DNA from: Rhodanobacter sp. T12-5
GTDB lineage: Bacteria > Pseudomonadota > Gammaproteobacteria > Xanthomonadales > Rhodanobacteraceae
Reading direction: 5' to 3'
Assembly: GCF_008329435.1 (NCBI RefSeq)
Contig: NZ_NPKN01000004.1
Coordinates: 1-64,000 of the forward strand
DNA: 64,000 nt
This document shows positions 1-64,000 of this stretch, one piece after another; the first letter of the stretch is position 1; the number at the start of each line of letters is the position of its first letter. Under the pieces are notes generated by a model that had not been told where the DNA came from, searched no databases, and worked only from the letters and a program-made list of their open reading frames with translations. Made by a program: the position numbers and the translations under genes.

Positions 1-78
1 TCTGTGCTGCCGTTCGACTTGCATGTGTTAGGCATGCCGCCAGCGTTCAATCTGAGCCAGGATCAAACTCTTCACTTA
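1..78 (-). rRNA. rrs: 16S ribosomal RNA, 5' end only (partial)
   Basis: The reverse complement of 52-71 is the universal 16S 5' sequence AGAGTTTGATCCTGGCTCAG, and it continues into the usual AACGCTGGCGGC region. Only about the first 78 nt lie in the window; the gene runs off the left edge. The 5' end at 78 is set by analogy with E. coli, which has 7 nt before AGAGTTTG, so it may be off by a few bases. It is transcribed leftward from the promoters at 328-454. Confidence 0.97.
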
Positions 79-251
79 AGTTTTCGATCGTCACATCGCC
101 TTTGCAGACCATGATGACAATCTATCTCTCTGAAGCGTTCTTCCCAACCAATCAAAACTCATTACTGACTTTTTACTTGGTGGGACGCTTGCATTGCTTG
201 GACAGGTCGTGACCCATTCAACACAAGACGTCCACACAATTCACCTGCGCA

Positions 252-317
252 CACTGTCAAAGATCGTTCGCTTGGTACCGGTTTTTCCGGTACCGTCCCA
301 AGACGTTTCGTCCTGGG
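252..317 (-). promoter_or_regulatory. rRNA leader antitermination region (boxB-like stem-loops and boxA)
   Basis: On the minus strand, downstream of both rrn promoters, two stem-loops come first: 297-317 (9-bp arms with one mismatch, 3-nt loop) and 274-294 (perfect 8-bp arms GGTACCGG/CCGGTACC, A5 loop). A boxA-like CGATCTTTGACAGTG follows at 266-252. Stem-loop followed by boxA is the standard Nus-factor antitermination layout in rRNA leaders. The assignment rests on position and pattern only. Confidence 0.7.
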
Positions 318-327
318 TGAGCCGCCC

Positions 328-355
328 ATTCTACATCGCTTTTTGCGACCGTCAA
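328..355 (-). promoter_or_regulatory. rRNA operon proximal promoter (P2)
   Basis: Read on the minus strand: -35 TTGACG (355-350), a 16-bp spacer, -10 TAGAAT (333-328), then a GC-rich discriminator (GGGCGGC). This is a near-consensus sigma70 promoter. A GC-rich discriminator is typical of stringently controlled rRNA promoters. Confidence 0.8.
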
Positions 356-426
356 CACCCTCGGTGAAGCTTTTTTCGAGGTCCCGGCGGTCCGTCTTTA
401 CGACGTTGGGCGACTGCGGGCCGCGA

Positions 427-454
427 ATAATACGGCCTGTGCTTTTTTTGGCAA
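427..454 (-). promoter_or_regulatory. rRNA operon distal promoter (P1)
   Basis: Read on the minus strand: -35 TTGCCA (454-449), a 16-bp spacer beginning with an A-run, -10 TATTAT (432-427) and a GC-rich discriminator. AT-rich sequence just upstream (about 455-480) could serve as an UP element. It forms a tandem with the promoter at 328-355, as in many rRNA operons. The rest of 455-565 up to tyrS shows no gene and no clear tyrS terminator. Confidence 0.7.
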
Positions 455-565
455 GCATTTCTTCAGAACAATTTTGCAGATGTGCCGCAAGACGCTGTGC
501 AGGCGAGTAATTTTTTTTCCGCAGCAGTGGCGTTTCGACCCGCCAACCCCAGGATCCCGTTCGGC

Positions 566-1777
566 TCAGCCACTCACCAGCCTTACGCGGGCAAAATTCC
601 GCTTGCCCACCTGCAATACGCCCTCGAAGCCGGCGTTGAACACGCGCTGCGCGTCCTCCACGACTTCGGCGTCGATGCGCACGGCCCGCTCCTTCAGCTT
701 GCGATTCGCCTCGGAGTTGCTGGCGGAAAGTCCGGCCGCCGTCAGCAAGGCGGCGAGGCGCATGCCTTCGGCGGGCACGATGATGTCCGTTTGCGGCAGC
801 AACGAGGTGTCGCCTTCGCCGCGCACCACCGCATGCCAGCCAGCGATGGCCTGCTCGGCCGCCGCCGCGCCGTGGAAACGCGCGGTCAGTTCGCGTGCGA
901 GGCGCAGTTTCGCATCGCGGGGATTGAGCGTGCCGCTGGCGATGTCCTGCTTCATCTGCTCCAGTTCATCCAGCGACACCTCGAAGCTGAGCAGCTCGAA
1001 CCACCGCCACATCAATTCATCGCCGATCTTCATGGTCTTGGTCACCATGTCGATCGCCGGCTCGTTGATCCCGATGTAATTACCCAGCGACTTGGACATC
1101 TTGTTGACGCCGTCCAGCCCTTCCAGCAGCGGCATGGTCAATACGATCTGCGGCGGCTGGCCGTGGTGTTCCTGCAGCGCACGCCCCATCAGCAGGTTGA
1201 ACTTCTGGTCGGTGCCACCGAGTTCGACATCGCACTTCAAGGCGACGGAGTCGTAGCCCTGCACCAGCGGATACAGGAATTCGTGGATCGCGATCGGCTG
1301 CTGCGCCGCGTAGCGCTTGGTGAAGTCGTCGCGCTCGAGCATCCGCGCCACCGTGTGCTGGGCGGCAAGCCGGATCATGTCGGCCGCGCTCATCCGGCCG
1401 AACCATTCGGAATTGAAGCGCAGCTCGGTCTTCTCGCGATCGAGCACTTTGTAGACCTGCTCCGCATAGGTCTCGGCGTTGGCCAGCACGTTTTCGCGGG
1501 TAAGCGGCTTGCGGGTGACGTTCTTGCCGGTGGGGTCGCCGATCATTCCGGTGAAGTCACCAATCAGGAAGATCACCGTATGGCCCAGATCCTGGAACTG
1601 GCGCATCTTGTTGAGGAGCACGGTGTGCCCCAGGTGCAAGTCTGGTGCAGTCGGATCAAAACCAGCCTTGATCCGCAATGGCCGCCCGCTCTTGAGGCGC
1701 TCGGCAAGATCTTCACGCTTGATGATTTCGTCGGCGCCACGCGCAATAGTGGCCAGCGCCCGCTCAAGCTCGCTCAT
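566..1777 (-). CDS. tyrS: Tyrosine--tRNA ligase
   Basis: Class I aminoacyl-tRNA synthetase of 403 aa that activates tyrosine with ATP and charges tRNA-Tyr in the cytosol. The Rossmann-fold catalytic domain carries the HIGH-type signature HLGH near residue 48 (in the run [15 protein letters not shown]) and the KMSKS loop near residue 230. The C-terminal 60 residues form an S4-type RNA-binding domain. Length and motif spacing suit the TyrS type with a long C-terminal S4 tail. The ATG at 1777 follows a purine-rich AGAGAGAAA. The gene reads toward the rRNA operon; tyrS next to an rrn operon is also seen in xanthomonads, so read-through into the rrn promoters is possible. Confidence 0.97.
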
Positions 1778-1889
1778 GCATTTCTCTCTGGAATGACGGT
1801 AGTGGGCAGCAGTCGGGAACGCGCCCGTGCTGTCGGCGTTAATTGTGTGTTAACCAGGAATGTCTTGCAAACCCTTGATGGAAAAGGCG

Positions 1890-1919
1890 TTGACGCCATT
1901 TACACATGGCCGTTATGGT
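1890..1919 (+). promoter_or_regulatory. Sigma70 promoter for the M23 peptidase gene
   Basis: TTGACG at 1890-1895, an 18-bp spacer, then TATGGT at 1914-1919. Transcription would start near 1926. This is downstream of the possible start codon at 1860, so the promoter supports the ATG at 1959 as the true start of the M23 gene. Confidence 0.6.
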
Positions 1920-1958
1920 ACGCGGAGTTTGTTGTTTTGTACCGCAGGGCATACGCAG

Positions 1959-3404
1959 ATGGCTGAAGAGAATCAGGGGGCGCGACAAGCGCGCAAGCAG
2001 GCGATTTGCCGCAAGGCACAGCGCCGGCACTCGCACTTCTACGAGCGCTGCTCACACTGGTCGTTCAACCGTTCCGGCGAAGTCGAGCCGATTCACTGGC
2101 ATCGCGAACGACTGGTACTCGCCGGCACCGCCTTGCTGATCACCCTGCTTTCCGGCTTCATCATGCCTGCCTGGGCCAGTGCGATGCGCCCGGCTCCCGC
2201 TCCGGCAGCGCATTCCCTGTTGCCCTTGGCGCTGCCCAAGTTCGAGCCGGCCAAGACCATCGCTGCCACCGTGGACGACTGGCAGGTCGTTCGTGTAGAG
2301 CCAGGCCAAACGTTGTCGGACATCTTCAACGCGCGCGGCCTCGGCATGAGCGATTTGCAGAAGGTGCTGGACGCTGCCGGCAGCGCAAAGTCGGCGCTGC
2401 ACAACATTCGTCCTGGCGAGGAGTTCGATTTCCTGCTTGACCGTGACGGCAGCCTCAAGGGCTTCCGCTTCGACCGGGACCAGGCCAGTCGCGCGATCGT
2501 CCGTCTCGACGGTGCACAGCCCACTCTCGCCATCCAGAAACGCGACATGGACCTGCGCGAACAGGTGGCGCACGGCGTCATCCGCAGCAGCCTGTATGCC
2601 GCTGGCGACCAGGCCGGGATGAACGCGGCGATGGTTGGCAAGCTCGCCGACCTGTTCAAGTACGACGTCGATTTCGTGCAGGATCTACGCGTCGGCGACA
2701 GCTTCACCGTGATCTATGACGATATCTATCGTGACGGCGTGCGCTACGGCGAAGGCAACATCATTGCCGCCGAATTCATCAATCAGGGAACGCGCTACAC
2801 GGCCTATCGTTTCAAGAAGGCCAATGGCGACTACGGCTGGTTCAGCGAGGACGGCCGGCCCATCGAAAAGTCGTTTTTGCGCATTCCGGTGGACTTCACC
2901 CGCATCTCCTCGAAATTCACCGCGGCGCGCATGCACCCGATCCTCGGCCGCATGCGCGCGCACAAGGGCGTGGACTACGCCGCCCCTCAAGGCACACCGA
3001 TCCACGCTGCCGGTGATGGCGTGATCAAGTACCACGGCTGGGAGCGCGGTTACGGCAACTTCGTGGTGATCCAGCACAATACGCACATCAGCACGGCCTA
3101 CGGCCACATGTCGCGCTTCGTCAAGGGGCAACACGTGGGCGAACATGTGCGGCAGGGCGAAGTGATCGGCTATGTCGGCATGACCGGCCTCGCGACGGGT
3201 CCGCATCTGCATTACGAATTCCGCGTCAACGGCGTGCAGCGCAATCCGCAAACCGTAACCTTGCCGAAGCCTGAACTCCTGCCTCCGGCGCAGCTGGCAC
3301 GTTTCAAGTCGCAAGTCGTGAAACCGCAGCTGGCACGGCTGACCGAACTGGATTCGCGCATCAAGCTGGCACAAGCGAACGCTCCTGCCAATCACGACAA
3401 CTGA
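1959..3404 (+). CDS. M23 family murein endopeptidase (MepM-like)
   Basis: Predicted periplasmic, membrane-anchored peptidoglycan DD-endopeptidase of 481 aa. After a basic cytoplasmic N-terminus, one hydrophobic segment (about residues 50-70, ending MPAWASA) acts as signal anchor. A LysM/OapA-like region follows (VEPGQTLSDIFNARG). The C-terminal LytM/M23 domain has the zinc ligands HKGVDY and HLHYE. Start 1959 is chosen because a good promoter ends at 1919; a longer frame opens at 1860. It sits 7 bp upstream of anmK, so the two are probably co-transcribed, linking cell-wall cleavage with recycling of its products. Confidence 0.9.
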   Translation: MAEENQGARQARKQAICRKAQRRHSHFYERCSHWSFNRSGEVEPIHWHRERLVLAGTALLITLLSGFIMPAWASAMRPAPAPAAHSLLPLALPKFEPAKTIAATVDDWQVVRVEPGQTLSDIFNARGLGMSDLQKVLDAAGSAKSALHNIRPGEEFDFLLDRDGSLKGFRFDRDQASRAIVRLDGAQPTLAIQKRDMDLREQVAHGVIRSSLYAAGDQAGMNAAMVGKLADLFKYDVDFVQDLRVGDSFTVIYDDIYRDGVRYGEGNIIAAEFINQGTRYTAYRFKKANGDYGWFSEDGRPIEKSFLRIPVDFTRISSKFTAARMHPILGRMRAHKGVDYAAPQGTPIHAAGDGVIKYHGWERGYGNFVVIQHNTHISTAYGHMSRFVKGQHVGEHVRQGEVIGYVGMTGLATGPHLHYEFRVNGVQRNPQTVTLPKPELLPPAQLARFKSQVVKPQLARLTELDSRIKLAQANAPANHDN

Positions 3405-3411
3405 GCGTCCG

Positions 3412-4551
3412 ATGAGCGCGGAAGACGACGCTTCGTCGCTCTACCTCGGGCTGATCTCGGGTACCAGCGCGGACAGTATCGACGCCGTGCTGGTCGGCTT
3501 CAGCCGCGGTGCTCCGCAGCTGCAGGCCAGCCTTGCCCATCCATGGCCGAGCGATTTGCGCGAGCGTCTGCTGGCACTGGCCCAGGGCGGAGCCGTGCCA
3601 GACCTGGATGCATTTGGACGGCTGGACGTCGAAATCGGCCAGAGCTTCGCCGACGCTGCCCTTCACCTGCTCGAACGCAGCCGCACACCGGCACAAGCGG
3701 TACGGGCGATCGGATCGCACGGCCAGACCTTGCGCCACCGCCCCGGCGGTGACCACCCTTTCACGCTGCAGCTGGGTGACCCGACGGTGATCGCCGAGCG
3801 CTGCCGCATCGACGTGGTCGCGGACTTCCGGCGTGCCGACATCGCCGCCGGAGGGCAGGGCGCACCGTTGTTGCCGGCATTGCATGCCATGCTGCTGGCC
3901 CGACCCGGTCACGCGCGGGTGGTGCTCAATCTGGGTGGCATCGCCAACATCACCGTGCTCGGTGCCGATGGCAGTGTGCTCGGTTTCGACACGGGCCCGG
4001 CCAACGGCTTGCTCGATGCATGGTGCCAGCATCATCGCGGGGAGCCGTTCGATCGCGGCGGCGCATTTGCCTTGAGCGGCCTGCCCGACCCTGGCCTGCT
4101 CGATGCCCTGCTGGCCGATCCCTACTTCGCGCTGCCACCGCCTAAAAGTACCGGGCGCGAATATTTTCACCTGGACTGGCTGGCTGCCCACACGTCGCCG
4201 GGTACTTTGCAGCCAGCCGATGTACAGGCAACCCTGCTTGAACTCACCGCACGCAGCATCGCCGCAGCGATCACCCAACAGGCACCCATGGCAGAGGAAG
4301 TACTGGCCTGCGGTGGCGGCGTGCACAACGATGCATTGATGCGGCGACTGGGTGAGCTTTTGTCACCCAGCGTCCTGCTGAGCACGTCGCGCTACGGGAT
4401 TGATCCGGATTTCCTCGAGGCCACGGCGTTCGCATGGCTGGCGCGCCAGCGCCTGCTCGGCCTGCCCGGCAACCTGCCCGCCGTCACCGGCGCGCGCGGC
4501 CTACGGGTGTTGGGCGCGATCTACTCTGCACCACCTCGGGAATCCCCGTAG
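3412..4551 (+). CDS. anmK: Anhydro-N-acetylmuramic acid kinase
   Basis: Phosphorylates 1,6-anhydro-MurNAc, opening the anhydro ring to give MurNAc-6-phosphate in the cytosol, a step of peptidoglycan recycling. The 379-aa ASKHA-fold protein has the phosphate-binding start GLISGTSADSIDAVL, the conserved SHGQTLRHRP, the substrate/Mg segment LNLGGIANIT and FDTGPANGLLDAW. Length is normal for the family. It follows the M23 endopeptidase after 7 bp. An AmpG-type permease lies 0.5 kb downstream on the other strand, so three cell-wall turnover genes are grouped. The 3' end overlaps the next (convergent) gene by about 30 bp. Confidence 0.96.
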   Translation: MSAEDDASSLYLGLISGTSADSIDAVLVGFSRGAPQLQASLAHPWPSDLRERLLALAQGGAVPDLDAFGRLDVEIGQSFADAALHLLERSRTPAQAVRAIGSHGQTLRHRPGGDHPFTLQLGDPTVIAERCRIDVVADFRRADIAAGGQGAPLLPALHAMLLARPGHARVVLNLGGIANITVLGADGSVLGFDTGPANGLLDAWCQHHRGEPFDRGGAFALSGLPDPGLLDALLADPYFALPPPKSTGREYFHLDWLAAHTSPGTLQPADVQATLLELTARSIAAAITQQAPMAEEVLACGGGVHNDALMRRLGELLSPSVLLSTSRYGIDPDFLEATAFAWLARQRLLGLPGNLPAVTGARGLRVLGAIYSAPPRESP

Positions 4552-4823
4552 CGGATGTTTTCCGGCGCCAGCTGAGTCGGGCGCGTCTGCGCCAGCGCAT
4601 GCAGCGCCTCCTCGAAGGCTCCTCTTTCGGCCGCCTCCCATTGACCTTCCAGCAGCGCCGGTGCTTCTGGATCACGCTGCGTTTCGCTGAAATGCTGTGC
4701 CGCCGAGATGCCCAGGCCATTGCGCAGGGCATGCAGAAGTACATCATTGACCGACCACTGACGCTCCTTCGCCAACGCCTTGATGCGATCGGCCAGCAAG
4801 CTGTCGACGTACTGCAGGATCAT
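4521..4823 (-). CDS. Small conserved-looking hypothetical protein
   Basis: About 100 aa, family not recognised. The first half (MILQYVDSLLADRIKALAKE) looks like a helical ribbon-helix-helix or dimerisation segment; the rest is acidic and alanine-rich with no membrane span. ATG at 4823 is used here. A GTG at 4832, 8 nt after a GGAG, is an equally good start, and the open frame continues to 4895. The 3' end overlaps anmK by 31 bp in convergent orientation. Its position between anmK and the AmpG-like gene suggests, but does not show, a link to cell-wall recycling. Confidence 0.65.
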   Translation of the reverse strand: MILQYVDSLLADRIKALAKERQWSVNDVLLHALRNGLGISAAQHFSETQRDPEAPALLEGQWEAAERGAFEEALHALAQTRPTQLAPENIRYGDSRGGAE

Positions 4824-5009
4824 GTCCGGCACTGGCGTCACTCCATGTTGCAGCTGCCCCCTGTGGCACCGGATGTTTGCACAACCATGATGCACGCGGA
4901 CCGGGCCGCCTGCGATTCCGTGGATGATTTGGCAGTTCCACTGTGAGCGCCACCACGCCAGGCATCGCTTCCACCTGAAGCGATAGCCGGAAAATCGGAC
5001 GGGCTGGAC

Positions 5010-6317
5010 CTAGTCGGCCTCCGCCGAAACTCGCTCGATGCCCCGGAAGCGCGGCCACAGGTAGGCAAAGATCATCATCGCGGGCAGCACGGCCAGCACC
5101 GTGATCACGAAGTAGCCACCGTACCCGGTCGTCATGGCGATGCCGCCGGCAAAAAAGCCAAGCAATTTGCCCGGCAGATTGACCAGCGAACTCAGCAATG
5201 CGTACTGGGTTGCCGTGTGTTGGCGGTTCACCAATGAGGAAAGGAAGGCCACCGTCGGCGGCCCCAGCATTCCGAGGGTGAGATTCTCACCGGAGATCAC
5301 CAGGGTCAGCGCCACCAGATTTCCCGGATGGGCGATCAGCACCAGATAGAGCAGGTTGCTGCATCCGCACAGCACGATGGTCACCCCCAGCGGACGCCAC
5401 GCACCCCACCGGGCTACCGCCGCACCGCCGATGAACACGCCGACGATGCCGATCCAGATCCCGTAGATCTTGGTGATCGCGCCGATCTCGGTCTTGGAAA
5501 AACCCATGTCGCGATAGAACGGACTCATGATGCCGCCGATCGTCGCCTGTTCGGGCATTTTGAACAGCAGCAGGAACAGCAACGTCACGGCGGCCAGCGC
5601 CCAGCCATAACGCCGGAAGAAATCGGCGAACGGGTCGATCACGCCTTCGCGCATCGCGTCGCGCCAGCGCGCGGGCCGGCGCCGCAAGACATCCGGTTCG
5701 CGTGCCATCAAGGTGGCCGCCAACGGTATTGCCATCGCCGCCGCCATCAATGCGTAAACCACCCGCCACGGCGCGTGGTCGGCCAGAATCAGCGCCACGG
5801 CACCGGCCAGCAGCAAACCGATCCGATAGCCCAGCGAGTAGGTGGCGACCAGCGCGCCCTGCGCCTCGATCGGCGCGATTTCGATGCGATACGCGTCCAC
5901 CGCGATGTCCTGGGTCGCACCGAAGAGCGCCACCAGCAGCGTGGCGACGACGAATGGGGCCAGTTGCACCGGCGTCAGCAACGCCATCGCGAGCAGGCCG
6001 ACAACGACACCGAGCTGCGCGAACAGCAGCCAGCCGCGGCGCTGGCCGAGCCGTGCGAAACCGGGGATCCGCCAGTGGTCGAGCAGCGGCGCCCACAGGA
6101 ACTTGAGTGCATACGCCATGCCGGCGCTGGCAATCATCGTGATGTCCTTCAGCACGATGCCGTTTTCCTTCAGCCAGTACGCCAGCGTGCCGGCCACCAG
6201 CAGGAACGGCAGGCCGGAGGAAAAGCCGAACAGGAACATCGTCCACGCAGCCGGCTGGGCGAACGCCCGCCAGACCGACGGCTTCGCCGACCTGCGCGCC
6301 AGCGGATCAGTCGGCAT
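5010..6317 (-). CDS. ampG: AmpG-family muropeptide MFS transporter
   Basis: Inner-membrane major facilitator that, by family, imports GlcNAc-anhydroMurNAc (muro)peptides for recycling; in many bacteria it also feeds beta-lactamase induction. About 435 aa with roughly 12 hydrophobic segments. The first is typical (FLFGFSSGLPFLLVAGTLAY), and later AmpG-like pieces include FGATQDIAVDAYRIE and SLVNLPGKLLGFFAGGI. The ATG at 6317 overlaps the xth stop by 11 bp; an in-frame GTG at 6359 would overlap by 53 bp. It is translationally coupled to xth but belongs functionally with anmK and the M23 gene. Confidence 0.9.
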   Translation of the reverse strand: MPTDPLARRSAKPSVWRAFAQPAAWTMFLFGFSSGLPFLLVAGTLAYWLKENGIVLKDITMIASAGMAYALKFLWAPLLDHWRIPGFARLGQRRGWLLFAQLGVVVGLLAMALLTPVQLAPFVVATLLVALFGATQDIAVDAYRIEIAPIEAQGALVATYSLGYRIGLLLAGAVALILADHAPWRVVYALMAAAMAIPLAATLMAREPDVLRRRPARWRDAMREGVIDPFADFFRRYGWALAAVTLLFLLLFKMPEQATIGGIMSPFYRDMGFSKTEIGAITKIYGIWIGIVGVFIGGAAVARWGAWRPLGVTIVLCGCSNLLYLVLIAHPGNLVALTLVISGENLTLGMLGPPTVAFLSSLVNRQHTATQYALLSSLVNLPGKLLGFFAGGIAMTTGYGGYFVITVLAVLPAMMIFAYLWPRFRGIERVSAEAD

Positions 6318-7077
6318 AGTCGACGGTGTATGGCGCGTGGTCGGAGAATCGCTCGTCACGGTAGATCGAGCATTCCTTCAGGCGTTCCCGCAATGACGGT
6401 GTGCAGACTTGGTAGTCGATACGCCAACCCACGTTGTTGGCGCGCGCCTGCCCGCGATTGGACCACCACGTGTATTCGACCGCCTCGGGCTTGATCGCGC
6501 GAAAGCTGTCGACCCAGCCGCGCTGCTGGAACAACAGGTCCAGCCACGCGCGTTCTTCCGGCAGGCAGCCGGAATTCTTCTGGTTCGAACTCCAGTTCTT
6601 GATGTCGTCTTTGGTGTGCACGATGTTCCAGTCGCCGCAGATGATGTAATCGCGGCCACTTTTCAGCCATGCATCGAAGATCGGCGTGATCCATTCCATC
6701 GCCCTGAACTTGAACTGCTGGCGCTCGTCACCGGAAGATCCTGACGGAAAGTACAGCGACACCACCGACAGGTTGCCGAAACGCGCCTCGATGTAGCGCC
6801 CCTCGTTGTCGAACTCGTCCCAGCCGAGCTCGGTCAGCACCTGATCCGGCTCGCGTTTCGTGTAGATCGCCACGCCGCTATAGCCCTTCTTGCTGCTGGC
6901 ATCACGATAGAAACAGTGATGGCCATCGGGGCGGAACATCGCATCGGTGAGCTGGTGTTCCTGTGCCTTGGTTTCCTGCAGGCAAACGACGTCGGCATGC
7001 TGCCCACGCAGCCAGTCGAACACGCCCTTGCTGGCGGCCGAGCGGATGCCGTTGGCGTTCAAACTGATGATGCGCAT
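6307..7077 (-). CDS. xth: Exodeoxyribonuclease III
   Basis: AP endonuclease and 3'-5' exonuclease of base-excision repair, 256 aa, in the EEP (endonuclease/exonuclease/phosphatase) fold. Visible motifs are LNANGIRSA at the N-terminus, the metal-binding glutamate in CLQETKAQ, GDWNIVHTKDDIKNW with the active-site Asp and Asn, WRIDYQVC, and the terminal SDHAPY histidine. ATG at 7077 has a strong GGGAGAG ribosome-binding site. The gene is divergent from pyrE and overlaps the AmpG-like gene downstream, so they form a two-gene unit. Confidence 0.96.
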   Translation of the reverse strand: MRIISLNANGIRSAASKGVFDWLRGQHADVVCLQETKAQEHQLTDAMFRPDGHHCFYRDASSKKGYSGVAIYTKREPDQVLTELGWDEFDNEGRYIEARFGNLSVVSLYFPSGSSGDERQQFKFRAMEWITPIFDAWLKSGRDYIICGDWNIVHTKDDIKNWSSNQKNSGCLPEERAWLDLLFQQRGWVDSFRAIKPEAVEYTWWSNRGQARANNVGWRIDYQVCTPSLRERLKECSIYRDERFSDHAPYTVDYAD

Positions 7078-7330
7078 GGACTCTCCCGATCTCGTGATGG
7101 GTGATCATAACAACCACCGCCCCGGCGTAAGCGCACATGCCCCGCCGCGCCTGTCATTCCAGTTCACCCGGCGGGCTGCCGTTTACGGTGAACGGCGAAA
7201 CCGTGCGGCGCGGCAATGATCTTCGCGCGCCGACTCGGTGACCGTGGCGGGCTGTACCATGATGACCGTTCGAATCCGCCGCGGTTGCTGTTGCGGACTC
7301 CCCTGATTCCACCTGTTTGCGAGACGACCC

Positions 7331-7978
7331 GTGCAAGATTACCAACGCGACTTCATCGAGCTCACCCTGCAGCGCGAGGTGCTGCGTTTCGGCGACTTCA
7401 CCCTGAAATCCGGCCGCCATAGCCCGTACTTCTTCAATATGGGCCGGATCGATTCGGGCGCTGCGCTGGCGCAACTCGGGCGCGCCTACGCCGCTGCCGT
7501 GGTCGACTCCGGCATTGCCGTCGACATGCTGTTCGGCCCCGCCTACAAGGGCATCGCGCTGGCCGCAGCCACCGCCATTGCATTGGCCGAGCAGCATCGG
7601 CGCGACCTGCCGTGGGCGTACAACCGCAAGGAGGCAAAGGATCATGGCGAGGGCGGCGCCCTGGTCGGGGCGCCGCTGAAGGGCCGCGTGCTGATCGTTG
7701 ACGACGTGATGACCGCCGGCACGGCAGTACGCGAATCGCTGGCGCTGATCCGCGCCCACGGCGCCGAGCCGGCCGGCGTATTGATCGCGCTGGACCGGCA
7801 GGAGCGCGGCCAGGGCGAACGCTCCGCCGCGCAGGAAGTGGCCGCCGACCATGGCATCCCGGTGATCGCGATCACCGGCCTTGCCGATGTACTGGCCTAC
7901 GCTGGCGAGCGTGCCGAGCTGGCTACCGAATACGCTCGCTTGCTGGCCTATCGCGAACGCTACGGTGTGCACGAGTGA
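7331..7978 (+). CDS. pyrE: Orotate phosphoribosyltransferase
   Basis: Converts orotate and PRPP to OMP in de novo pyrimidine synthesis. The 215-aa type I PRTase has the catalytic loop lysines in [13 protein letters not shown] and the PRPP-binding signature [16 protein letters not shown]. The flexible N-terminus carries [16 protein letters not shown], typical of the PyrE family. Start is GTG at 7331. The next gene begins 113 bp downstream; pyrE probably has its own promoter in the gap from xth. Confidence 0.97.
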
Positions 7979-8091
7979 ACATGCCGGCGCGGACCCGTTC
8001 ATGCCAACCTCGTCACAATGACCGAGGCCTTGACCAAGCGGAGCTAGGCACGACGATGACGATGGATATACTGCGGGGCCAGGGGGATTTC

Positions 8092-8739
8092 ATGCGCAAG
8101 TCCAGGTTACTGTTTGCCTTTGCCACCGCGATGCTGGTCGCCGGCGTGCCTGTGCACGCACAGGACAAAGGCAGCATCCGCTATCGATGGCACGATGCCC
8201 AGGGCCTGCCGCATTACAGCGACAGTCTCAGCAGCGAGGCGATGAAGTACGGCTACGACCTGGTCAACGATCGGGGCTTGGTCGTTCAACATGTGCCGCG
8301 TCAATTGAGCCCCGCCGAGCGCGCCGCCGCGAAGAAGCTGGCCGACCAGCAAGCCGAGCAACAACGCATCGAGCGGGACCGCGCCAATGCCGAGGCACAG
8401 ATGATGTCGGCCTATCCGGACGAGAAATCATTCCTGGCTTCGCAGCAGCAGTCGCTGGATACCATCGACCAGCAGATTCACACTACCCAGATCAACCTGC
8501 GCAGCCAGGAAAAAGCACTGACCGACCTGCTCGGTCGCGCCGCCGATATCGAACGCAACAAGAATCCCATTCCGAAGTTCCTGGTCGACGGTATCGCCAA
8601 GCAGCGCGACGTGATCGCCGGGCAGCGCCATGCTCTGCAACGGCAACAGGAGTTGCGCGCACAGACCGTGCAATTGCAGGCACGGCAGCTGGCTCGTTAT
8701 CGGGAACTCAAGGCGGCGCAGGAGCAGCCGGCGGACTAA
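8092..8739 (+). CDS. DUF4124 domain-containing exported protein
   Basis: 215-aa protein of unknown function. A signal peptide (about residues 1-22, cleavage near PVHAQD) is followed by a short DUF4124-like module (IRYRWHDAQGLPHYSDS), the small fold often seen at the N-terminus of envelope proteins in this group. The rest is strongly helical, rich in Gln and charged residues, and probably coiled coil. ATG at 8092 is set by an AGGGGG 5 nt upstream; the open frame reaches back to 7975. A strong terminator follows at 8816. Confidence 0.8.
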   Translation: MRKSRLLFAFATAMLVAGVPVHAQDKGSIRYRWHDAQGLPHYSDSLSSEAMKYGYDLVNDRGLVVQHVPRQLSPAERAAAKKLADQQAEQQRIERDRANAEAQMMSAYPDEKSFLASQQQSLDTIDQQIHTTQINLRSQEKALTDLLGRAADIERNKNPIPKFLVDGIAKQRDVIAGQRHALQRQQELRAQTVQLQARQLARYRELKAAQEQPAD

Positions 8740-8815
8740 CCAGGGCGTCTCCAGGGTGGCGTGAGTTCTCTCATCTGTTCCGCGGACATCTTTTCCCCAC
8801 GGGAAGAGGATATCT

Positions 8816-8852
8816 GCAGTGGGCCTCGACTTTGTCGAGGCCCACTGCTTTT
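8816..8852 (+). terminator. Rho-independent terminator
   Basis: A perfect 15-bp stem (8816-8830 with 8834-8848), TTT loop and T4 tail, after the DUF4124 gene. The stem also lies just beyond the algC stop on the other strand, so it can separate the two convergent transcripts. Confidence 0.85.
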
Positions 8853-11203
8853 CAGAAGGGCATTTTCAGCGTGGAGTCGACCGCCAGCAGTTGCTTGCGG
8901 AAATCCTGCTGAATACGCTTGAGCGCCACCGCATTGTCTGCCTCGAAGCGCAGCACCAGCACCGGCGTGGTGTTGGACGCGCGCACCAGACCCCAGCCGT
9001 CCGGCCAGTCCGCGCGCACGCCATCGATGGTGATCAGGGTGGCGTCGCCGAAGTCGGCCTGCTGGCGGAACTTGTCCATGAACTGGTAATGCTCGCCCTC
9101 GGCCAGCTCGATCTTCAGTTCCGGCGTGGACACGCTCTTCGGCAACGTGGCGAAAATTTCCTCCGGCGTGCGCCCATGCAGGTCGCCGGCCAGGATCTCC
9201 AGCAATCGCGCCGCAGCGTAGATGCCGTCATCGAAACCGTACCAGCGCTCCTTGAAGAAAAAGTGGCCGCTCATCTCGCCGGCCAGCTCGGCCGCGGTTT
9301 CGCGCATCTTCGCCTTGATCAGCGAATGCCCGGTGCGCCACATCAGCGGGCTGCCGCCCGCGTCGAGGATCTGGCTCTTCAGGTGGTTGCTGCACTTGAC
9401 GTCGTAGATGATCGTGGCGCCCGGCTGGCGCGACAGCACGTCGCGCGCGAACAGCATCAGCAGGCGGTCCGGATACACGATCTCGCCGCTTCGGGTAACC
9501 ACACCGAGTCGGTCGCCGTCACCGTCGAAAGCCATCCCCAGATCGGCGCCGGTCTGCCTGACCGCGAGGATCAGATCCTCCAGATTCTTCGGGTCGGACG
9601 GATCGGGATGATGATTCGGGAACGTGCCATCGACGTCGCAATACAGCGGGACCACTTCGCAGCCCACGCCCTCCAGCACCTGTGGCGCCAGCTCGCCCGG
9701 AATGCCGTTGCCACAGTCGACCACGATCTTCAGGCGGCGCTCGGCCAGCACATCGGAGACGATCTTCTCCATGTAGTCCGGTGCCACGTCGACCTGCCGC
9801 AGGCTGCCTTTGCCGTCACTGGCCAGCTCGCCGCCGGCAATGCGCCGGTACAGGTCCTGGATCGCGCCCTCGGACAGCGTCTCGCCGCCGACCACGATCT
9901 TGAAGCCGTTATAGTCGGGCGGATTGTGGCTGCCGGTGACCGCCACCCCGCAACCGGTATTGAAACGGAAGGCGGCGTAGTAGACCACCGGCGTCGGCAC
10001 TGCACCGACGTCGATCACGTCGATACCGGCCGCGCGCAAGCCTTCGGCCAGCGCCGCCGCCAATTCCGGCCCGGACAGACGGCCATCGCGGCCGACCACG
10101 ATTTCACGCAACCCCTTTTCCGCCATCAGCGTGCCGATCGACTGACCGAGCAGGCGCGCCACATCGGCGTTCAAGGTCTTGCCCACCACACCACGCACGT
10201 CGTACGCGCGGAAGATGCTCGCATCCACCTTGATCGCGGGTGGTGCGGGCGCCGCGGGCGTCGCAACGGGCGGCGGCATCGGCTTCGTTCGGGGCAGTGC
10301 GGCCACCGGCTCGGCGGAGGGCATGGGCGTTTCCGTTTGTGTCGGCAACGGCGATTCCCAGGATTCGGATTCGAAACCACGCGCTCGGCGCAGGCGCAGC
10401 CATAACAGATACACGCCGCCACCCAGCGTCAGCAAGCTCAACAGCGCGCCCAGCAACGAAGAGCGGGGAAGTATGATGAAAGCGCCCGGCAAACCGGCCA
10501 CCACGCTGAACACGCTGCCGGCAACCGGCTTGCCTGTCGCCTCGGCCTGCGCCGACCCAGCACCGTGCGACACCAGCTGGGTGCTGCCGCCATCGTCGCC
10601 CTGGCGCAGGACAAGGCGTCCGCCTGCCGGCGAAATCGACTCGAAGCGCTGCTGCAACGGCGCAAACGGCAGCTCGATCCAGGCCCAGGCCTGGACCTGC
10701 TGCACGGAACCCAGCGGAATGACCAGGCTCAGTCGGCGGTCGCCGTTGCCGTAGGAAACGCTTTGCACCAGCGGTACGCCATCGTCGCTCTGCGCCTCCA
10801 TCAACTGGGCCGCCTTGGCGTAGCCGAATTCGCGGTAGTTGGCGCGCAGCACCTCCTTGAGATCGCCGCTGTACAACTCCAGCTTGCTCGCCTGCGGCAG
10901 TTGTCGACGCAAGTTCGCAGCGGAGCCGGCCGGGTCGCTCATCAGCGTGGCCGGATCCACCTTGCCCAGGACCTTCTCGATCTCGCTGCGCTGGCTGGCG
11001 AGTTGCGCGGCCAGCACCTTGGCGGCCTCGTCCCGGGCGGCGTGCACTTGCTGGTTGGCGTGGTCCTCGTCGGCAATCAGCCAGGTCTGCCAGGCGCAGA
11101 ACAGCCCCAGCAGCAGCAGCAACGTACCGCCGGCCAAGGGCAGCAGCGCCCGCCAATCGATACGCGTGCCCCGCAGCCGTTCGTTCGCCATCTTCAACGC
11201 CAT
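8852..11203 (-). CDS. algC: Long-form phosphomannomutase/phosphoglucomutase (AlgC-type) with membrane-anchored N-terminal region
   Basis: 783 aa, far longer than the usual 460-aa PMM/PGM. Residues 1-270 form a cytoplasmic start, a TM helix (19-40), an extracytoplasmic domain (about 45-245) and a second TM helix (248-270). A Pro/Ala linker follows, and from about 328 there is a full catalytic domain: TGSHNPPDYNG (phosphoserine loop), DGDGDR (metal) and GEMSGHFFF (sugar). The enzyme interconverts Man/Glc 6- and 1-phosphates for nucleotide sugars. Long AlgC variants occur in pseudomonads and xanthomonads. ATG 11203 follows a GGGGCGGG; the upstream TTG at 11254 lies inside a hairpin and is unlikely. 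It probably shares a transcript with coaBC-dut. Confidence 0.93.
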   Translation of the reverse strand: MALKMANERLRGTRIDWRALLPLAGGTLLLLLGLFCAWQTWLIADEDHANQQVHAARDEAAKVLAAQLASQRSEIEKVLGKVDPATLMSDPAGSAANLRRQLPQASKLELYSGDLKEVLRANYREFGYAKAAQLMEAQSDDGVPLVQSVSYGNGDRRLSLVIPLGSVQQVQAWAWIELPFAPLQQRFESISPAGGRLVLRQGDDGGSTQLVSHGAGSAQAEATGKPVAGSVFSVVAGLPGAFIILPRSSLLGALLSLLTLGGGVYLLWLRLRRARGFESESWESPLPTQTETPMPSAEPVAALPRTKPMPPPVATPAAPAPPAIKVDASIFRAYDVRGVVGKTLNADVARLLGQSIGTLMAEKGLREIVVGRDGRLSGPELAAALAEGLRAAGIDVIDVGAVPTPVVYYAAFRFNTGCGVAVTGSHNPPDYNGFKIVVGGETLSEGAIQDLYRRIAGGELASDGKGSLRQVDVAPDYMEKIVSDVLAERRLKIVVDCGNGIPGELAPQVLEGVGCEVVPLYCDVDGTFPNHHPDPSDPKNLEDLILAVRQTGADLGMAFDGDGDRLGVVTRSGEIVYPDRLLMLFARDVLSRQPGATIIYDVKCSNHLKSQILDAGGSPLMWRTGHSLIKAKMRETAAELAGEMSGHFFFKERWYGFDDGIYAAARLLEILAGDLHGRTPEEIFATLPKSVSTPELKIELAEGEHYQFMDKFRQQADFGDATLITIDGVRADWPDGWGLVRASNTTPVLVLRFEADNAVALKRIQQDFRKQLLAVDSTLKMPF

Positions 11204-11231
11204 GTCCCGCCCCCGCGGCTGTACCTGTGGA

Positions 11232-11254
11232 TTGGCCCGGCTTGGCCGGGCCAA
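11232..11254 (-). terminator. Strong hairpin between dut and algC (no U-run)
   Basis: Perfect 10-bp stem TTGGCCCGGC/GCCGGGCCAA with a 3-nt loop, 10 nt past the dut stop. No T-run follows on either strand, so it may be an attenuator or an mRNA-stability element between dut and algC rather than a true terminator. Confidence 0.5.
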
Positions 11255-11263
11255 AGCGCGTGT

Positions 11264-11722
11264 CTACTGGATCCCGGTCGAACCAAACCCTCCGCTGCCG
11301 CGCTCGCTCGGCGCAAAGTCGTCCACCACCGTCAGCCGCGCCTGCGCCACCGGCACCAGCAGCAACTGCGCGATCCGGTCGCCCACCGCGATGGTGTACG
11401 ACTGGCTGCCGCGATTCCAGCACGAAATCATCAACGGCCCTTGATAGTCGGCATCGATCACCCCGACCAGGTTGCCCATCACCAGCCCGTGCTTATGGCC
11501 CAGTCCCGAGCGCGGCACGATCAGCGCGCACCAGCCCGGGTCGCCGATATGGATCGCGATGCCGCTGGGCACCAGCGCGCTTTCGCCCGGCGCCAGCGTC
11601 AGCGGTTGTTCCAGCGCGGCACGCAGGTCCATGCCGGCGCTGCCCGGTGTGGCGGCCTGCGGCAACGGGATGCTGTCGCCGAGGCGGGGATCGAGAATCT
11701 TCAGCTCGACATCGATCGTCAT
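11264..11722 (-). CDS. dut: dUTP diphosphatase
   Basis: Hydrolyses dUTP to dUMP and pyrophosphate, keeping uracil out of DNA and supplying dTMP synthesis. The 152-aa trimeric dUTPase has the five motifs in order: [41 protein letters not shown] and a glycine-rich C-terminal tail [10 protein letters not shown]. The ATG overlaps the coaBC stop (ATGA, 4 bp), so the two are translationally coupled. Confidence 0.97.
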
Positions 11723-12924
11723 CCGCGCGCCGCCCGGTAACGTTCCGCCACGCGGGTGATCAGCTGGCGCGCCAATTCGGCTTTCGCCGCCCGCGGCAAT
11801 TCGACCGAGCCATCGGCCCAATACAGGGTCAGCGCATTGTCGGCCGCCTCGAAACCGAGACCGCCGCCCACCTGATTCGCCGCAATCATGTCCAGCCTCT
11901 TGTGTCGCAGTTTGCCTTGCGCATAGCTCGCCACATCATGCGTCTCGGCGGCGAAACCGACCAGGAACGGGTGTGCGGTTTGCGCCGACAGACTGGCCAG
12001 GATGTCCGGGTTCTCGCTCAATTGCAGCACCAGGTCGGCACCATCTCGCTTCTTCAGCTTCTGTGCGGACACTTCCTGCGGGCGATAGTCGCCAACCGCC
12101 GCCGCGCCGATATAGATGTCGGCCTGCGCCGCGGCGGCAAGTACCGCCTCGTGCATCTGCACCGCGCTGCGCACGTCGATGCGCCGGGCGACGCCCGATG
12201 GCGTGGCCAGACTCACCGGCCCGGCCACCAGGGTCACCACGGCGCCGGCTTGTGCCGCTGCCGCGGCCACCGAAAAACCCATCTGGCCCGAGCTGCGGTT
12301 GCCGATGAAACGCACCGGATCAATGTCCTCATGGGTCGGTCCGGCGCTGACCACTACCTTCAATCCGGCCAGCGAACGATCGCCGAACGAAGCTACGAGC
12401 GCATCGCGCAACTCGAGCGGCTCCAGCATGCGGCCGCTGCCGACATCGCCGCAGGCCTGGTCGCCCACCGCCGGTCCCAGCAATTGCGCGCCATGTTGGC
12501 GCAGCGTGGCGATGTTCGCCTGCACCGCCGGGTGCGCCCACATCTGCTGGTTCATCGCCGGCGCCAGATACAAGGGCGCGGCACTGGCCAGGCACAACGT
12601 GGTCAGCAGGTCGTCGGCCATGCCATGTGCCAACCGCGCCAGCAGATCGGCACTGGCCGGCGCCACCAGAATGCGTTCTGCCCAGCGCGCCAGTTCGATG
12701 TGGCCCATCGCCGCCTCGGCCTGTGCATCCCACAGGCTGACCCGTACGGGCTGGCCGGAAAGTGCCTGGAATGTGGTCGGGCTGACGAAATGGGTGGCAC
12801 CCTCGGTCATCACCACGCGCACCTCGGCAGCAAGATCACGCAGACGGCGGACCAGTTCGCAGGACTTGTAGGCGGCAATGCCGCCGGACACTCCCAGCAG
12901 GATGCGGCGTTGGGCGAGACTCAT
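11719..12924 (-). CDS. coaBC: Bifunctional phosphopantothenoylcysteine decarboxylase / phosphopantothenate--cysteine ligase
   Basis: Two consecutive steps of coenzyme A synthesis: CoaB joins cysteine to 4'-phosphopantothenate using CTP, and CoaC decarboxylates the product with FMN. In 401 aa the N-terminal flavoprotein domain ([12 protein letters not shown], then the active-site region PAMNQQMW) is followed by the CoaB domain from about residue 190 ([24 protein letters not shown] lysines). ATG 12924 is used; the frame opens at 12972. It is divergent from radC and overlaps dut by 4 bp. coaBC-dut-algC is a common xanthomonad/pseudomonad order. Confidence 0.96.
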
Positions 12925-13021
12925 GTAAGGCGGGCCTGACAATCGGGCAGACGCGTAGCTTACCGGATTCAATCACCCCGACCGCTGCCGCGACGGAAGG
13001 ATCTGCGGCAAGTTGGACTGC

Positions 13022-13693
13022 ATGAGCATCCGCGATTGGCCCGAAGGGGAACGTCCCCGCGAAAAACTGCTGGCGCACGGCAGCGCCACCTTGTCCGACG
13101 CCGAGCTGCTGGCCGTACTGCTGGGCAGCGGCAGCCGCGGCAAGGACGCACTGGCGCTGGCCCGCGACCTGCTGAACGCCGCCGGCAGCCTGGGTGCCTT
13201 GCTGGGCCGACCCGACCGGCAGATACGCATCGGCGGGCTGGGGCCGGCCAAGCGCGCGCGCATCGCCGCCGCGCTGGAACTGGCGCGACGCAGCCTGCGC
13301 GAAGAATTGCAGGATCGACCGAGCCTGGGCAATCCGCGCGACAGCGGCAACTACCTGCGTGCACGCCTGCGCCACCTTCCGTATGAAGTCTTCGGCTGCC
13401 TGTACCTGGACAATCGTCATCGCGTGCTGGCGTTCGAGGAGTTGTTCCGCGGTACCGTCGACGGCGCCAGCGTGCACCCACGCGAGGTGGTGCGGGCGTG
13501 CCTTCACCACAATGCCTGCGCGGTGATTTTCGCCCACAACCACCCCTCCGGCGTGGCCGAACCCAGTGCCGCCGACCGCGCGATCACCCATGAGCTGCGC
13601 GACGCGCTGCAGCTGGTCGGCGTGCGTGTGCTCGATCATCTGGTGATCGGCAGCGGCGAACCGGTGTCGATGGCATCCCGCGGTCTGCTCTGA
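13022..13693 (+). CDS. radC: RadC family protein (JAB/MPN domain, UPF0758)
   Basis: 223 aa. The N-terminal part (DWPEGERPREKLLAHG, then helix-hairpin-helix-like repeats) is followed by the JAB1/MPN+ metalloprotease-like domain with the zinc motif HNHPSG near residue 170 and the downstream Asp of SAAD. Despite the name, the E. coli homologue has no confirmed role in DNA repair and the biochemical activity is unknown. ATG 13022 is preferred over the TTG at 13013. It is divergent from coaBC. Confidence 0.93.
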   Translation: MSIRDWPEGERPREKLLAHGSATLSDAELLAVLLGSGSRGKDALALARDLLNAAGSLGALLGRPDRQIRIGGLGPAKRARIAAALELARRSLREELQDRPSLGNPRDSGNYLRARLRHLPYEVFGCLYLDNRHRVLAFEELFRGTVDGASVHPREVVRACLHHNACAVIFAHNHPSGVAEPSAADRAITHELRDALQLVGVRVLDHLVIGSGEPVSMASRGLL

Positions 13694-13703
13694 CCATCCG
13701 GCG

Positions 13704-13734
13704 AAAAAAACGGCGTGGCACAGAGGCCACGCCG
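13704..13734 (-). terminator. Minus-strand intrinsic terminator in the radC-argS gap
   Basis: A 9-bp stem (13711-13719 with 13726-13734, CGGCGTGGC/GCCACGCCG) is followed on the minus strand by a run of seven T (13710-13704). There is no T-run on the plus strand, so it cannot be a good terminator for radC. No minus-strand gene that I recognise feeds into it. Confidence 0.6.
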
Positions 13735-14170
13735 CGAGCCGATTGGGGGAGGGGAGAGAGCGGCGTCTCCAGTACCGATTCATGGAGGGGAATCATGTCG
13801 GCAAGAACAGTGTCGCAATGCCGCATGACGAACCCATGACAGCTATTTGCCTCGAATGACATCGCCAAGTCGCCGAAACTTATACACAAAGTGCGGTTAC
13901 CGGCACTTGCGGGGCTCATTGACTGTTCCTTCACAAATGAATCGCGTAACTGCATGAATTTTATTGGTTAATCGACATGTTTGATTGCGTGGCATCGAAT
14001 TCGGTTCGACTCGCGCCACAGGCACGCCGCGTTCTTCACAGACTTATCCACAAGGGCGCCGCGGCGGTGCATCAAAAACGCTGACCGTACGCGGCGCCGC
14101 ACCCGGCCGCGCCTTCACCTGCCGGCCCTCTGTTAGGATTGGCGGTTCCATTCCGAAACCGATCCCCTCC
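13735..14170. other. Gene-free region with two consensus DnaA boxes
   Basis: Between radC and argS no supported gene is seen. TTATACACA lies at 13880-13888 and TTATCCACA at 14044-14052; both fit the DnaA box TTATNCACA on the same strand. The stretch 13920-13990 is AT-rich for this genome. A putative extended -10 for argS (TGTTAGGAT, 14131-14139) lies near the right end. Only two boxes are seen, so this is not a convincing oriC. Confidence 0.45.
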
Positions 14171-15859
14171 GTGAAAGAACAGCTGCGCGAACTGGTGCTG
14201 CAGGCGATTCAGGGCCTGCAAGACGACCTCACCCTGCCTGCCGACTTGAGCCTGCCCGGGTTCGTGATCGAGCGGGCGCGCAACCGCGACCACGGCGATT
14301 TCGCCTGCAACGTGGCGCTGCTGCTGGCCAAACCGGCGCGCGCCAAACCGCGCGAGCTGGCCGAGAAACTGGTCGCCGCGCTGCCGGCAAACACGCTGGT
14401 GGACAAGGTCGAGATCGCCGGCCCCGGCTTCATCAACTTCTTCCTCGCCGCCGACGCCTATCACGCCGAAGTGCGCCGCATCCTGGCCCAGGGCGACGCC
14501 TACGGCCGCAATGCCAACGGCGCCGGCAAGACCGTGGGCGTGGAATTCGTCTCCGCCAATCCGACCGGCCCGCTGCACGTGGGCCACGGCCGCAATGCCG
14601 TCATCGGCGACTGCCTGAGCCGCCTGCTCGATGCCAGCGGCTGGAACGTGAAACGCGAGTTCTACTACAACGATGCCGGCGTGCAGATCGCCAACCTGGC
14701 CATCTCGGTGCAGGCGCGCGCGCGCGGCATCACCCCGGAAGACAGCAACTGGCCGGAGAGCGGCTATCGGGGCGACTACATCGCCGACGTGGCGCGCGCC
14801 TACCTCGACCGCGAGTCCGTGGTGGCCGATGGCGAAACGGTCATCGCTGCCGGCGACGTCGACGACCTCGACGCAATCCGCCGCTTTGCCGTAGCCAGCC
14901 TGCGTCGCGAGCAGGACCTGGACCTGCAGGCGTTCGGGGTCGGCTTCGACACGTATTTCCTGGAGTCCTCGCTGTACAGCGACGGCAAGGTGGAGGAGAC
15001 CGTGCGCGAGCTGGTCGCCCACGGCCACACCTACGAGGAAGGCGGCGCGCTATGGCTGCGCACCACCGATTTCGGCGACGACAAGGACCGCGTGATGCGC
15101 AAGTCCGACGGCACTTACACTTATTTCGTGCCGGACGTGGCTTACCACCTGAGCAAATGGCAGCGCGGCTACGCTCACGCCGTGACCGTGCTGGGCTCCG
15201 ATCATCACGGCTCGCTGGCCCGCGTGAAAGCCGGTCTGCAGGCGCTCGACTGCGGCATCCCCAAGGGCTGGCCCGACTACATGCTGTACCAGATGGTGAC
15301 GGTGATGAAGGGCGGCGAGGAGGTGAAGATCTCCAAGCGCGCCGGCAGCTACGTCACCCTGCGCGACCTGATCGACGAGGTCGGCCGCGACGCCACCCGT
15401 TACTTCCTGATCGCGCGCAAGAGCGACTCGCAGCTGGTGTTCGACGTCGATCTGGCCCGCTCGCAGTCGAACGACAACCCGGTCTACTACATCCAGTACG
15501 CGCATGCCCGCGTCTGCAGCGTGCTGCGCCAGGCGCCGGAGAAGGGCTTCACGTTCGATCTCGCCGACGGCCTTGCCAACCTGGCCCGGCTGGACAACGA
15601 GCACGAGCAGATCCTGCTCACTGAATTGTCGAAGTACCCCGAACTGGTCGAGGCCGCGGCAGCCAACCTGGAGCCGCACCTGGTCGCCGCCTGGCTGCGC
15701 GAACTGGCCAACGCGTTCCACACCTACTACAACTCGCACCAGTTCCTGGTCGAGGACGCCAGCCTGCGCAACGCACGCCTGGCGCTGGTGGTGGCGACGC
15801 GGCAAGTGTTGAAGAATGGTCTGGATTTGTTGGGCCTCGGCGCCCCGGAGAAGATGTAA
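14171..15859 (+). CDS. argS: Arginine--tRNA ligase
   Basis: Class I synthetase that charges tRNA-Arg, 562 aa. It has the N-terminal additional domain, the HIGH motif as HVGHGR within [18 protein letters not shown], the KMSKS-equivalent KISKRAG near residue 385, and a C-terminal anticodon-binding DALR-type domain ending in LGLGAPEKM. The start is GTG at 14171, giving the canonical VKEQLRELV beginning; the open frame upstream (to 13985) is untranslated leader. Its TAA stop overlaps the next ATG (TAATG), so the SPOR gene is translationally coupled. Confidence 0.97.
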
Positions 15860-16575
15860 TGGCAGCACGCAAGGGCAAGGGCCGGCAGGCCGTGCGCAAC
15901 GGCAGCAACGGCTTTCCGGGCTGGGGATACGTCGTCATCGGCCTCGTCGCCGGTGCCATCCTGATGGCGTTGATGATGCGCGGCAGCCTGCTGACCAGCC
16001 TGCGCAAAGCCGACGGCCCGCAGGCCAATCCGCAGGCCACCGCCGAGCGCGGCAGCGCGCCGGGCGTGCTCGAGTCGGCCGCCGGCGACAGCGCGGCCAA
16101 GAAGCCGCAATTCGACTTCTACTCGGTGCTGTCGGAGAAGGAAGTACGCATCCCCGACGCCGAGATCAGCGCGCAGGCGCGCGTCGAGCAACAGCAGAAG
16201 CAGCAGGCCGCGCAGATGCAGGCCCAGCAGGCAGCTGCCCAGCAGCAAGCGCAGGCAGCGGCAGCAACCAACCCGCCGCGCGCCATCAGCGAAAACATCA
16301 CCGCGGCGCCGGCCGCGGCCGTACCGCAACCTGCAGCCGGCAGCGGCTACCTGCTGCAGGTTGGCGCCTTCCCGAACGCCGGCGACGCGGAATCCCTGAA
16401 GGCCAAACTCGCATTGCAGGGTTTCGTGGCGAACGTGCAGTCGGTCAACATCGGCGGCCAGACGTACCACCGCGTCCGCCTCGGCCCGTTCCGCTCGGCC
16501 ACCGACCTGGAATCGACCAAACAGCGCCTGGCCAGTGCCGGCATCAACGCGATCGCGCTGAAAGAAGGCAAGTAA
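15859..16575 (+). CDS. SPOR domain protein (FtsN-like)
   Basis: 238-aa inner-membrane protein. A short basic cytoplasmic tail and one TM segment (about residues 23-40) are followed by a periplasmic linker very rich in Gln and Ala (about 105-150). A C-terminal SPOR domain from about 163 (YLLQVGAFPNAGDAESL) binds denuded peptidoglycan glycan strands at the division septum. Size, layout and position directly after argS match ftsN-like genes of xanthomonads and pseudomonads. FtsN activity itself is inference, because SPOR proteins vary. Confidence 0.88.
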   Translation: MAARKGKGRQAVRNGSNGFPGWGYVVIGLVAGAILMALMMRGSLLTSLRKADGPQANPQATAERGSAPGVLESAAGDSAAKKPQFDFYSVLSEKEVRIPDAEISAQARVEQQQKQQAAQMQAQQAAAQQQAQAAAATNPPRAISENITAAPAAAVPQPAAGSGYLLQVGAFPNAGDAESLKAKLALQGFVANVQSVNIGGQTYHRVRLGPFRSATDLESTKQRLASAGINAIALKEGK

Positions 16576-16657
16576 CGCACCCTGCGCATTACCCAACCGC
16601 CGCGCCGCGACTTGTCCGGCCGCAGCGCGCAACCATCCGTCGAGCGAGACTTTCCCC

Positions 16658-17413
16658 ATGACCACCCGAACCGTCTGGATCACCGGTGCCACCTCCGGGT
16701 TCGGCGCCGCCACCGTGGAACGTTTCGTGGCCGGCGGCTGGCGGGTGATCGCCAGCGGCCGTCGCGCCGATCGGTTGCAGCAGCTGGTGGAACGTCACGG
16801 CTCGGAGCACGTGCATGCCACCGCGTTCGATGTCCGCGACGAAGCGGCGATGCATGCGGCGCATGCCAGCCTGCCACCGGCCTTCGCCGGCATCGACCTG
16901 CTGGTCAACAATGCCGGACTGGCGCTGGGCACCGCACCGGCGCAGCAGGCCGACCTGGCGCAATGGAAGCAGATGATCGACACCAACGTCACCGCGCTGG
17001 TGTCGCTGACCCACCTGCTGCTGCCCCAACTGATCCAGCGCCGCGGCGCAATCGTCAACATCAGCTCGATCGCGGGCAGTTACGCCTATCGCGGCGGCAA
17101 CGTGTACGGCGCGACCAAGGCTTTCGTCACCCAGTTCTCGCAGAACCTGCGCACCGACCTGCACGGCACAGGCGTGCGGGTCAGCTCGATCGAACCGGGC
17201 ATGGCCGAGACCGAGTTCACCCTGGTGCGCACCGGCGGCGACCAGGCGGCGTCGGACAACCTCTACGCCGGCGCCCACCCGATTACTGCCAGTGACATCG
17301 CCGACACCATCTGGTGGATCGCCAACCTGCCGCCACACCTCAACATCAACCGCGTGGAAGTGATGCCGGTCAGCCAGTCGGCGGCCGGGCTGCAGATCGC
17401 GCGGGACAGTTGA
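16658..17413 (+). CDS. NADP-dependent short-chain dehydrogenase (YdfG-like SDR)
   Basis: 251-aa classical SDR with the cofactor motif TGATSGFGAATVERF, NNAGLALG, the catalytic Ser in ISSIAGSYAY and the YGATK Tyr-Lys pair. The SGFG variant of the glycine motif and the segment SIEPGMAETEF resemble E. coli YdfG, which oxidises L-allo-threonine, L-serine and 3-hydroxy acids; 3-hydroxypropionate and malonic semialdehyde are other known substrates. Substrate here is not certain. It lies 82 bp after the SPOR gene and ends before a palindromic repeat. Confidence 0.88.
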   Translation: MTTRTVWITGATSGFGAATVERFVAGGWRVIASGRRADRLQQLVERHGSEHVHATAFDVRDEAAMHAAHASLPPAFAGIDLLVNNAGLALGTAPAQQADLAQWKQMIDTNVTALVSLTHLLLPQLIQRRGAIVNISSIAGSYAYRGGNVYGATKAFVTQFSQNLRTDLHGTGVRVSSIEPGMAETEFTLVRTGGDQAASDNLYAGAHPITASDIADTIWWIANLPPHLNINRVEVMPVSQSAAGLQIARDS

Positions 17414-17433
17414 GCCCGGTCGCACGACGACCT

Positions 17434-17510
17434 GAGGGAGCGGCTTCAGCCGCGATGCTTCTACTCTGGAGCTCTACCAAAGCAAGAGCATCGCGACTGA
17501 AGCCGCTCCC
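17434..17510. repeat. Palindromic intergenic repeat, family A (copy 1)
   Basis: Arms GGGAGCGGCTTCAGCCGCGA and its inverse (one mismatch: GACTGAAG for GGCTGAAG) flank a short spacer. It lies between two convergent genes. Further copies are at 38371, 42294, 44231 and 49756. Confidence 0.9.
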
Positions 17511-17573
17511 GCCGTCGCACCGCTCTTCATTCGGGCGAGTGTCGTCACCGCCGCCTCGAAGTGACAAAGCCAT

Positions 17574-18213
17574 TCAGCCGGCATCACCACGATGCACGTC
17601 GTGCGCCACGAACGGATGCTCGGGATCGGGAGCGGCCAGCCACTGCGGACGCGCCAGGGTGTGACGCATGTCGTCCAGGCCGCTCTGCCAGTGGCTGCGC
17701 ATGCTGGCGGCGCTGAATTCGTAATCCTTGAAGTGGCCCTCGTGCGGCTTGTTTCGATAGATCAGGTGGATCACGTTGGTCAGTGCCTCGGCCGCGCTTG
17801 CCTCGGCATGCCGGTACACCGGGTGGTCGCGGCGGTCTTCCGGCACCAGCGCCATCACGTCGTGCAGCAGGCGGCGTTGCTCCTGCGTGCGGCGCATGAA
17901 CTCGGTGACCAGCCGGGTACGGCTGGAGTACTGGATCTCCTTGCTGCGCTCGGCCACGTCGGCAAGGTCGCGCGGCAGCGTGCCGCGGGCGCTCCACAGA
18001 TCGACCTGGAACACCAGCGTGTCGCAACCCGGGCGTTCGCTGAGCACCTCGTACAGCGGCGTGTTGGAGACCATGCCACCGTCCCAGTAGAACTCGCCGT
18101 CGATCTCCACCGCGGGAAACCCCGGCGGCAACGCGCCGGAGGCCATGAAGTGCTCGGGCCGCAGGCGCTGCCTGCGCTTGTCGAAATAAGCGAAGTTGCC
18201 GCTGCGGGTTTCG
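17574..18213 (-). pseudogene. Patatin-like phospholipase, N-terminally deleted remnant
   Basis: The frame encodes only the C-terminal half of a DUF3734-type patatin. Similarity begins with SGNFAYFDKRRQRLRP (codons from about 18209) right after the bdhA stop and continues through HFMASGALPPGFPAVEIDG and the YWDGGMVSNTPLYE box, which contains the catalytic Asp. The oxyanion-hole glycines and the GXSXG nucleophile Ser are missing, so it should be inactive. An ATG at 18146 could still start a 190-aa product. In related bacteria an intact patatin commonly follows bdhA; here roughly 200 N-terminal residues appear deleted with bdhA left intact. Confidence 0.75.
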
Positions 18214-19014
18214 TCACTGCATGAACCAGCCGTGGCTGACCACGATCGACTGACCGGTCAGCGCCGCGGACGGGAAGGTGGCCAGGTACAGCGCGGTCTG
18301 CGCGATGTCCTCGACGGTGGTGAAGGTGGCGTCGACGGTGTCCTTCAGCATCACGTTCCTGATCACGTCCGCTTCGCTGATGCCCAGCTCCTTCGCCTGT
18401 TCGGGAATCTGCCGCTCGACCAGCGGCGTGCGCACGAAGCCCGGGCAGATCACATGCGAGCGTACGTTGTGCGGCGCGCCTTCCTTCGCCAGCGTGCGGG
18501 CCAGGCCGAGCAGGCCGTGCTTGGCGGTGACGTAGGCGGACTTCAGCTTCGATGCCTCGTGCGAGTGCACCGAGCCCATGTAGATCACGATGCCGCCTCG
18601 GCTCTTGCCGGTACCGTCGTCCTTGTACATGTGCTTCAGCGCGGCCTTGGTGGTGAGAAAACCACCGTCGAGATGGATCGCCAGCATCTTCTTCCAGTCG
18701 GCGAAGGCGAACTGCTCGATCGGGTTGATGATCTGCACGCCGGCGTTGGAGATCAGGATGTCCAGACGGCCAAACGCGGCGACCACCTTGTCGGTGCCGG
18801 CGTTGACCGCGTCCTCGCTGGTGACGTCCATCGCCACGCCGAGCGCCTTGCCGCCGGCCGCATTGATTTCGGCCGCCACCTTGTCCGCGGCATCCTGGTT
18901 GATGTCGGCGACCGCCACGCTGGCGCCGTGTTGCGCGTACAGCTCCGCGATCGCCTTGCCGAGGCCGCTGGCCGCGCCGGTGATCAGGGCGACCTTGCCG
19001 TTGAGACTTGTCAT
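18214..19014 (-). CDS. bdhA: 3-hydroxybutyrate dehydrogenase
   Basis: NAD-dependent SDR of 266 aa interconverting (R)-3-hydroxybutyrate and acetoacetate, the step that releases acetyl-CoA from PHB or ketone bodies. Motifs: [16 protein letters not shown] (NAD), [15 protein letters not shown] with catalytic Ser, YVTAKHG, and the family-typical C-terminus [12 protein letters not shown]. The ATG has an AGGAG 6 nt upstream. The patatin remnant begins at once after its stop. A family-B repeat separates it from speA upstream. Confidence 0.92.
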
Positions 19015-19048
19015 GCGTTGCTCCTACGTGTTGCGTCGGATCTTTCAT

Positions 19049-19135
19049 GTAGGAGCCCGCCCGCGGGCGATGCTCTTGTCTTGGATCTTCGTGCGGACAT
19101 CAAGGCAAGGGCATCGCCCGCGAGCGGGCTCCTAC
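19049..19135. repeat. Palindromic intergenic repeat, family B (copy 1)
   Basis: Inverted arms GTAGGAGCCCGC...GCGGGCGATGC and its complement GGCATCGCCCGCGAGCGGGC...CTAC around a roughly 35-nt spacer, between speA and bdhA (both minus strand). Other copies are at 40122 and, degraded, at 55237. Confidence 0.88.
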
Positions 19136-19144
19136 GCGCCGGAT

Positions 19145-21034
19145 TCAGTGGGTGTCTTCGGCCAGGTAGGTGTACGCGGTCAGGCCGCCGTCGAGCGCGT
19201 CGTACAACTTCCCGGCTTCATCACCGCGAACGCCCGCACTGGCGATGCGTTCGCGGTAACTCTGCCGCAATGCTTCCAGGTCGTAGCCGACGTAGTCGAG
19301 CATCAGGTCGGTGGTGTCGCCGCGGCGCACGTGGGCGAAGGTGTAGCCGTCGCCGTCCACGCGCACGTTGACCGCGTCGGTGTCGCCGAACAGGTTGTGG
19401 ATGTCGCCCAGCGTCTCCTGGTAGGCGCCGACCATGAAGATGCCGAGCCGGTAGCTTTCGCCATCCTTCAGCGCGTGCAGCGGCAGGCTGACGTCGACGC
19501 CCTCGGCGTCGACGTAGTGGTCGATGCGCCCGTCGGAATCGCAGGTAAGGTCGACGATCACGCCGCGTCGGGTCGGCTCTTCGTTCAAGCGGGCGATCGG
19601 CGCGATCGGGAAAATCTGCCCGATCGCCCACACGTCCGGGATCGATTCGAACACCGAGAAGTTGACGAAGTACTTGTCGACCAGCTTCTCGTCCAGCTCG
19701 TCGAGCGCCTGCCGGTGCGAGCGCTCGGCCGGCAGCAGGCGCGCGCGCACGGCATTGGCGATGGCGTAGTACATCTCGTCCAGCCGCGCGCGGTCGGCCA
19801 GCGCCAGCTGGCCCAGCGAGTACAGCGTCTGGCCTTCGTTGAGATGGTGCTGGGCCTCGTGGAACAGCTCCAGCGCGGGACGCCGGTCCAGCTCGTCCCA
19901 AGTCTCGCGCAGGCGACGCAGCACCGCCGGTTCGTCCGCGCACGGCGGCGGGATCGCGCCGGCCGGCACCTCCTCCACCTCGGTCACGTTGACCACCATC
20001 ACCGCGTGGTGCGCGGTCATCGCGCGGCCGGCCTCGGTGAGGATGTGCGGCGCGGGCAGGCCTTCTTCAGCCACTGCCTCGGCCAGCGACTGCACGATGG
20101 TCGAGGCGTACTGCTCGATCGAGTAGTTGATCGAGTTGTGGCTGCGCGAGCGCGAGCCCTCGTAGTCCACGCCGAGGCCACCGCCGACGTCGACGATCTC
20201 CAGCGGCACGCCCATCCGGCTCAGCTCGACGAAGTAGCGCGTGGCCTCGCGCATGCCGTTGGCGATGTCGCGCACGTTGGAGATCTGCGAGCCCATGTGG
20301 AAGTGCTGCAGCTTCAGCGTGTGCTTGAGGCCGGCCGCGTCGAGGCGTTCGATCAGGGTCAGCACCTGCTGCGGCGACAGCCCGAACTTGCCCTTGTCGC
20401 CGCCGGTGTTCTGCCACTTGCCGGCGCCGATCGAGGCCAGCCGCACGCGCACGCCAAGCAGCGGCTCGACGCCCAGCGCCCTGGCCTCGCTGAACACATG
20501 GTCCAGCTCGGACAGCTTCTCGATGACGATGTGCACGCGCAGGCCGAGCTTGCGGCCGATCAGTGCGAGGCGGATGTATTCGCGGTCCTTGTAGCCATTG
20601 CAGATCACGATGGAACCGGGCCGCGCCATCGCCAGCACGGCCATCAGTTCGGGCTTGGAACCGGCTTCCAGGCCGAAACCGTGCGTGCCGGCGGCAACCA
20701 GCTCGCCGGCCACGCCGCGCTGCTGGTTCACCTTGATCGGATAGATGGCCGTATAACCGCCTGCATAGCCATGGTCGGCAATCGCGCGGGCGAAGGCATC
20801 CTGCAGCCGCGCCAGACGATCGGCCAAGATGTCGGGAAAGCGCACCAGCAACGGCAGCCGCAAACCTTCCGCGCGGGCGCGGTCGACGATCTGCGGCAAC
20901 GACAGGGCAGGGCCGTTCGCCCCGCGCGGGTGCATCACGATTTCGCCGCCGCCGTTCACGTCCACGTAGCCGTCGCTCCAGTGCGGCACGGCGTAGGTGT
21001 GGCGGGCAGAGTCGGTATTCCAGTGGTTCGACAT
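19145..21034 (-). CDS. speA: Biosynthetic arginine decarboxylase
   Basis: PLP enzyme (fold type III) that turns L-arginine into agmatine, the first step of the agmatine route to putrescine. 629 aa, the family's usual length. Visible motifs are the PLP lysine in YPIKVNQQ, GLEAGSKPEL, the HFHMGSQ segment, VDVGGGLGVDYEG and, near the end, the Cys-containing LTCDSDGRIDHYV. The ATG at 21034 has AAGGA 8 nt before it; an in-frame TTG at 21037 is less likely. It is divergent from speE across 288 bp, so both polyamine genes share one control region. Confidence 0.96.
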   Translation of the reverse strand: MSNHWNTDSARHTYAVPHWSDGYVDVNGGGEIVMHPRGANGPALSLPQIVDRARAEGLRLPLLVRFPDILADRLARLQDAFARAIADHGYAGGYTAIYPIKVNQQRGVAGELVAAGTHGFGLEAGSKPELMAVLAMARPGSIVICNGYKDREYIRLALIGRKLGLRVHIVIEKLSELDHVFSEARALGVEPLLGVRVRLASIGAGKWQNTGGDKGKFGLSPQQVLTLIERLDAAGLKHTLKLQHFHMGSQISNVRDIANGMREATRYFVELSRMGVPLEIVDVGGGLGVDYEGSRSRSHNSINYSIEQYASTIVQSLAEAVAEEGLPAPHILTEAGRAMTAHHAVMVVNVTEVEEVPAGAIPPPCADEPAVLRRLRETWDELDRRPALELFHEAQHHLNEGQTLYSLGQLALADRARLDEMYYAIANAVRARLLPAERSHRQALDELDEKLVDKYFVNFSVFESIPDVWAIGQIFPIAPIARLNEEPTRRGVIVDLTCDSDGRIDHYVDAEGVDVSLPLHALKDGESYRLGIFMVGAYQETLGDIHNLFGDTDAVNVRVDGDGYTFAHVRRGDTTDLMLDYVGYDLEALRQSYRERIASAGVRGDEAGKLYDALDGGLTAYTYLAEDTH

Positions 21035-21272
21035 CAACTAGTTCCTTTTGACAACGGATGATGTCGTCGCAGCGGCGAGCCTTGACGGTACTGCTCTGAG
21101 AGAGAGCACGAAGCCCGAGCGACCGGAAGCCTCGCACGCCGCGGGGCCGATCGGGCTTGTCGGCCGCCGACGCGCGACGCCGGCCGTGCCAGAACGCCAT
21201 TGTAACGGGCACCTGTGACGATATGCGCAAGACGGCACGTCGCGCCGGCAGGACGTGCACTACCGTTGCCGC

Positions 21273-21278
21273 TACAAT
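21273..21278 (+). promoter_or_regulatory. Probable -10 element of the speE promoter
   Basis: TACAAT at 21273-21278, 45 bp before the speE ATG, in the divergent speA-speE gap; no good -35 is visible at 16-18 bp. The rest of the 288-bp gap shows no other feature that I can support. Confidence 0.4.
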
Positions 21279-21322
21279 TGGCGGTCTTTGCCCTTCCACC
21301 CGGTTCGCCAGGAACACCCGCC

Positions 21323-22192
21323 ATGTCGCAGCAGTCCACTCCGAATGAAGCCAGCTGGTTCACCGAGGCACACCAGGCCTCCGGCTCCTCCATCGGTTTC
21401 CGCACCGAGCAGCTGCTGCACGCGGAGAAGACGCCGTTCCAGACCATCGAGATCCACAAGACCACCGACTGGGGCAACCTGATGGTGATCGATGGCTGCG
21501 TGATGCTCACCACGCGCGACAATTTCTTCTATCACGAGATGATGACCCACCCGGCGCTGTTCACCCATGCGCGCGCCAAGCGCGTGGTGATCATCGGCGG
21601 CGGCGACTGCGGCACGCTGCGCGAGGTGCTCAAGCACGAGGAAGTCGAGTCCGCGGTGCAGGTGGAGATCGACGAGCGCGTGACCCGCCTGGCCGAGGAG
21701 TATTTCCCCGAGCTGTGCGAGTCCAACAACGACCCGCGCGCCGAGCTGCTGTTCATCGATGGCATCGAGTACATGGCCGAGTGCGAGCCGGAATCGCTGG
21801 ATCTGGTCATCGTCGACTCGACCGACCCGGTCGGCCCCGCCGAAGGCCTGTTCAACGCCGCGTTCTACGCCAGCTGCTACAAGGCGCTGCGCCATGGCGG
21901 CCTGCTGGTGCAGCAGAGCGAGTCGCCGCTGGCCCATCTCGACCTGATCAAGTCGATGCGCTCGGCCATGCGCACCACCGGCTTCAGCGCGGTGAAGACG
22001 CTGCCGTTCCCGCAGCCGTGCTATCCGACCGGCTGGTGGAGCTGCACGATGGCGCGCAAGGGCGGCGACCTGTCCGGCTTCCGCGAACGCGGCGCGCTGA
22101 GCAAGAACTTCCCTACCCGCTACTACAACGCCGACATCCACAAGGGCGCGCTGGCACAGCCGGAATTCATGCGCGAGGCGTTGGGCGAGTAA
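21323..22192 (+). CDS. speE: Polyamine aminopropyltransferase (spermidine synthase)
   Basis: Transfers the aminopropyl group of decarboxylated SAM to putrescine, giving spermidine. 289 aa with the SAM-like fold: the N-terminal beta domain (GNLMVIDGCVMLTTRDNFFYHEM), VVIIGGGDCGTLREVLKH for cofactor binding, the catalytic Asp in VIVDSTDPVGPA and the conserved FPQPCYPTGWWS near the C-terminus. The ATG at 21323 follows CAGGA. The divergent partner is speA. Confidence 0.96.
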   Translation: MSQQSTPNEASWFTEAHQASGSSIGFRTEQLLHAEKTPFQTIEIHKTTDWGNLMVIDGCVMLTTRDNFFYHEMMTHPALFTHARAKRVVIIGGGDCGTLREVLKHEEVESAVQVEIDERVTRLAEEYFPELCESNNDPRAELLFIDGIEYMAECEPESLDLVIVDSTDPVGPAEGLFNAAFYASCYKALRHGGLLVQQSESPLAHLDLIKSMRSAMRTTGFSAVKTLPFPQPCYPTGWWSCTMARKGGDLSGFRERGALSKNFPTRYYNADIHKGALAQPEFMREALGE

Positions 22193-22228
22193 CGGGGAAC
22201 GGCCAGAGCATCGCAACTTCCGCCTTTG

Positions 22229-22270
22229 TTCCCCATTCCCTGTTCCCCATTCCCTGTTCCCCGTTCCCGC
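22229..22270. repeat. Short tandem repeat, 3 x 14 bp
   Basis: TTCCCCATTCCCTG twice in tandem, then a degenerate third unit TTCCCCGTTCCCGC, between the 3' ends of speE and the small membrane gene. Similar pyrimidine/purine-rich strings recur at about 23691-23712 and 46286-46353. Confidence 0.8.
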
Positions 22271-22272
22271 CC

Positions 22273-22467
22273 TCAAAACATCTTCGACCGCACCTTCGGC
22301 AGCAGCACCAGCAGCAGGGTGGCCAGCGGCCCGAACAGCAGCGACAGCAAGAACCACAACAGGCCGCTGCGGTTCTTGCCCTGGGCCAGGGCGGCGTTGA
22401 TCAAGGCCAGCGTACCCCAGCCGACAAACCAGGGTGCGCCGTCGGCGAATGTCGACAGATGATTCAC
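22273..22467 (-). CDS. Small membrane protein, unknown function
   Basis: 64 aa. Two hydrophobic stretches (PWFVGWGTLALINAALA and WFLLSLLFGPLATLLLVLLP) are joined by a short polar loop QGKNRSG, so it should be a two-span inner-membrane protein with a basic C-terminus. The best start is GTG at 22467, 8 nt after GGAG; the frame stays open to 22572. Not recognised as a named family. It is divergent from the exported-protein gene at 22623. Confidence 0.6.
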   Translation of the reverse strand: MNHLSTFADGAPWFVGWGTLALINAALAQGKNRSGLLWFLLSLLFGPLATLLLVLLPKVRSKMF

Positions 22468-22622
22468 TACGCGTCTCCCGAAACCATGAGGCGGCGCGGT
22501 CCTGCGCCAAAACGGACATCCTAGCAAGGCTTGCGGTGGCTGCCTGTCTCCACGTGCAGGTGGATCAGCCACGCTTAATCCGTGCAGGGTATGCTGGGCG
22601 CTTTGATCGCGGACCCAAGCCC

Positions 22623-23654
22623 ATGATGCGCGGATTGCGTTGTCTTGCCCTGACTTGCGCGTTGTCGCTCGTCGCCACGTCGGCTTTGGCCGCCCAGAAA
22701 GTCACCGCCGGCAAAAGCCCCGAGCCCGGCAAGGCGGCCAAGGCTCGCGACAAGGCCCAGCTGGCGTTCCAGCGCGACCTGGTCAGCGTGCTGGCACCGC
22801 GTGCCGATGCGCTGCCGCTGCTTGGTGCCGCGTTGCTCGCCCGACCGTTGTTCAACCAGCCGCCAGGCAACAGCTTTCATTCGCTGATCGCCCGCGCCGC
22901 GCAGACCGACGGCGCCGGCGTCGCGATCAACTGGGTCAGGCTGGCAGACTGCGACGAGAAAGCCGATGCCTGTCCGAACACCGCCGCGCTGGACCAGTTG
23001 CTCACCGAAGCGCCGGACAATGCCGCGGTATGGCTGATCAAGCTCGGCGTGGATGCCCGCAACATGAGGCACGAAGCCGCCCGCGAGGATCTGCGCAAGG
23101 CCGCCGCCGCGAAAATGTACGATGACTACACCGGTACCAGCCTCAAGGCGCTGGCCACGTCGGTAGGCGTGCTGCCGCCGCCGTCCGATACGCTCGACCC
23201 GGCACGTGCAGGCGGTGCGGTCGGCATGCAGACCGTACTCGCCTACGGCTTGGCCAGTACCCAGCCGCAACCGAGTCTGCAGCTGATTGCCAAACTGTGC
23301 GAAAACTCGGCGGAGGATGCCTCGATCAAGGCCGATTGCCTGAACCTGGGCAAGGTTCTCGAATGGGGTTCCAGCCCGCTGGCCCGCTCGCTCGGCCTGC
23401 ATCTGCGCGAAGTGCTTGCGGACGATCCGGCGCAGAAGGAAGACGCACAGCACGCCAGGCTCAATCTGATCTGGCAAGTGCGCAGCTTCGCCAAGTTGCT
23501 GGCGCGCGCCCAGGACGACGCGTCGCAAGCGCAGCACCTGCTGGCGCTGGCACGCAACGGCGGCACGGAAATGAGCCTGATGCTGGCCGCCCTGCGCGAC
23601 AACAGCATTCCCATCGACGCACCAGCCGACTGGAAGCCGCACCCGGCGGAGTGA
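22623..23654 (+). CDS. Exported protein of unknown function
   Basis: 343 aa with a clear signal peptide (about 1-23, ending TSALA-AQ). The mature part is helical and Ala/Leu-rich with TPR- or Sel1-like spacing (for example AAVWLIKLGVDARNMRHEA and HLLALARNGGTEMSLML), but no domain is recognised with confidence. It has three mature cysteines and no membrane span besides the signal. Two consecutive ATGs (22623, 22626) are possible starts. It stands alone, with the palindromic element at 23719 downstream. Confidence 0.7.
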   Translation: MMRGLRCLALTCALSLVATSALAAQKVTAGKSPEPGKAAKARDKAQLAFQRDLVSVLAPRADALPLLGAALLARPLFNQPPGNSFHSLIARAAQTDGAGVAINWVRLADCDEKADACPNTAALDQLLTEAPDNAAVWLIKLGVDARNMRHEAAREDLRKAAAAKMYDDYTGTSLKALATSVGVLPPPSDTLDPARAGGAVGMQTVLAYGLASTQPQPSLQLIAKLCENSAEDASIKADCLNLGKVLEWGSSPLARSLGLHLREVLADDPAQKEDAQHARLNLIWQVRSFAKLLARAQDDASQAQHLLALARNGGTEMSLMLAALRDNSIPIDAPADWKPHPAE

Positions 23655-23718
23655 AGCAGGGGCGGGGACTCGCGGCGGACGGCACCGCGGGTTCCCTGTT
23701 TCCCTTTCCCCGGTCCGG

Positions 23719-23890
23719 GCCAGGAGTCTGGGCGGTGGAGACCGAGCGAGCGAGGCAAAGCGCTCTTGAGTCGGGTTTTTCGATCGTTTGAGGCGAATGG
23801 CCGTGGCCATTCGACGAAAAGGCGCGGAAAACCTGGCCATAAAGAGCGAAGCCGCAGCCGCTTGCGTTTCTACCGCCCGGACTCCTAGGC
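23719..23890. repeat. 172-bp concentric imperfect palindrome
   Basis: Three nested inverted pairs share one centre near 23804: an outer arm at 23719-23736 with 23872-23890 (one mismatch, one insertion), a middle arm CGCTCTT at 23761-23767 with 23842-23848, and a perfect core CGAATGGCC-GT-GGCCATTCG at 23794-23813. The element fills most of the gap before the ParA-like gene. It is MITE-like or a structured RNA and has no coding potential that I can support. Confidence 0.7.
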
Positions 23891-23891
23891 T
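23862..23891 (+). promoter_or_regulatory. Possible promoter of the orphan parA-like gene
   Basis: TTGCGT at 23862-23867, an 18-bp spacer, TAGGCT at 23886-23891, 32 bp before the start codon. It overlaps the right arm of the concentric palindrome. The same TCCTAGGCTT string occurs in the promoter of the patatin gene at 48244. Confidence 0.4.
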
Positions 23892-23922
23892 TGAGCCACC
23901 TTCCGCGGCAAGGGGTCAGTCG

Positions 23923-24555
23923 ATGCTTACGACGCTGGTGGCAAGCAGCAAGGGCGGTTGCGGCAAGAGCACGCTGGTCACCCAGTTGGCTGCGCACTGG
24001 GCACAGGCGGGGCAGAACACAGCCATCGTCGACGCCGACCGCCAGGGCTCCAGCTTTCGCTGGGCCGCGCTCAGACCGGACAACGTTCCCGGCGTTCTGG
24101 CCTTCGAAGGCGGACGCCGATCGCTGCAGAAACTGCCGCCGGATACCCGGCAACTGTTGATCGACACACCGGCCGGCTCGCGCGAGCGCGACCTTGAACC
24201 GTACCTGGAGCAGGCCGACGTGCTGCTGGTGCCGGTGCTGCCATCATCGTTCGACCTGCATGCCACGCTCGGTTTCCTCGACGAGTTGCGCTCGATCAAC
24301 CGCGTCCATCGCGGCAAGCTGCCGGTGGGGCTGGTCGCCAACCGGCTCAAGCCGTGGACCCACGCCAGCCAGGACGCCGTGAACCAACTCGCCGAACAGT
24401 CCCCGTTCCCGGTCGTCGCGCAGTTGCGCGACAGCCAGGCTTATGTCCTGCTCAGTGCACTGGGCAAGGGCATTTTCGATTACCAGTCCGAACAGGTGCG
24501 CAACCACCAGCAGGACTGGAAACCGCTGCTGCGCTGGACCAAGCGCCAGCACTGA
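23923..24555 (+). CDS. Orphan ParA/MinD-family ATPase
   Basis: 210 aa. Deviant Walker A SSKGGCGKST at the N-terminus, Walker A' region VDADRQGSSFRWA, and Walker B-type LLIDTPAGS. There is no N-terminal DNA-binding extension and no ParB partner next to it, so it is not the chromosome-segregation ParA (that one is at 51564). Small orphan ParAs position various cargos such as chemoreceptor arrays and protein machines; the cargo here is unknown. ATG 23923 is chosen because AAGGGG lies 7 nt upstream; the frame opens at 23788. sixA follows after 63 bp. Confidence 0.82.
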   Translation: MLTTLVASSKGGCGKSTLVTQLAAHWAQAGQNTAIVDADRQGSSFRWAALRPDNVPGVLAFEGGRRSLQKLPPDTRQLLIDTPAGSRERDLEPYLEQADVLLVPVLPSSFDLHATLGFLDELRSINRVHRGKLPVGLVANRLKPWTHASQDAVNQLAEQSPFPVVAQLRDSQAYVLLSALGKGIFDYQSEQVRNHQQDWKPLLRWTKRQH

Positions 24556-24618
24556 AGCGGATGTCCATCGATACAGCGCTGGCGCACCCGCGCCGGCACA
24601 ACCCCGCCGGAGTTCCCC

Positions 24619-25092
24619 ATGCACGAACTGATCCTGTTGCGACACGCCGAAGCCGTACCGATAGAGACCGCCGGCGATGACCTGCAACGCCCGCTCAGCC
24701 CGCGCGGCGAACAGGAGGCGCAGGCCGCCGGACTGTGGCTGACCGCGCACGGGGTGCAACCCGATCGCGTGCTGTGCTCGCCGACCCGGCGCACCGACGA
24801 AACCACCCGCCTGGCGCTGGCCGCGATGGCGAACGCGCCCGTGCCGCAAATCGCCGGCGAGATTTACGATGCCTCGCCGGGTGAACTGCTGGCCCTGCTC
24901 GACCAGCATGCCGACGCCGGCACCGTGCTGCTGGTCGGCCATAACCCCGGCATCGAAAGGCTGGTCGCGCTGCTGGTCGAAGGCCGCTCCGACGAGTTTC
25001 GCGGCATGCCGCCCGGCGCGCTGGCGGTGCTGCACCTGGATGGCGTACTGGAACCGGGCAATGCCCGGCTGGACGCGTTCTGGTCGCCTTGA
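24619..25092 (+). CDS. sixA: Phosphohistidine phosphatase SixA
   Basis: 157-aa histidine phosphatase. The phospho-acceptor motif LLRHAEA is at the N-terminus, with the second arginine in SPTRRTDETT and the second histidine in LVGHNPGIE. E. coli SixA acts on phosphohistidine of signalling/PTS proteins (NPr has been shown). It has the short family form without extra domains. It is downstream of the orphan ParA and upstream of a PLD-family gene. Confidence 0.92.
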   Translation: MHELILLRHAEAVPIETAGDDLQRPLSPRGEQEAQAAGLWLTAHGVQPDRVLCSPTRRTDETTRLALAAMANAPVPQIAGEIYDASPGELLALLDQHADAGTVLLVGHNPGIERLVALLVEGRSDEFRGMPPGALAVLHLDGVLEPGNARLDAFWSP

Positions 25093-25170
25093 TGCCGCTT
25101 TGAACGTCGCGGCGCGACGGCAGCGCATCGCCATCACGGACGTGGCACGCTTCCCCCGTATCATTCACGC

Positions 25171-27060
25171 ATGACCTTGCGCCGACTCGTCCTCCCTTTC
25201 CTGCTGATATCCGTGTTGCTGCAAGGCTGCACGCTGTCGCGGGCGCAGATCCGCCGTGCCGACGCGGTGGTCGCCGCCAGCCCCGGTCACGCCACCACCT
25301 GCACCCGCAGCGATCACTGCGCGATCGCCTCGCCACTGCTCGCCGCGGCCGACCAGGCGCTCGCCGCATCCACCCCGACCGTACCGCACCATGTGGTCGC
25401 CCTGCTTGGCGAGAGCGAGGCATCGCTGGCGGCGCGAATCAACCTGATCCGCGCCGCCCATCGTTCGGTCGACGTGCAAACCTACATCTGGGACGAGGAC
25501 GACGCCGGCTCATTGGTGCTGGACGAACTGGTGCAGGCCGCGCGGCGCGGCGTCGAGGTGCGCATCCTGGCGGACCAGTTGTCCTCGTTCGACGACATGG
25601 CGCTGCTCAACCGGCTGGCGCGGGTCAGCCCGCATCTGCAGGTGCGCCTGTACAACCCGACCTTCCACGACGCACATACCTCGCCGCTGCAATGGGTCGC
25701 CGGCATCGCCTGCTGTTTCTTCAAGTTCAACCAGCGCATGCACAACAAGGTGCTGGTGGTGGACGGCAGCGTCGGCATCACCGGCGGCCGCAACTACCAG
25801 GACCGCTACTTCGACTGGGACGACGACTTCGATTACGTCGATCGCGACGTTCTCGTCGGCGGGCCAGCGGCGCAAGCCATGGTCGACAGCTTCACGCTGT
25901 TCTGGCGGCACCGGCGGTCGGTGCCGCTGACCCATCTGCGCGACGTGAACCACTATGTCATCGCGCACCCGGATGCGCCGGGCTGGCCGACGCCGCAATA
26001 CGACCATCCACAACGCGTCTATCGCGTGCAGCAGGAGGCCACCGACGCCGACTGGCTGCGTGCGCACGTGCTCGACCACAGCATCCAGACCGGCAACGTG
26101 AAGTTCTTCAGCGATCTTCCATCCAAGACCGACGAACCGCAACGCCGCGACGCACGCGAATTCACCCGGCACGTGATGACGATGGTCGGCGATGCGCAGC
26201 GCGAGGTGGTGTTGCAGACGCCCTATCTGGTGATGAGCAAACGCGCCCGGCGGATATTCAAGCGACTGCACCGGCAGACGCCGGAACCGCGCATCGTGGT
26301 GTCGACCAATTCGCTGGCTTCCACCGACGCGTTTGCGGTGTATGCGATGTCCTACAAGCATCGCAAGCGCTACCTCAAGGACTACGGCTTCGAGATCTAC
26401 GAACTCAAGCCGCACGCAATCGGTCCGGCCGAGGCCAATGCGTACGCCAGCATGGAGTGGGACGGCAGCAGCGACACGCACGACACCGGCGGCCCGGCCG
26501 GCCGGCCATCGCACCACTTCATCGATACCGAAAGCCACGGCCTGCTCGGCAGCCACGGCCGCAACCGGCGCCCGGCACCACTGGTCAGCAAGGGGCGTCG
26601 GTTCGGCCTGCATGCAAAGTCGATCGTGGTCGACGACAGCTTCGCCATGGTCGGTTCGCACAACTTCGACCCGCGCTCGGATCACTACAACACCGAGGCG
26701 GGAGTGATCGTTTACGACCATCGCTTCGCCGACCAGCTGCGCTCGGCGATCATGCGCGACACCGAGCCGCAGAATGCATGGGTGATTGCGCCACGACGAC
26801 CTAAGGTTCCGCTGCTGAGCAGCGTCAACGAGGTCATCGGCGACATTTCCGAAAGCCTGCCGTTGTTCGATTTCTGGCCGTACCGATACGCCACCAGCTT
26901 CGAGCTCAAACCCGGCTGCCAGCCGTTGAGCGTCAGCAACCCGGGGTTCTACTCATGCTACGAACCGGTCGGTGATTTCCCGGACGTGGCGCTGTCGCCG
27001 AAACTGATCTACACCCGCCTGATCACCGCGTTCGGTGTGGGCGCAGCCGGCATCCTCTAG
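25171..27060 (+). CDS. Phospholipase D family lipoprotein (cardiolipin synthase C-like)
   Basis: 629 aa. N-terminal lipoprotein signal with lipobox LLQGC (Cys near residue 20). Two HKD catalytic motifs are intact: HNKVLVVDGSVGITGGRN near 190 and HAKSIVVDDSFAMVGSHN near 480. The architecture resembles ClsC/YmdC-type PLD proteins, which transfer phosphatidyl groups between PE and PG, but the acyl-lipid anchor and longer length leave substrate open. The spacing of 78 bp after sixA allows co-transcription. Confidence 0.88.
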   Translation: MTLRRLVLPFLLISVLLQGCTLSRAQIRRADAVVAASPGHATTCTRSDHCAIASPLLAAADQALAASTPTVPHHVVALLGESEASLAARINLIRAAHRSVDVQTYIWDEDDAGSLVLDELVQAARRGVEVRILADQLSSFDDMALLNRLARVSPHLQVRLYNPTFHDAHTSPLQWVAGIACCFFKFNQRMHNKVLVVDGSVGITGGRNYQDRYFDWDDDFDYVDRDVLVGGPAAQAMVDSFTLFWRHRRSVPLTHLRDVNHYVIAHPDAPGWPTPQYDHPQRVYRVQQEATDADWLRAHVLDHSIQTGNVKFFSDLPSKTDEPQRRDAREFTRHVMTMVGDAQREVVLQTPYLVMSKRARRIFKRLHRQTPEPRIVVSTNSLASTDAFAVYAMSYKHRKRYLKDYGFEIYELKPHAIGPAEANAYASMEWDGSSDTHDTGGPAGRPSHHFIDTESHGLLGSHGRNRRPAPLVSKGRRFGLHAKSIVVDDSFAMVGSHNFDPRSDHYNTEAGVIVYDHRFADQLRSAIMRDTEPQNAWVIAPRRPKVPLLSSVNEVIGDISESLPLFDFWPYRYATSFELKPGCQPLSVSNPGFYSCYEPVGDFPDVALSPKLIYTRLITAFGVGAAGIL

Positions 27061-27075
27061 CGCCGGGCCGATGGC

Positions 27076-27609
27076 TCACGGCGAGGCAGCCTGCGAGACG
27101 AACCGCATCGGCAGTTCGCCGCTGAAGCCGCCGGGATGATCGGCAGGCACGGCGAAACGCCAGCCGCGCGCACTGCGCAAGGCATGCTCGTCGAGCACCG
27201 GATCGCCGCTGGATACGGCGAGGCGAGCGGCGCTGACCCGGCCGCTGCCGTCGACATCGACATGCAGCAGCACCTGGCCATCCAGATGGCCGCGCAAGGC
27301 CTCCCAGGGTTGCGAGGTATCGCTCGGCGCTGCCAGCGGCACCAATTCGGGTTTGGACGGGTAGGCGAGTGCGGCCGCTTGCACGGCATCGTCGGCGCGA
27401 TGGGGCAGCGTGCGGTGCGGCCGCACGACGCTGACCGGACCATGCCAACGCGTTCGGGCGGGCAGGGCGTGACGCGCCGGCTTCACCGTCGCCACGCGTG
27501 ACGTCGGTCCGTGCCAGCCCGCCGTCAACGTGCTCAGCCAGCCGGTACCGGCGATCCCGATCGCCAGCGCCAGTACGCTCAGGCCGGTGGTGGTGCGCAG
27601 ACGCAGCAT
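27076..27609 (-). CDS. TonB C-terminal domain protein (stand-alone energy-transducer-like)
   Basis: 177 aa. One N-terminal TM segment (about 8-28), a Pro/His/Arg-rich spacer, then a TonB-C fold from about 100 (GQVLLHVDVDGSGRVSAARL; SSGDPVLDEHALRSARGW). TonB proteins pass proton-motive energy from ExbBD to outer-membrane receptors. There are no exbB/exbD genes nearby, and the proline spacer is shorter than usual for crossing the periplasm, so it could be a paralogue with another partner. It lies 19 bp downstream of the thiolase on the same strand. Confidence 0.8.
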   Translation of the reverse strand: MLRLRTTTGLSVLALAIGIAGTGWLSTLTAGWHGPTSRVATVKPARHALPARTRWHGPVSVVRPHRTLPHRADDAVQAAALAYPSKPELVPLAAPSDTSQPWEALRGHLDGQVLLHVDVDGSGRVSAARLAVSSGDPVLDEHALRSARGWRFAVPADHPGGFSGELPMRFVSQAASP

Positions 27610-27628
27610 GCCGACGCCGGGCGCGCGC

Positions 27629-28915
27629 TCACGGCCGTTCGAGGATGGCGGTGACGCCCATGCCGCCGGCGGTGCAGATCGAGATCAGGCCGCGACCGGA
27701 GCCCTTTTGCTCCAGCATTTTCGCCAGCGTGGCGAGCAATCGCGCTCCGGTGGCGGCAAACGGGTGACCGACCGCCAGGCTGGAGCCATGCACGTTGAGC
27801 CGGGCCGGGTCGATCGCGCCCAGCGGCGCGTCCAGGCCGAGCCGGTTCTTGCAGTAGTCGGCCGATTCCCAGGCGCGCAGCGTGCACAGCACCTGTGCCG
27901 CAAACGCCTCGTGGATTTCGTAGTAATCGAAATCCTGCAGGCTCAGTCCGTTGCGCGCCAGCATCCGCGGCACGGCGATGGTCGGCGCCATCAGCAGACC
28001 TTCGCCGTGGACGAAGTCCACCGCGGCGACTTCGGCGTCGCGCAGGTACGCCTGGATCTTCAGGCCGCGCCCTGCGGCCCAGTCGTCGCTGGCCAGCAGT
28101 ACCGCGGCCGCGCCATCGGACAGGCCGGTGGAGTTGCCGGCGGTCAGCGTGCCGTGGCCGGAGGTCTTGTCGAAGGCCGGCTTCAGCGCGGCCAGTTTCT
28201 CCAGCGTCGAATCCGGGCGCAGGAAGCCGTCGCGCTTCACGCCGCGGAACGCCACCAGCAGATCCTCGAAGAAGCCGGCGTCATAAGCGGCGGCGAGCTT
28301 GCGGTGACTGTCCAGCGCCAGCTGGTCCTGTGCCTCGCGGCCGATCTTCCATTCCTTCGCCATCTGCTCGCAATGGTCGCCCATCGACTTGCCGGTGCGC
28401 GGCTCGGCCACGCCCGGAAACGACGGCTTCAGCTCGCCCAGGGAGAATCCGCGCAGCGCGACTTTAAGCTTGTCCAGCGGCGTCCTGGCCCGGTTCATCG
28501 CCAGCAGCCGCTTGCGCAGTCGCGTGCCGTAGACGATCGGCACGTCGCTGGTGGTGTCCGAGCCGGCCGCGATGCCGGCATCGATCTGGCCTACGGCAAT
28601 CTTGTTGGCGACGATGATCGCGTTGTCCAGCGAGGTACCGCAGGCACGCGCGGTAGTGATACCGGGTGTGGTCGGGGCCAGCCCCGAACTGAGCAGCGCC
28701 TCGCGCGCCAGGTTCCAGTCGGACGGGTGCTTGATCACCGCACCCAGCGCCACCTCACCCAGTTCCACGCCATGCAACCCGAACCGTTCGACCAGCGCGC
28801 CGAGCACTTTCACCGACATGCCGAAATTGCCGACGTCGGCATACGCGGTGTTGTTGCGGCAGAACGGAATGCGAACCCCGCCGATCACCCCAACGCGCCT
28901 TTGCACCTTTTCCAT
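27629..28915 (-). CDS. Acetyl-CoA C-acyltransferase (thiolase, FadI-like)
   Basis: 428-aa thiolase: cleaves 3-ketoacyl-CoA to acetyl-CoA or makes the reverse condensation. Active-site Cys in TTARACGTSLDNAI, the HEAFAAQ histidine box, the GHPFAATG loop and the second Cys in CTAGGMG. Length over 400 and the early RRVGVIGGVRIPFCR resemble FadI, the anaerobic/trifunctional-complex thiolase, but no FadJ partner is present here. ATG 28915; divergent from the unknown gene at 29031. Confidence 0.9.
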   Translation of the reverse strand: MEKVQRRVGVIGGVRIPFCRNNTAYADVGNFGMSVKVLGALVERFGLHGVELGEVALGAVIKHPSDWNLAREALLSSGLAPTTPGITTARACGTSLDNAIIVANKIAVGQIDAGIAAGSDTTSDVPIVYGTRLRKRLLAMNRARTPLDKLKVALRGFSLGELKPSFPGVAEPRTGKSMGDHCEQMAKEWKIGREAQDQLALDSHRKLAAAYDAGFFEDLLVAFRGVKRDGFLRPDSTLEKLAALKPAFDKTSGHGTLTAGNSTGLSDGAAAVLLASDDWAAGRGLKIQAYLRDAEVAAVDFVHGEGLLMAPTIAVPRMLARNGLSLQDFDYYEIHEAFAAQVLCTLRAWESADYCKNRLGLDAPLGAIDPARLNVHGSSLAVGHPFAATGARLLATLAKMLEQKGSGRGLISICTAGGMGVTAILERP

Positions 28916-28990
28916 GCTCAGAACAGTCCACGACCCAAGTCACTCAAGGCTAACCCGCCCTGCCGCGCGGCGAAAGCCCAAAACGCTGAA

Positions 28991-28999
28991 TGGTAGAAT
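28991..28999 (+). promoter_or_regulatory. Extended -10 promoter
   Basis: TGGTAGAAT (TGN plus TAGAAT), 32 bp upstream of the GTG start at 29031, with no good -35, as expected for an extended -10 promoter. Confidence 0.45.
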
Positions 29000-29030
29000 C
29001 GATGATCTTTGTCGTTGGGAAGTGCCGCCC

Positions 29031-30173
29031 GTGGAAGCGCAAACGCTGCTCGCCCTGCCTGTCGTGCTGGCGCTGGAACCGGTCGCTGGCGCACCGCCGC
29101 CACGGATGACGCTCACGCGCGAGGAAGCCGCCGAACTGGTCGAACGGGTAGCCGCGGATCTGCACACGCTGGTGCCGCAGGTCGACGGCGCGCGGCTGGC
29201 GCTGGCCGGCGCGCTGTTCGATCAGGTCGAACTGCTGCGGCCGGGTTTTCCGGTGTGGGCGACGCTGGACGAACTGGCCCGGCGCGTACCGCGTGGCCAG
29301 TTGGACAACGTGGTTGCCTTCGGCAGCCATGACGGCCACATGCCGGCGCCGGCACTGGAACCGTCCGCCATCTTCGCCGACGGCCCGATGCGTTTGCTGC
29401 CGCTGAGCCTGCTGGCGCCGGCGGCACTGGCCGAGGAGCTTTCCGGGCAACTGGAGATCCAGCTGGTCGGTCGCGGCGAAGCCGGCACGCTGACCGCGGA
29501 CTGGCTGATGCGCACGCTCGGCATCCAGCTGGAGCACGTGCGCTACCTCAGTCGCAACGACCTGATGGCCCTGACCTGCGTGCAGTACGAGCACGTCAAC
29601 CTTGCGCCGTTGTGGACCTTGCTGGAAGCGGCACTGCTGACCCCGACACGCAACGAATCGGGCATGACCGCGCGCGGCCTGCCGTTGCAGTACGCCGACG
29701 GCAAGGTGCTGGTGCAGTCGCCGAGCGAATGGCTGGCGACGCAGACCGGCGAGCCTGCGCAGCGCGAGCATGCCTTTGCCGGCATCGTGTTCGAACTGCG
29801 CCAGTACGCCGCGCTGCTCGACGCACATCAGCTGCCGCTGCTGCTGCAGCCGTCCGGTCGGCACACGGTTGCCGCCGGTACCGGCTATCTGCTGGAAACC
29901 CTGGCCGAGGCCGCGCCCGAACATGGCACAGCCACGCTGCTGGCGCATGAAGCTCCCGGTTTGGGCGTGATCGCGATCACCGTGGCCCAACGCGGGGAGC
30001 ACGGCATCGCGCGCATGCTGGCGCATGCCTATCCATTGCAGCCGCAGGCGCTGGGGCCGTTGTTGGCACTGCTGGCCGAGCGCTACGGCGTGGCCGGCGA
30101 ACTGCATGCGCTGGGACGGGTCGTGCTGGATGACAACGGCGAGCTCGGCGCACCGATCGCCCTGCTGCATTGA
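29031..30173 (+). CDS. Hypothetical protein
   Basis: 380 aa, family not recognised. Soluble, no signal peptide or TM span, rich in Leu and Ala, with possible two-part organisation: residues 1-185 (includes the acidic helix MTLTREEAAELVERVAADLH and FGSHDGHMPAPALEP) and 190-380 (EGYG-free, hydrophobic repeats such as LLLQPSGRHTV). The start is GTG at 29031 with GGGA 10 nt upstream and an extended -10 promoter; the open frame upstream is antisense to the thiolase. It ends 101 bp before the GGDEF/EAL gene. Confidence 0.7.
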   Translation: MEAQTLLALPVVLALEPVAGAPPPRMTLTREEAAELVERVAADLHTLVPQVDGARLALAGALFDQVELLRPGFPVWATLDELARRVPRGQLDNVVAFGSHDGHMPAPALEPSAIFADGPMRLLPLSLLAPAALAEELSGQLEIQLVGRGEAGTLTADWLMRTLGIQLEHVRYLSRNDLMALTCVQYEHVNLAPLWTLLEAALLTPTRNESGMTARGLPLQYADGKVLVQSPSEWLATQTGEPAQREHAFAGIVFELRQYAALLDAHQLPLLLQPSGRHTVAAGTGYLLETLAEAAPEHGTATLLAHEAPGLGVIAITVAQRGEHGIARMLAHAYPLQPQALGPLLALLAERYGVAGELHALGRVVLDDNGELGAPIALLH

Positions 30174-30274
30174 GGGGCTGATCCGTCCGTGCATTGACAC
30201 GGATCTGTGCAGCGGCCGAAACTCGGCGCATGCTGGGAGGGCGCCTAGGGGGGCGTCAAGCTGACGGAACGATC

Positions 30275-32746
30275 ATGCGCCCGCACAAGCCTGCCGAGTT
30301 GCCACCGTCATCCCTGCACCAGCCGGACTGGCCGGCACGGGTGGTGCAAGGTGCGCCGGTGCTGCTGGCCTATCTCGACAACGAGCAGCGCTTCCGCTAC
30401 GCCAACCCGACGCATCGCGCGTGGCTTGGCGTCGAGCCGCAGGCGTTGCTGGGCAAGCGCCTGATCGAAGCGGTCGGTCACCGCAACTACGAGCGCGCAC
30501 GCCCGTCGCTGGAAAGAGCCTACGCCGGGTTTGCGTCCAGCTTCGAAGGCGAGCTGTACAACGGCGACGAGCGGCGTTACGCACACGGCAATTTCCAGCC
30601 CGACCTGGACGCCGATGGGCACGTGCGTGGCGTATTCACCGCGCTGATCGACATCACCGAGCGGCGCACCCTGGAACTGCAGCTGCACGAGAGCGAACAG
30701 CGCTTCTTCGGCGCGTTCCAGCATGCCGCCATCGGCATGGCGCTGATCCACCCCGATGGCCGCTTCCTGCGCGTCAACGCGGCGGTTTGCCGGATGCTCG
30801 GCTATCGCGAGAGCGAGTTGCTGGAGCTGGACATCACCGCGCTCACCCACCCCGACGATCTGGCCATCGACATGGAGCTGATGGCGCAGATACTCAGCGG
30901 CAAGCGCGACTCCTATCAGCTGGAGAAGCGCAATTTCCACAAGGACGGCCACGCCGTGCACCTGCAGCTGAGCGTGTCGGTGGTGCGTGACGAGAACGGC
31001 GCGCCGCGCTATTTCGTGTCGCAGGCGCAGGACATCAGCGAGCGCAAGGCGTTCGAGGACGCACTGCATCGCGAGCGCGAGCTGGCCGAGGTGACGCTGC
31101 GCTCGATCGGCGACGCGGTGATCACCACCGATCCGCAACTGCGCATCACCTCGCTCAATCCGATCGCCGAGGCGATGACCGGCTGGACCGGCGGCGAAGC
31201 GCAGGGCCACGCGATCGAGGAAATTTTCCAGCTCTTCGATGCGCAGAACGGCAACCCCGTCGCCAATCCGCTGCGCGCGGCGATCGAACACAACACCATC
31301 GTCGATCTGGCCGGCAAGACCTTGTTGCGGCACCGCCACGGCTTCGACACGCCGGTGGAGGATTCATCCGCGCCGATCCACGACCACGCCGACAATGTCA
31401 TCGGTGGCGTCCTGGTGTTCCACGACGTCAGCGAAACCCGTGCGCTGGCGCTGAAAATGATCCACCTGACCCAGCACGACACGCTTACCGGGCTACCCAA
31501 CCGCAGCCAGTTGCAAGGGCACATCGAGCAGGCACTGGCGACCGCCACGCGGCGCCAGCAGCGTGCCGCCGTGCTCTACATCGACATCGACAACTTCAAG
31601 CAGGTCAACGAGCTGTATGGCCATGCCGCGGGTGACCGGGTGCTGTGTGCGTTCACCACGCAGATCCGCAATTGCCTCCCCCCCGACGAGTTGCTCAGCC
31701 GGCACGGCGGTGATGAATTCGTGGTGGTACTGACGCACACGGAAAGCGTCGGGGAAATCGCCAGCATGTGCCAGAAACTGGTGATCCACTGCGAGCAGAC
31801 CAGTTTGCCCGAACTGCCGGAGCTGAGTCTGCGGGTGAGCATCGGCGTCAGCATTTTCCCCGACGACGCGGTCGAGCCGGAAAGCCTGCTGCAACACGCG
31901 GAAACCGCCACCTACGCTGCCAAGGCGCAGGGTCAGCATGGCTACCGCTTCTTCACCGCCTCGATGAACGAACGCGCGATCGCGCGGCGGCGGATCGAGG
32001 TGGCGCTGCGGCAGGCGTTGCCCCGGCACGAACTGAGCCTGCACTATCAGCCGAAGGTGGATGCACAAAGCCTGCGCATCGTCGGTGCCGAAGCGTTGCT
32101 GCGCTGGTTCGTCAACGGTCGCCAGCTGCACGTCCCGGATCAATTCATACCCGTCGCCGAGGACAGGGGCCTGATCCTTCCGATCGGGGCGTGGGTACTG
32201 CGGCAGGCCTGCAGGCAGGGCCGCCTGTGGCAGCAGCAGGGTCGACCCATGCCGATCTCGGTGAATGTCTCGCCGCTGCAGTTCCAGCACGCGGATTTCT
32301 ACACCTGGCTCGATGACGTGTTGAACGAGAGCCAGCTCGATCCCGGCCTGCTGGAGCTGGAATTGACCGAGCGCATGGTGATGTCCGGCGGCGACGCCAC
32401 CACCAGCCTGCTGCGGCGGATCAAGCAACGCGGCGTACGCCTGTCGCTGGACGATTTCGGCACCGGCTACTGCAGCCTGTCCTACCTGAAACACTTCCCC
32501 ATCGATGCGTTGAAGATCGACCGCACCTTCGTGCGCGACGTCATCAACGATGCCGACACCGCCACCATCACCAGCGCGATCATCGCGATGGCTCGCAGCC
32601 TCAACAAGGAAGTCGTCGCCGAAGGCGTCGAGACCATCGAACAGAGCGATTTCCTGCGCGCCGCCGGTTGCTCGCAATTGCAGGGTTTCCTGTACGGCGC
32701 AGCCATGCCGGCGGCAGAGGTCGAGCTGCTGGCCGCGTCGGCCTGA
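30275..32746 (+). CDS. PAS-PAS-PAS-GGDEF-EAL cyclic di-GMP signalling protein
   Basis: 823 aa, no TM span. Three PAS/PAC units (about residues 15-130, 135-260, 265-400; ends marked by DITERRTLELQL and DISERKAFEDAL), then a diguanylate cyclase domain with intact RHGGDEFVVVL, then an EAL phosphodiesterase domain with AEALLRW, ELELTERMV, DDFGTGYCSLSYL, KIDRTF and EGVET all present. The inhibitory I-site RxxD is not conserved (PPDE at that place). Both catalytic domains look intact, so it may be bifunctional or regulated by the PAS signals. ATG 30275 is used; the frame opens at 30194. Confidence 0.93.
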   Translation: MRPHKPAELPPSSLHQPDWPARVVQGAPVLLAYLDNEQRFRYANPTHRAWLGVEPQALLGKRLIEAVGHRNYERARPSLERAYAGFASSFEGELYNGDERRYAHGNFQPDLDADGHVRGVFTALIDITERRTLELQLHESEQRFFGAFQHAAIGMALIHPDGRFLRVNAAVCRMLGYRESELLELDITALTHPDDLAIDMELMAQILSGKRDSYQLEKRNFHKDGHAVHLQLSVSVVRDENGAPRYFVSQAQDISERKAFEDALHRERELAEVTLRSIGDAVITTDPQLRITSLNPIAEAMTGWTGGEAQGHAIEEIFQLFDAQNGNPVANPLRAAIEHNTIVDLAGKTLLRHRHGFDTPVEDSSAPIHDHADNVIGGVLVFHDVSETRALALKMIHLTQHDTLTGLPNRSQLQGHIEQALATATRRQQRAAVLYIDIDNFKQVNELYGHAAGDRVLCAFTTQIRNCLPPDELLSRHGGDEFVVVLTHTESVGEIASMCQKLVIHCEQTSLPELPELSLRVSIGVSIFPDDAVEPESLLQHAETATYAAKAQGQHGYRFFTASMNERAIARRRIEVALRQALPRHELSLHYQPKVDAQSLRIVGAEALLRWFVNGRQLHVPDQFIPVAEDRGLILPIGAWVLRQACRQGRLWQQQGRPMPISVNVSPLQFQHADFYTWLDDVLNESQLDPGLLELELTERMVMSGGDATTSLLRRIKQRGVRLSLDDFGTGYCSLSYLKHFPIDALKIDRTFVRDVINDADTATITSAIIAMARSLNKEVVAEGVETIEQSDFLRAAGCSQLQGFLYGAAMPAAEVELLAASA

Positions 32747-32750
32747 TGCG

Positions 32751-33221
32751 TCAGTCGACCGCGCTGGCCGGCGCCTCGCTTTCATACATCCAGTAGTGGC
32801 AACGCTGCATGCCGAGATCGGCGTATGTCGACTGCGCACGCCGGTTTTCCGTTTCCACGTAGAGCCGGATGCCCACCGCGCCCGCGGCCGCCGCGCGACG
32901 ACCGACTTCGCCGTGCAGCGCGCGGAACACACCGGCACGCCGCGCGGCGGGATCCACATAGACGCTCTGGATCCACCAGAAATCGCCGGCGCGCCAGTCG
33001 CTCCATTCGTAGGTGACCAGCAGGCTGCCTAGCGGCACGCCGGCGCGCTCGGCCATCAGGTAGAAGCCGCGCCGCGGCTGTTCGAACACGCCGGCAATGC
33101 CACGCTCCAGCACCGCCGGATCGAGCCGCTTGCGCTCGGTTTCCCACGCCATCGCCACGTTCCAGGCGAGCAGGTCGGGCAGGTCGGCGATGACGGCCGG
33201 GCGTATCAGCAATGGGGACAC
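32751..33221 (-). CDS. GNAT family N-acetyltransferase
   Basis: 156 aa. GNAT fold with the acetyl-CoA segment WWIQSVYVDPAARRAGVFRAL (the Q/RxxGxG/A loop reads RRAGVF) and the C-terminal VETENRRAQSTYADLGM, typical of acetyltransferases acting on small amines or protein N-termini; the substrate is unknown. The start is GTG at 33221 with a strong GGAGGAG 6 nt upstream; the long in-frame extension to 33485 is not used. It converges on the GGDEF-EAL gene, 4 bp apart. Confidence 0.85.
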   Translation of the reverse strand: MSPLLIRPAVIADLPDLLAWNVAMAWETERKRLDPAVLERGIAGVFEQPRRGFYLMAERAGVPLGSLLVTYEWSDWRAGDFWWIQSVYVDPAARRAGVFRALHGEVGRRAAAAGAVGIRLYVETENRRAQSTYADLGMQRCHYWMYESEAPASAVD

Positions 33222-33490
33222 GGTGCGCTCCTCCGATGGGCAGGTGCGCATCGTAACCCGTGTACATCGCGTGGGCCGATCACTGCCGTGTTCGTTCGCG
33301 CGCAAGATAATGCGCTGTTCACCTCGGCCTCGCGGCATGCTCTTATGCATCGACTTAACCTGGATGCGCGCAATCTGAAAAGCGACAACCCGATGCCTGC
33401 AACGCCGATGCCACTGCTGCATCGGTGGATCACCGCTCTCATGCGTGATGCCCGCCGACATCTGCCAACCCCAAGGAGAAAACAAGCGCT

Positions 33491-34897
33491 ATGCCGATAT
33501 CCCGCTCGGATGCCCTGGTCTTTTTCGGCGCCACTGGCGACCTGGCCTACAAGAAAATCTTCCCCGCGTTGCAGGCGATGATCCTGCGTGACGGACTGGA
33601 CCTGCCGATCATCGGCGTGGCGCATTCGGGCTGGACGGTGGAGCAGTTGCGCCAGCGCGCGCACGACAGCCTGGCGCAGGCGGCGAAGGAGCACGGCGCA
33701 GATGTCGACGAGGCCGCCTTTGCCCAACTCTCTGCACGCCTGCAGTACGTCGATGGCGATTACAACGACCCGACCACGTTCCAGAAGCTGAAACAGGCGC
33801 TCGGCAAGGCCGCCCGCCCGCTGCACTACCTAGCGATACCGCCGAACCTGTTCGGCGTGGTGGCCACCGGCCTGAAACAGGCCGGCTGTGCCGCCGACGC
33901 GCGCATCGTGGTGGAGAAACCGTTCGGTCGCGACCTGGCATCGGCGCAGCAACTCAACCACACGTTGCACCAGGTATTTCCCGAATCGGCGATCTTTCGC
34001 ATCGACCACTACCTGGGCAAGGAGCCGGTGCAGAACCTGTTGTATTTCCGCTTCGCCAACACGGTGCTGGAGCCGGTCTGGAACAACCGCTACGTCGACA
34101 GCGTGCAGATCACGATGGCCGAGGCTTTCGGCGTGGAGGGCCGCGGTTCGTTCTACGAAGGCGTGGGTGCGATCCGCGACGTGCTGCAGAACCATCTGCT
34201 GCAGGTGACCTCGCTGCTCGCTATGGATGCGCCGATCGGCAACGACCCGCAAGCGCTGCGCGCGGAAAAGCTGCGGCTGTTCCGCGCGATGCGCCCGCTG
34301 GATCCGGCCGAGGTGGTGCGCGGCCAGTTCAAGGGCTACCGCGACGTCAAGGGTGTGGCCGCCGACTCGAACGTGGAGACCTTCGTGGCCCTGCGCCTGC
34401 ACATCGATACCTGGCGCTGGGCCGGCGTGCCGTTCTACATCCGCGCCGGCAAGAACCTTCCGATCACCACCACCCAGGTGATGGTGGACATGAAGACGCC
34501 GCCGCTGTCGATCTTCGACGAGATCACCCCGTCGCGGTCGAATTACTTCCGTTTCCGGCTCAGTCCCGAGGTGGTGATCGCCGAGGGTGCGCGGGTCAAG
34601 AAGCCGGGCGAGGCGATGCACGGCGAGCCGGTCGAACTGGTCGCGCGGCATGCGTCGGAGCCGGAGAAGTCACCGTACGAGCGACTGCTGGGCGATGCGA
34701 TCCAGGGCGACAACGCGCTGTTCACCAGCGACGAATGCGTGGAGGCGGCGTGGGCGGTGGTCGACCGGGTATTGACCCATGAACACGCGGTGAGCATCTA
34801 CGAGCCGGGCAGCTGGGGTCCGGCGGCGGCAGCCGACGTGGTCCGCAGCGCCGAAGGTTGGCACGATCCGAAGGCCGAGGCGAGCACGCCATGTTGA
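33491..34897 (+). CDS. zwf: Glucose-6-phosphate 1-dehydrogenase
   Basis: Oxidises glucose-6-phosphate to 6-phosphogluconolactone with NADP(+) or NAD(+), the entry into the oxidative pentose phosphate and Entner-Doudoroff routes. 468 aa: cofactor motif [27 protein letters not shown], the active-site signature [13 protein letters not shown] near residue 170, and a standard C-terminal domain. A strong AAGGAG precedes the ATG. It is the first gene of a sugar-phosphate run; the next gene overlaps by 7 bp. pgl, edd and eda, the common neighbours, are absent. Confidence 0.96.
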
Positions 34898-35607
34898 GCA
34901 CCCCGACATCCGCTACGGCGTCGATCGTCTTCCTGCTCGATGTCGACAACACCCTGCTCGACAACGACCGTTTCACCGCCGATCTGGGCGACACCCTGGA
35001 GCAGGCGTTCGGCGCTGCCGAGCGCGAACGCTACTGGACGATCTATGCCCGGCTGCGCGACGAACTCGGCTATGCCGACTACCTCGGCACGCTGCAGCAA
35101 TTCCGCAAGGGCCTGGACAACGACCCGTCGCTGCTGCAGATGTCGAAGTACCTGCTGGAGTATCCGTTTGCCGACCGGCTGTACCCGCAGGCACTGGACA
35201 CCATTGCGCACCTGCGCTCACTGGGGCCGACGGCGATCCTGTCCGACGGCGACGTGGTGTTCCAGCCGCGCAAGATCCAGCACGCCGGGCTGTGGGATGC
35301 GCTGCGCGGAGAGGTGCTGATCTACCTGCACAAGCAGCAGATGCTGGTGGCGATGCAACAGCGCTATCCAGCCGCGCATTACGTGATGGTCGACGACAAG
35401 CCGCATCTTCTCGCCGAGATGAAACAGCGCCTCGGCCACAAGCTGAGCACGGTGTTCGTGCGCCAGGGACATTACGCCGCGGCGGCCGCGGGCGAGACGA
35501 TCGATCCGGCGCCGGACATCACGACCGCGTGCATCGGCGATCTGCGCGAGCGTAAGCTTGCCGATTTCGTCCGGGCGGCACCCACCATCAACCTTCCGGC
35601 AGATTGA
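34891..35607 (+). CDS. HAD-superfamily hydrolase
   Basis: 238 aa. HAD motif [14 protein letters not shown] with the nucleophile Asp, motif II Ser/Thr in TAILSDGD, a lysine in KIQHAG and motif [15 protein letters not shown]. The helical cap between motif I and II places it in the general phosphatase group. The ATG at 34891 overlaps the zwf stop. It occupies the place where a 6-phosphogluconolactonase would be expected, but it shows no resemblance to Pgl. A sugar-phosphatase role is possible, not shown. Confidence 0.85.
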
Positions 35608-35626
35608 AGCCACCATGGAGCCACGC

Positions 35627-36726
35627 ATGAAAGCAACCCGCCAACTGCATCAACTCGGCCAGAGCCTGTGGCTGGACAACATCACCCGCACGCTGCTCGA
35701 CGACGGCACGCTGGCGCGCTACATCGCCGAGGATTCGATCACCGGACTGACCTCGAACCCGAGCATCTTCGATGCCGCGATCGGCGATGGCGACGCCTAC
35801 GACGCCGGCGTGCACGCCAAGACGCTGGCCGGGTTGTCCGGCGAGGGGCTTTTCATCGAGCTGGCGCTGGAAGACCTGCGTCGCGCCGCCGACCTGTTCA
35901 AACCGGTATTCGATGCCACCGGCCAGGTCGACGGCTGGGTCTCGATGGAAGTGTCGCCGCTGCTCGCCGCCGACACCGCCGGCTCGATCGCGGCGGCCCG
36001 CCACATCCATCACAAGGCACAGCGCGACAACCTGTTCGTGAAGATTCCCGGCACCCCCGAAGGCGTGCCGGCGATCGAGGAGGCGATCTTTCTCGGCATC
36101 CCGATCAACGTCACCCTGCTGTTCTCCTGTGCCCATTACCAGGCCGTCGCCGAAGCGTACATGCGCGGCATCGAGCGCCGCCTTGCTGCCGGGCTGGATC
36201 CGAACGTCGGCTCGGTCGCCTCGCTGTTCATCAGCCGCTGGGACGTGGCAGCCAACAAGCAGCTGCCGGACGAGTTGCACAACAAGCTGGGCATTGCGGT
36301 GGGCCAGCAGACCTATCGCGCCTATCGCGAGCTACTGGCATCGCCACGCTGGCAGAAGCTGGCTGGCGCCGGCGCGCTGCCCCAGCGCCTGCTGTGGGCC
36401 AGCACCGGCACCAAGGACCCGAACGCGCCTGACACGCTGTATATCAGCGCGCTCGCTGCACCGGACACCATCGACACGATGCCGGAGAAGACCCTGCACG
36501 CCTTCGCCGATCACGGCCAGCTGCACGGCGTGATGGCGACCGACGGCGGTGACGCCGACGCCACGCTGGCGCAGATACGCAAGGCCGGGGTCGACATCGA
36601 CGCGTTGGCGTCGAAGCTGCAGCAGGACGGTGCCGAGGCGTTCGTCAAATCCTGGAACCAGCTGCTGCAGCGCATCGCCGACAAGGCCGCCGCGCTGGCC
36701 GACAAGTCGAAAGGACCCGCGCTGCC

Positions 36727-36730
<4 letters not shown>
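35627..36730 (+). CDS. tal: Transaldolase
   Basis: Moves a dihydroxyacetone unit between sedoheptulose-7-P and glyceraldehyde-3-P in the non-oxidative pentose phosphate pathway. 367 aa, the longer Tal type also found in actinobacteria, cyanobacteria and xanthomonads. Motifs: [15 protein letters not shown] at the N-terminus and the Schiff-base lysine in [11 protein letters not shown]. The ATG at 35627 has GGAG 6 nt before it; another ATG lies at 35615. The stop overlaps the pgi ATG (ATGA). Confidence 0.95.
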
Positions 36731-38364
<1,634 letters not shown>

Positions 38365-38370
38365 ACCCCG

Positions 38371-38438
38371 TTGTGGGAGCGGCTTCAGCCGCGATGCCCT
38401 CCTCGACCAAGGCATCGCGGCTGAAGCCGCTCCCACAA
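38371..38438. repeat. Palindromic intergenic repeat, family A (copy 2)
   Basis: TTGTGGGAGCGGCTTCAGCC and the exact inverse GGCTGAAGCCGCTCCCACAA flank a GCGATGCC...GGCATCGC core. It begins 6 bp after the pgi stop. The longest, most regular copy in the window. Confidence 0.92.
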
Positions 38439-38478
38439 GGTCGGTGACTCGCCACAACATGAAAGGTCAACAGGAAAA

Positions 38479-40125
38479 ATGAGTCAGAAGATCAGTCCCC
38501 TCGCCGGCAAGCCGGCACCGAAATCGATCCTGGTCGACATCCCGAAACTGCTGGCGGCGTATGCCGACCTGAAGCCCGATCCGTCGGTGGCGGCGCAGCG
38601 CGTGGCGTTCGGCACGTCGGGCCATCGCGGCAGCTCGTTCGAGCGCAGCTTCAACGAGTGGCACATCCTGGCGATCAGCCAGGCGATCTGCGAATACCGC
38701 AAGTCCAAGGGCATCGACGGTCCGCTGTTCATCGGTGCGGATACACACGCGCTGTCGCAGCCGGCGTTCGAGAGCGCGCTGGAAGTGCTGGCCGCGAACG
38801 GCGTGCAGGCAATGATCTCCAGCGGCGGTGAGTTCACCCCGACCCCGGCGATCTCGCACGCCATCCTGGTCCACAACCGTGGCCGCAAGAGCGGTCTTGC
38901 CGACGGTATCGTGATCACGCCGTCGCACAACCCGCCGGACAACGGCGGCTTCAAGTACAACACCCCCAACGGCGGCCCGGCCGATACCGACATCACCGGC
39001 TGGGTGCAGCAGCGAGCGAATGCGCTGATCGAAGGCGGCCTGAAAGAGATGAAACGCGTGCCGTATGCGCAGGCGCGCAAGGCCGCGACCACGCACGAGC
39101 ACGACTACCTCAACACCTATGTCGCCGACCTCGCCAACATCGTCGACTTCGATGCGATCCGCAGCGCTGGCGTGCACATGGGCGTCGATCCGCTGGGTGG
39201 CGCCGGCGTGCACTACTGGGCGCCGATCGCCGAACGCTACAAGCTCGACCTTACGGTGGTCAGCGCGGAAGTCGATCCGCAATTCGCGTTCATGAGCGTG
39301 GACTGGGACGGCAAGATCCGCATGGACCCATCCTCGTCGTACGCGATGCAACGGTTGATCGGCCTGAAGGAGCAGTACGACGTGGCGTTCGCCTGCGACA
39401 CCGACCATGACCGCCATGGCGTGGTCACCCGCTCCAGCGGTTTGATGGAACCGAACCATTACCTGTCGGTGCTGGTCGACTACCTGTACCGGCATCGGCC
39501 GCAATGGAGCACGAACGCGGCGGTCGGCAAGACCGTCGTCACCACCGCGTTGATCGACCGCGTGGTGCATCGTCTCGGACGCAAGCTGTATGAAGTGCCG
39601 GTCGGCTTCAAGTGGTTCTCCGAAGGCCTCTTCGATGGTTCGCTCGGCTTCGGCTGCGAGGAGAGCGCCGGCGCGTCGCTGCTGCGCCTGGACGGTTCGG
39701 TGTGGACCACCGACAAGGACGGGCTGGTGCCGGCGCTGCTCTCGGCCGAGATCACCGCGCGCGAAGGCAAGGACCCGGGCGAACTGTTCGCGCAGCTGAC
39801 CAATGAACTCGGCAAGCCGTTCGCCAACCGGGTCGAAGCGGCCGCGACGCCGGCACAAAAAGCGAAACTCGCGAAACTCTCGCCCGACCAGTTGCAGAGC
39901 CAGCAGCTCGCCGGCGAGAAGATCGAACAGGTGCTGGACAAGGCGCCGGGCAACGGCGCCGCGATCGGCGGCATCAAGGCCATCGCCGCCAGCGGCTGGT
40001 TCGCCGCCCGCCCGTCCGGCACCGAGGCGATCTACAAGATCTACGCCGAAAGCTTCAAGAGCGAAGACCACCTGCAGAGCTTGCTGAAAGAAGCCCAGAG
40101 CATCGTCGACGCCGCCCTCGCGTAG
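38479..40125 (+). CDS. pgm: Phosphoglucomutase (alpha-D-glucose phosphate-specific)
   Basis: Interconverts glucose-1-P and glucose-6-P, linking glycogen/UDP-glucose with central metabolism. 548 aa of the E. coli Pgm type: [17 protein letters not shown], the phosphoserine loop [16 protein letters not shown], metal-binding [19 protein letters not shown] and the phosphate-binding [17 protein letters not shown]. The sugar specificity differs from AlgC above, so the two are not redundant in name. The TAG stop (40123-40125) is provided by the first bases of a family-B repeat. Confidence 0.96.
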
Positions 40126-40193
40126 GAGCCCGCTTGCGGGCGATGCTTTTCTGCAGAACAGGACAAGAGCATCGCCCGCGAGCGGACCCCTAC
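40122..40193. repeat. Palindromic intergenic repeat, family B (copy 2)
   Basis: Arms GTAGGAGCCCGCTTGCGGGC and GCCCGCGAGCGGACCCCTAC around a CGATGCTTTTCTGC...GGACAAGAGCATC core. Its second to fourth bases, TAG, are the stop codon of pgm. Confidence 0.88.
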
Positions 40194-40233
40194 ATGCACA
40201 CACAGACATCCAGTCATCACCGGGAGAAACCTC

Positions 40234-42285
40234 ATGTCCAGCGACCTCGACCAGCAATGCATCAACCTGCTCCGCTTCCTATCGGTGGACATGGTGCAGA
40301 AGGCGAACAGCGGCCATCCCGGCCTGCCGCTGGGCGCCGCAGCGATGGCGTATGCGTTGTGGACGCGGCACATGAAATACCACCCGGCCGATCCGCACTG
40401 GGTCGACCGCGACCGTTTCGTGCTGTCCGCCGGGCATGGTTCGGCACTGCTGTACAGCCTGCTGTTCGCCACCGGCTACGACGTCTCGCTGGATGACATC
40501 AAGCAGTTTCGCCAGTGGGGCAGCAAGACCCCAGGCCATCCCGAGTACGGCCACACGCCGGGCGTCGAAGTCACCACCGGGCCATTGGGTCAGGGGCTGG
40601 CGAATGCGGTCGGCATGGCCATCGGCGAGGCGCAGCTTGCAGCCAGCTACAACCGCGACGGTCACGCCATCATCGACCACCACACCTGGGCCATCGTCAG
40701 TGACGGCGACCTGATGGAAGGCATCGCCAGCGAGGCCGCCTCGCTGGCCGGCCACCTGAAACTGGGCAAGCTGATCTGCCTGTACGACGACAACTACGTG
40801 ACGCTGTCCGCCGGCACCGACATGACGTTTTCGGAGGATCGCGGCGCGCGTTTCGACGCCTATGGCTGGCAGACCATCCACGTCGACGACGGCAACGACG
40901 TGGACGCCATCCACGCCGCGCTCCGCGCCGCCCGCGAGGACACCAGCCGGCCGTCGCTGATCCTGGTGCGCACCCACATCGGCTACGGCTCGCCCGAGCA
41001 GGACAGCTACAAGGCGCACGGCTCGCCGCTGGGCGTCGAGGACGTGAAGAAGACCAAGCAGAAACTCGGCTGGCCGGTGGAACCGGACTTCCTCGTGCCC
41101 GAAGCGGCGCTGGCGCACCTGCGCGAAGCAAAGGACCGCGGCGCGAAAGCGCAGGACGAATGGAACGCCCGGATGGACGCCTATGCGAAGGCGTTCCCGG
41201 AACTGGCGAAAGAACTGCAGGCGCGCCTGCGCGGCGAGCTGCCCACCGCTTGGGACGCCGACATCCCGGTATTCCCCGCCGACGCCAAGGGCATGGCCAC
41301 CCGCGTCGCCGGCGGCAAGGTGATGAACGCCTTTGCACAGAAACTGCCCGCGCTGTGCGGCGGCTCGGCCGATCTCGACCCGTCCACGCACACCGCGCTG
41401 AAAGGCCTGGGCGACTTCAACCCGGCGATCGAACCGAAGGACGAGGACAAGCAGGGTTCCGACGGCGGCGGCTGGAGCCGTGCCGGCCGCAACTTCCACT
41501 ACGGCGTGCGCGAACATGCGATGGCCGCGATCAGCAACGGCCTGGCCGCGCACGGCGGCTTCATCCCGTTCGACGCGACTTTCCTGATCTTCTCCGACTA
41601 CATGCGCCCGGCGATCCGTCTCGCCGCGTTGATGGGCATCCACGTCGTGCACGTGTTCACCCACGACAGCGTCGCCCTGGGCGAGGATGGCCCCACCCAC
41701 CAGCCGGTGGAACAACTGGCCAGCCTGCGCGCGATCCCCAACCTCACCGTGATCCGCCCCGCCGATGCGAACGAAACCGCGGTGGCGTGGAAGGTCGCGG
41801 TCGAGTCGACCAGACACCCGGTGCTGCTGGCGCTGACCCGACAGAACGTCCCCACACTCGACCGCAACCGCTACGCCGGCGCCGACGGCCTGCGCAAGGG
41901 CGCCTATGTATTGAGCGATGCGAAGGACGGCAAGCCGTCGCTGATCCTGATCGCCACCGGCTCCGAAGTCGGGCTGATCCTCGAAGCCGCCGACAAGCTG
42001 CAAGCCGACGGCATCGCCGTGCGCTGCGTGTCGATGCCGAGCTGGGAGCTGTTCGACGCGCAGCCGCAGAGCTACCGCGACCAGGTGCTGCCGGCCACGG
42101 TGACCGCGCGCCTGGCGGTGGAACTGGGCGCATCGCAAGGCTGGGACCGTTATGTCGGCGCCAAGGGCGACATGCTCGGCATCGACCACTTCGGCGCCTC
42201 GGCACCGGCCGAGGTGCTGCTGCGCGAGTTCGGCTTCACCGTGGACAACGTGGTGAAGCGGGCGAAGGCATTGCTGGGCGGTTGA
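40234..42285 (+). CDS. tkt: Transketolase
   Basis: Thiamine-diphosphate enzyme that moves two-carbon units between pentose and triose/tetrose phosphates. 683 aa: N-terminal [34 protein letters not shown], the ThDP motif around SDGDLMEG...DDN, then the pyrimidine domain with [18 protein letters not shown] and [20 protein letters not shown], and a C-terminal domain. All expected His and Glu residues are seen. It closes the zwf-tkt sugar-phosphate block, probably with its own promoter beyond the repeat. Confidence 0.97.
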
Positions 42286-42293
42286 CGATCTGC

Positions 42294-42367
42294 CTGTGGG
42301 AGCGGCTTCAGCCGCGACGCTCCGGCTGCGCCGTTGAAAAGCGTCGCGGCTGAAGCCGCTCCCACAG
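42294..42367. repeat. Palindromic intergenic repeat, family A (copy 3)
   Basis: CTGTGGGAGCGGCTTCAGCC and its exact inverse GGCTGAAGCCGCTCCCACAG flank CGACGC...GCGTCG. It fills the gap between convergent tkt and the Bax-inhibitor family gene and may act as a two-way transcription barrier. Confidence 0.92.
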
Positions 42368-42375
42368 GACCACGC

Positions 42376-43131
42376 TCAGTTGCGCGACTGCAGCTTCGAC
42401 AGCAGCCGCAGCATTTCCAGGTACAGCCACACCAGCGTCACCACCAGCGCAAACGCGCCGTACCATTCCATGTACTTCGGTGCACCCTGCTGCACGCCCG
42501 TCTCGATCATGTCGAAATCGAGGATCAGGTTCAGCGCCGCGATCACCACCACCACCGCGCTGAACGCGATGCCGATGCCGCTGCTGCCGTTGATGAAGCC
42601 CATCGAGTGGCCGAAGAAGCCCATCGCGAAGTTCGCCAGGTAGAGCAGCATGATGCCGCCGGTGGCCGCGACGATGCCGAGCTTGAACTTCTCGGTGGCG
42701 CGGATCAGGCCACTGCGGTAGGCCAGCAGCAGCGCGGCCATGGTGCCGAAGGTCAGCCCCACCGCCTGCATCACGATGCCGGGATAGCGCAGCTCGAAGA
42801 TCGCCGACAGCGCGCCGATGAAGACGCCTTCCGCCAGCGCATACAGCGGCGCGGTGACCGGTGCCCAGGTCTTCTTGAACGCAGTGACCAGGCCGAGCAC
42901 GAGTCCGCCGATCGCGCCGCCGAGCACCAGCGGTGCCATTGCCGGGATGCTGGCCACACCGCCGAACTGGCTCCAGCTGTACATCGCGCCGACCAGGACC
43001 AGGATCAGCAGGAAGCCGGTCCGGTTGATCGTGCCGTTGATCGTCATGACCTGTTCGCCATGCGCGACGACCGAACCGCTGGCGGCGTCGAGGAAGGTGT
43101 TCTTGTTGAGTGCCGGGTTGCCGCTTTGCAT
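42376..43131 (-). CDS. Bax inhibitor-1/YccA family membrane protein
   Basis: 251 aa with about seven TM segments, including FLLILVLVGAMYSWSQFGG and an Asp-containing late helix (LILDFDMIETGVQQGAPKYMEWYGAF) typical of the BI-1/TMBIM fold. Bacterial members include YccA, which modulates FtsH, and a calcium-leak channel; the role here is unknown. ATG 43131 has GGGAG 8 nt upstream; the frame opens far upstream but is antisense to hemC there. It is divergent from hemC. Confidence 0.88.
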   Translation of the reverse strand: MQSGNPALNKNTFLDAASGSVVAHGEQVMTINGTINRTGFLLILVLVGAMYSWSQFGGVASIPAMAPLVLGGAIGGLVLGLVTAFKKTWAPVTAPLYALAEGVFIGALSAIFELRYPGIVMQAVGLTFGTMAALLLAYRSGLIRATEKFKLGIVAATGGIMLLYLANFAMGFFGHSMGFINGSSGIGIAFSAVVVVIAALNLILDFDMIETGVQQGAPKYMEWYGAFALVVTLVWLYLEMLRLLSKLQSRN

Positions 43132-43288
43132 GAGATGAACTCCCGTGAGATGCCGACCATCGTAGCCGCCACGGCGCGGGCTTGACAGTCGCCCTGCGCC
43201 GATACGCCACATGCCGCCGCGCGCACGGCTGCACCCGCGCGCGAAAACTACGCGACAATGGGACCTTGCCGAATCCCGCGGAGTTCCG

Positions 43289-44206
43289 ATGAACCCTTCC
43301 ACCCTGCGTATCGCCACCCGCAAGAGCGCGCTGGCACTGTGGCAGGCCGAGCACGTCGCCGCCCTGCTGCGCGCCGCACATCCGGGGCTGACGGTGGAAC
43401 TGGTGCCGATGAGCACGCGCGGCGACGAGATCCTCGACCAGCCGCTGGCCACCATCGGCGGCAAGGGGCTGTTCCTGAAGGAGCTGGAGGTGGCGATGCT
43501 GGAAGGCCGCGCCGATCTGGCCGTGCATTCGCTGAAGGATGTGCCGGCCGAGCTGGAGCCCGGATTCATGCTGCCGGCGATCCTGCCGCGCGCGGATGCG
43601 GCCGATGCGTTCGTCAGCAACGATCATGCGGACTTGGCCGCCCTGCCCGACGGCGCCCGCGTCGGCACCTCGTCATTGCGTCGGCAGGCGCAGCTGCGGG
43701 CACTGCGTCCGGATCTGGAACTGCTCGACCTGCGCGGCAATGTCGGCACCCGTCTCGGCAAACTCGACGCCGGCAACTACGACGCGATCGTGCTGGCCTG
43801 CGCCGGTCTCGAGCGCCTCGGCCTGGCATCGCGCATACGCTCACGGCTGGCGGCACCGGATTGGCTGCCGGCGCCGGGCCAGGCGGCCATCGCGATCGAA
43901 TCACGCACCGACGCAGCGGCCGTGGCGATCCTGCTGGCGGCGCTCGACGATCCCGACACGCGGCTCACGGTCAGCGCCGAGCGCGCCATGAACCAGGCAC
44001 TCGGCGGCAGCTGCACGGTGCCGGTCGGCGCCTGGTGCATGCGGAGCGAACATGGCCTGCACCTGCGCGGGCTGGTCGGCAACGCGGCCAGCGGCCAGCT
44101 GTTGCACGCCGAAGCCAGCGCACCCGTCGACCAGGCCATGGCGCTGGGCCACCGTGTCGCCGCGGCATTGCTGGAACAGGGTGCCGGCGACTTGCTCGGT
44201 TCCTGA
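43289..44206 (+). CDS. hemC: Hydroxymethylbilane synthase (porphobilinogen deaminase)
   Basis: Polymerises four porphobilinogens to hydroxymethylbilane in haem synthesis. 305 aa: [18 protein letters not shown], the loop [29 protein letters not shown] with the catalytic Asp region, [24 protein letters not shown] and the dipyrromethane-binding Cys in [12 protein letters not shown]. The ATG at 43289 follows GGAG. hemD, a frequent neighbour, is not next to it; a family-A repeat follows. Confidence 0.97.
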
Positions 44207-44230
44207 CGCGCGGTGCGGAATGCGACTTTT

Positions 44231-44311
44231 GTGGGAGCGGCTTCAGCCGCGACGACCCCTCTGCGCAAAAACAGGCAGAGCCAAAGGTATCGCGACTGAA
44301 GTCGCTCCCGC
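44231..44311. repeat. Palindromic intergenic repeat, family A (copy 4)
   Basis: GTGGGAGCGGCTTCAGCCGCGA pairs imperfectly with TCGCGACTGAAGTCGCTCCCGC, two changes in the right arm. Located between convergent hemC and the DUF481 gene. Confidence 0.85.
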
Positions 44312-44328
44312 AGCCAAGGACAGGCTGA

Positions 44329-45138
44329 CTAGAAGCTGTAAACCAGATTGGTCGTGGTCAACGTATCGGTCTTCTTGACGCCCGGCAGCACATCGCTGTT
44401 ATGGCGGACCTGGAAACCGACCTTCAGCGCCAGCTTCCTGGTCATGCTGACCGCCAGACCTGCATCGTTCTGCAGATAGGTATTCTTCGAGCCCGCTTCC
44501 ATCAGCAGCGTATCCTCGAACGCGGTATTGGCGGTGAGCTTGTACTTGTAGTTGATCAGGCCGCGGGCGACCAGCTCGCTCTCGGTCGGCTGTTGCTGCG
44601 GCACCAGCACGCCGCCGACGACCACGTCGACGTCGGCCGGGCGGTAGCGTTTGTAACCCGGACCGATTTCGAACGACAGCTCGTTGCGTTCGTCCTTCAA
44701 TGCGATGTAGCCGTAACCGAGCGAGACGATGCCCTGCCACAGGTTGGCGCCGAAGTCGTCGTGTTCGTAACGGGCCGCACCGACAATGTAGCTGCGCGGG
44801 TCCAGCTTGTAGCCGACCGAGGCACCGCCGTCATAACGGTTGGCGGTGGTATTGAACTGCTCGACGGTATTGCCGGCCGAGTCGACCACTTTCTGCTGGC
44901 TCTTCGAGCGCAGTGCGTCGACGAAGAAACTGTTCTTCCACTGCTCGTTTTCCTGGTTCAGGCCGAGCTTGGCATTGATGTTCTGCGAACGCGAGTTGCC
45001 GGTGGCCGAGGCAAAACCGAACTCGCCCGAACCGCTCCAGCCACCATGATTGCTGGCCGTGTCGGTGGTGTCCTGCGCCTGCGCGGCGAAGCTCGCAAAC
45101 GCCGCCAGCAGCAATCCGGCGATCAGGGTCTTTTTCAT
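44329..45138 (-). CDS. DUF481 family outer-membrane beta-barrel protein
   Basis: 269 aa. Signal peptide (about 1-22, FAAQA-QD). The mature chain alternates in beta-barrel style with aromatic strand ends (GEFGFASATGNSRSQNINAK, ANRYDGGASVGYKLDP, YEHDDFGANLWQGIVSLGYGY) and ends in a C-terminal Phe (TTTNLVYSF), the Bam recognition signal. This is the YdiY-like DUF481 salt-induced outer-membrane family; no ligand is known. ATG 45138 (TTG at 45147 is less likely). It is divergent from the WYL regulator. Confidence 0.85.
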   Translation of the reverse strand: MKKTLIAGLLLAAFASFAAQAQDTTDTASNHGGWSGSGEFGFASATGNSRSQNINAKLGLNQENEQWKNSFFVDALRSKSQQKVVDSAGNTVEQFNTTANRYDGGASVGYKLDPRSYIVGAARYEHDDFGANLWQGIVSLGYGYIALKDERNELSFEIGPGYKRYRPADVDVVVGGVLVPQQQPTESELVARGLINYKYKLTANTAFEDTLLMEAGSKNTYLQNDAGLAVSMTRKLALKVGFQVRHNSDVLPGVKKTDTLTTTNLVYSF

Positions 45139-45315
45139 CGGGGACAATCCATGATGTTAAGTAATAGTAAGTCGGCTACCTTAACGGGATGCGTTGAACT
45201 CGCAATGAACGGTGCTCACAAAACCGGCAGTCGGGGCGATGATGCACGGACGACTTGCGGCCCTCACAAGCCGCCGCCATGCTAAGCAACGCCCCCTGAC
45301 GATGCCGACGAAACC

Positions 45316-46287
45316 ATGGATCGCTACGAACGCATACTGACCCTGCACCGCCTGTTGAAGTCGGCGCACTACCCGGTTCCGCTCTCGCGCCTGCTCGCCG
45401 AACTGGAATGTTCGCGCGCCACCTTGTACCGCGACGTGGCTTTCCTGCGCGACGCGCTGGGCGCACCGATCGAAAGTGCCGGCATCGACCAGGCCGCCTT
45501 CCGCTACGAGGTGGGCGAGGGCGAGAAATTCGAACTGCCGGGGCTGTGGCTGACCTCCGACGAGCTGGCTGCGTTGCTGGCTCTGAACGAGCTGATCAGT
45601 CGCTCCGGTCCCGGCGTGCTCGCGGGTTCGCTGGCGCCGTTCAAGGCCCGCATCGAAGGCCTGCTGACGGACCAGGGCAGCGGCAAGGCGTTGCCGATCG
45701 AGCGCATCCGGGTGATCCCATGGGGTGAACGCAAACTCGACCAGCAGGTATTCCGCATCGTCGCCGGCGCGGTGCTGGAGCGCAAGCAGCTGCGGTTCCG
45801 CTATCGCGCCCGCACCACCAATGCAGACAGCCACCGCACCGTGTCGCCGCAGCGGCTGACCCATTACCGCGACAACTGGTACCTCGACGTGTGGGATCAC
45901 GACCGCGAGGCGCTGCGCAGTTTCGCGGTCGACCGTATCGCCGATGCACACGCCCTGGACGCCGAAGCCGTCAATGTCGGCGAGAGCGACCTCAACGACC
46001 TGCTCGCCTCCAGCTACGGCATCTTCGCCGGCAAGCCGAAGGCCTGGGCAACGATCCGCTTCTCGCCCCACGCCGCCCGCTGGGTCGCCGACGAACACTG
46101 GCATTCGCAGCAGAAGGGCGAGTGGCTGCCCGACGGCAAGTACGAACTGAAAGTGCCCTACTCCAACTCGAAGGAGTTGCTGATGGACGTGCTCAAGTAC
46201 GGCCCGGATGCGGAAGTCATCGCCCCGCTGTCGCTGCGCGAGGAGATGAAGATCCTGCTGCAGCTGGCACGGGACAGCTACCTCTGA
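45316..46287 (+). CDS. YafY-type transcriptional regulator with WYL domain
   Basis: 323 aa. N-terminal winged helix (RYERILTLHRLLKSAHYPVP; ATLYRDVAFLRDALG recognition helix), then a WYL sensor domain from about 140 (FRYRARTTNADSHRTVSPQRLTHYRDNWYLDVWD) and a WCX C-terminal region. WYL proteins sense ligands or single-stranded nucleic acid and regulate DNA-damage, defence and metabolic genes. Here the nearest targets by orientation are itself and the divergent DUF481 gene. Nothing nearby suggests a defence system. Confidence 0.88.
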   Translation: MDRYERILTLHRLLKSAHYPVPLSRLLAELECSRATLYRDVAFLRDALGAPIESAGIDQAAFRYEVGEGEKFELPGLWLTSDELAALLALNELISRSGPGVLAGSLAPFKARIEGLLTDQGSGKALPIERIRVIPWGERKLDQQVFRIVAGAVLERKQLRFRYRARTTNADSHRTVSPQRLTHYRDNWYLDVWDHDREALRSFAVDRIADAHALDAEAVNVGESDLNDLLASSYGIFAGKPKAWATIRFSPHAARWVADEHWHSQQKGEWLPDGKYELKVPYSNSKELLMDVLKYGPDAEVIAPLSLREEMKILLQLARDSYL

Positions 46288-46353
46288 GCCGGGATTCGGG
46301 ATTCGTCAGGGCATGGCCCACGGGATTGCTGGTGCTTTGCCCAATCCCGGCTC
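46286..46353. repeat. Inverted repeat between convergent genes
   Basis: GAGCCGGGATT (46286-46296) and its exact inverse AATCCCGGCTC (46343-46353), with a second GGGATT inside, exactly filling the gap between two convergent stops. No T-run follows. A stem-loop transcription barrier is possible. Confidence 0.6.
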
Positions 46354-48120
46354 TCACGGATGAAACGGCCAGAACACCGGGATCAGCCACATCGACAGCG
46401 CGCAGAAGATCAGGATCAGCGGTATGCCGACTTTCATGAAATCGGTGAAGCGATAGCCGCCGGCGTAATAGACCATGGTGTTGGTGGGGTAGCCCACCGG
46501 GGTGGCGAATGACGTGGCGGCGGCGAATGCCACCGCGACCACGAACGGACGCGGGTCCACGTGCATGGCGTGTGCGACCGAGGCGGCGATGCCGACCATG
46601 AGTACCACCGACGGGTTGTGGCCCATCAGTTCGGTGAGCAGGGCTGTCAGCAGGTACACCATCAGCAGCGCGGCCAGCGGACCGTGCGGGCCGACGAGGT
46701 CCAGGCCCAGGTGGACGAGGATCTGCGACAGGCCGCTTTTCTCGATCGCGATGCCCAGCGGAAGAATTGCGCCGAGCAGGATGATGATCTTCCAGTCGAT
46801 GCCTTCGTAAACGTCTTTACGGCCAAAGCAGCCGGTCATCGCCATCGCGATGGCGCCGGAGATCGCCGCAACCGGAATCGGCAACCAGTGCATGCCCGAG
46901 ACGATCACCACGGCAGCCATGATCGCCGCGGCATACCACGCCTTGCGCGAGGTGCGATGGGACTCCTCGCGTTCGCTCAGCACCACGAACGCCTCGTCGT
47001 TGCGCAGGTTGGACATGGCCTTCTCGTCGACCAGCACCAGCAGCACGTCGCCCACCGCCAGGCTGACATCGCTCAGTTTGTCGCGCAGCAGCTGGCCGCG
47101 GCGGTGGATCGCCAGCGCCACCGCGTCGTAACGCCAGTTGAGGCCGGTCTCCTCCAGCCGGCGGCCTTCCATCGGGCTGGCGGGCGCAATCATCAGCTCG
47201 ACCATCACGCGCGGGTGGCCGGCGCCCTGCACGTAACGGCTGTCCGGTGCATTGCGCAGGCCGGCGCGGCGCTGGAAATCCTCGATCTTCTCCCAGTCAC
47301 CGCGTATCAGCAGCACGTCGCCCACGGCGATTTCCTGGCTGCGCGGCGACCACATGCGCTTCTCGCCACGCAGCAGCTCCAGCGGGTAGATGCCGAAGCG
47401 CTCGCCCAGCCTGGCGTCGGCGATGCTGCTGCCGAGCAGCGAGGATTGTTCGGTCACTTCCAGTTCGGTCACGTACTTGCCGATGTCCTCCTGCTCGGGC
47501 GCCTGCGCATCCACCTGGCGCGGCAGCAGCCAGCGGCCGATCAGCATCAGGTAGACGATGCCGACCACGGCCAGCACGACACCCATACGGGTGAACTCGA
47601 ACACGCCGAAGGCCGGCATGCCGTGCTTCTGCGCCAGGCTGTCCGCCAGCAGGTTGGAAGACGTGCCGATCAGCGTGCACACGCCGCCCATCTGTGCGGC
47701 ATAGGCCATCGGCATCAGCACGCGCGCCGGCGAGGTGCGCGTGCGCTGGCACACGCGCAGCGCCAGCGGCAGGAAGGTGGCGACCAACGCGATGTTCTTG
47801 ATGAAGGCGCCCAGCGGCGCGATCGCCAGCATCAGCGCCAGGGTCAGCACCCACGGTCGCTTGATCCGCATCAACTGCCGGGTCAACGGTTCGAGTGCGC
47901 CGGAGCGTTCGATGCCAAGGCTCAGCGCGAACATCGCCGCCACCGTCACCGTGGCTTCGTTGCTGAAGCCGCTCAGCGCCTCGACCGGGCTGACGATGCC
48001 AAGGATCACCAGCGCCGCCAGCACCAGCAGCGCGACCAGGTCGATGCGCAGCTTCTCGCTGGCGAACAGGCCCATTGCCGCGACGATCACCGCCACCGTG
48101 GCCCACGCCTGCCAACTCAT
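46354..48120 (-). CDS. SLC13/DASS-family permease with two TrkA-C domains
   Basis: 588 aa. An N-terminal half with about five TM spans, including FSNEATVTVAAMFALSLGIE and MGGVCTLIGTSSNL (SNT signature), a cytoplasmic insert of about 200 residues holding two RCK_C/TrkA-C units (IAVGDVLLIRGDWEKI; LAVGDVLLVLVDEKAM), and a C-terminal half with the second signature GHNPSVVLMVGIAASVAHAM and SFATPVGYPTNTMVY. It probably takes up anions such as dicarboxylates or sulphate with Na+; the substrate is not clear. ATG 48120 is used rather than the TTG at 48126. Confidence 0.88.
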   Translation of the reverse strand: MSWQAWATVAVIVAAMGLFASEKLRIDLVALLVLAALVILGIVSPVEALSGFSNEATVTVAAMFALSLGIERSGALEPLTRQLMRIKRPWVLTLALMLAIAPLGAFIKNIALVATFLPLALRVCQRTRTSPARVLMPMAYAAQMGGVCTLIGTSSNLLADSLAQKHGMPAFGVFEFTRMGVVLAVVGIVYLMLIGRWLLPRQVDAQAPEQEDIGKYVTELEVTEQSSLLGSSIADARLGERFGIYPLELLRGEKRMWSPRSQEIAVGDVLLIRGDWEKIEDFQRRAGLRNAPDSRYVQGAGHPRVMVELMIAPASPMEGRRLEETGLNWRYDAVALAIHRRGQLLRDKLSDVSLAVGDVLLVLVDEKAMSNLRNDEAFVVLSEREESHRTSRKAWYAAAIMAAVVIVSGMHWLPIPVAAISGAIAMAMTGCFGRKDVYEGIDWKIIILLGAILPLGIAIEKSGLSQILVHLGLDLVGPHGPLAALLMVYLLTALLTELMGHNPSVVLMVGIAASVAHAMHVDPRPFVVAVAFAAATSFATPVGYPTNTMVYYAGGYRFTDFMKVGIPLILIFCALSMWLIPVFWPFHP

Positions 48121-48220
48121 CCGCAAGCTCCGCGGGAGATCGGCGCAAGTGGCACGCAGCGAGGCAGCGGGTCGATCGAAGGCATCCGTGGCTCCAGGTT
48201 TGTGTCGGTAGAGTGGGAGC

Positions 48221-48249
48221 TTGGTTTCTGCAGTCGAGGCTCCTAGGCT
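48221..48249 (+). promoter_or_regulatory. Probable promoter of the patatin gene
   Basis: TTGGTT at 48221-48226, a 17-bp spacer, TAGGCT at 48244-48249. It would give a leader of roughly 100 nt before the ATG at 48356. Confidence 0.4.
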
Positions 48250-48355
48250 TCATCCTAACCGGCCGCCGCCTCCCGGGGCGACGTCCGGCACGGCTCGCGC
48301 GGCGCGCACCGCTGCGATGAGCGGCAACGCAGGCACTTGTGATCGAAGGTTCACC

Positions 48356-49309
48356 ATGACAGCTGACGATATTTCCGTCCCGGCGACACCGCCGGAACCG
48401 GCCGCCGAAGCACGCCAGCCTACCGTGGCGCTGGCACTCGGTGCCGGCGGCGCGAAGGGGCTGGCGCATATCGGCGCGATCGAGGAGATCGAGGCGCAGG
48501 GTTACCGGATCACCGCGATCGCCGGCACCTCGATGGGCGCGCTGATCGGCGGCGTGTATGCGATGGGCAGGCTCGACATCTATCGCGACTGGGTCTGCAC
48601 GCTGGCCAGACTCGACGTGTTCAAGCTGCTCGACTGGACGTTTTCCGGCGGTGGCCTGATCAAGGGCGAGCGGATCATCGGCACCCTGCGCGACCTGATC
48701 GGCGACATCCGCATCGAAGAGCTCCCGCTGGCCTTTACCGCGGTCGCCACCGACCTCGATCGCGAACGCGAAGTCTGGCTGACCCGCGGCTCGCTCTTCG
48801 ATGCGATCCGCGCCTCGATCGCGATCCCCACGGTATTCCGCCCGTATCACCTCGACGGCCGCCGGCTGGTCGATGGGGCGCTGCTGAATCCCGTGCCGGT
48901 GACGCCGTTGATCCGCGATCCGGCCGACTATCTGATCGCGATCAGCATGGACGGCCCCGCGCAGATGATGCCCGCCACGGTCGATGCCGGGGACGAGGAC
49001 GAGGACGAACGTGGCTTTCGCCATCGCGTCGGCGAGTTTTTCGGGCGCATGCTTCCGCACAGCGAAGGCAAGCCGCGCGAGCCCGGTGCGTGGGACCTGC
49101 TCAACCAGTCGATGGATCTGATGCAGGCGAACCTGTCGCGCCTGCGGCTGGCCGCGTACGAACCGGACCTGCTGATCCAGCTGCCGCGCAACATGTCGAC
49201 CGCGTACGAGTTCTACCGTGCGCGCGAGCTGATCGAGTGCGGGCGCGAGCAGGCGCGCGAGGCGCTGTCCAACTGGCCGAAAACCGGAACGCCGCTGCGC
49301 CAGTCCTGA
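48356..49309 (+). CDS. Patatin-like phospholipase family protein
   Basis: 317 aa. Patatin core with the oxyanion-hole start LALGAGGAKGLAHIG, the nucleophile GTSMGALIGG and the catalytic Asp in LVDGALLNPVPV; this bacterial type (RssA/YchK-like) may act as lysophospholipase. There is a short acidic stretch (DAGDEDEDE) in the C-terminal part. No signal peptide, so cytosolic. ATG 48356 follows GAAGG. It is intact and clearly distinct from the broken patatin at 17574. Confidence 0.9.
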   Translation: MTADDISVPATPPEPAAEARQPTVALALGAGGAKGLAHIGAIEEIEAQGYRITAIAGTSMGALIGGVYAMGRLDIYRDWVCTLARLDVFKLLDWTFSGGGLIKGERIIGTLRDLIGDIRIEELPLAFTAVATDLDREREVWLTRGSLFDAIRASIAIPTVFRPYHLDGRRLVDGALLNPVPVTPLIRDPADYLIAISMDGPAQMMPATVDAGDEDEDERGFRHRVGEFFGRMLPHSEGKPREPGAWDLLNQSMDLMQANLSRLRLAAYEPDLLIQLPRNMSTAYEFYRARELIECGREQAREALSNWPKTGTPLRQS

Positions 49310-49317
49310 GTCCGGCC

Positions 49318-49686
49318 TCAACGCGGGCCGTGCGTGTGCAGCCAGTTTTCGAGATACGTCTTCAGCACGACGGCATTGTTGTGTTCCTCGTCGTGCGCGC
49401 CATAGAGCAGTGTGACCGTGTGCCGCGCCGCCCGTTCGGCCAGCGGCTGCCAGTGCGCGGCCAGCCCGTCCAGCTCGCTGGCGTAGCGGTGGCGGAAGCC
49501 ATCCCATAGCGCCGGGTCATGCCCGAACCACTGGCGCAAGGCGGTGGAAGGGGCAAGTTCCTTCGCCCACAGGTCCAGCGGCACCGCTTCCTTCTTCAGC
49601 CCGCGCGGCCACAACCGGTCGATCAGCACGCGATAGCCGTCAGCCTTCGCGGCCGGTTCGTAGACACGTTTGATGGCGATGCTCAT
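49318..49686 (-). CDS. DUF488 family protein
   Basis: 122 aa. Typical start IKRVYEPAAKADGYRVLIDRLWPRG, then LWAKELAPSTALRQWFGH and the C-terminal YGAHDEEHNNAVVL. Members are widespread small soluble proteins without a proven activity; a Cys-phosphatase-like role has been speculated for the fold but the usual Cys is not evident here. ATG 49686 has GGGAG 8 nt upstream. Convergent with the patatin gene, 8 bp between stops. Confidence 0.88.
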   Translation of the reverse strand: MSIAIKRVYEPAAKADGYRVLIDRLWPRGLKKEAVPLDLWAKELAPSTALRQWFGHDPALWDGFRHRYASELDGLAAHWQPLAERAARHTVTLLYGAHDEEHNNAVVLKTYLENWLHTHGPR

Positions 49687-49755
49687 GAGAGTCTCCCGAA
49701 AGGAAGACAGCCAGCATACGGCCGCTGCGCCGTGGCGGGGTATCTCCGGGAGCTC

Positions 49756-49826
49756 TTGTGGGAGCGGCTTCAGCCGCGATGCCTTGCCCTGCAACGGAAG
49801 CGTCGCGGCTGAAGCCGCTCCCACAA
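49756..49826. repeat. Palindromic intergenic repeat, family A (copy 5)
   Basis: TTGTGGGAGCGGCTTCAGCC and its exact inverse end-to-end, around a CGATGCCTTG...AAGCGTCG core. It lies between the glycosyltransferase and DUF488 genes, both on the minus strand, 7 bp after the glycosyltransferase stop. Confidence 0.92.
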
Positions 49827-49833
49827 CAAGGCG

Positions 49834-50550
49834 TTACAGCTCTTCGACCCTGGTCACCTTGCCGCGGCGCATCAGCCAGGCCACGCCGCGCAAGTCGGCC
49901 AGGCCGACCCACAGGCGATCGAGCATGCCGTACTTGGACACGCCGGCCGTACGCGGGCGGTGGCCGACCGGCACGCTCTGGCTGGCGAAACCGGCGCGCT
50001 TGACCAGCGCCGGCAGGTAGCGGTGCATGTGGTCGAAATAGGGCAGGCGCAGGAAGACCTCGCGCTCGAACAGTTTCAGGCCGCAGCCGGTATCCGGGGT
50101 GGCGTCCTTCAGCATGCGCGAGCGCACCGCGTTGGCGACCTTCGAGGAAATGCGCTTGTTGAAGCTGTCGCGGCGAGTGGTGCGCCAACCGGCGAACAGC
50201 CGCGTTTCGGCCGGTGCCGCAGCGCGCGCGGCGAGCAGCTTGGGGATGTCGGCCGGATCGTTCTGGCCGTCGCCGTCCAGCGTGGCGATCCATGGCGACG
50301 CGGCCGCGCGCACGCCGTTCCACACGGCCGTGCTCTGGCCGCTGCGGGTGACGTGGTGGAGCACGCGCAGCTCCGGGTGCAGCGCCTTCTGCGCCGCCAG
50401 CACGGCACGGCTGTCGTCGCTGGAATCGTCGTCGACGTAGACGACTTCGTAGTCGACCTGGCCGCGCAGGGCGGCAGCGATCTCGGCCAGCAGCGGCGGG
50501 ATGTTGTCGCGCTCGTTGAAGACGGGGACGACGACGGAGAGTTGCGGCAT
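49834..50550 (-). CDS. Glycosyltransferase family 2 (polyprenyl-phosphate mannose synthase-like)
   Basis: 238 aa, GT-A fold: LSVVVPVFNERDNI at the N-terminus, VVYVDDDSSDDSRAVL, the metal-binding ATLDGDGQNDPADIP and TPDTGCGLKLFERE. This order matches DPM1-like synthases that load a sugar onto polyprenyl phosphate. There is no C-terminal TM pair, so it is the short soluble/peripheral form. No lipid-linked-glycan genes are next to it. ATG 50550; the upstream gap holds a long inverted repeat. Confidence 0.9.
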   Translation of the reverse strand: MPQLSVVVPVFNERDNIPPLLAEIAAALRGQVDYEVVYVDDDSSDDSRAVLAAQKALHPELRVLHHVTRSGQSTAVWNGVRAAASPWIATLDGDGQNDPADIPKLLAARAAAPAETRLFAGWRTTRRDSFNKRISSKVANAVRSRMLKDATPDTGCGLKLFEREVFLRLPYFDHMHRYLPALVKRAGFASQSVPVGHRPRTAGVSKYGMLDRLWVGLADLRGVAWLMRRGKVTRVEEL

Positions 50551-50599
50551 GGGGGAGGCCCTGACTATTTACGTGAACGTGAAGCGGGGAGCGAGGATT

Positions 50600-50680
50600 G
50601 AGTGGAGAGAAGTGGGAAACGGGAGAAATCATCCAGGCGCGGCGTACCCGCTCTCTCTCGTTTCTCACTTCTCTCCACTC
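50600..50680. repeat. 27-bp inverted repeat after parB
   Basis: 50600-50626 pairs with 50654-50680; 25 of 27 positions match and the other two can form G:U pairs in one orientation. The arms are purine-rich (GAGTGGAGAGAAGTG...). It begins 10 bp beyond the parB stop, so a large hairpin would end the parAB transcript. Confidence 0.8.
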
Positions 50681-50690
50681 GTTTCTGCCT

Positions 50691-51560
50691 TCAGCGAATC
50701 TTGCCGAGGATGCCTTCGAGCTCGTCGTTGCTGTGGTAGTGGATCACCAGCTTGCCGCGGCCGCCGCGGCTCTGCGCCAGTTCGACGCGGGTGGCGAAGC
50801 GTTCGGCCAGTTCGCGCTCCAGCGCGGCAATGTTCGGATCGTGCGGCGCAGCGCTTTTGGCCTTGCCCTTTGGCGCGGTCTGCGCGCGGCGCGCGGCTTC
50901 CTCCAGCTCGCGCACCGACCAGCCCAGGGTCGAGGCCTGGCGCGCCAGCGGCACGGCGATGGACTCGTCCAGCGTCAGCAGGCAGCGGGCGTGGCCCATT
51001 TCCAGCTTGCCGTCGTCGAGCAGGCGCTTGATCGACTCCGGCATCTCGGTGAGCCGCAGCATGTTCGACACCGACGCGCGCGAGCGGCCGACCGCGTCGG
51101 CGGCCTGCTGGTGGGTGAGGTCGAAATCATCGATCAGGCGCTTGAGCGCGTCGGCTTCTTCCAGCGGGGTGAGGTCCTGGCGCTGGATGTTCTCGATCAG
51201 CGCCATCGCCGGCACGGCTTCCTCGGACACCTTCTTGATCAGCGCCGGGATCTCGGCCAGCTGCGCGCGCTGCGCCGCGCGCCAGCGGCGTTCGCCGGCA
51301 ATCAGCTCGTAGCTGTTCCTGCCCAGCTCGCGCACCACCACCGGCTGGATCAGGCCCTGCGCCTTGATCGAGGCGGCCAACTCGTCGAGCGCCTCGTCGT
51401 TCCAGTGCCGGCGCGGCTGGTACTTGCCAGGCTGGATCTGCTGGATCGGCAACATGCGCAGCTCGCCTTCCTGGGTCAGTACCGACGGTGCGGCATCGCC
51501 GTCGCCACCGAGCAGGGCGTCGAGCCCGCGTCCCAATCCACGTTTTTTCGCAGCAGCCAT
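50691..51560 (-). CDS. parB: Chromosome partitioning protein ParB
   Basis: 289 aa. N-terminal KKRGLGRGLDALLGG, the CTP-binding ParB/Srx core (IQQIQPGKYQPRRHWNDEAL; GERRWRAAQ motif C-like), the helix-turn-helix for parS (LTHQQAADAVGRSRASVSNM) and a C-terminal dimer domain. It loads on parS as a CTP-dependent clamp and works with ParA to segregate origins. It begins 3 bp after the parA stop. No full parS (TGTTTCACGTGAAACA) was found in the window by eye. Confidence 0.96.
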   Translation of the reverse strand: MAAAKKRGLGRGLDALLGGDGDAAPSVLTQEGELRMLPIQQIQPGKYQPRRHWNDEALDELAASIKAQGLIQPVVVRELGRNSYELIAGERRWRAAQRAQLAEIPALIKKVSEEAVPAMALIENIQRQDLTPLEEADALKRLIDDFDLTHQQAADAVGRSRASVSNMLRLTEMPESIKRLLDDGKLEMGHARCLLTLDESIAVPLARQASTLGWSVRELEEAARRAQTAPKGKAKSAAPHDPNIAALERELAERFATRVELAQSRGGRGKLVIHYHSNDELEGILGKIR

Positions 51561-51563
51561 GTC

Positions 51564-52442
51564 TCAATCCTGATGGTTGGCGGCCGGCGCCTTGAGCGTC
51601 GGGCCGCTGTCGCCGTGCGCGGGTGCTGCCGCAGGCGGTTCGATGTCTTCGACCGGATCGACATGATCGGTGCGGGTCAGCGCGCGTTCGCGCCGGATGA
51701 TTTCGCCGGCCAAGCCGATGTAGGCAATCGCGCCGCGCGAGCTGCGGTCGTACAGGTGGATCGGCTGGCCGTGGCTGGGCGCCTCGGCCAGGCGCACGTT
51801 GCGCGGGATGATCGAGCGCAGCACCTTGTCGCCGAAATGCTGGGTAAGCTGGGCGGAGACTTCATTGCCGAGGTTGTTGCGCACGTCGTACATGGTGCGC
51901 AGCAGGCCTTCGATCTCCAGTTTCGGGTTCAGCCGGTGACGCACTGCCTTGACCGTATCGAGCAGGCTGGACAGGCCTTCCAGCGCGAAGTATTCGCACT
52001 GCACCGGGATCAGCACGCCATCGGCCGCGGTCAGCGCATTGAGCGTGAGCAGGTTCAGCGAGGGCGGGCAGTCGATCAGGATGGTGTGGTACTTGTCCGC
52101 GACCTTCGCCAGCAGCTCCTTCAGCCGGTGCTCCCGCGCCAGCGCATCCATCAGCTTCAGCTCGGCCGCGGTGAGGTCGCCGTTGCCCGGCAGCAGATCG
52201 TAGTGCGCGTCGGTGGGCACGATCGCTGCGGCGATCTCCACCTCTTCCAGCAGCACCTCGCAGCCGCTCGACGTGATGTCGCGCTTGTTGATGCCCGAAG
52301 CCATCGTGGCGTTGCCCTGCGGATCCAGGTCGACCAGCAATACCTTGCGCTTCGCCGCGGCCAGCGCAGCGGCGAGATTGACGGCAGTGGTGGTCTTGCC
52401 GACGCCGCCCTTCTGGTTGGCGACAGCGATGATGCGGGCCAT
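51564..52442 (-). CDS. parA: Chromosome partitioning ATPase ParA (Soj)
   Basis: 292 aa. Deviant Walker A NQKGGVGKTTTAVNL, VDLDPQGNATMASG, Walker B ILIDCPPSLNLLTLNAL, the DNA-binding basic region late in the chain and a Pro/Ala-rich C-terminal extension of about 35 residues (IEPPAAAPAHG). It is the chromosomal type Ia-like small Soj, without an N-terminal HTH. It forms an operon with parB. rsmG, usually directly upstream, is displaced by about 3 kb (see 55435). A 213-bp gap to the ABC ATPase shows no other feature. Confidence 0.96.
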   Translation of the reverse strand: MARIIAVANQKGGVGKTTTAVNLAAALAAAKRKVLLVDLDPQGNATMASGINKRDITSSGCEVLLEEVEIAAAIVPTDAHYDLLPGNGDLTAAELKLMDALAREHRLKELLAKVADKYHTILIDCPPSLNLLTLNALTAADGVLIPVQCEYFALEGLSSLLDTVKAVRHRLNPKLEIEGLLRTMYDVRNNLGNEVSAQLTQHFGDKVLRSIIPRNVRLAEAPSHGQPIHLYDRSSRGAIAYIGLAGEIIRRERALTRTDHVDPVEDIEPPAAAPAHGDSGPTLKAPAANHQD

Positions 52443-52655
52443 GGATACAGGGTTTTCCGTTCGCGAGGTGGGCTAGATTAGCATTGCGGCCCGGCCTTGC
52501 CTGCCCCGGCGGGGCTCGCCGACAGGCGGGCACGAGGTTGTCGTCGGTTCGCGGCTCGTTCGTTGCCGAGCGGAAACGCGATGACTCGCTGCGCTCGCCC
52601 CTCCCTCCATCCACGGCCCGTGACCATCCGCTCCAGGCCGTCGCATGCAAGCACC

Positions 52656-53747
<1,092 letters not shown>

Positions 53748-53803
53748 GGACATCTCCTGTGGGTTGGCCACGACGGCCGCCATCGCCGCAGCATGCACTT
53801 GTC

Positions 53804-53832
53804 TGCACATCGGCGAAACATTCGGCTATTCT
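53804..53832 (+). promoter_or_regulatory. Possible promoter of the GH1 gene
   Basis: TGCACA at 53804-53809, a 17-bp spacer, TATTCT at 53827-53832; start would fall near 53839, inside the operator at 53837-53852. On the other strand TTGATG (53855-53850), 16 bp, CAGAAT (53833-53828) could serve the ATPase gene. Confidence 0.4.
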
Positions 53833-53836
53833 GCCG

Positions 53837-53852
53837 ATGTAATCGTTTACAT
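53837..53852. promoter_or_regulatory. LacI-type operator between the ABC ATPase and GH1 genes
   Basis: ATGTAATCGTTTACAT, a 16-bp palindrome with one mismatched pair and the central CG typical of LacI/GalR-family sites. It overlaps the predicted start of GH1 transcription and the spacer of the minus-strand promoter. A matching half-conserved copy is upstream of lacI (56879). Confidence 0.7.
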
Positions 53853-53878
53853 CAAGCACTTTGGCTGCAGGAACACCC

Positions 53879-55240
53879 ATGACCCGCCCCAGCTTCCGCT
53901 TCCCCGACGGTTTCCATTGGGGCGCGGCCACTTCGGCCTATCAGATCGAGGGCTCGCCGCTGGCCGATGGCGCCGGCCCCAGCATCTGGCAGCGCTTCGC
54001 GCATACGCCAGGGATGATGGCCAACGGCGACACCGGCGATATCGCCTGCGACCACTACCGTCGCTACAAGGACGACGTGCAGCTGATGAAGGCGCTCGGC
54101 CTGCACGGCTACCGTTTCAGCATCAACTGGGCACGCGTGCTGCCCGAGGGCACCGGCCGGGTCAACGCCAAGGGCCTGGATTTCTACTCGCGACTGATCG
54201 ACGAGCTGCTGGAAAACGGCATCGCGCCGAACGCCACGTTGTTCCACTGGGACTTGCCGGCCGCGCTGGACGATCGCGGCGGCTGGCTCAACCGCGACAT
54301 CGCGCACTGGTTCGCCGAGTACGCCGAAGTGATGTTCAAGGCGCTGGACGACCGCGTGCCGCGCTGGTCGACGATCAACGAACCCTGGGTGGTCACCGAC
54401 GGCGGCTACCTGCACGGCGCGCTGGCGCCGGGCCACCGCAACAAGTTCGAGGCGCCGATCGCCGCGCACAACCTGATGCGCGCCAGCGGCGCCGGCATCC
54501 AGGCCTATCGCGCGCATGGAAAGCACGAGATCGGCGTGGTGTTCAACATCGAACCGAAGTACCCGCACTCGGACAGCGCCGAGGATCTCGCCGCCACCCG
54601 CCGCGCGCATGCCTACATGAACCAGCAGTTCGCCGATCCGGCGCTGCTGGGCAGCTACCCGCCGGAGCTGAAGGAGATCTTCGGCGAGGCGTGGCCGGAC
54701 TTCCCGGCCGACGATTTCGAGCTGACGAACCAGCCGGTCGATTTCGTGGGCATCAACTACTACACCCGCGCGGTGGTGAAGCACGACGCGAACGCGTATC
54801 CGTTGCAGGCAGTGTCGGTGCGTCAGCCGAACAGGACCCACACCGAGACCGGCTGGGAAGTGTTCGAACAGGGCCTGACCGACACGCTGACCTGGTTCAA
54901 GCAGCGCTACGGCGACATCCCGCTGTACATCACCGAAAATGGCTCCGCGTTCTACGATCCGCCGGTAGCGGAGAACGGCGCACTCGACGACCCGCTGCGC
55001 ACGGACTATCTGCGCCGCCACCTCAAGGCGCTGCATCGCGCGGTCGAAGCCGGCGTCGACCTGAAGGGCTATTACGCGTGGTCGCTGATGGACAACCTGG
55101 AATGGTCGCTGGGTTTTTCCAAACGCTTCGGCCTGTACCACGTCGACTTCGCCACTCAGCAGCGTACGGCCAAGACCAGCGCAAAGCTGTATGCACAGGT
55201 GATCGAGAGCAATGGCGGGGTGTTGGACGACGACGCGTAG
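53879..55240 (+). CDS. GH1 family beta-glucosidase
   Basis: 453-aa (beta/alpha)8 enzyme cleaving beta-glucosides at the non-reducing end. N-terminal signature FRFPDGFHWGAATSAYQIEG, acid/base Glu in STINEPWVV near residue 165, catalytic nucleophile in YITENGSAF near 355, and the aglycone region WSLMDNLEWSLGFSKRFGLYHVD. No signal peptide, so it acts in the cytosol on imported oligosaccharides. ATG 53879 has AGGA 7 nt upstream. Its TAG stop is supplied by a degraded family-B repeat. Co-regulation with the LacI cluster is inferred from the operator at 53837. Confidence 0.95.
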   Translation: MTRPSFRFPDGFHWGAATSAYQIEGSPLADGAGPSIWQRFAHTPGMMANGDTGDIACDHYRRYKDDVQLMKALGLHGYRFSINWARVLPEGTGRVNAKGLDFYSRLIDELLENGIAPNATLFHWDLPAALDDRGGWLNRDIAHWFAEYAEVMFKALDDRVPRWSTINEPWVVTDGGYLHGALAPGHRNKFEAPIAAHNLMRASGAGIQAYRAHGKHEIGVVFNIEPKYPHSDSAEDLAATRRAHAYMNQQFADPALLGSYPPELKEIFGEAWPDFPADDFELTNQPVDFVGINYYTRAVVKHDANAYPLQAVSVRQPNRTHTETGWEVFEQGLTDTLTWFKQRYGDIPLYITENGSAFYDPPVAENGALDDPLRTDYLRRHLKALHRAVEAGVDLKGYYAWSLMDNLEWSLGFSKRFGLYHVDFATQQRTAKTSAKLYAQVIESNGGVLDDDA

Positions 55241-55290
55241 GAGCCCGCTGGCGGGTGATGCCTTTGGCGCTGGATTCACAAGAGCATCGG
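55237..55290. repeat. Family-B repeat, degraded copy
   Basis: GTAGGAGCCCGCTGGCGGGTGATGCC, then TCACAAGAGCATCGGGC; the right arm is broken. TAG at its start is the stop codon of the GH1 gene, the same arrangement as at pgm. Confidence 0.7.
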
Positions 55291-55316
55291 GCAAAGCCGC
55301 CACGTTGAGGCTCTAC

Positions 55317-55409
55317 CGTTCTCGCTGAGCATAGCCGCGCAGCGGCGAAGTCGAAGGGTTGTGCAAGGCTTCGACTTCGCGCCTTCGGCGCTACGCTCAG
55401 CCCGAACGG
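55317..55409. repeat. Palindromic intergenic repeat, family C
   Basis: Imperfect inverted arms 55317-55358 (CCGTTCTCGCTGAGCATAGC...GCGAAGTCGAAGG) and 55369-55409 (CTTCGACTTCGC...GCTACGCTCAGCCCGAACGG). The CGAAGTCGAAG / GCTCAG...GAACGG theme is common between genes in many xanthomonads and pseudomonads. It separates convergent GH1 and rsmG. Confidence 0.75.
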
Positions 55410-55434
55410 AGTGGCAATTCGAAGCGCGCGGATT

Positions 55435-56064
55435 TCAAGCGCGCCCAAGCACCAGCAAATGCCGCTCCGCCGGCAAACCCGGCACGATCAGCTCATGCGT
55501 GTCGCGCACCTCGAAGCCGGCCGGAATGCCCGGCAACTCGTCGTCCGGCCGCTTGCCCTTCATTGCCAGCCAGATGCCGTCCGGGGCCAGCAGATGGCCG
55601 CCCCAACCGAGCATGTCGGCCATGCTGGCGAAGGCGCGCGCGGTGATGCAGTCGTACTGGCCTTCGACGTCTTCCACCCGCGACTGCAGTGCGCGCACGC
55701 CGTCCAGCTTCAGCGCGCGGATCGCCTCGCGCAGGAAGCGCACCTTCTTGCCGTTGGAATCGACCAGCAGGATCTCGCGTCCCGGCGCGGCGATCGCCAG
55801 CACGATGCCGGGCAGGCCGGGGCCGGTGCCGAGGTCGGCCAGGGTCTGGCCTTGCACGTACGGCAGGATCGCCAGCGAATCGAGCAGGTGGCGGGTGACC
55901 ATCTCCGCCGGATCGCGCACGGCGGTGAGGTTGTAGGCCGCGTTCCAGCGTTCCAGCAACGCCTGGTAATCGAGCAGCCGCGGCACCGCGTCGGCCGGCA
56001 GGCTGAGGCCCAGTGCGGCGATGCCTTGTTCGAGTCGTGCCTGCAAGGCGTCGCGGATGGTCAT
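55435..56064 (-). CDS. rsmG: 16S rRNA (guanine(527)-N(7))-methyltransferase RsmG
   Basis: 209-aa SAM-dependent methyltransferase (GidB) that makes m7G527 in 16S rRNA. Motifs: YNLTAVRDPAEMVTRHLLDS, the SAM loop ADLGTGPGLPGIVLAI, VDSNGKKVRFLREA and ITARAFASM. Length is normal. ATG 56064; ribosome-binding site weak. In many bacteria rsmG-parA-parB are contiguous; here the ABC ATPase and GH1 genes lie between rsmG and parA. Confidence 0.95.
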   Translation of the reverse strand: MTIRDALQARLEQGIAALGLSLPADAVPRLLDYQALLERWNAAYNLTAVRDPAEMVTRHLLDSLAILPYVQGQTLADLGTGPGLPGIVLAIAAPGREILLVDSNGKKVRFLREAIRALKLDGVRALQSRVEDVEGQYDCITARAFASMADMLGWGGHLLAPDGIWLAMKGKRPDDELPGIPAGFEVRDTHELIVPGLPAERHLLVLGRA

Positions 56065-56110
56065 CGGGTTGCTCGAAGTACGTGGGGCGCAAAGTATCCG
56101 CGGCCTTGCC

Positions 56111-56137
56111 GACAAAAGAAAACCCGCCGAAGCGGGT
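56111..56137 (-). terminator. Minus-strand terminator after the Band7-like gene
   Basis: Stem ACCCGC/GCGGGT with a tight TTCG loop (56122-56137), followed on the minus strand by TTTCTTTTG. It ends transcription of the gene at 56199 before rsmG. Confidence 0.75.
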
Positions 56138-56198
56138 CGAAGGCTTTCAAATCCCCTGCCGCGTGGGCGCTCTGGGGCGCCATGACGCGATTTCGTGG

Positions 56199-56648
56199 TC
56201 AGGTCGCGTCGAGTTCGACCCGGGTCACCATCATGCCGCGTTCGCGCAACGCGCTGTTCAAGGCCTGCTTCACCCGGGCGCCCAGATCGCGGCGATCGGC
56301 CTGCGACTCGCCACGCAGGGCCTCCTGCGCACCGCGACGGATCAATTGGTCGACCTGTTCGAACACCGCGTCGGCACGTTCCGGCTCCAGCACTTGCCAG
56401 TACACCGTGCCGCGCATGTCGCGCGCATCGGCTTGCGGCCCTTCGAACCGCAGGGTCTGGCCGGCCAGGTTGATCTTGTGCGCGACGCGGTCCAGCAACG
56501 GCAATACCAGGTGGGTACCGGTCTGCAACAGGCGCACCAGCTTGCCGCGGCGGTAGACACTGTAGACCTGACCGGCGGGCACGTACCGCACGGCGCTGGC
56601 GATCAGCGCGGCGGGAATGGCGAGCAGCAAGGTCAACAGAGTCATCAT
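56199..56648 (-). CDS. Short SPFH/Band7-like membrane-anchored protein
   Basis: 149 aa. N-terminal TM segment (about 1-20) then a compact Band7-like domain: VRYVPAGQVYSVYRRGKLVRL, LPLLDRVAHKINLAGQTL, RGTVYWQVLEPERADAVFEQV and LNSALRERGMMVTRVEL, matching the start and end of SPFH domains but without the long coiled-coil tail of stomatin/HflK. The function is unknown; such pieces can scaffold membrane microdomains. ATG 56648 or 56645; no good ribosome-binding site. It is divergent from lacI and ends at its own terminator before rsmG. Confidence 0.7.
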   Translation of the reverse strand: MMTLLTLLLAIPAALIASAVRYVPAGQVYSVYRRGKLVRLLQTGTHLVLPLLDRVAHKINLAGQTLRFEGPQADARDMRGTVYWQVLEPERADAVFEQVDQLIRRGAQEALRGESQADRRDLGARVKQALNSALRERGMMVTRVELDAT

Positions 56649-56865
56649 GGTGTGTAGAAACAGCAACTTGGCCGTGATTGCTTCAATATCGCGAGAACTT
56701 GAGCATACAGTTGCCTGAGCCCGCGAAGATTAACGCTGATTTAACGACAAAACGAAACTTTAAACAATGGCGCCGATTTGGCTCCCTCAACGGGTTGTCG
56801 GCTGAACATGGGGCGGCTTTAAGGTTGCCGCCCCGGCAGGGTTTGAATAGCGGCTTTACAGGCAC

Positions 56866-56894
56866 TTTACAAATCGCCATGAAAACGTTTACGT
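56866..56894 (+). promoter_or_regulatory. lacI upstream region: LacI-type operator over a possible promoter
   Basis: ATGAAAACGTTTACGT at 56879-56894 matches the operator theme ATGTAAACGTTTACAT at 14 of 16 positions. TTTACA at 56866 and TTACGT at 56889, 17 bp apart, could be the promoter it controls. It lies 55 bp before the lacI start, which suits autoregulation. The rest of 56649-56865 is relatively AT-rich without a supported gene. Confidence 0.6.
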
Positions 56895-56948
56895 TGGCGC
56901 GGTGGCATGGTTTCAACGCATTCGGCCATTGCAAGTGACGATAACCAC

Positions 56949-57956
56949 ATGACGTCAGCAACCATCAAGGATGTCGCGCGAGCCGCCAACGTGTCCGTGG
57001 CGTCGGTGTCGCGCGCGATGAACGGGGGCAGCGGGGTGACAGCCGAGACTCGCCAGCGCATCCGTGCCGCCGCCGAGCGGCTGCAATACATCCCGCACGC
57101 GGCCGCGCGCATGCTGATCACCCGGCGCACACGGACCATCGGCGCCCTGTTGCCGGATCTGTACGGCGAGTTTTTCTCCGAATTGATCCGCGGCATCGAC
57201 CTCGCCGCGCGCGCGCGCGGCCTGCATCTGCTCGTGTCCAGTTCGCACGACGGCGTTGCGGAGGCGGCAGCGGCGGTGCGTTCGATGCAGGGCCGGGTGG
57301 ATGGCCTGCTGATCCTGTCGGCGCGCGTCGATGCGCCGTTCCTGCGCGCCAATTTGCCGGTCGGATTGCCCGCCGTGCTGCTGAACAGCTCGGTGGAGAG
57401 CGCCGAGTACAGCGTACTCAACGTCGACAATTACACCGGCGCGTGCGCCATGGTCCGGCACTTGCTCGAGGCCGGTCATTCCGACGTGGCCTTCATTGCC
57501 GGCCCGGAGAACAATTTCGATGCGCAGCAGCGCGAGCTGGGCTATCGGGCCGCCATGAAGAAGTACGCGCCGAAGGCGCCGCTCATCATCGTGCCCGGCG
57601 ATTTCACCGAGGAATCAGGCGGCCGTGCCGGCCGCGAATTGCTGGCCCGGAAGGTTCGCCCGCGTGCGGTGTTCGCGGCGAACGACATGATGGCGGTGGG
57701 TTGCCTGTATGCGTTCAAGGAAGCAGGCCTGGATGTGCCGCGCGACGTGGCGCTGGCCGGCTTCGACGACATTCCGATCGCCCGTTATGTGACGCCCGCG
57801 CTGACCACGGTGCGCGTGCGCATCGTCGATCTTGGTCGCAGCGCCCTCGAACAGTTGGCCGACCGTATCGAAGGCGTCGACCCGTCGCCCGCATCCGCGC
57901 AGACGCTCGGTTGCGAAATCGTCGTCCGCGATTCCTGCGGCACGAACTTCACCTGA
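56949..57956 (+). CDS. LacI-family transcriptional repressor
   Basis: 335 aa. N-terminal HTH TIKDVARAANVSVASVSRAMNG and the hinge helix residues around PHAAARML, followed by a periplasmic-binding-protein-like sensor domain (IGALLPDLYGEFFSELIRGI; AVFAANDMMAVGCLYAFKEA; LAGFDDIPIARYVTPALTTV). The HTH start SVSRAMNG resembles GalR-type repressors of sugar genes. Likely effector: a glucoside or oligosaccharide handled by the neighbouring genes. It is 55 bp upstream of the TonB receptor on the same strand. Confidence 0.93.
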   Translation: MTSATIKDVARAANVSVASVSRAMNGGSGVTAETRQRIRAAAERLQYIPHAAARMLITRRTRTIGALLPDLYGEFFSELIRGIDLAARARGLHLLVSSSHDGVAEAAAAVRSMQGRVDGLLILSARVDAPFLRANLPVGLPAVLLNSSVESAEYSVLNVDNYTGACAMVRHLLEAGHSDVAFIAGPENNFDAQQRELGYRAAMKKYAPKAPLIIVPGDFTEESGGRAGRELLARKVRPRAVFAANDMMAVGCLYAFKEAGLDVPRDVALAGFDDIPIARYVTPALTTVRVRIVDLGRSALEQLADRIEGVDPSPASAQTLGCEIVVRDSCGTNFT

Positions 57957-58011
57957 GCCTCATCCACAGGGGGCAATCGTCGCATCGAATTTTTCGCCGG
58001 GGAGAGTAATC

Positions 58012-61000
58012 ATGAAAGTGTCTGTGCATCTCAGAAAGAAAATGCTGGCTGGCCTGGTCAGCACATCGGTGGCGGCGATGGCCTGCGCACCGGCGGTGTC
58101 ATGGTCGCAGACGGCCAATGCCACCTTGCGCGGCAGCGCACCGGCGAATACGGACGTCACCGCCAAGAACATCGCCACCGGCAGCACCCGCCGCACCAGG
58201 TCGGCGACTGACGGAAGCTATGCGCTGGTCGGGTTGCCACCGGGCACTTACCAGGTGGATGCCGGCCCGGGCACCGGCAAGGTCGTCACCTTGAGCGTCG
58301 CCTCCACCGCAACCCTCAATCTCGCCGCGGGCGCCGCCGCACCCACCGGGCCGGCCACCACGCTCGCAGGGGTCACGGTCACCGGGATGAATCTGGTGGA
58401 AGTAAAGACGTCCGAAGTGGGCGCGACGATTTCGCAGCACCAGATCGAGACGATCCCGCAGGTCTCGCGCAACTTTCTGGAGTTCGCCGACACCGTGCCG
58501 GGCATGGTCTTCAGCGTGGATTCCTCCGGCCACACGTCCTTGCAGGGCGGTGCTCAGAACGCCAGTGCTGTAAACGTTTACATCGACGGCGTCGGCCAGA
58601 AGAGTTACGTCAAGCAAGGCGGCGTCAGCGGCCAGTTCAACAGCCAGGGCAACCCCTTCCCGCAGCTGGCGATCGGCCAGTACAAGGTGATCACCTCAAA
58701 CTACAAGGCCGAGTACGACCAGATCTCCAGCGCCGCCGTCACGGCCGACACCAAGTCCGGCACCAACGAATTCCATGGCGAGGTGTTCGGCACCTACACC
58801 AACGACAGCCTGCGCGCCGCGACGCCTGCCGAGGATGCGGCACACAGGAAATCCAAGTCGCACGAGAAGGAGTACGGCTTCGCGATCGGCGGCCCGATCA
58901 TCCAGGACAAGATGCATTTCTTCTTCACCTACGAGGCGAAGAAATTCAATACGCCGGTGACGGTGGTGCCGGGCGTCACCGACACGATCGGTTACCTGCC
59001 CGCAGACGTTGCTGCCCAGGCCGGCCCGTCGAACCTGCCGTTCAAGGAAGATCTCTACTTCGGCAAGATCGACTGGGAACCGACCGACCGTGACCGCTTC
59101 GAACTGAGTGCGCAGAAGCGCAAGGAGGACCAGTACGACAACATCGGCGGCGTGACCGCTCCTGCGGCCGGTATCGACACCCTCAACAACGACACCCGCA
59201 TCGCCTTGCGCTGGCAGCACAGCGGCGACATCTATTTCAACGAACTGCTGTTCACCCACGAAAATGCCTACAACAATCCCTCGCCGCTGAGCAACGGCAA
59301 CGGCGCGGTCTACACCTTCGACCCGATGAACAACCAGACCATCCTGATCACCGGCGCGGCCAACGCGCTGGCCACTCAGAAGAAGGGCCAGAAGGGGCCG
59401 GCGCTGCAGGACGACCTGACCTTCAACGATCTTGAATGGCACGGTGACCACGTGGTCAAGATGGGCGTGAAGTACAAGGCGGTGGATCTCAACGCACAGG
59501 ACGCGGGCGAGAGCAATCCGCAGTTCTATTACAACGTCAACACGACCGGCACCTCGGCGACGCCGTACAAGGCATTCTTCCCGAACCCGGTGCCCGGCCT
59601 GAGCCCGGTGGCGAAATCGTCGGACAAGCAGCTCGGCATGTATATCCAGGACGACTGGGCGGTCAACGACAAGCTGACCTTGAACCTCGGCGTGCGCTGG
59701 GACTACGAGCGGAACCCTTCTTACCTCAACTACGTGACGCCGGCCAACGTGGTCGCCGCGCTGAATGGACCGAACCCGGACCCGACCGCACCGGCGGGGC
59801 AGACCTATGCCCAGGCGCTCGCGCTGGGCGGCGTGGATGTCAACGACTACATCAGCACCGGCCACAACCGCAAGGCGCAGAAGAACGAATTCCAGCCGCG
59901 CCTCGGCTTCTCCTATGACATCAACGGCGACGAGGAACACGTGATCTTCGGCGGGGCTGGCCGCGCCTACGACCGTGACCTGTACGACTACCTGCAACTG
60001 GAGCAGACCAAGGCCTCGCTGCCGGAATCCACGGTGTACTTCCGCCAGCCTGGTGCCACGGGCCCGTGCTACACCAACGGCACGCCCTGTTTCGACTGGG
60101 ATCCGGCATACCTCAATGGCCTGGGCAACCTGCAGGCGTTGCTGACGACGTCTAACGCCGGCCAGGAAGTGGATGCCATCAACAACCGCCTGAAGGCGCC
60201 GTACTCGGACCAGTTCAGCCTCGGCATGCGCAACAAGTTCGGCGACTGGAACACCAGCGCCGCGATCGCGCGCATCGTCAGTCACGACGGGCTGGTGTTC
60301 ACCCTGGGCAACCGCTATCCCGACGGAAGCTTCTACAAGAACGGCAGCCAGCCATGGGGCAACGGCGTGCCAGGCTTCGGCGGCCTGATCATCGCCAACA
60401 ACGGCATCGAGACGCGCACCACCCAGTTGCTGCTGTCGGCCGAAAAGCCATACACCAAGGAATCCGGCTGGGGCGTCACGCTCGCATACACCTTCACCGA
60501 CGCGACCCAGAACCGCGACATCGGCGAGCATTACGCGTTCGATGAAGCCACCATCAAGCAGTACCCGTTCATCGACTCCAACGCCGCCGCCAGGCATCGC
60601 CTGGTTGCCACCGGCGTGATCGATGTGCCGTGGGGCATCACGCTGTCGGCCAAGCTGACCCTGGCCACACCGACGCCATTCAACGGGATCGCCTGCTATG
60701 GCGCGACCTTCCCGAACGGCAGCGGATGCATTCCGGCGGCGGCCACGCCGGGCGGCAACGGCAAGTTCCTCGTCGGTGGCAAGGTGTTCGGCTATCGCGA
60801 CGTCGACTTCCAGGCCACCAAGGATTTCGACATCGGGCACGGGATGGTCATTTACGGACGCTTCGACCTGCTCAACGCGTTCAACTTCAGGAACTACTCG
60901 GACGTCCTCGTCAACTGGGGCGCCAATGGCGTGGCGAACCCGGACCCGGCGATGTACAACTCGACCGGCAACATCACCTTCGTGCCGCGTACGATCAAGT

Positions 61001-61023
61001 TCACCGTAGGCATGAAATTCTGA
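58012..61023 (+). CDS. Oar-like TonB-dependent receptor with carboxypeptidase regulatory-like domain
   Basis: 1003-aa outer-membrane receptor. Signal peptide (about 1-33), a CarboxypepD_reg-like beta-sandwich (ATDGSYALVGLPPGTYQVD), a plug with ISQHQIETIPQVSRNFLEFA, then a large beta-barrel ending in KFTVGMKF with C-terminal Phe. This Oar/CarbR group is expanded in Xanthomonadales and imports large nutrients, often glycans. GGGGAGAG precedes the ATG at 58012. No operator lies in the 55-bp gap after lacI; a perfect LacI-type palindrome lies inside the gene at 58569. A terminator follows at 61069. Confidence 0.93.
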   Translation: MKVSVHLRKKMLAGLVSTSVAAMACAPAVSWSQTANATLRGSAPANTDVTAKNIATGSTRRTRSATDGSYALVGLPPGTYQVDAGPGTGKVVTLSVASTATLNLAAGAAAPTGPATTLAGVTVTGMNLVEVKTSEVGATISQHQIETIPQVSRNFLEFADTVPGMVFSVDSSGHTSLQGGAQNASAVNVYIDGVGQKSYVKQGGVSGQFNSQGNPFPQLAIGQYKVITSNYKAEYDQISSAAVTADTKSGTNEFHGEVFGTYTNDSLRAATPAEDAAHRKSKSHEKEYGFAIGGPIIQDKMHFFFTYEAKKFNTPVTVVPGVTDTIGYLPADVAAQAGPSNLPFKEDLYFGKIDWEPTDRDRFELSAQKRKEDQYDNIGGVTAPAAGIDTLNNDTRIALRWQHSGDIYFNELLFTHENAYNNPSPLSNGNGAVYTFDPMNNQTILITGAANALATQKKGQKGPALQDDLTFNDLEWHGDHVVKMGVKYKAVDLNAQDAGESNPQFYYNVNTTGTSATPYKAFFPNPVPGLSPVAKSSDKQLGMYIQDDWAVNDKLTLNLGVRWDYERNPSYLNYVTPANVVAALNGPNPDPTAPAGQTYAQALALGGVDVNDYISTGHNRKAQKNEFQPRLGFSYDINGDEEHVIFGGAGRAYDRDLYDYLQLEQTKASLPESTVYFRQPGATGPCYTNGTPCFDWDPAYLNGLGNLQALLTTSNAGQEVDAINNRLKAPYSDQFSLGMRNKFGDWNTSAAIARIVSHDGLVFTLGNRYPDGSFYKNGSQPWGNGVPGFGGLIIANNGIETRTTQLLLSAEKPYTKESGWGVTLAYTFTDATQNRDIGEHYAFDEATIKQYPFIDSNAAARHRLVATGVIDVPWGITLSAKLTLATPTPFNGIACYGATFPNGSGCIPAAATPGGNGKFLVGGKVFGYRDVDFQATKDFDIGHGMVIYGRFDLLNAFNFRNYSDVLVNWGANGVANPDPAMYNSTGNITFVPRTIKFTVGMKF
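58569..58582. promoter_or_regulatory. Perfect LacI-type palindrome inside the receptor gene
   Basis: TGTAAACGTTTACA, a perfect 14-bp palindrome and the best match in the window to the operator theme at 53837 and 56879. It lies in codons for Val-Asn-Val-Tyr-Ile of the plug domain, so coding constraint could produce it by chance. Confidence 0.45.
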
Positions 61024-61068
61024 CGCGGCAGCGCCGGTTGGAACCCGTCCGCTGATCGAGACACCCGC

Positions 61069-61100
61069 AAAGCCCGCTTCCCTCGGCGGGCTTTGTTTTT
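61069..61100 (+). terminator. Rho-independent terminator after the TonB receptor
   Basis: AAAGCCCGC (61069-61077) pairs with GCGGGCTTT (61086-61094), followed by GTTTTT. It separates the lacI-receptor unit from the hydrolase-binding protein-permease unit. Confidence 0.9.
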
Positions 61101-61151
61101 CGCCCACCCTCTCGGGGTACGCCTCGAGGCACCTCGTACCATGTGAAAAGC

Positions 61152-62597
61152 ATGTCCAACAAGTTTTCGCGAATCCTGTCTTTCACCTTGCTCACCTTCG
61201 TGCTGGCGCTCGGCACGAACTGGTCGCCGCCGGCCACGGCGCGGACGCCGGAGCATGTCTCCCTGTCCGGCCAGCAGCAGGCGCTGGTCGATGATCTCCA
61301 GCAGCGCACCTTCCGCTTCTTCTGGGACAGCGCGAATCCGGCCAATGGCTTGATCCCCGATCACTATCCCGGCGAGTCGTTCTCCAGCATTGCCGCGGTC
61401 GGCTTCGGCCTGACCGCCTACGGCGTTGGCGTGGAACGCGGCTACATCACGCGCGAGCAGGCGATCGAGCGCACCCTCGCGACGCTGCGCTTCTTCGATA
61501 CCGCGCCGCAGGGCGACAGCGAGGACGGCGACAGCGGCTACCAGGGCTTCTTCTACCACTTCCTCGACATGCAGAGCGGCAAGCGCTTCGCGCGCTGGAC
61601 CGAGGTGTCCACCGTGGATACCACGTTGCTGCTCGGCGGCGTGTTGTTCGCGCAGTCCTATTACGACCGCGACACGCCGGCCGAGCGCGAGATCCGCACG
61701 TTGGCCGACCGCATCTACCGCCGCGTCAACTGGAACTGGGCGCAGGTGCGCGCGCCGCTGATCAGCATGGGCTGGACGCCAGGCGGCAAGTTCATCCCGG
61801 CCGACTGGAAGGGTTACAACGAAGGCATGCTGGTCTACATCCTCGCGCTCGGCTCGCCAACCCATCCGGTCGGGCCGGAAGCGTGGACGGCGTGGCTTTC
61901 CACCAACCCGCTGACCTGGGGTACCTTCGAGGGACAGACCTTCCTCAATTTCGGGCCGCTGTTCGGGCACCAGTACAGCCAGGTGTGGATCGACTTCCGC
62001 GGCATCCGCGATGCCTGGAGCCGCGAACACGGCCTGGATTACTTCGAGAACAGCCGGCGCGCGGTGATCGCCCAGCGCAACTACGCGATCGCCAACCCGG
62101 GCGGCTGGACCGGCTACGGCAAGAACGTGTGGGGACTGACCGCCAGCAACGGCCCCGGGGGCTTCATCGTGGAAGGTCACGGCCGCCGCGAAAAATTCCA
62201 GGGCTATACCGCCCGCGGTGCCGGATTGGGCGATATCGTCGATGACGGCACCATCGCACCGACCGCCGCCGCAGGTTCGATCGCATTTGCGCCGGCGCTG
62301 GTGATCCCCGCGCTGGCGGAGATGAAGCGGCTCTACGGCAAGGACATCTACAACCGGTACGGCTTCGTCGATGCGTTCAACCCGAGTTTTCACATCCATA
62401 CCCTGCTGCGCACCGGCAAACTGGTGCCGATGGGCTGGGTGGACAACGAGCAGTTGGGTATCGACCAGGGCCCGATCGTGCTGATGATCGCGAACTGGCG
62501 CCGCGATTTCGTGTGGAACGTGATGAAGAAGAATCCGTACATCCGCAAGGGACTCGAGCGCGCCGGTTTCGAAGGCGGCTGGCTGGGTACCCGATGA
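61152..62597 (+). CDS. Secreted glucoamylase-like hydrolase (PF10091 family, GH144-type candidate)
   Basis: 481 aa. Signal peptide (about 1-30, ending PPATA-RT), then one alpha/alpha-barrel-type catalytic domain: LQQRTFRFFWDSANPANGLI, FSSIAAVGFGLTAYGVG, FYHFLDMQSGKRF, GYNEGMLVYILALGSPTHPV and WGLTASNGPGGF. This is the Glycoamylase (PF10091) pattern. Characterised single-domain secreted members in GH144 are endo-beta-1,2-glucanases; other PF10091 proteins act in cyclic glucan synthesis. The substrate is therefore inferred. ATG 61152 (GTG at 61143 also possible). It overlaps the binding-protein gene by 4 bp. Confidence 0.85.
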   Translation: MSNKFSRILSFTLLTFVLALGTNWSPPATARTPEHVSLSGQQQALVDDLQQRTFRFFWDSANPANGLIPDHYPGESFSSIAAVGFGLTAYGVGVERGYITREQAIERTLATLRFFDTAPQGDSEDGDSGYQGFFYHFLDMQSGKRFARWTEVSTVDTTLLLGGVLFAQSYYDRDTPAEREIRTLADRIYRRVNWNWAQVRAPLISMGWTPGGKFIPADWKGYNEGMLVYILALGSPTHPVGPEAWTAWLSTNPLTWGTFEGQTFLNFGPLFGHQYSQVWIDFRGIRDAWSREHGLDYFENSRRAVIAQRNYAIANPGGWTGYGKNVWGLTASNGPGGFIVEGHGRREKFQGYTARGAGLGDIVDDGTIAPTAAAGSIAFAPALVIPALAEMKRLYGKDIYNRYGFVDAFNPSFHIHTLLRTGKLVPMGWVDNEQLGIDQGPIVLMIANWRRDFVWNVMKKNPYIRKGLERAGFEGGWLGTR

Positions 62598-63886
62598 GCT
62601 TTCGCCGATCACGACGCTGGCGTTCCGCCGCGTTGCTGATCGGCGCGCTGGCCGGCCTGTGCGCCTGCAGTCGCCCGCATGACGATGGCCAGACGCTGAC
62701 GCTGTGGGCAATGGGCCGCGAAGGCGAAGTGGTGGCGCAGCTGATGCCGGCATTCGAGCGCGCGCATCCAGGTATCCATGTCGAGGTGCAGCAACTGCCA
62801 TGGAAGGTGGCGCACCAGAAGCTGCTCACCGCGTTCGCCGGCAACACCACGCCGGACGTGGCCCAGCTCGGCAATACCTGGATCGCCGAACTCGACGCGC
62901 TGCACGCGCTGGAACCGCTGCAGCCGTACGTCGCGCATTCACGCGTGGTGCAACCGGCCGATTACTTCCCCGGCATCTGGGCCACCAACGTGATCGACGG
63001 CACGCTGTATGGCGTGCCGTGGTACGTCGATACGCGGCTTCTGTTCTACCGCCGCGACCTGCTCCACGCCGCCGGTTTCGACGCGCCGCCGCGCGACTGG
63101 GCCGAGTGGTCGCGGCAGATGGCCACGCTGCAGGTGCACGACGGCGGCGGCCGTTACGCGATCCTGCTGCCGACCAATGAATTCGAGCAACTGCTGTCGC
63201 TGGCGCTGCAACAGGACGAGCCGTTGTTGCGCGACGGCGGCCGCTACGGCAACTTCGAGAGCGCCGGGTTCAAGCGTGCGCTGGCGTTCTATGTGGGCAT
63301 GTTCCAACAGCATCAGGCACCGCTGGTGGCCAACACCGAAGTGTCCAATCCGTGGACCGAGTTCGGCCGCGGCGTGTATGCGTTCTATCTGTCCGGCGCG
63401 TGGAACATCGGCGAGTTCCGTCGTCGCCTGCCGGCCGCGCAACAGGGCGACTGGGCCACCGCGCCACTGCCCGGCCCGCACGGTACCGGTACCGGCATCG
63501 CCGGCGGTTCCAGCCTGGTGATCTTCCGCGCCTCGCCGCACAAGGCGCAGGCATGGTTGCTGATCGAGTATCTGTCGCAGCCGCAAGTGCAGCAGCAGTT
63601 CTACGAGCTGCTCGGCGACATGCCGCCGCGACGGGCGTCGTGGCAGGGCAAGGCCTTGCGCGACGACCCGGCGGCGCAGGCCTTCCGCGAGCAGTTGGAG
63701 CGGGTCAAGCCCACACCGGCGGTGCCGGAGTGGGAACGCATCGTCACCGAGATGCAGCTGGTCGCCGCGCGTGCCGCGCATGGCGAGGTGACGGTGGATC
63801 AGGCCGCCGCCGAGATTGACCGGCGCACCGATGCGATCCTCGAAAAGCGACGCTGGATGCTCGATCACCATCGAGGCAACCGGTGA
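62594..63886 (+). CDS. Sugar ABC transporter substrate-binding lipoprotein (family 1)
   Basis: 430 aa. Lipoprotein signal with lipobox LCAC (Cys near residue 26), then a type I extracellular solute-binding fold: LTLWAMGREGEVVAQLMPAFE, TPDVAQLGNTWIAELDAL, YGVPWYVDTRLLFYRRDLL, GAWNIGEFR and GGSSLVIF. It belongs to the CUT1 oligosaccharide group. It is translationally coupled on both sides (ATGA with the hydrolase, GTGA with the permease). The ATPase for this importer is not downstream so far as seen; the MsmX-like gene at 52656 is the candidate. Confidence 0.95.
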   Translation: MSFRRSRRWRSAALLIGALAGLCACSRPHDDGQTLTLWAMGREGEVVAQLMPAFERAHPGIHVEVQQLPWKVAHQKLLTAFAGNTTPDVAQLGNTWIAELDALHALEPLQPYVAHSRVVQPADYFPGIWATNVIDGTLYGVPWYVDTRLLFYRRDLLHAAGFDAPPRDWAEWSRQMATLQVHDGGGRYAILLPTNEFEQLLSLALQQDEPLLRDGGRYGNFESAGFKRALAFYVGMFQQHQAPLVANTEVSNPWTEFGRGVYAFYLSGAWNIGEFRRRLPAAQQGDWATAPLPGPHGTGTGIAGGSSLVIFRASPHKAQAWLLIEYLSQPQVQQQFYELLGDMPPRRASWQGKALRDDPAAQAFREQLERVKPTPAVPEWERIVTEMQLVAARAAHGEVTVDQAAAEIDRRTDAILEKRRWMLDHHRGNR

Positions 63887-64000
63887 GCGCGCGCCGCACC
63901 GCGTGGTGGTTCCTGAGTCCGGCCCTGCTGGTGCTCGGGCTGTTCTTCGTGCTGCCGGTGATCGCGGCTCTGGCGCTGAGCCTCACCGATTACGACCTCT
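63883..64000 (+). CDS. CUT1 sugar ABC permease, 5' part (cut by window end)
   Basis: Only 39 codons are visible: a basic start SARRTAWWF, then a first TM segment LSPALLVLGLFFVLPVIAAL and SLTDYDL, the usual beginning of MalF/UgpA-type permeases. GTG at 63883 overlaps the binding-protein stop by 4 bp. The gene continues past 64000, so its length and the second permease cannot be judged. Confidence 0.85.
   Translation, partial: MSARRTAWWFLSPALLVLGLFFVLPVIAALALSLTDYDL

Follow-up and report, generated by a model that had tools for sequence, protein, structure and literature searches.

GTAG-tagged REP elements supply the TAG stop codons of several genes in Rhodanobacter

In the soil bacterium Rhodanobacter sp. 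T12-5, the palindromic repeat at the end of the phosphoglucomutase gene pgm contains the stop codon of that gene, and the same arrangement recurs elsewhere in the genome. The repeat, referred to here as family B, is a GTAG-tagged REP/REPIN family of Rhodanobacter. The initial annotation had suggested that this repeat provides the stop codon of its upstream gene. Two results bear this out: 15 of 44 GTAG heads with an upstream gene lie exactly on its stop, and TAG is used by none of 35 pgm and none of 19 mutY orthologues that are free of the repeat at this point. We propose, with a probability of roughly 0.7, that REPINs insert and that selection then favors one harmless frame: a copy that crosses a gene's 3' terminus in register ends the reading frame with the TAG of its head.

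The window, that is, the whole stretch of DNA analyzed, comprises 64,000 nt of contig NZ_NPKN01000004.1 (positions 1 to 64,000, forward strand). Among named genomes, those with the nearest pgm relatives belong to Rhodanobacter. The pgm gene (38479-40125, plus strand) encodes a phosphoglucomutase of 548 aa (TIGR01132, 856 bits; cut-off 778). The family-B REPIN at its end occupies 40122-40193 on the plus strand. Its left head, GTAGGAGCCCGC, is located at 40122-40133, and the TAG within this head (40123-40125, plus strand) is the pgm stop codon. The right head, GTAGGGGTCCGC, is degenerate and lies on the minus strand at 40182-40193. The intrinsic terminator pattern, a GC-rich hairpin with a T run behind it, gave one weak match here, at 40128-40141 (1 found, 0.4 in shuffles). 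A second family-B copy (55237-55318, plus strand, with its right limit set by eye) is found behind the gene of a GH1 family beta-glucosidase (53861-55240, plus strand; 459 aa as listed, with an uncertain start codon; TIGR03356, 588 bits, cut-off 478). The left head of this copy, at 55237-55248, is intact and its right side is degenerate. Here the stop codon is the TAG at 55238-55240 on the plus strand. The context GCGTAGGAGCCCGCT is identical at the two stops, and the placement of the stop codon within the repeat, as first described for both genes, is exact at both coordinates. The third family-B REPIN (19049-19135) provides no stop; its right head is situated 13 nt past the stop of a minus-strand gene at 19145-21037. 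Directly behind the GH1 copy, an imperfect inverted repeat is also present at 55316-55409, with 46-nt arms that are 78% complementary and 2 nt apart.

Family B carries an unpaired 5' GTAG on a short palindrome and is present in many copies. The 12-mer GTAGGAGCCCGC occurs 61 times in the genome, compared with 2 occurrences of a reversed-pattern control. Within the window, the pattern with up to two mismatches occurs no more often than chance predicts (8 occurrences, 8.95 expected); the repeat status is based on the 4 exact window copies together with the genome-wide count. Many of the copies form inverted pairs separated by some tens of bases, and inverted REPs forming one longer hairpin, as in a REPIN, are found, the GH1 copy being degenerate on its right side. 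Allowing at most one mismatch, the genome has 113 such places, and 100 of them were considered. The 58 stretches analyzed around them include every one of the 61 exact heads, along with some of the one-mismatch places. In these stretches, 95 heads passed the palindrome filter and 75 of the 95 carry GTAG; one exact head (L045) and one head with a single mismatch (L057, on a stop) were excluded from the 75 as chance look-alikes with no palindrome.

Gene ends were assigned with a small purpose-made codon-usage gene finder, which missed the RAYT gene discussed below. A same-strand gene end was located no more than 300 nt upstream of 44 of the 75 GTAG heads. The distances from head to stop fall into two separate groups: 15 heads are at distance 0, where the TAG is the stop, none is at 1-7 nt, and the other 29 are at 8-196 nt. 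The RAYT gene, which ends ...QPLLS-TAG in a head, is the 16th case, and with it included, 14 of the 61 exact heads supply a stop. Known families account for all 15 stop-supplied proteins: topoisomerase IB, an ADOP permease (partial, under the cut-off), a histidine kinase, a GIY-YIG protein, YoaA, MutY, RmlD, AroB, a GST-like protein, Pgm, GH1, KdsA, ARD, an FMN reductase, and a RarA/MgsA-like ATPase. Several of these genes act on DNA, namely those of topoisomerase IB, YoaA, MutY, and the RarA/MgsA-like ATPase (L013, L019, L021, L055); REPs in DNA repair genes were also remarked upon in 2013 (PMC3733652). No convincingly scored gene in this genome reads through a head in another frame, the highest such score being 13, compared with 28 to 303 for the stop-supplied genes. 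The suggestion that the repeat is tied to translation termination holds insofar as every overlapping head found in this genome is in the TAG frame.

A pyrimidine (C or T) precedes 66 of the 75 GTAG heads (family-B heads, L011-L068). This applies to 14 of the 15 stop-supplying heads and to 52 of the other 60, and the same preference in both classes speaks for one insertion process. The pyrimidine may be a mark of the insertion site or a part of the element.

A natural control is provided by family A (GTGGGAGCG..., with a GTGG head), which has no stop codon inside its head. The sample consisted of the window and 60 stretches, 20 around family-A copies in this genome and 40 evenly spaced in six other genomes. 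It yielded 63 heads, 32 of them with an upstream gene end at distances of 6-220 nt, and none of these 32 overlaps the gene end. The difference between 15 of 44 GTAG heads and 0 of 32 family-A heads on a stop gives a Fisher p of 9e-5, the two sets having slightly different palindrome rules and distance limits and partly overlapping samples. In the family-A sample itself, 20 GTAG heads have a gene end; 3 are at distance 0, including the pgm copy of the window and one with a weak gene score, and the rest are at 8 nt or more. None of the eight non-GTAG family-B heads that have a gene end is at distance 0 (p = 0.09), a number too small to count. If REPs simply lie near 3' ends, some would be expected to fall on stop codons by chance, and REPs are indeed generally close to gene 3' ends (PMC3733652). 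However, this explanation is scarcely credible, with 15 of 44 heads at one position and none at the next seven, no case in the control family, and a head in all nine of the TAG-ended pgm genes described next.

The comparison of orthologues is clearest for pgm, which was examined in 44 of 45 Rhodanobacter genomes, including the source genome; G033 has no clear orthologue. Nine of the 44 genes end in TAG, and a REP head is present in each of the nine, eight by the strict palindrome rule and one (G044) by eye. The stops of the other 35 are TGA (32) or TAA (3), never TAG, and no REP head is found at any of them. The proteins with a REP head have the same length as those of most repeat-free relatives. 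At the nucleotide level, ...ALA-TGA becomes ...ALA-TAG, with GCC changed to GCG and the alanine kept; the last residue is the same in eight of the nine, and only in G015 is it valine. The initial annotation had proposed that the element replaced the original 3' end and slightly changed the C-terminus. For pgm this does not hold, since repeat-free relatives end at the same residue.

The pgm heads fall into three REP families according to the sequence after TAG, all placed at the same nucleotide in different species: GAGCCCGC in G000 and G040, an RAGCGC-type in G001, G013, G015, and G038, and a GGCGGGC-type in G005, G012, and, in degenerate form, G044. On a four-gene tree, the REP state of pgm changes at least eight times over 41 pgm-bearing genomes; the tree is unrooted and leaves gain and loss undirected. 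It includes 42 of the 45 genomes (G019, G027, and G039 were dropped for little data), and several of its rows are under half filled. In six further pgm genes, a REP lies further downstream, starting 15-25 nt past the stop.

The recurrence of three REP families at the same pgm site could also mean that the overlap is kept for a function, for example, a hairpin starting at the stop that tunes termination or mRNA decay. The REPIN at 40122-40193 is predicted to fold into one long hairpin (-50.8 kcal/mol, z = -9.2), and E. coli REPs less than 16 nt from a stop are cited as lowering translation (PMC12306157). However, the fold of the GH1 copy is weak (z = -1.7), and 35 of the 44 pgm orthologues have no head at the stop. 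We therefore regard maintenance of the overlap for a function as highly improbable.

Similar observations were made for mutY and yoaA, each compared in 30 of the 45 genomes, and for GH1, compared in 41 rows, two of them from G037; the GH1-like genes of G002 and G003 (41-42% identity) and other weak or partial matches were omitted. A REP head supplies the mutY stop in 10 of 30 genomes by the strict rule, with G003 as an eleventh case by eye (degenerate head). Among the 19 mutY genes with no REP head at the stop (G003 left out), none uses TAG. The lengths of the MutY proteins with a REP head range from -3 to +2 residues around the commonest length of the others. Most of them share a C-terminal style (L234-L263) that differs from the LLLQIND... 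seen in many other MutY proteins, also where the species compared are sisters. It is possible that mutY gene ends were exchanged by recombination. In G013, the TAA stop of mutY is located at a family-A-like repeat. For yoaA, REP heads supply 6 of 30 stops, and three more heads are degenerate and recognized by eye (G012, G032, G043); TAG is used in 14 of the 24 others, these three included. For GH1, REP-head stops are present in 7 of the 41 rows, and G001 is an eighth, degenerate case. Of the other 34 rows, G001 among them, 11 use TAG. GH1 proteins with a REP head exceed the commonest repeat-free length by 0 to 4 residues. The changed C-terminus that had been claimed for GH1 is borne out to a slight extent, as the protein surpasses the commonest length in repeat-free relatives by 2 residues.

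These orthologues also bear on the order of events. If the stop came first, the element would have inserted beside a pre-existing GTAG, as IS200/IS605 elements do beside their target tetranucleotide, and the TAG would be the target. The position of GTAG has been likened to the guide sequences of IS200/IS605 (PMC8266576), and several GH1 and yoaA relatives possess a TAG with no REP. Conversely, such a target is unlikely at pgm and mutY because repeat-free orthologues never use TAG there. The 35 pgm and 19 mutY genes, which represent the empty site in other species only, have no GTAG at the stop. Overall, we consider a pre-existing target very unlikely. Another possibility is that the repeat was first present downstream and that the native stop was lost later, so that translation continued to the TAG of the head. 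Many copies are situated 8-22 nt downstream of a stop, and REP-bearing GH1 and MutY proteins in some cases exceed the commonest length by 1-4 residues, as such a drift of the stop would predict. However, all strict pgm cases stop at the same residue, and a stop displaced by 13-22 nt would lengthen the protein by 4-7 residues, which is above the values found in GH1 and MutY. This order of events is therefore unlikely as well, although less so than insertion beside an existing GTAG.

The RAYT (REP-associated tyrosine transposase) gene of the source genome is located on the minus strand at C8:422582-423106 (NF047646, 135 bits; cut-off 80), with family-B heads on both sides, as would be expected of a cognate RAYT. 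Five family-B heads crowd this gene (L015), and three of them supply stops, those of a histidine kinase-like gene, RAYT itself, and the GIY-YIG gene. From homology and this neighborhood, we infer that family B is probably mobilized by RAYT in Rhodanobacter. The 18 strongest RAYT matches by genome in the genus were grouped by the repeat beside the gene. Among the 12 genes not beside family-A repeats (family B/C-like), nine have the TAG of a REP head as their stop; the head in G033 has GTAA instead, which is still a stop, and G008 and G035 are exceptions. In the six family-A-like RAYT genes the stop is TGA, and most of these genes adjoin an inverted repeat. A REP-head stop is not a universal property of RAYT genes, as it occurs in only 3 of the best 30 RAYT loci in 151 genomes of the order, and the rayT gene of E. 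coli K-12 ends in TAA.

Returning to insertion followed by selection of the frame, we suggest that insertion takes place around gene 3' ends irrespective of frame and that selection would remove copies that add a tail or cut deep into the protein. The survivors would be the class with TAG in frame and those copies located at least about 8 nt beyond the stop. An overlapping copy with TAG in frame would survive because the protein is then unchanged, as in pgm, or has its end shifted by only a few residues, as in GH1 and mutY. The GH1 genes of G030 and G031 (L173, L167) support this model. They read into a family-A repeat and acquire the repeat-encoded tail ...DEPERP(A/V)GAA(T/S)AAMPLP, the outcome when the head has no stop.

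Several observations fit the model poorly. The 1-7 nt zone is empty, though copies there would be harmless to the protein, and distance 0 brings the hairpin even closer to the gene. A loss of translation near stops, as in E. coli, could empty this zone, yet distance 0 lies inside it. Several REP-bearing GH1 and MutY proteins are longer than is commonest in the absence of the repeat, an outcome that simple insertion ahead of the stop would not give. The repeat could also have spread with exchanged gene ends. There are also exceptions to the frame rule among relatives: in yoaA of G014 (L274), translation enters a family-B REP in a different frame (VGAR) and terminates at a TAG within the palindrome loop, and at the GCAG-headed copy in L295 the gene reads into the head (distance -27).

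In a broader and rather doubtful extension of the model, the TAG of the GTAG head would be a kept safety device. GTAG families could then colonize sites closed to GTGG families, even the ends of housekeeping genes, with no tail added to the protein, and the head would be under double selection, as RAYT guide and as stop codon, with RAYT itself ending on TAG in the family B/C lineages of the genus.

The kind of arrangement described here is already known, because Di Nocera, De Gregorio, and Rocco reported in 2013 that GTAG REPs often provide TAG stops (PMC3733652). The present analysis gives that remark numbers and a natural control, with a stop-bearing family on gene ends and a stop-less family not found there. 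It also documents repeated natural TGA-to-TAG swaps within one enzyme gene and offers a simple case of mobile DNA occupying gene ends with no visible damage. The additions are the family itself, the counts with a no-stop control family, the recurrence at one pgm nucleotide by three families, and the stop shared with RAYT in the genus, none of which was found in the open-access literature searched.

Family B resembles the GTAG-tagged REPs of PMC3733652 in having a short palindrome with GTAG at one of its ends, in occurring as singles and pairs, and in lying near gene 3' ends. It differs in that the remark on stops there, in the sections consulted, comes with no count, frame test, or orthologue comparison, and Rhodanobacter is absent from the main text. 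The RAYT/REPtron systems (Nunvar 2010, PMC2817692; NAR 2021, PMC8266576) likewise have a rayt gene flanked by its own REPs and a GTAG recognized by the transposase, and REPs very near the rayt stop codon have been remarked upon. Here, in nine of the 12 family B/C-like genes in the genus, rayt terminates on the head's own TAG. In E. coli (as cited in PMC12306157), a REP hairpin is similarly found within 15 nt of the stop codon; in that case the stop lies outside the REP, whereas in Rhodanobacter it is part of it.
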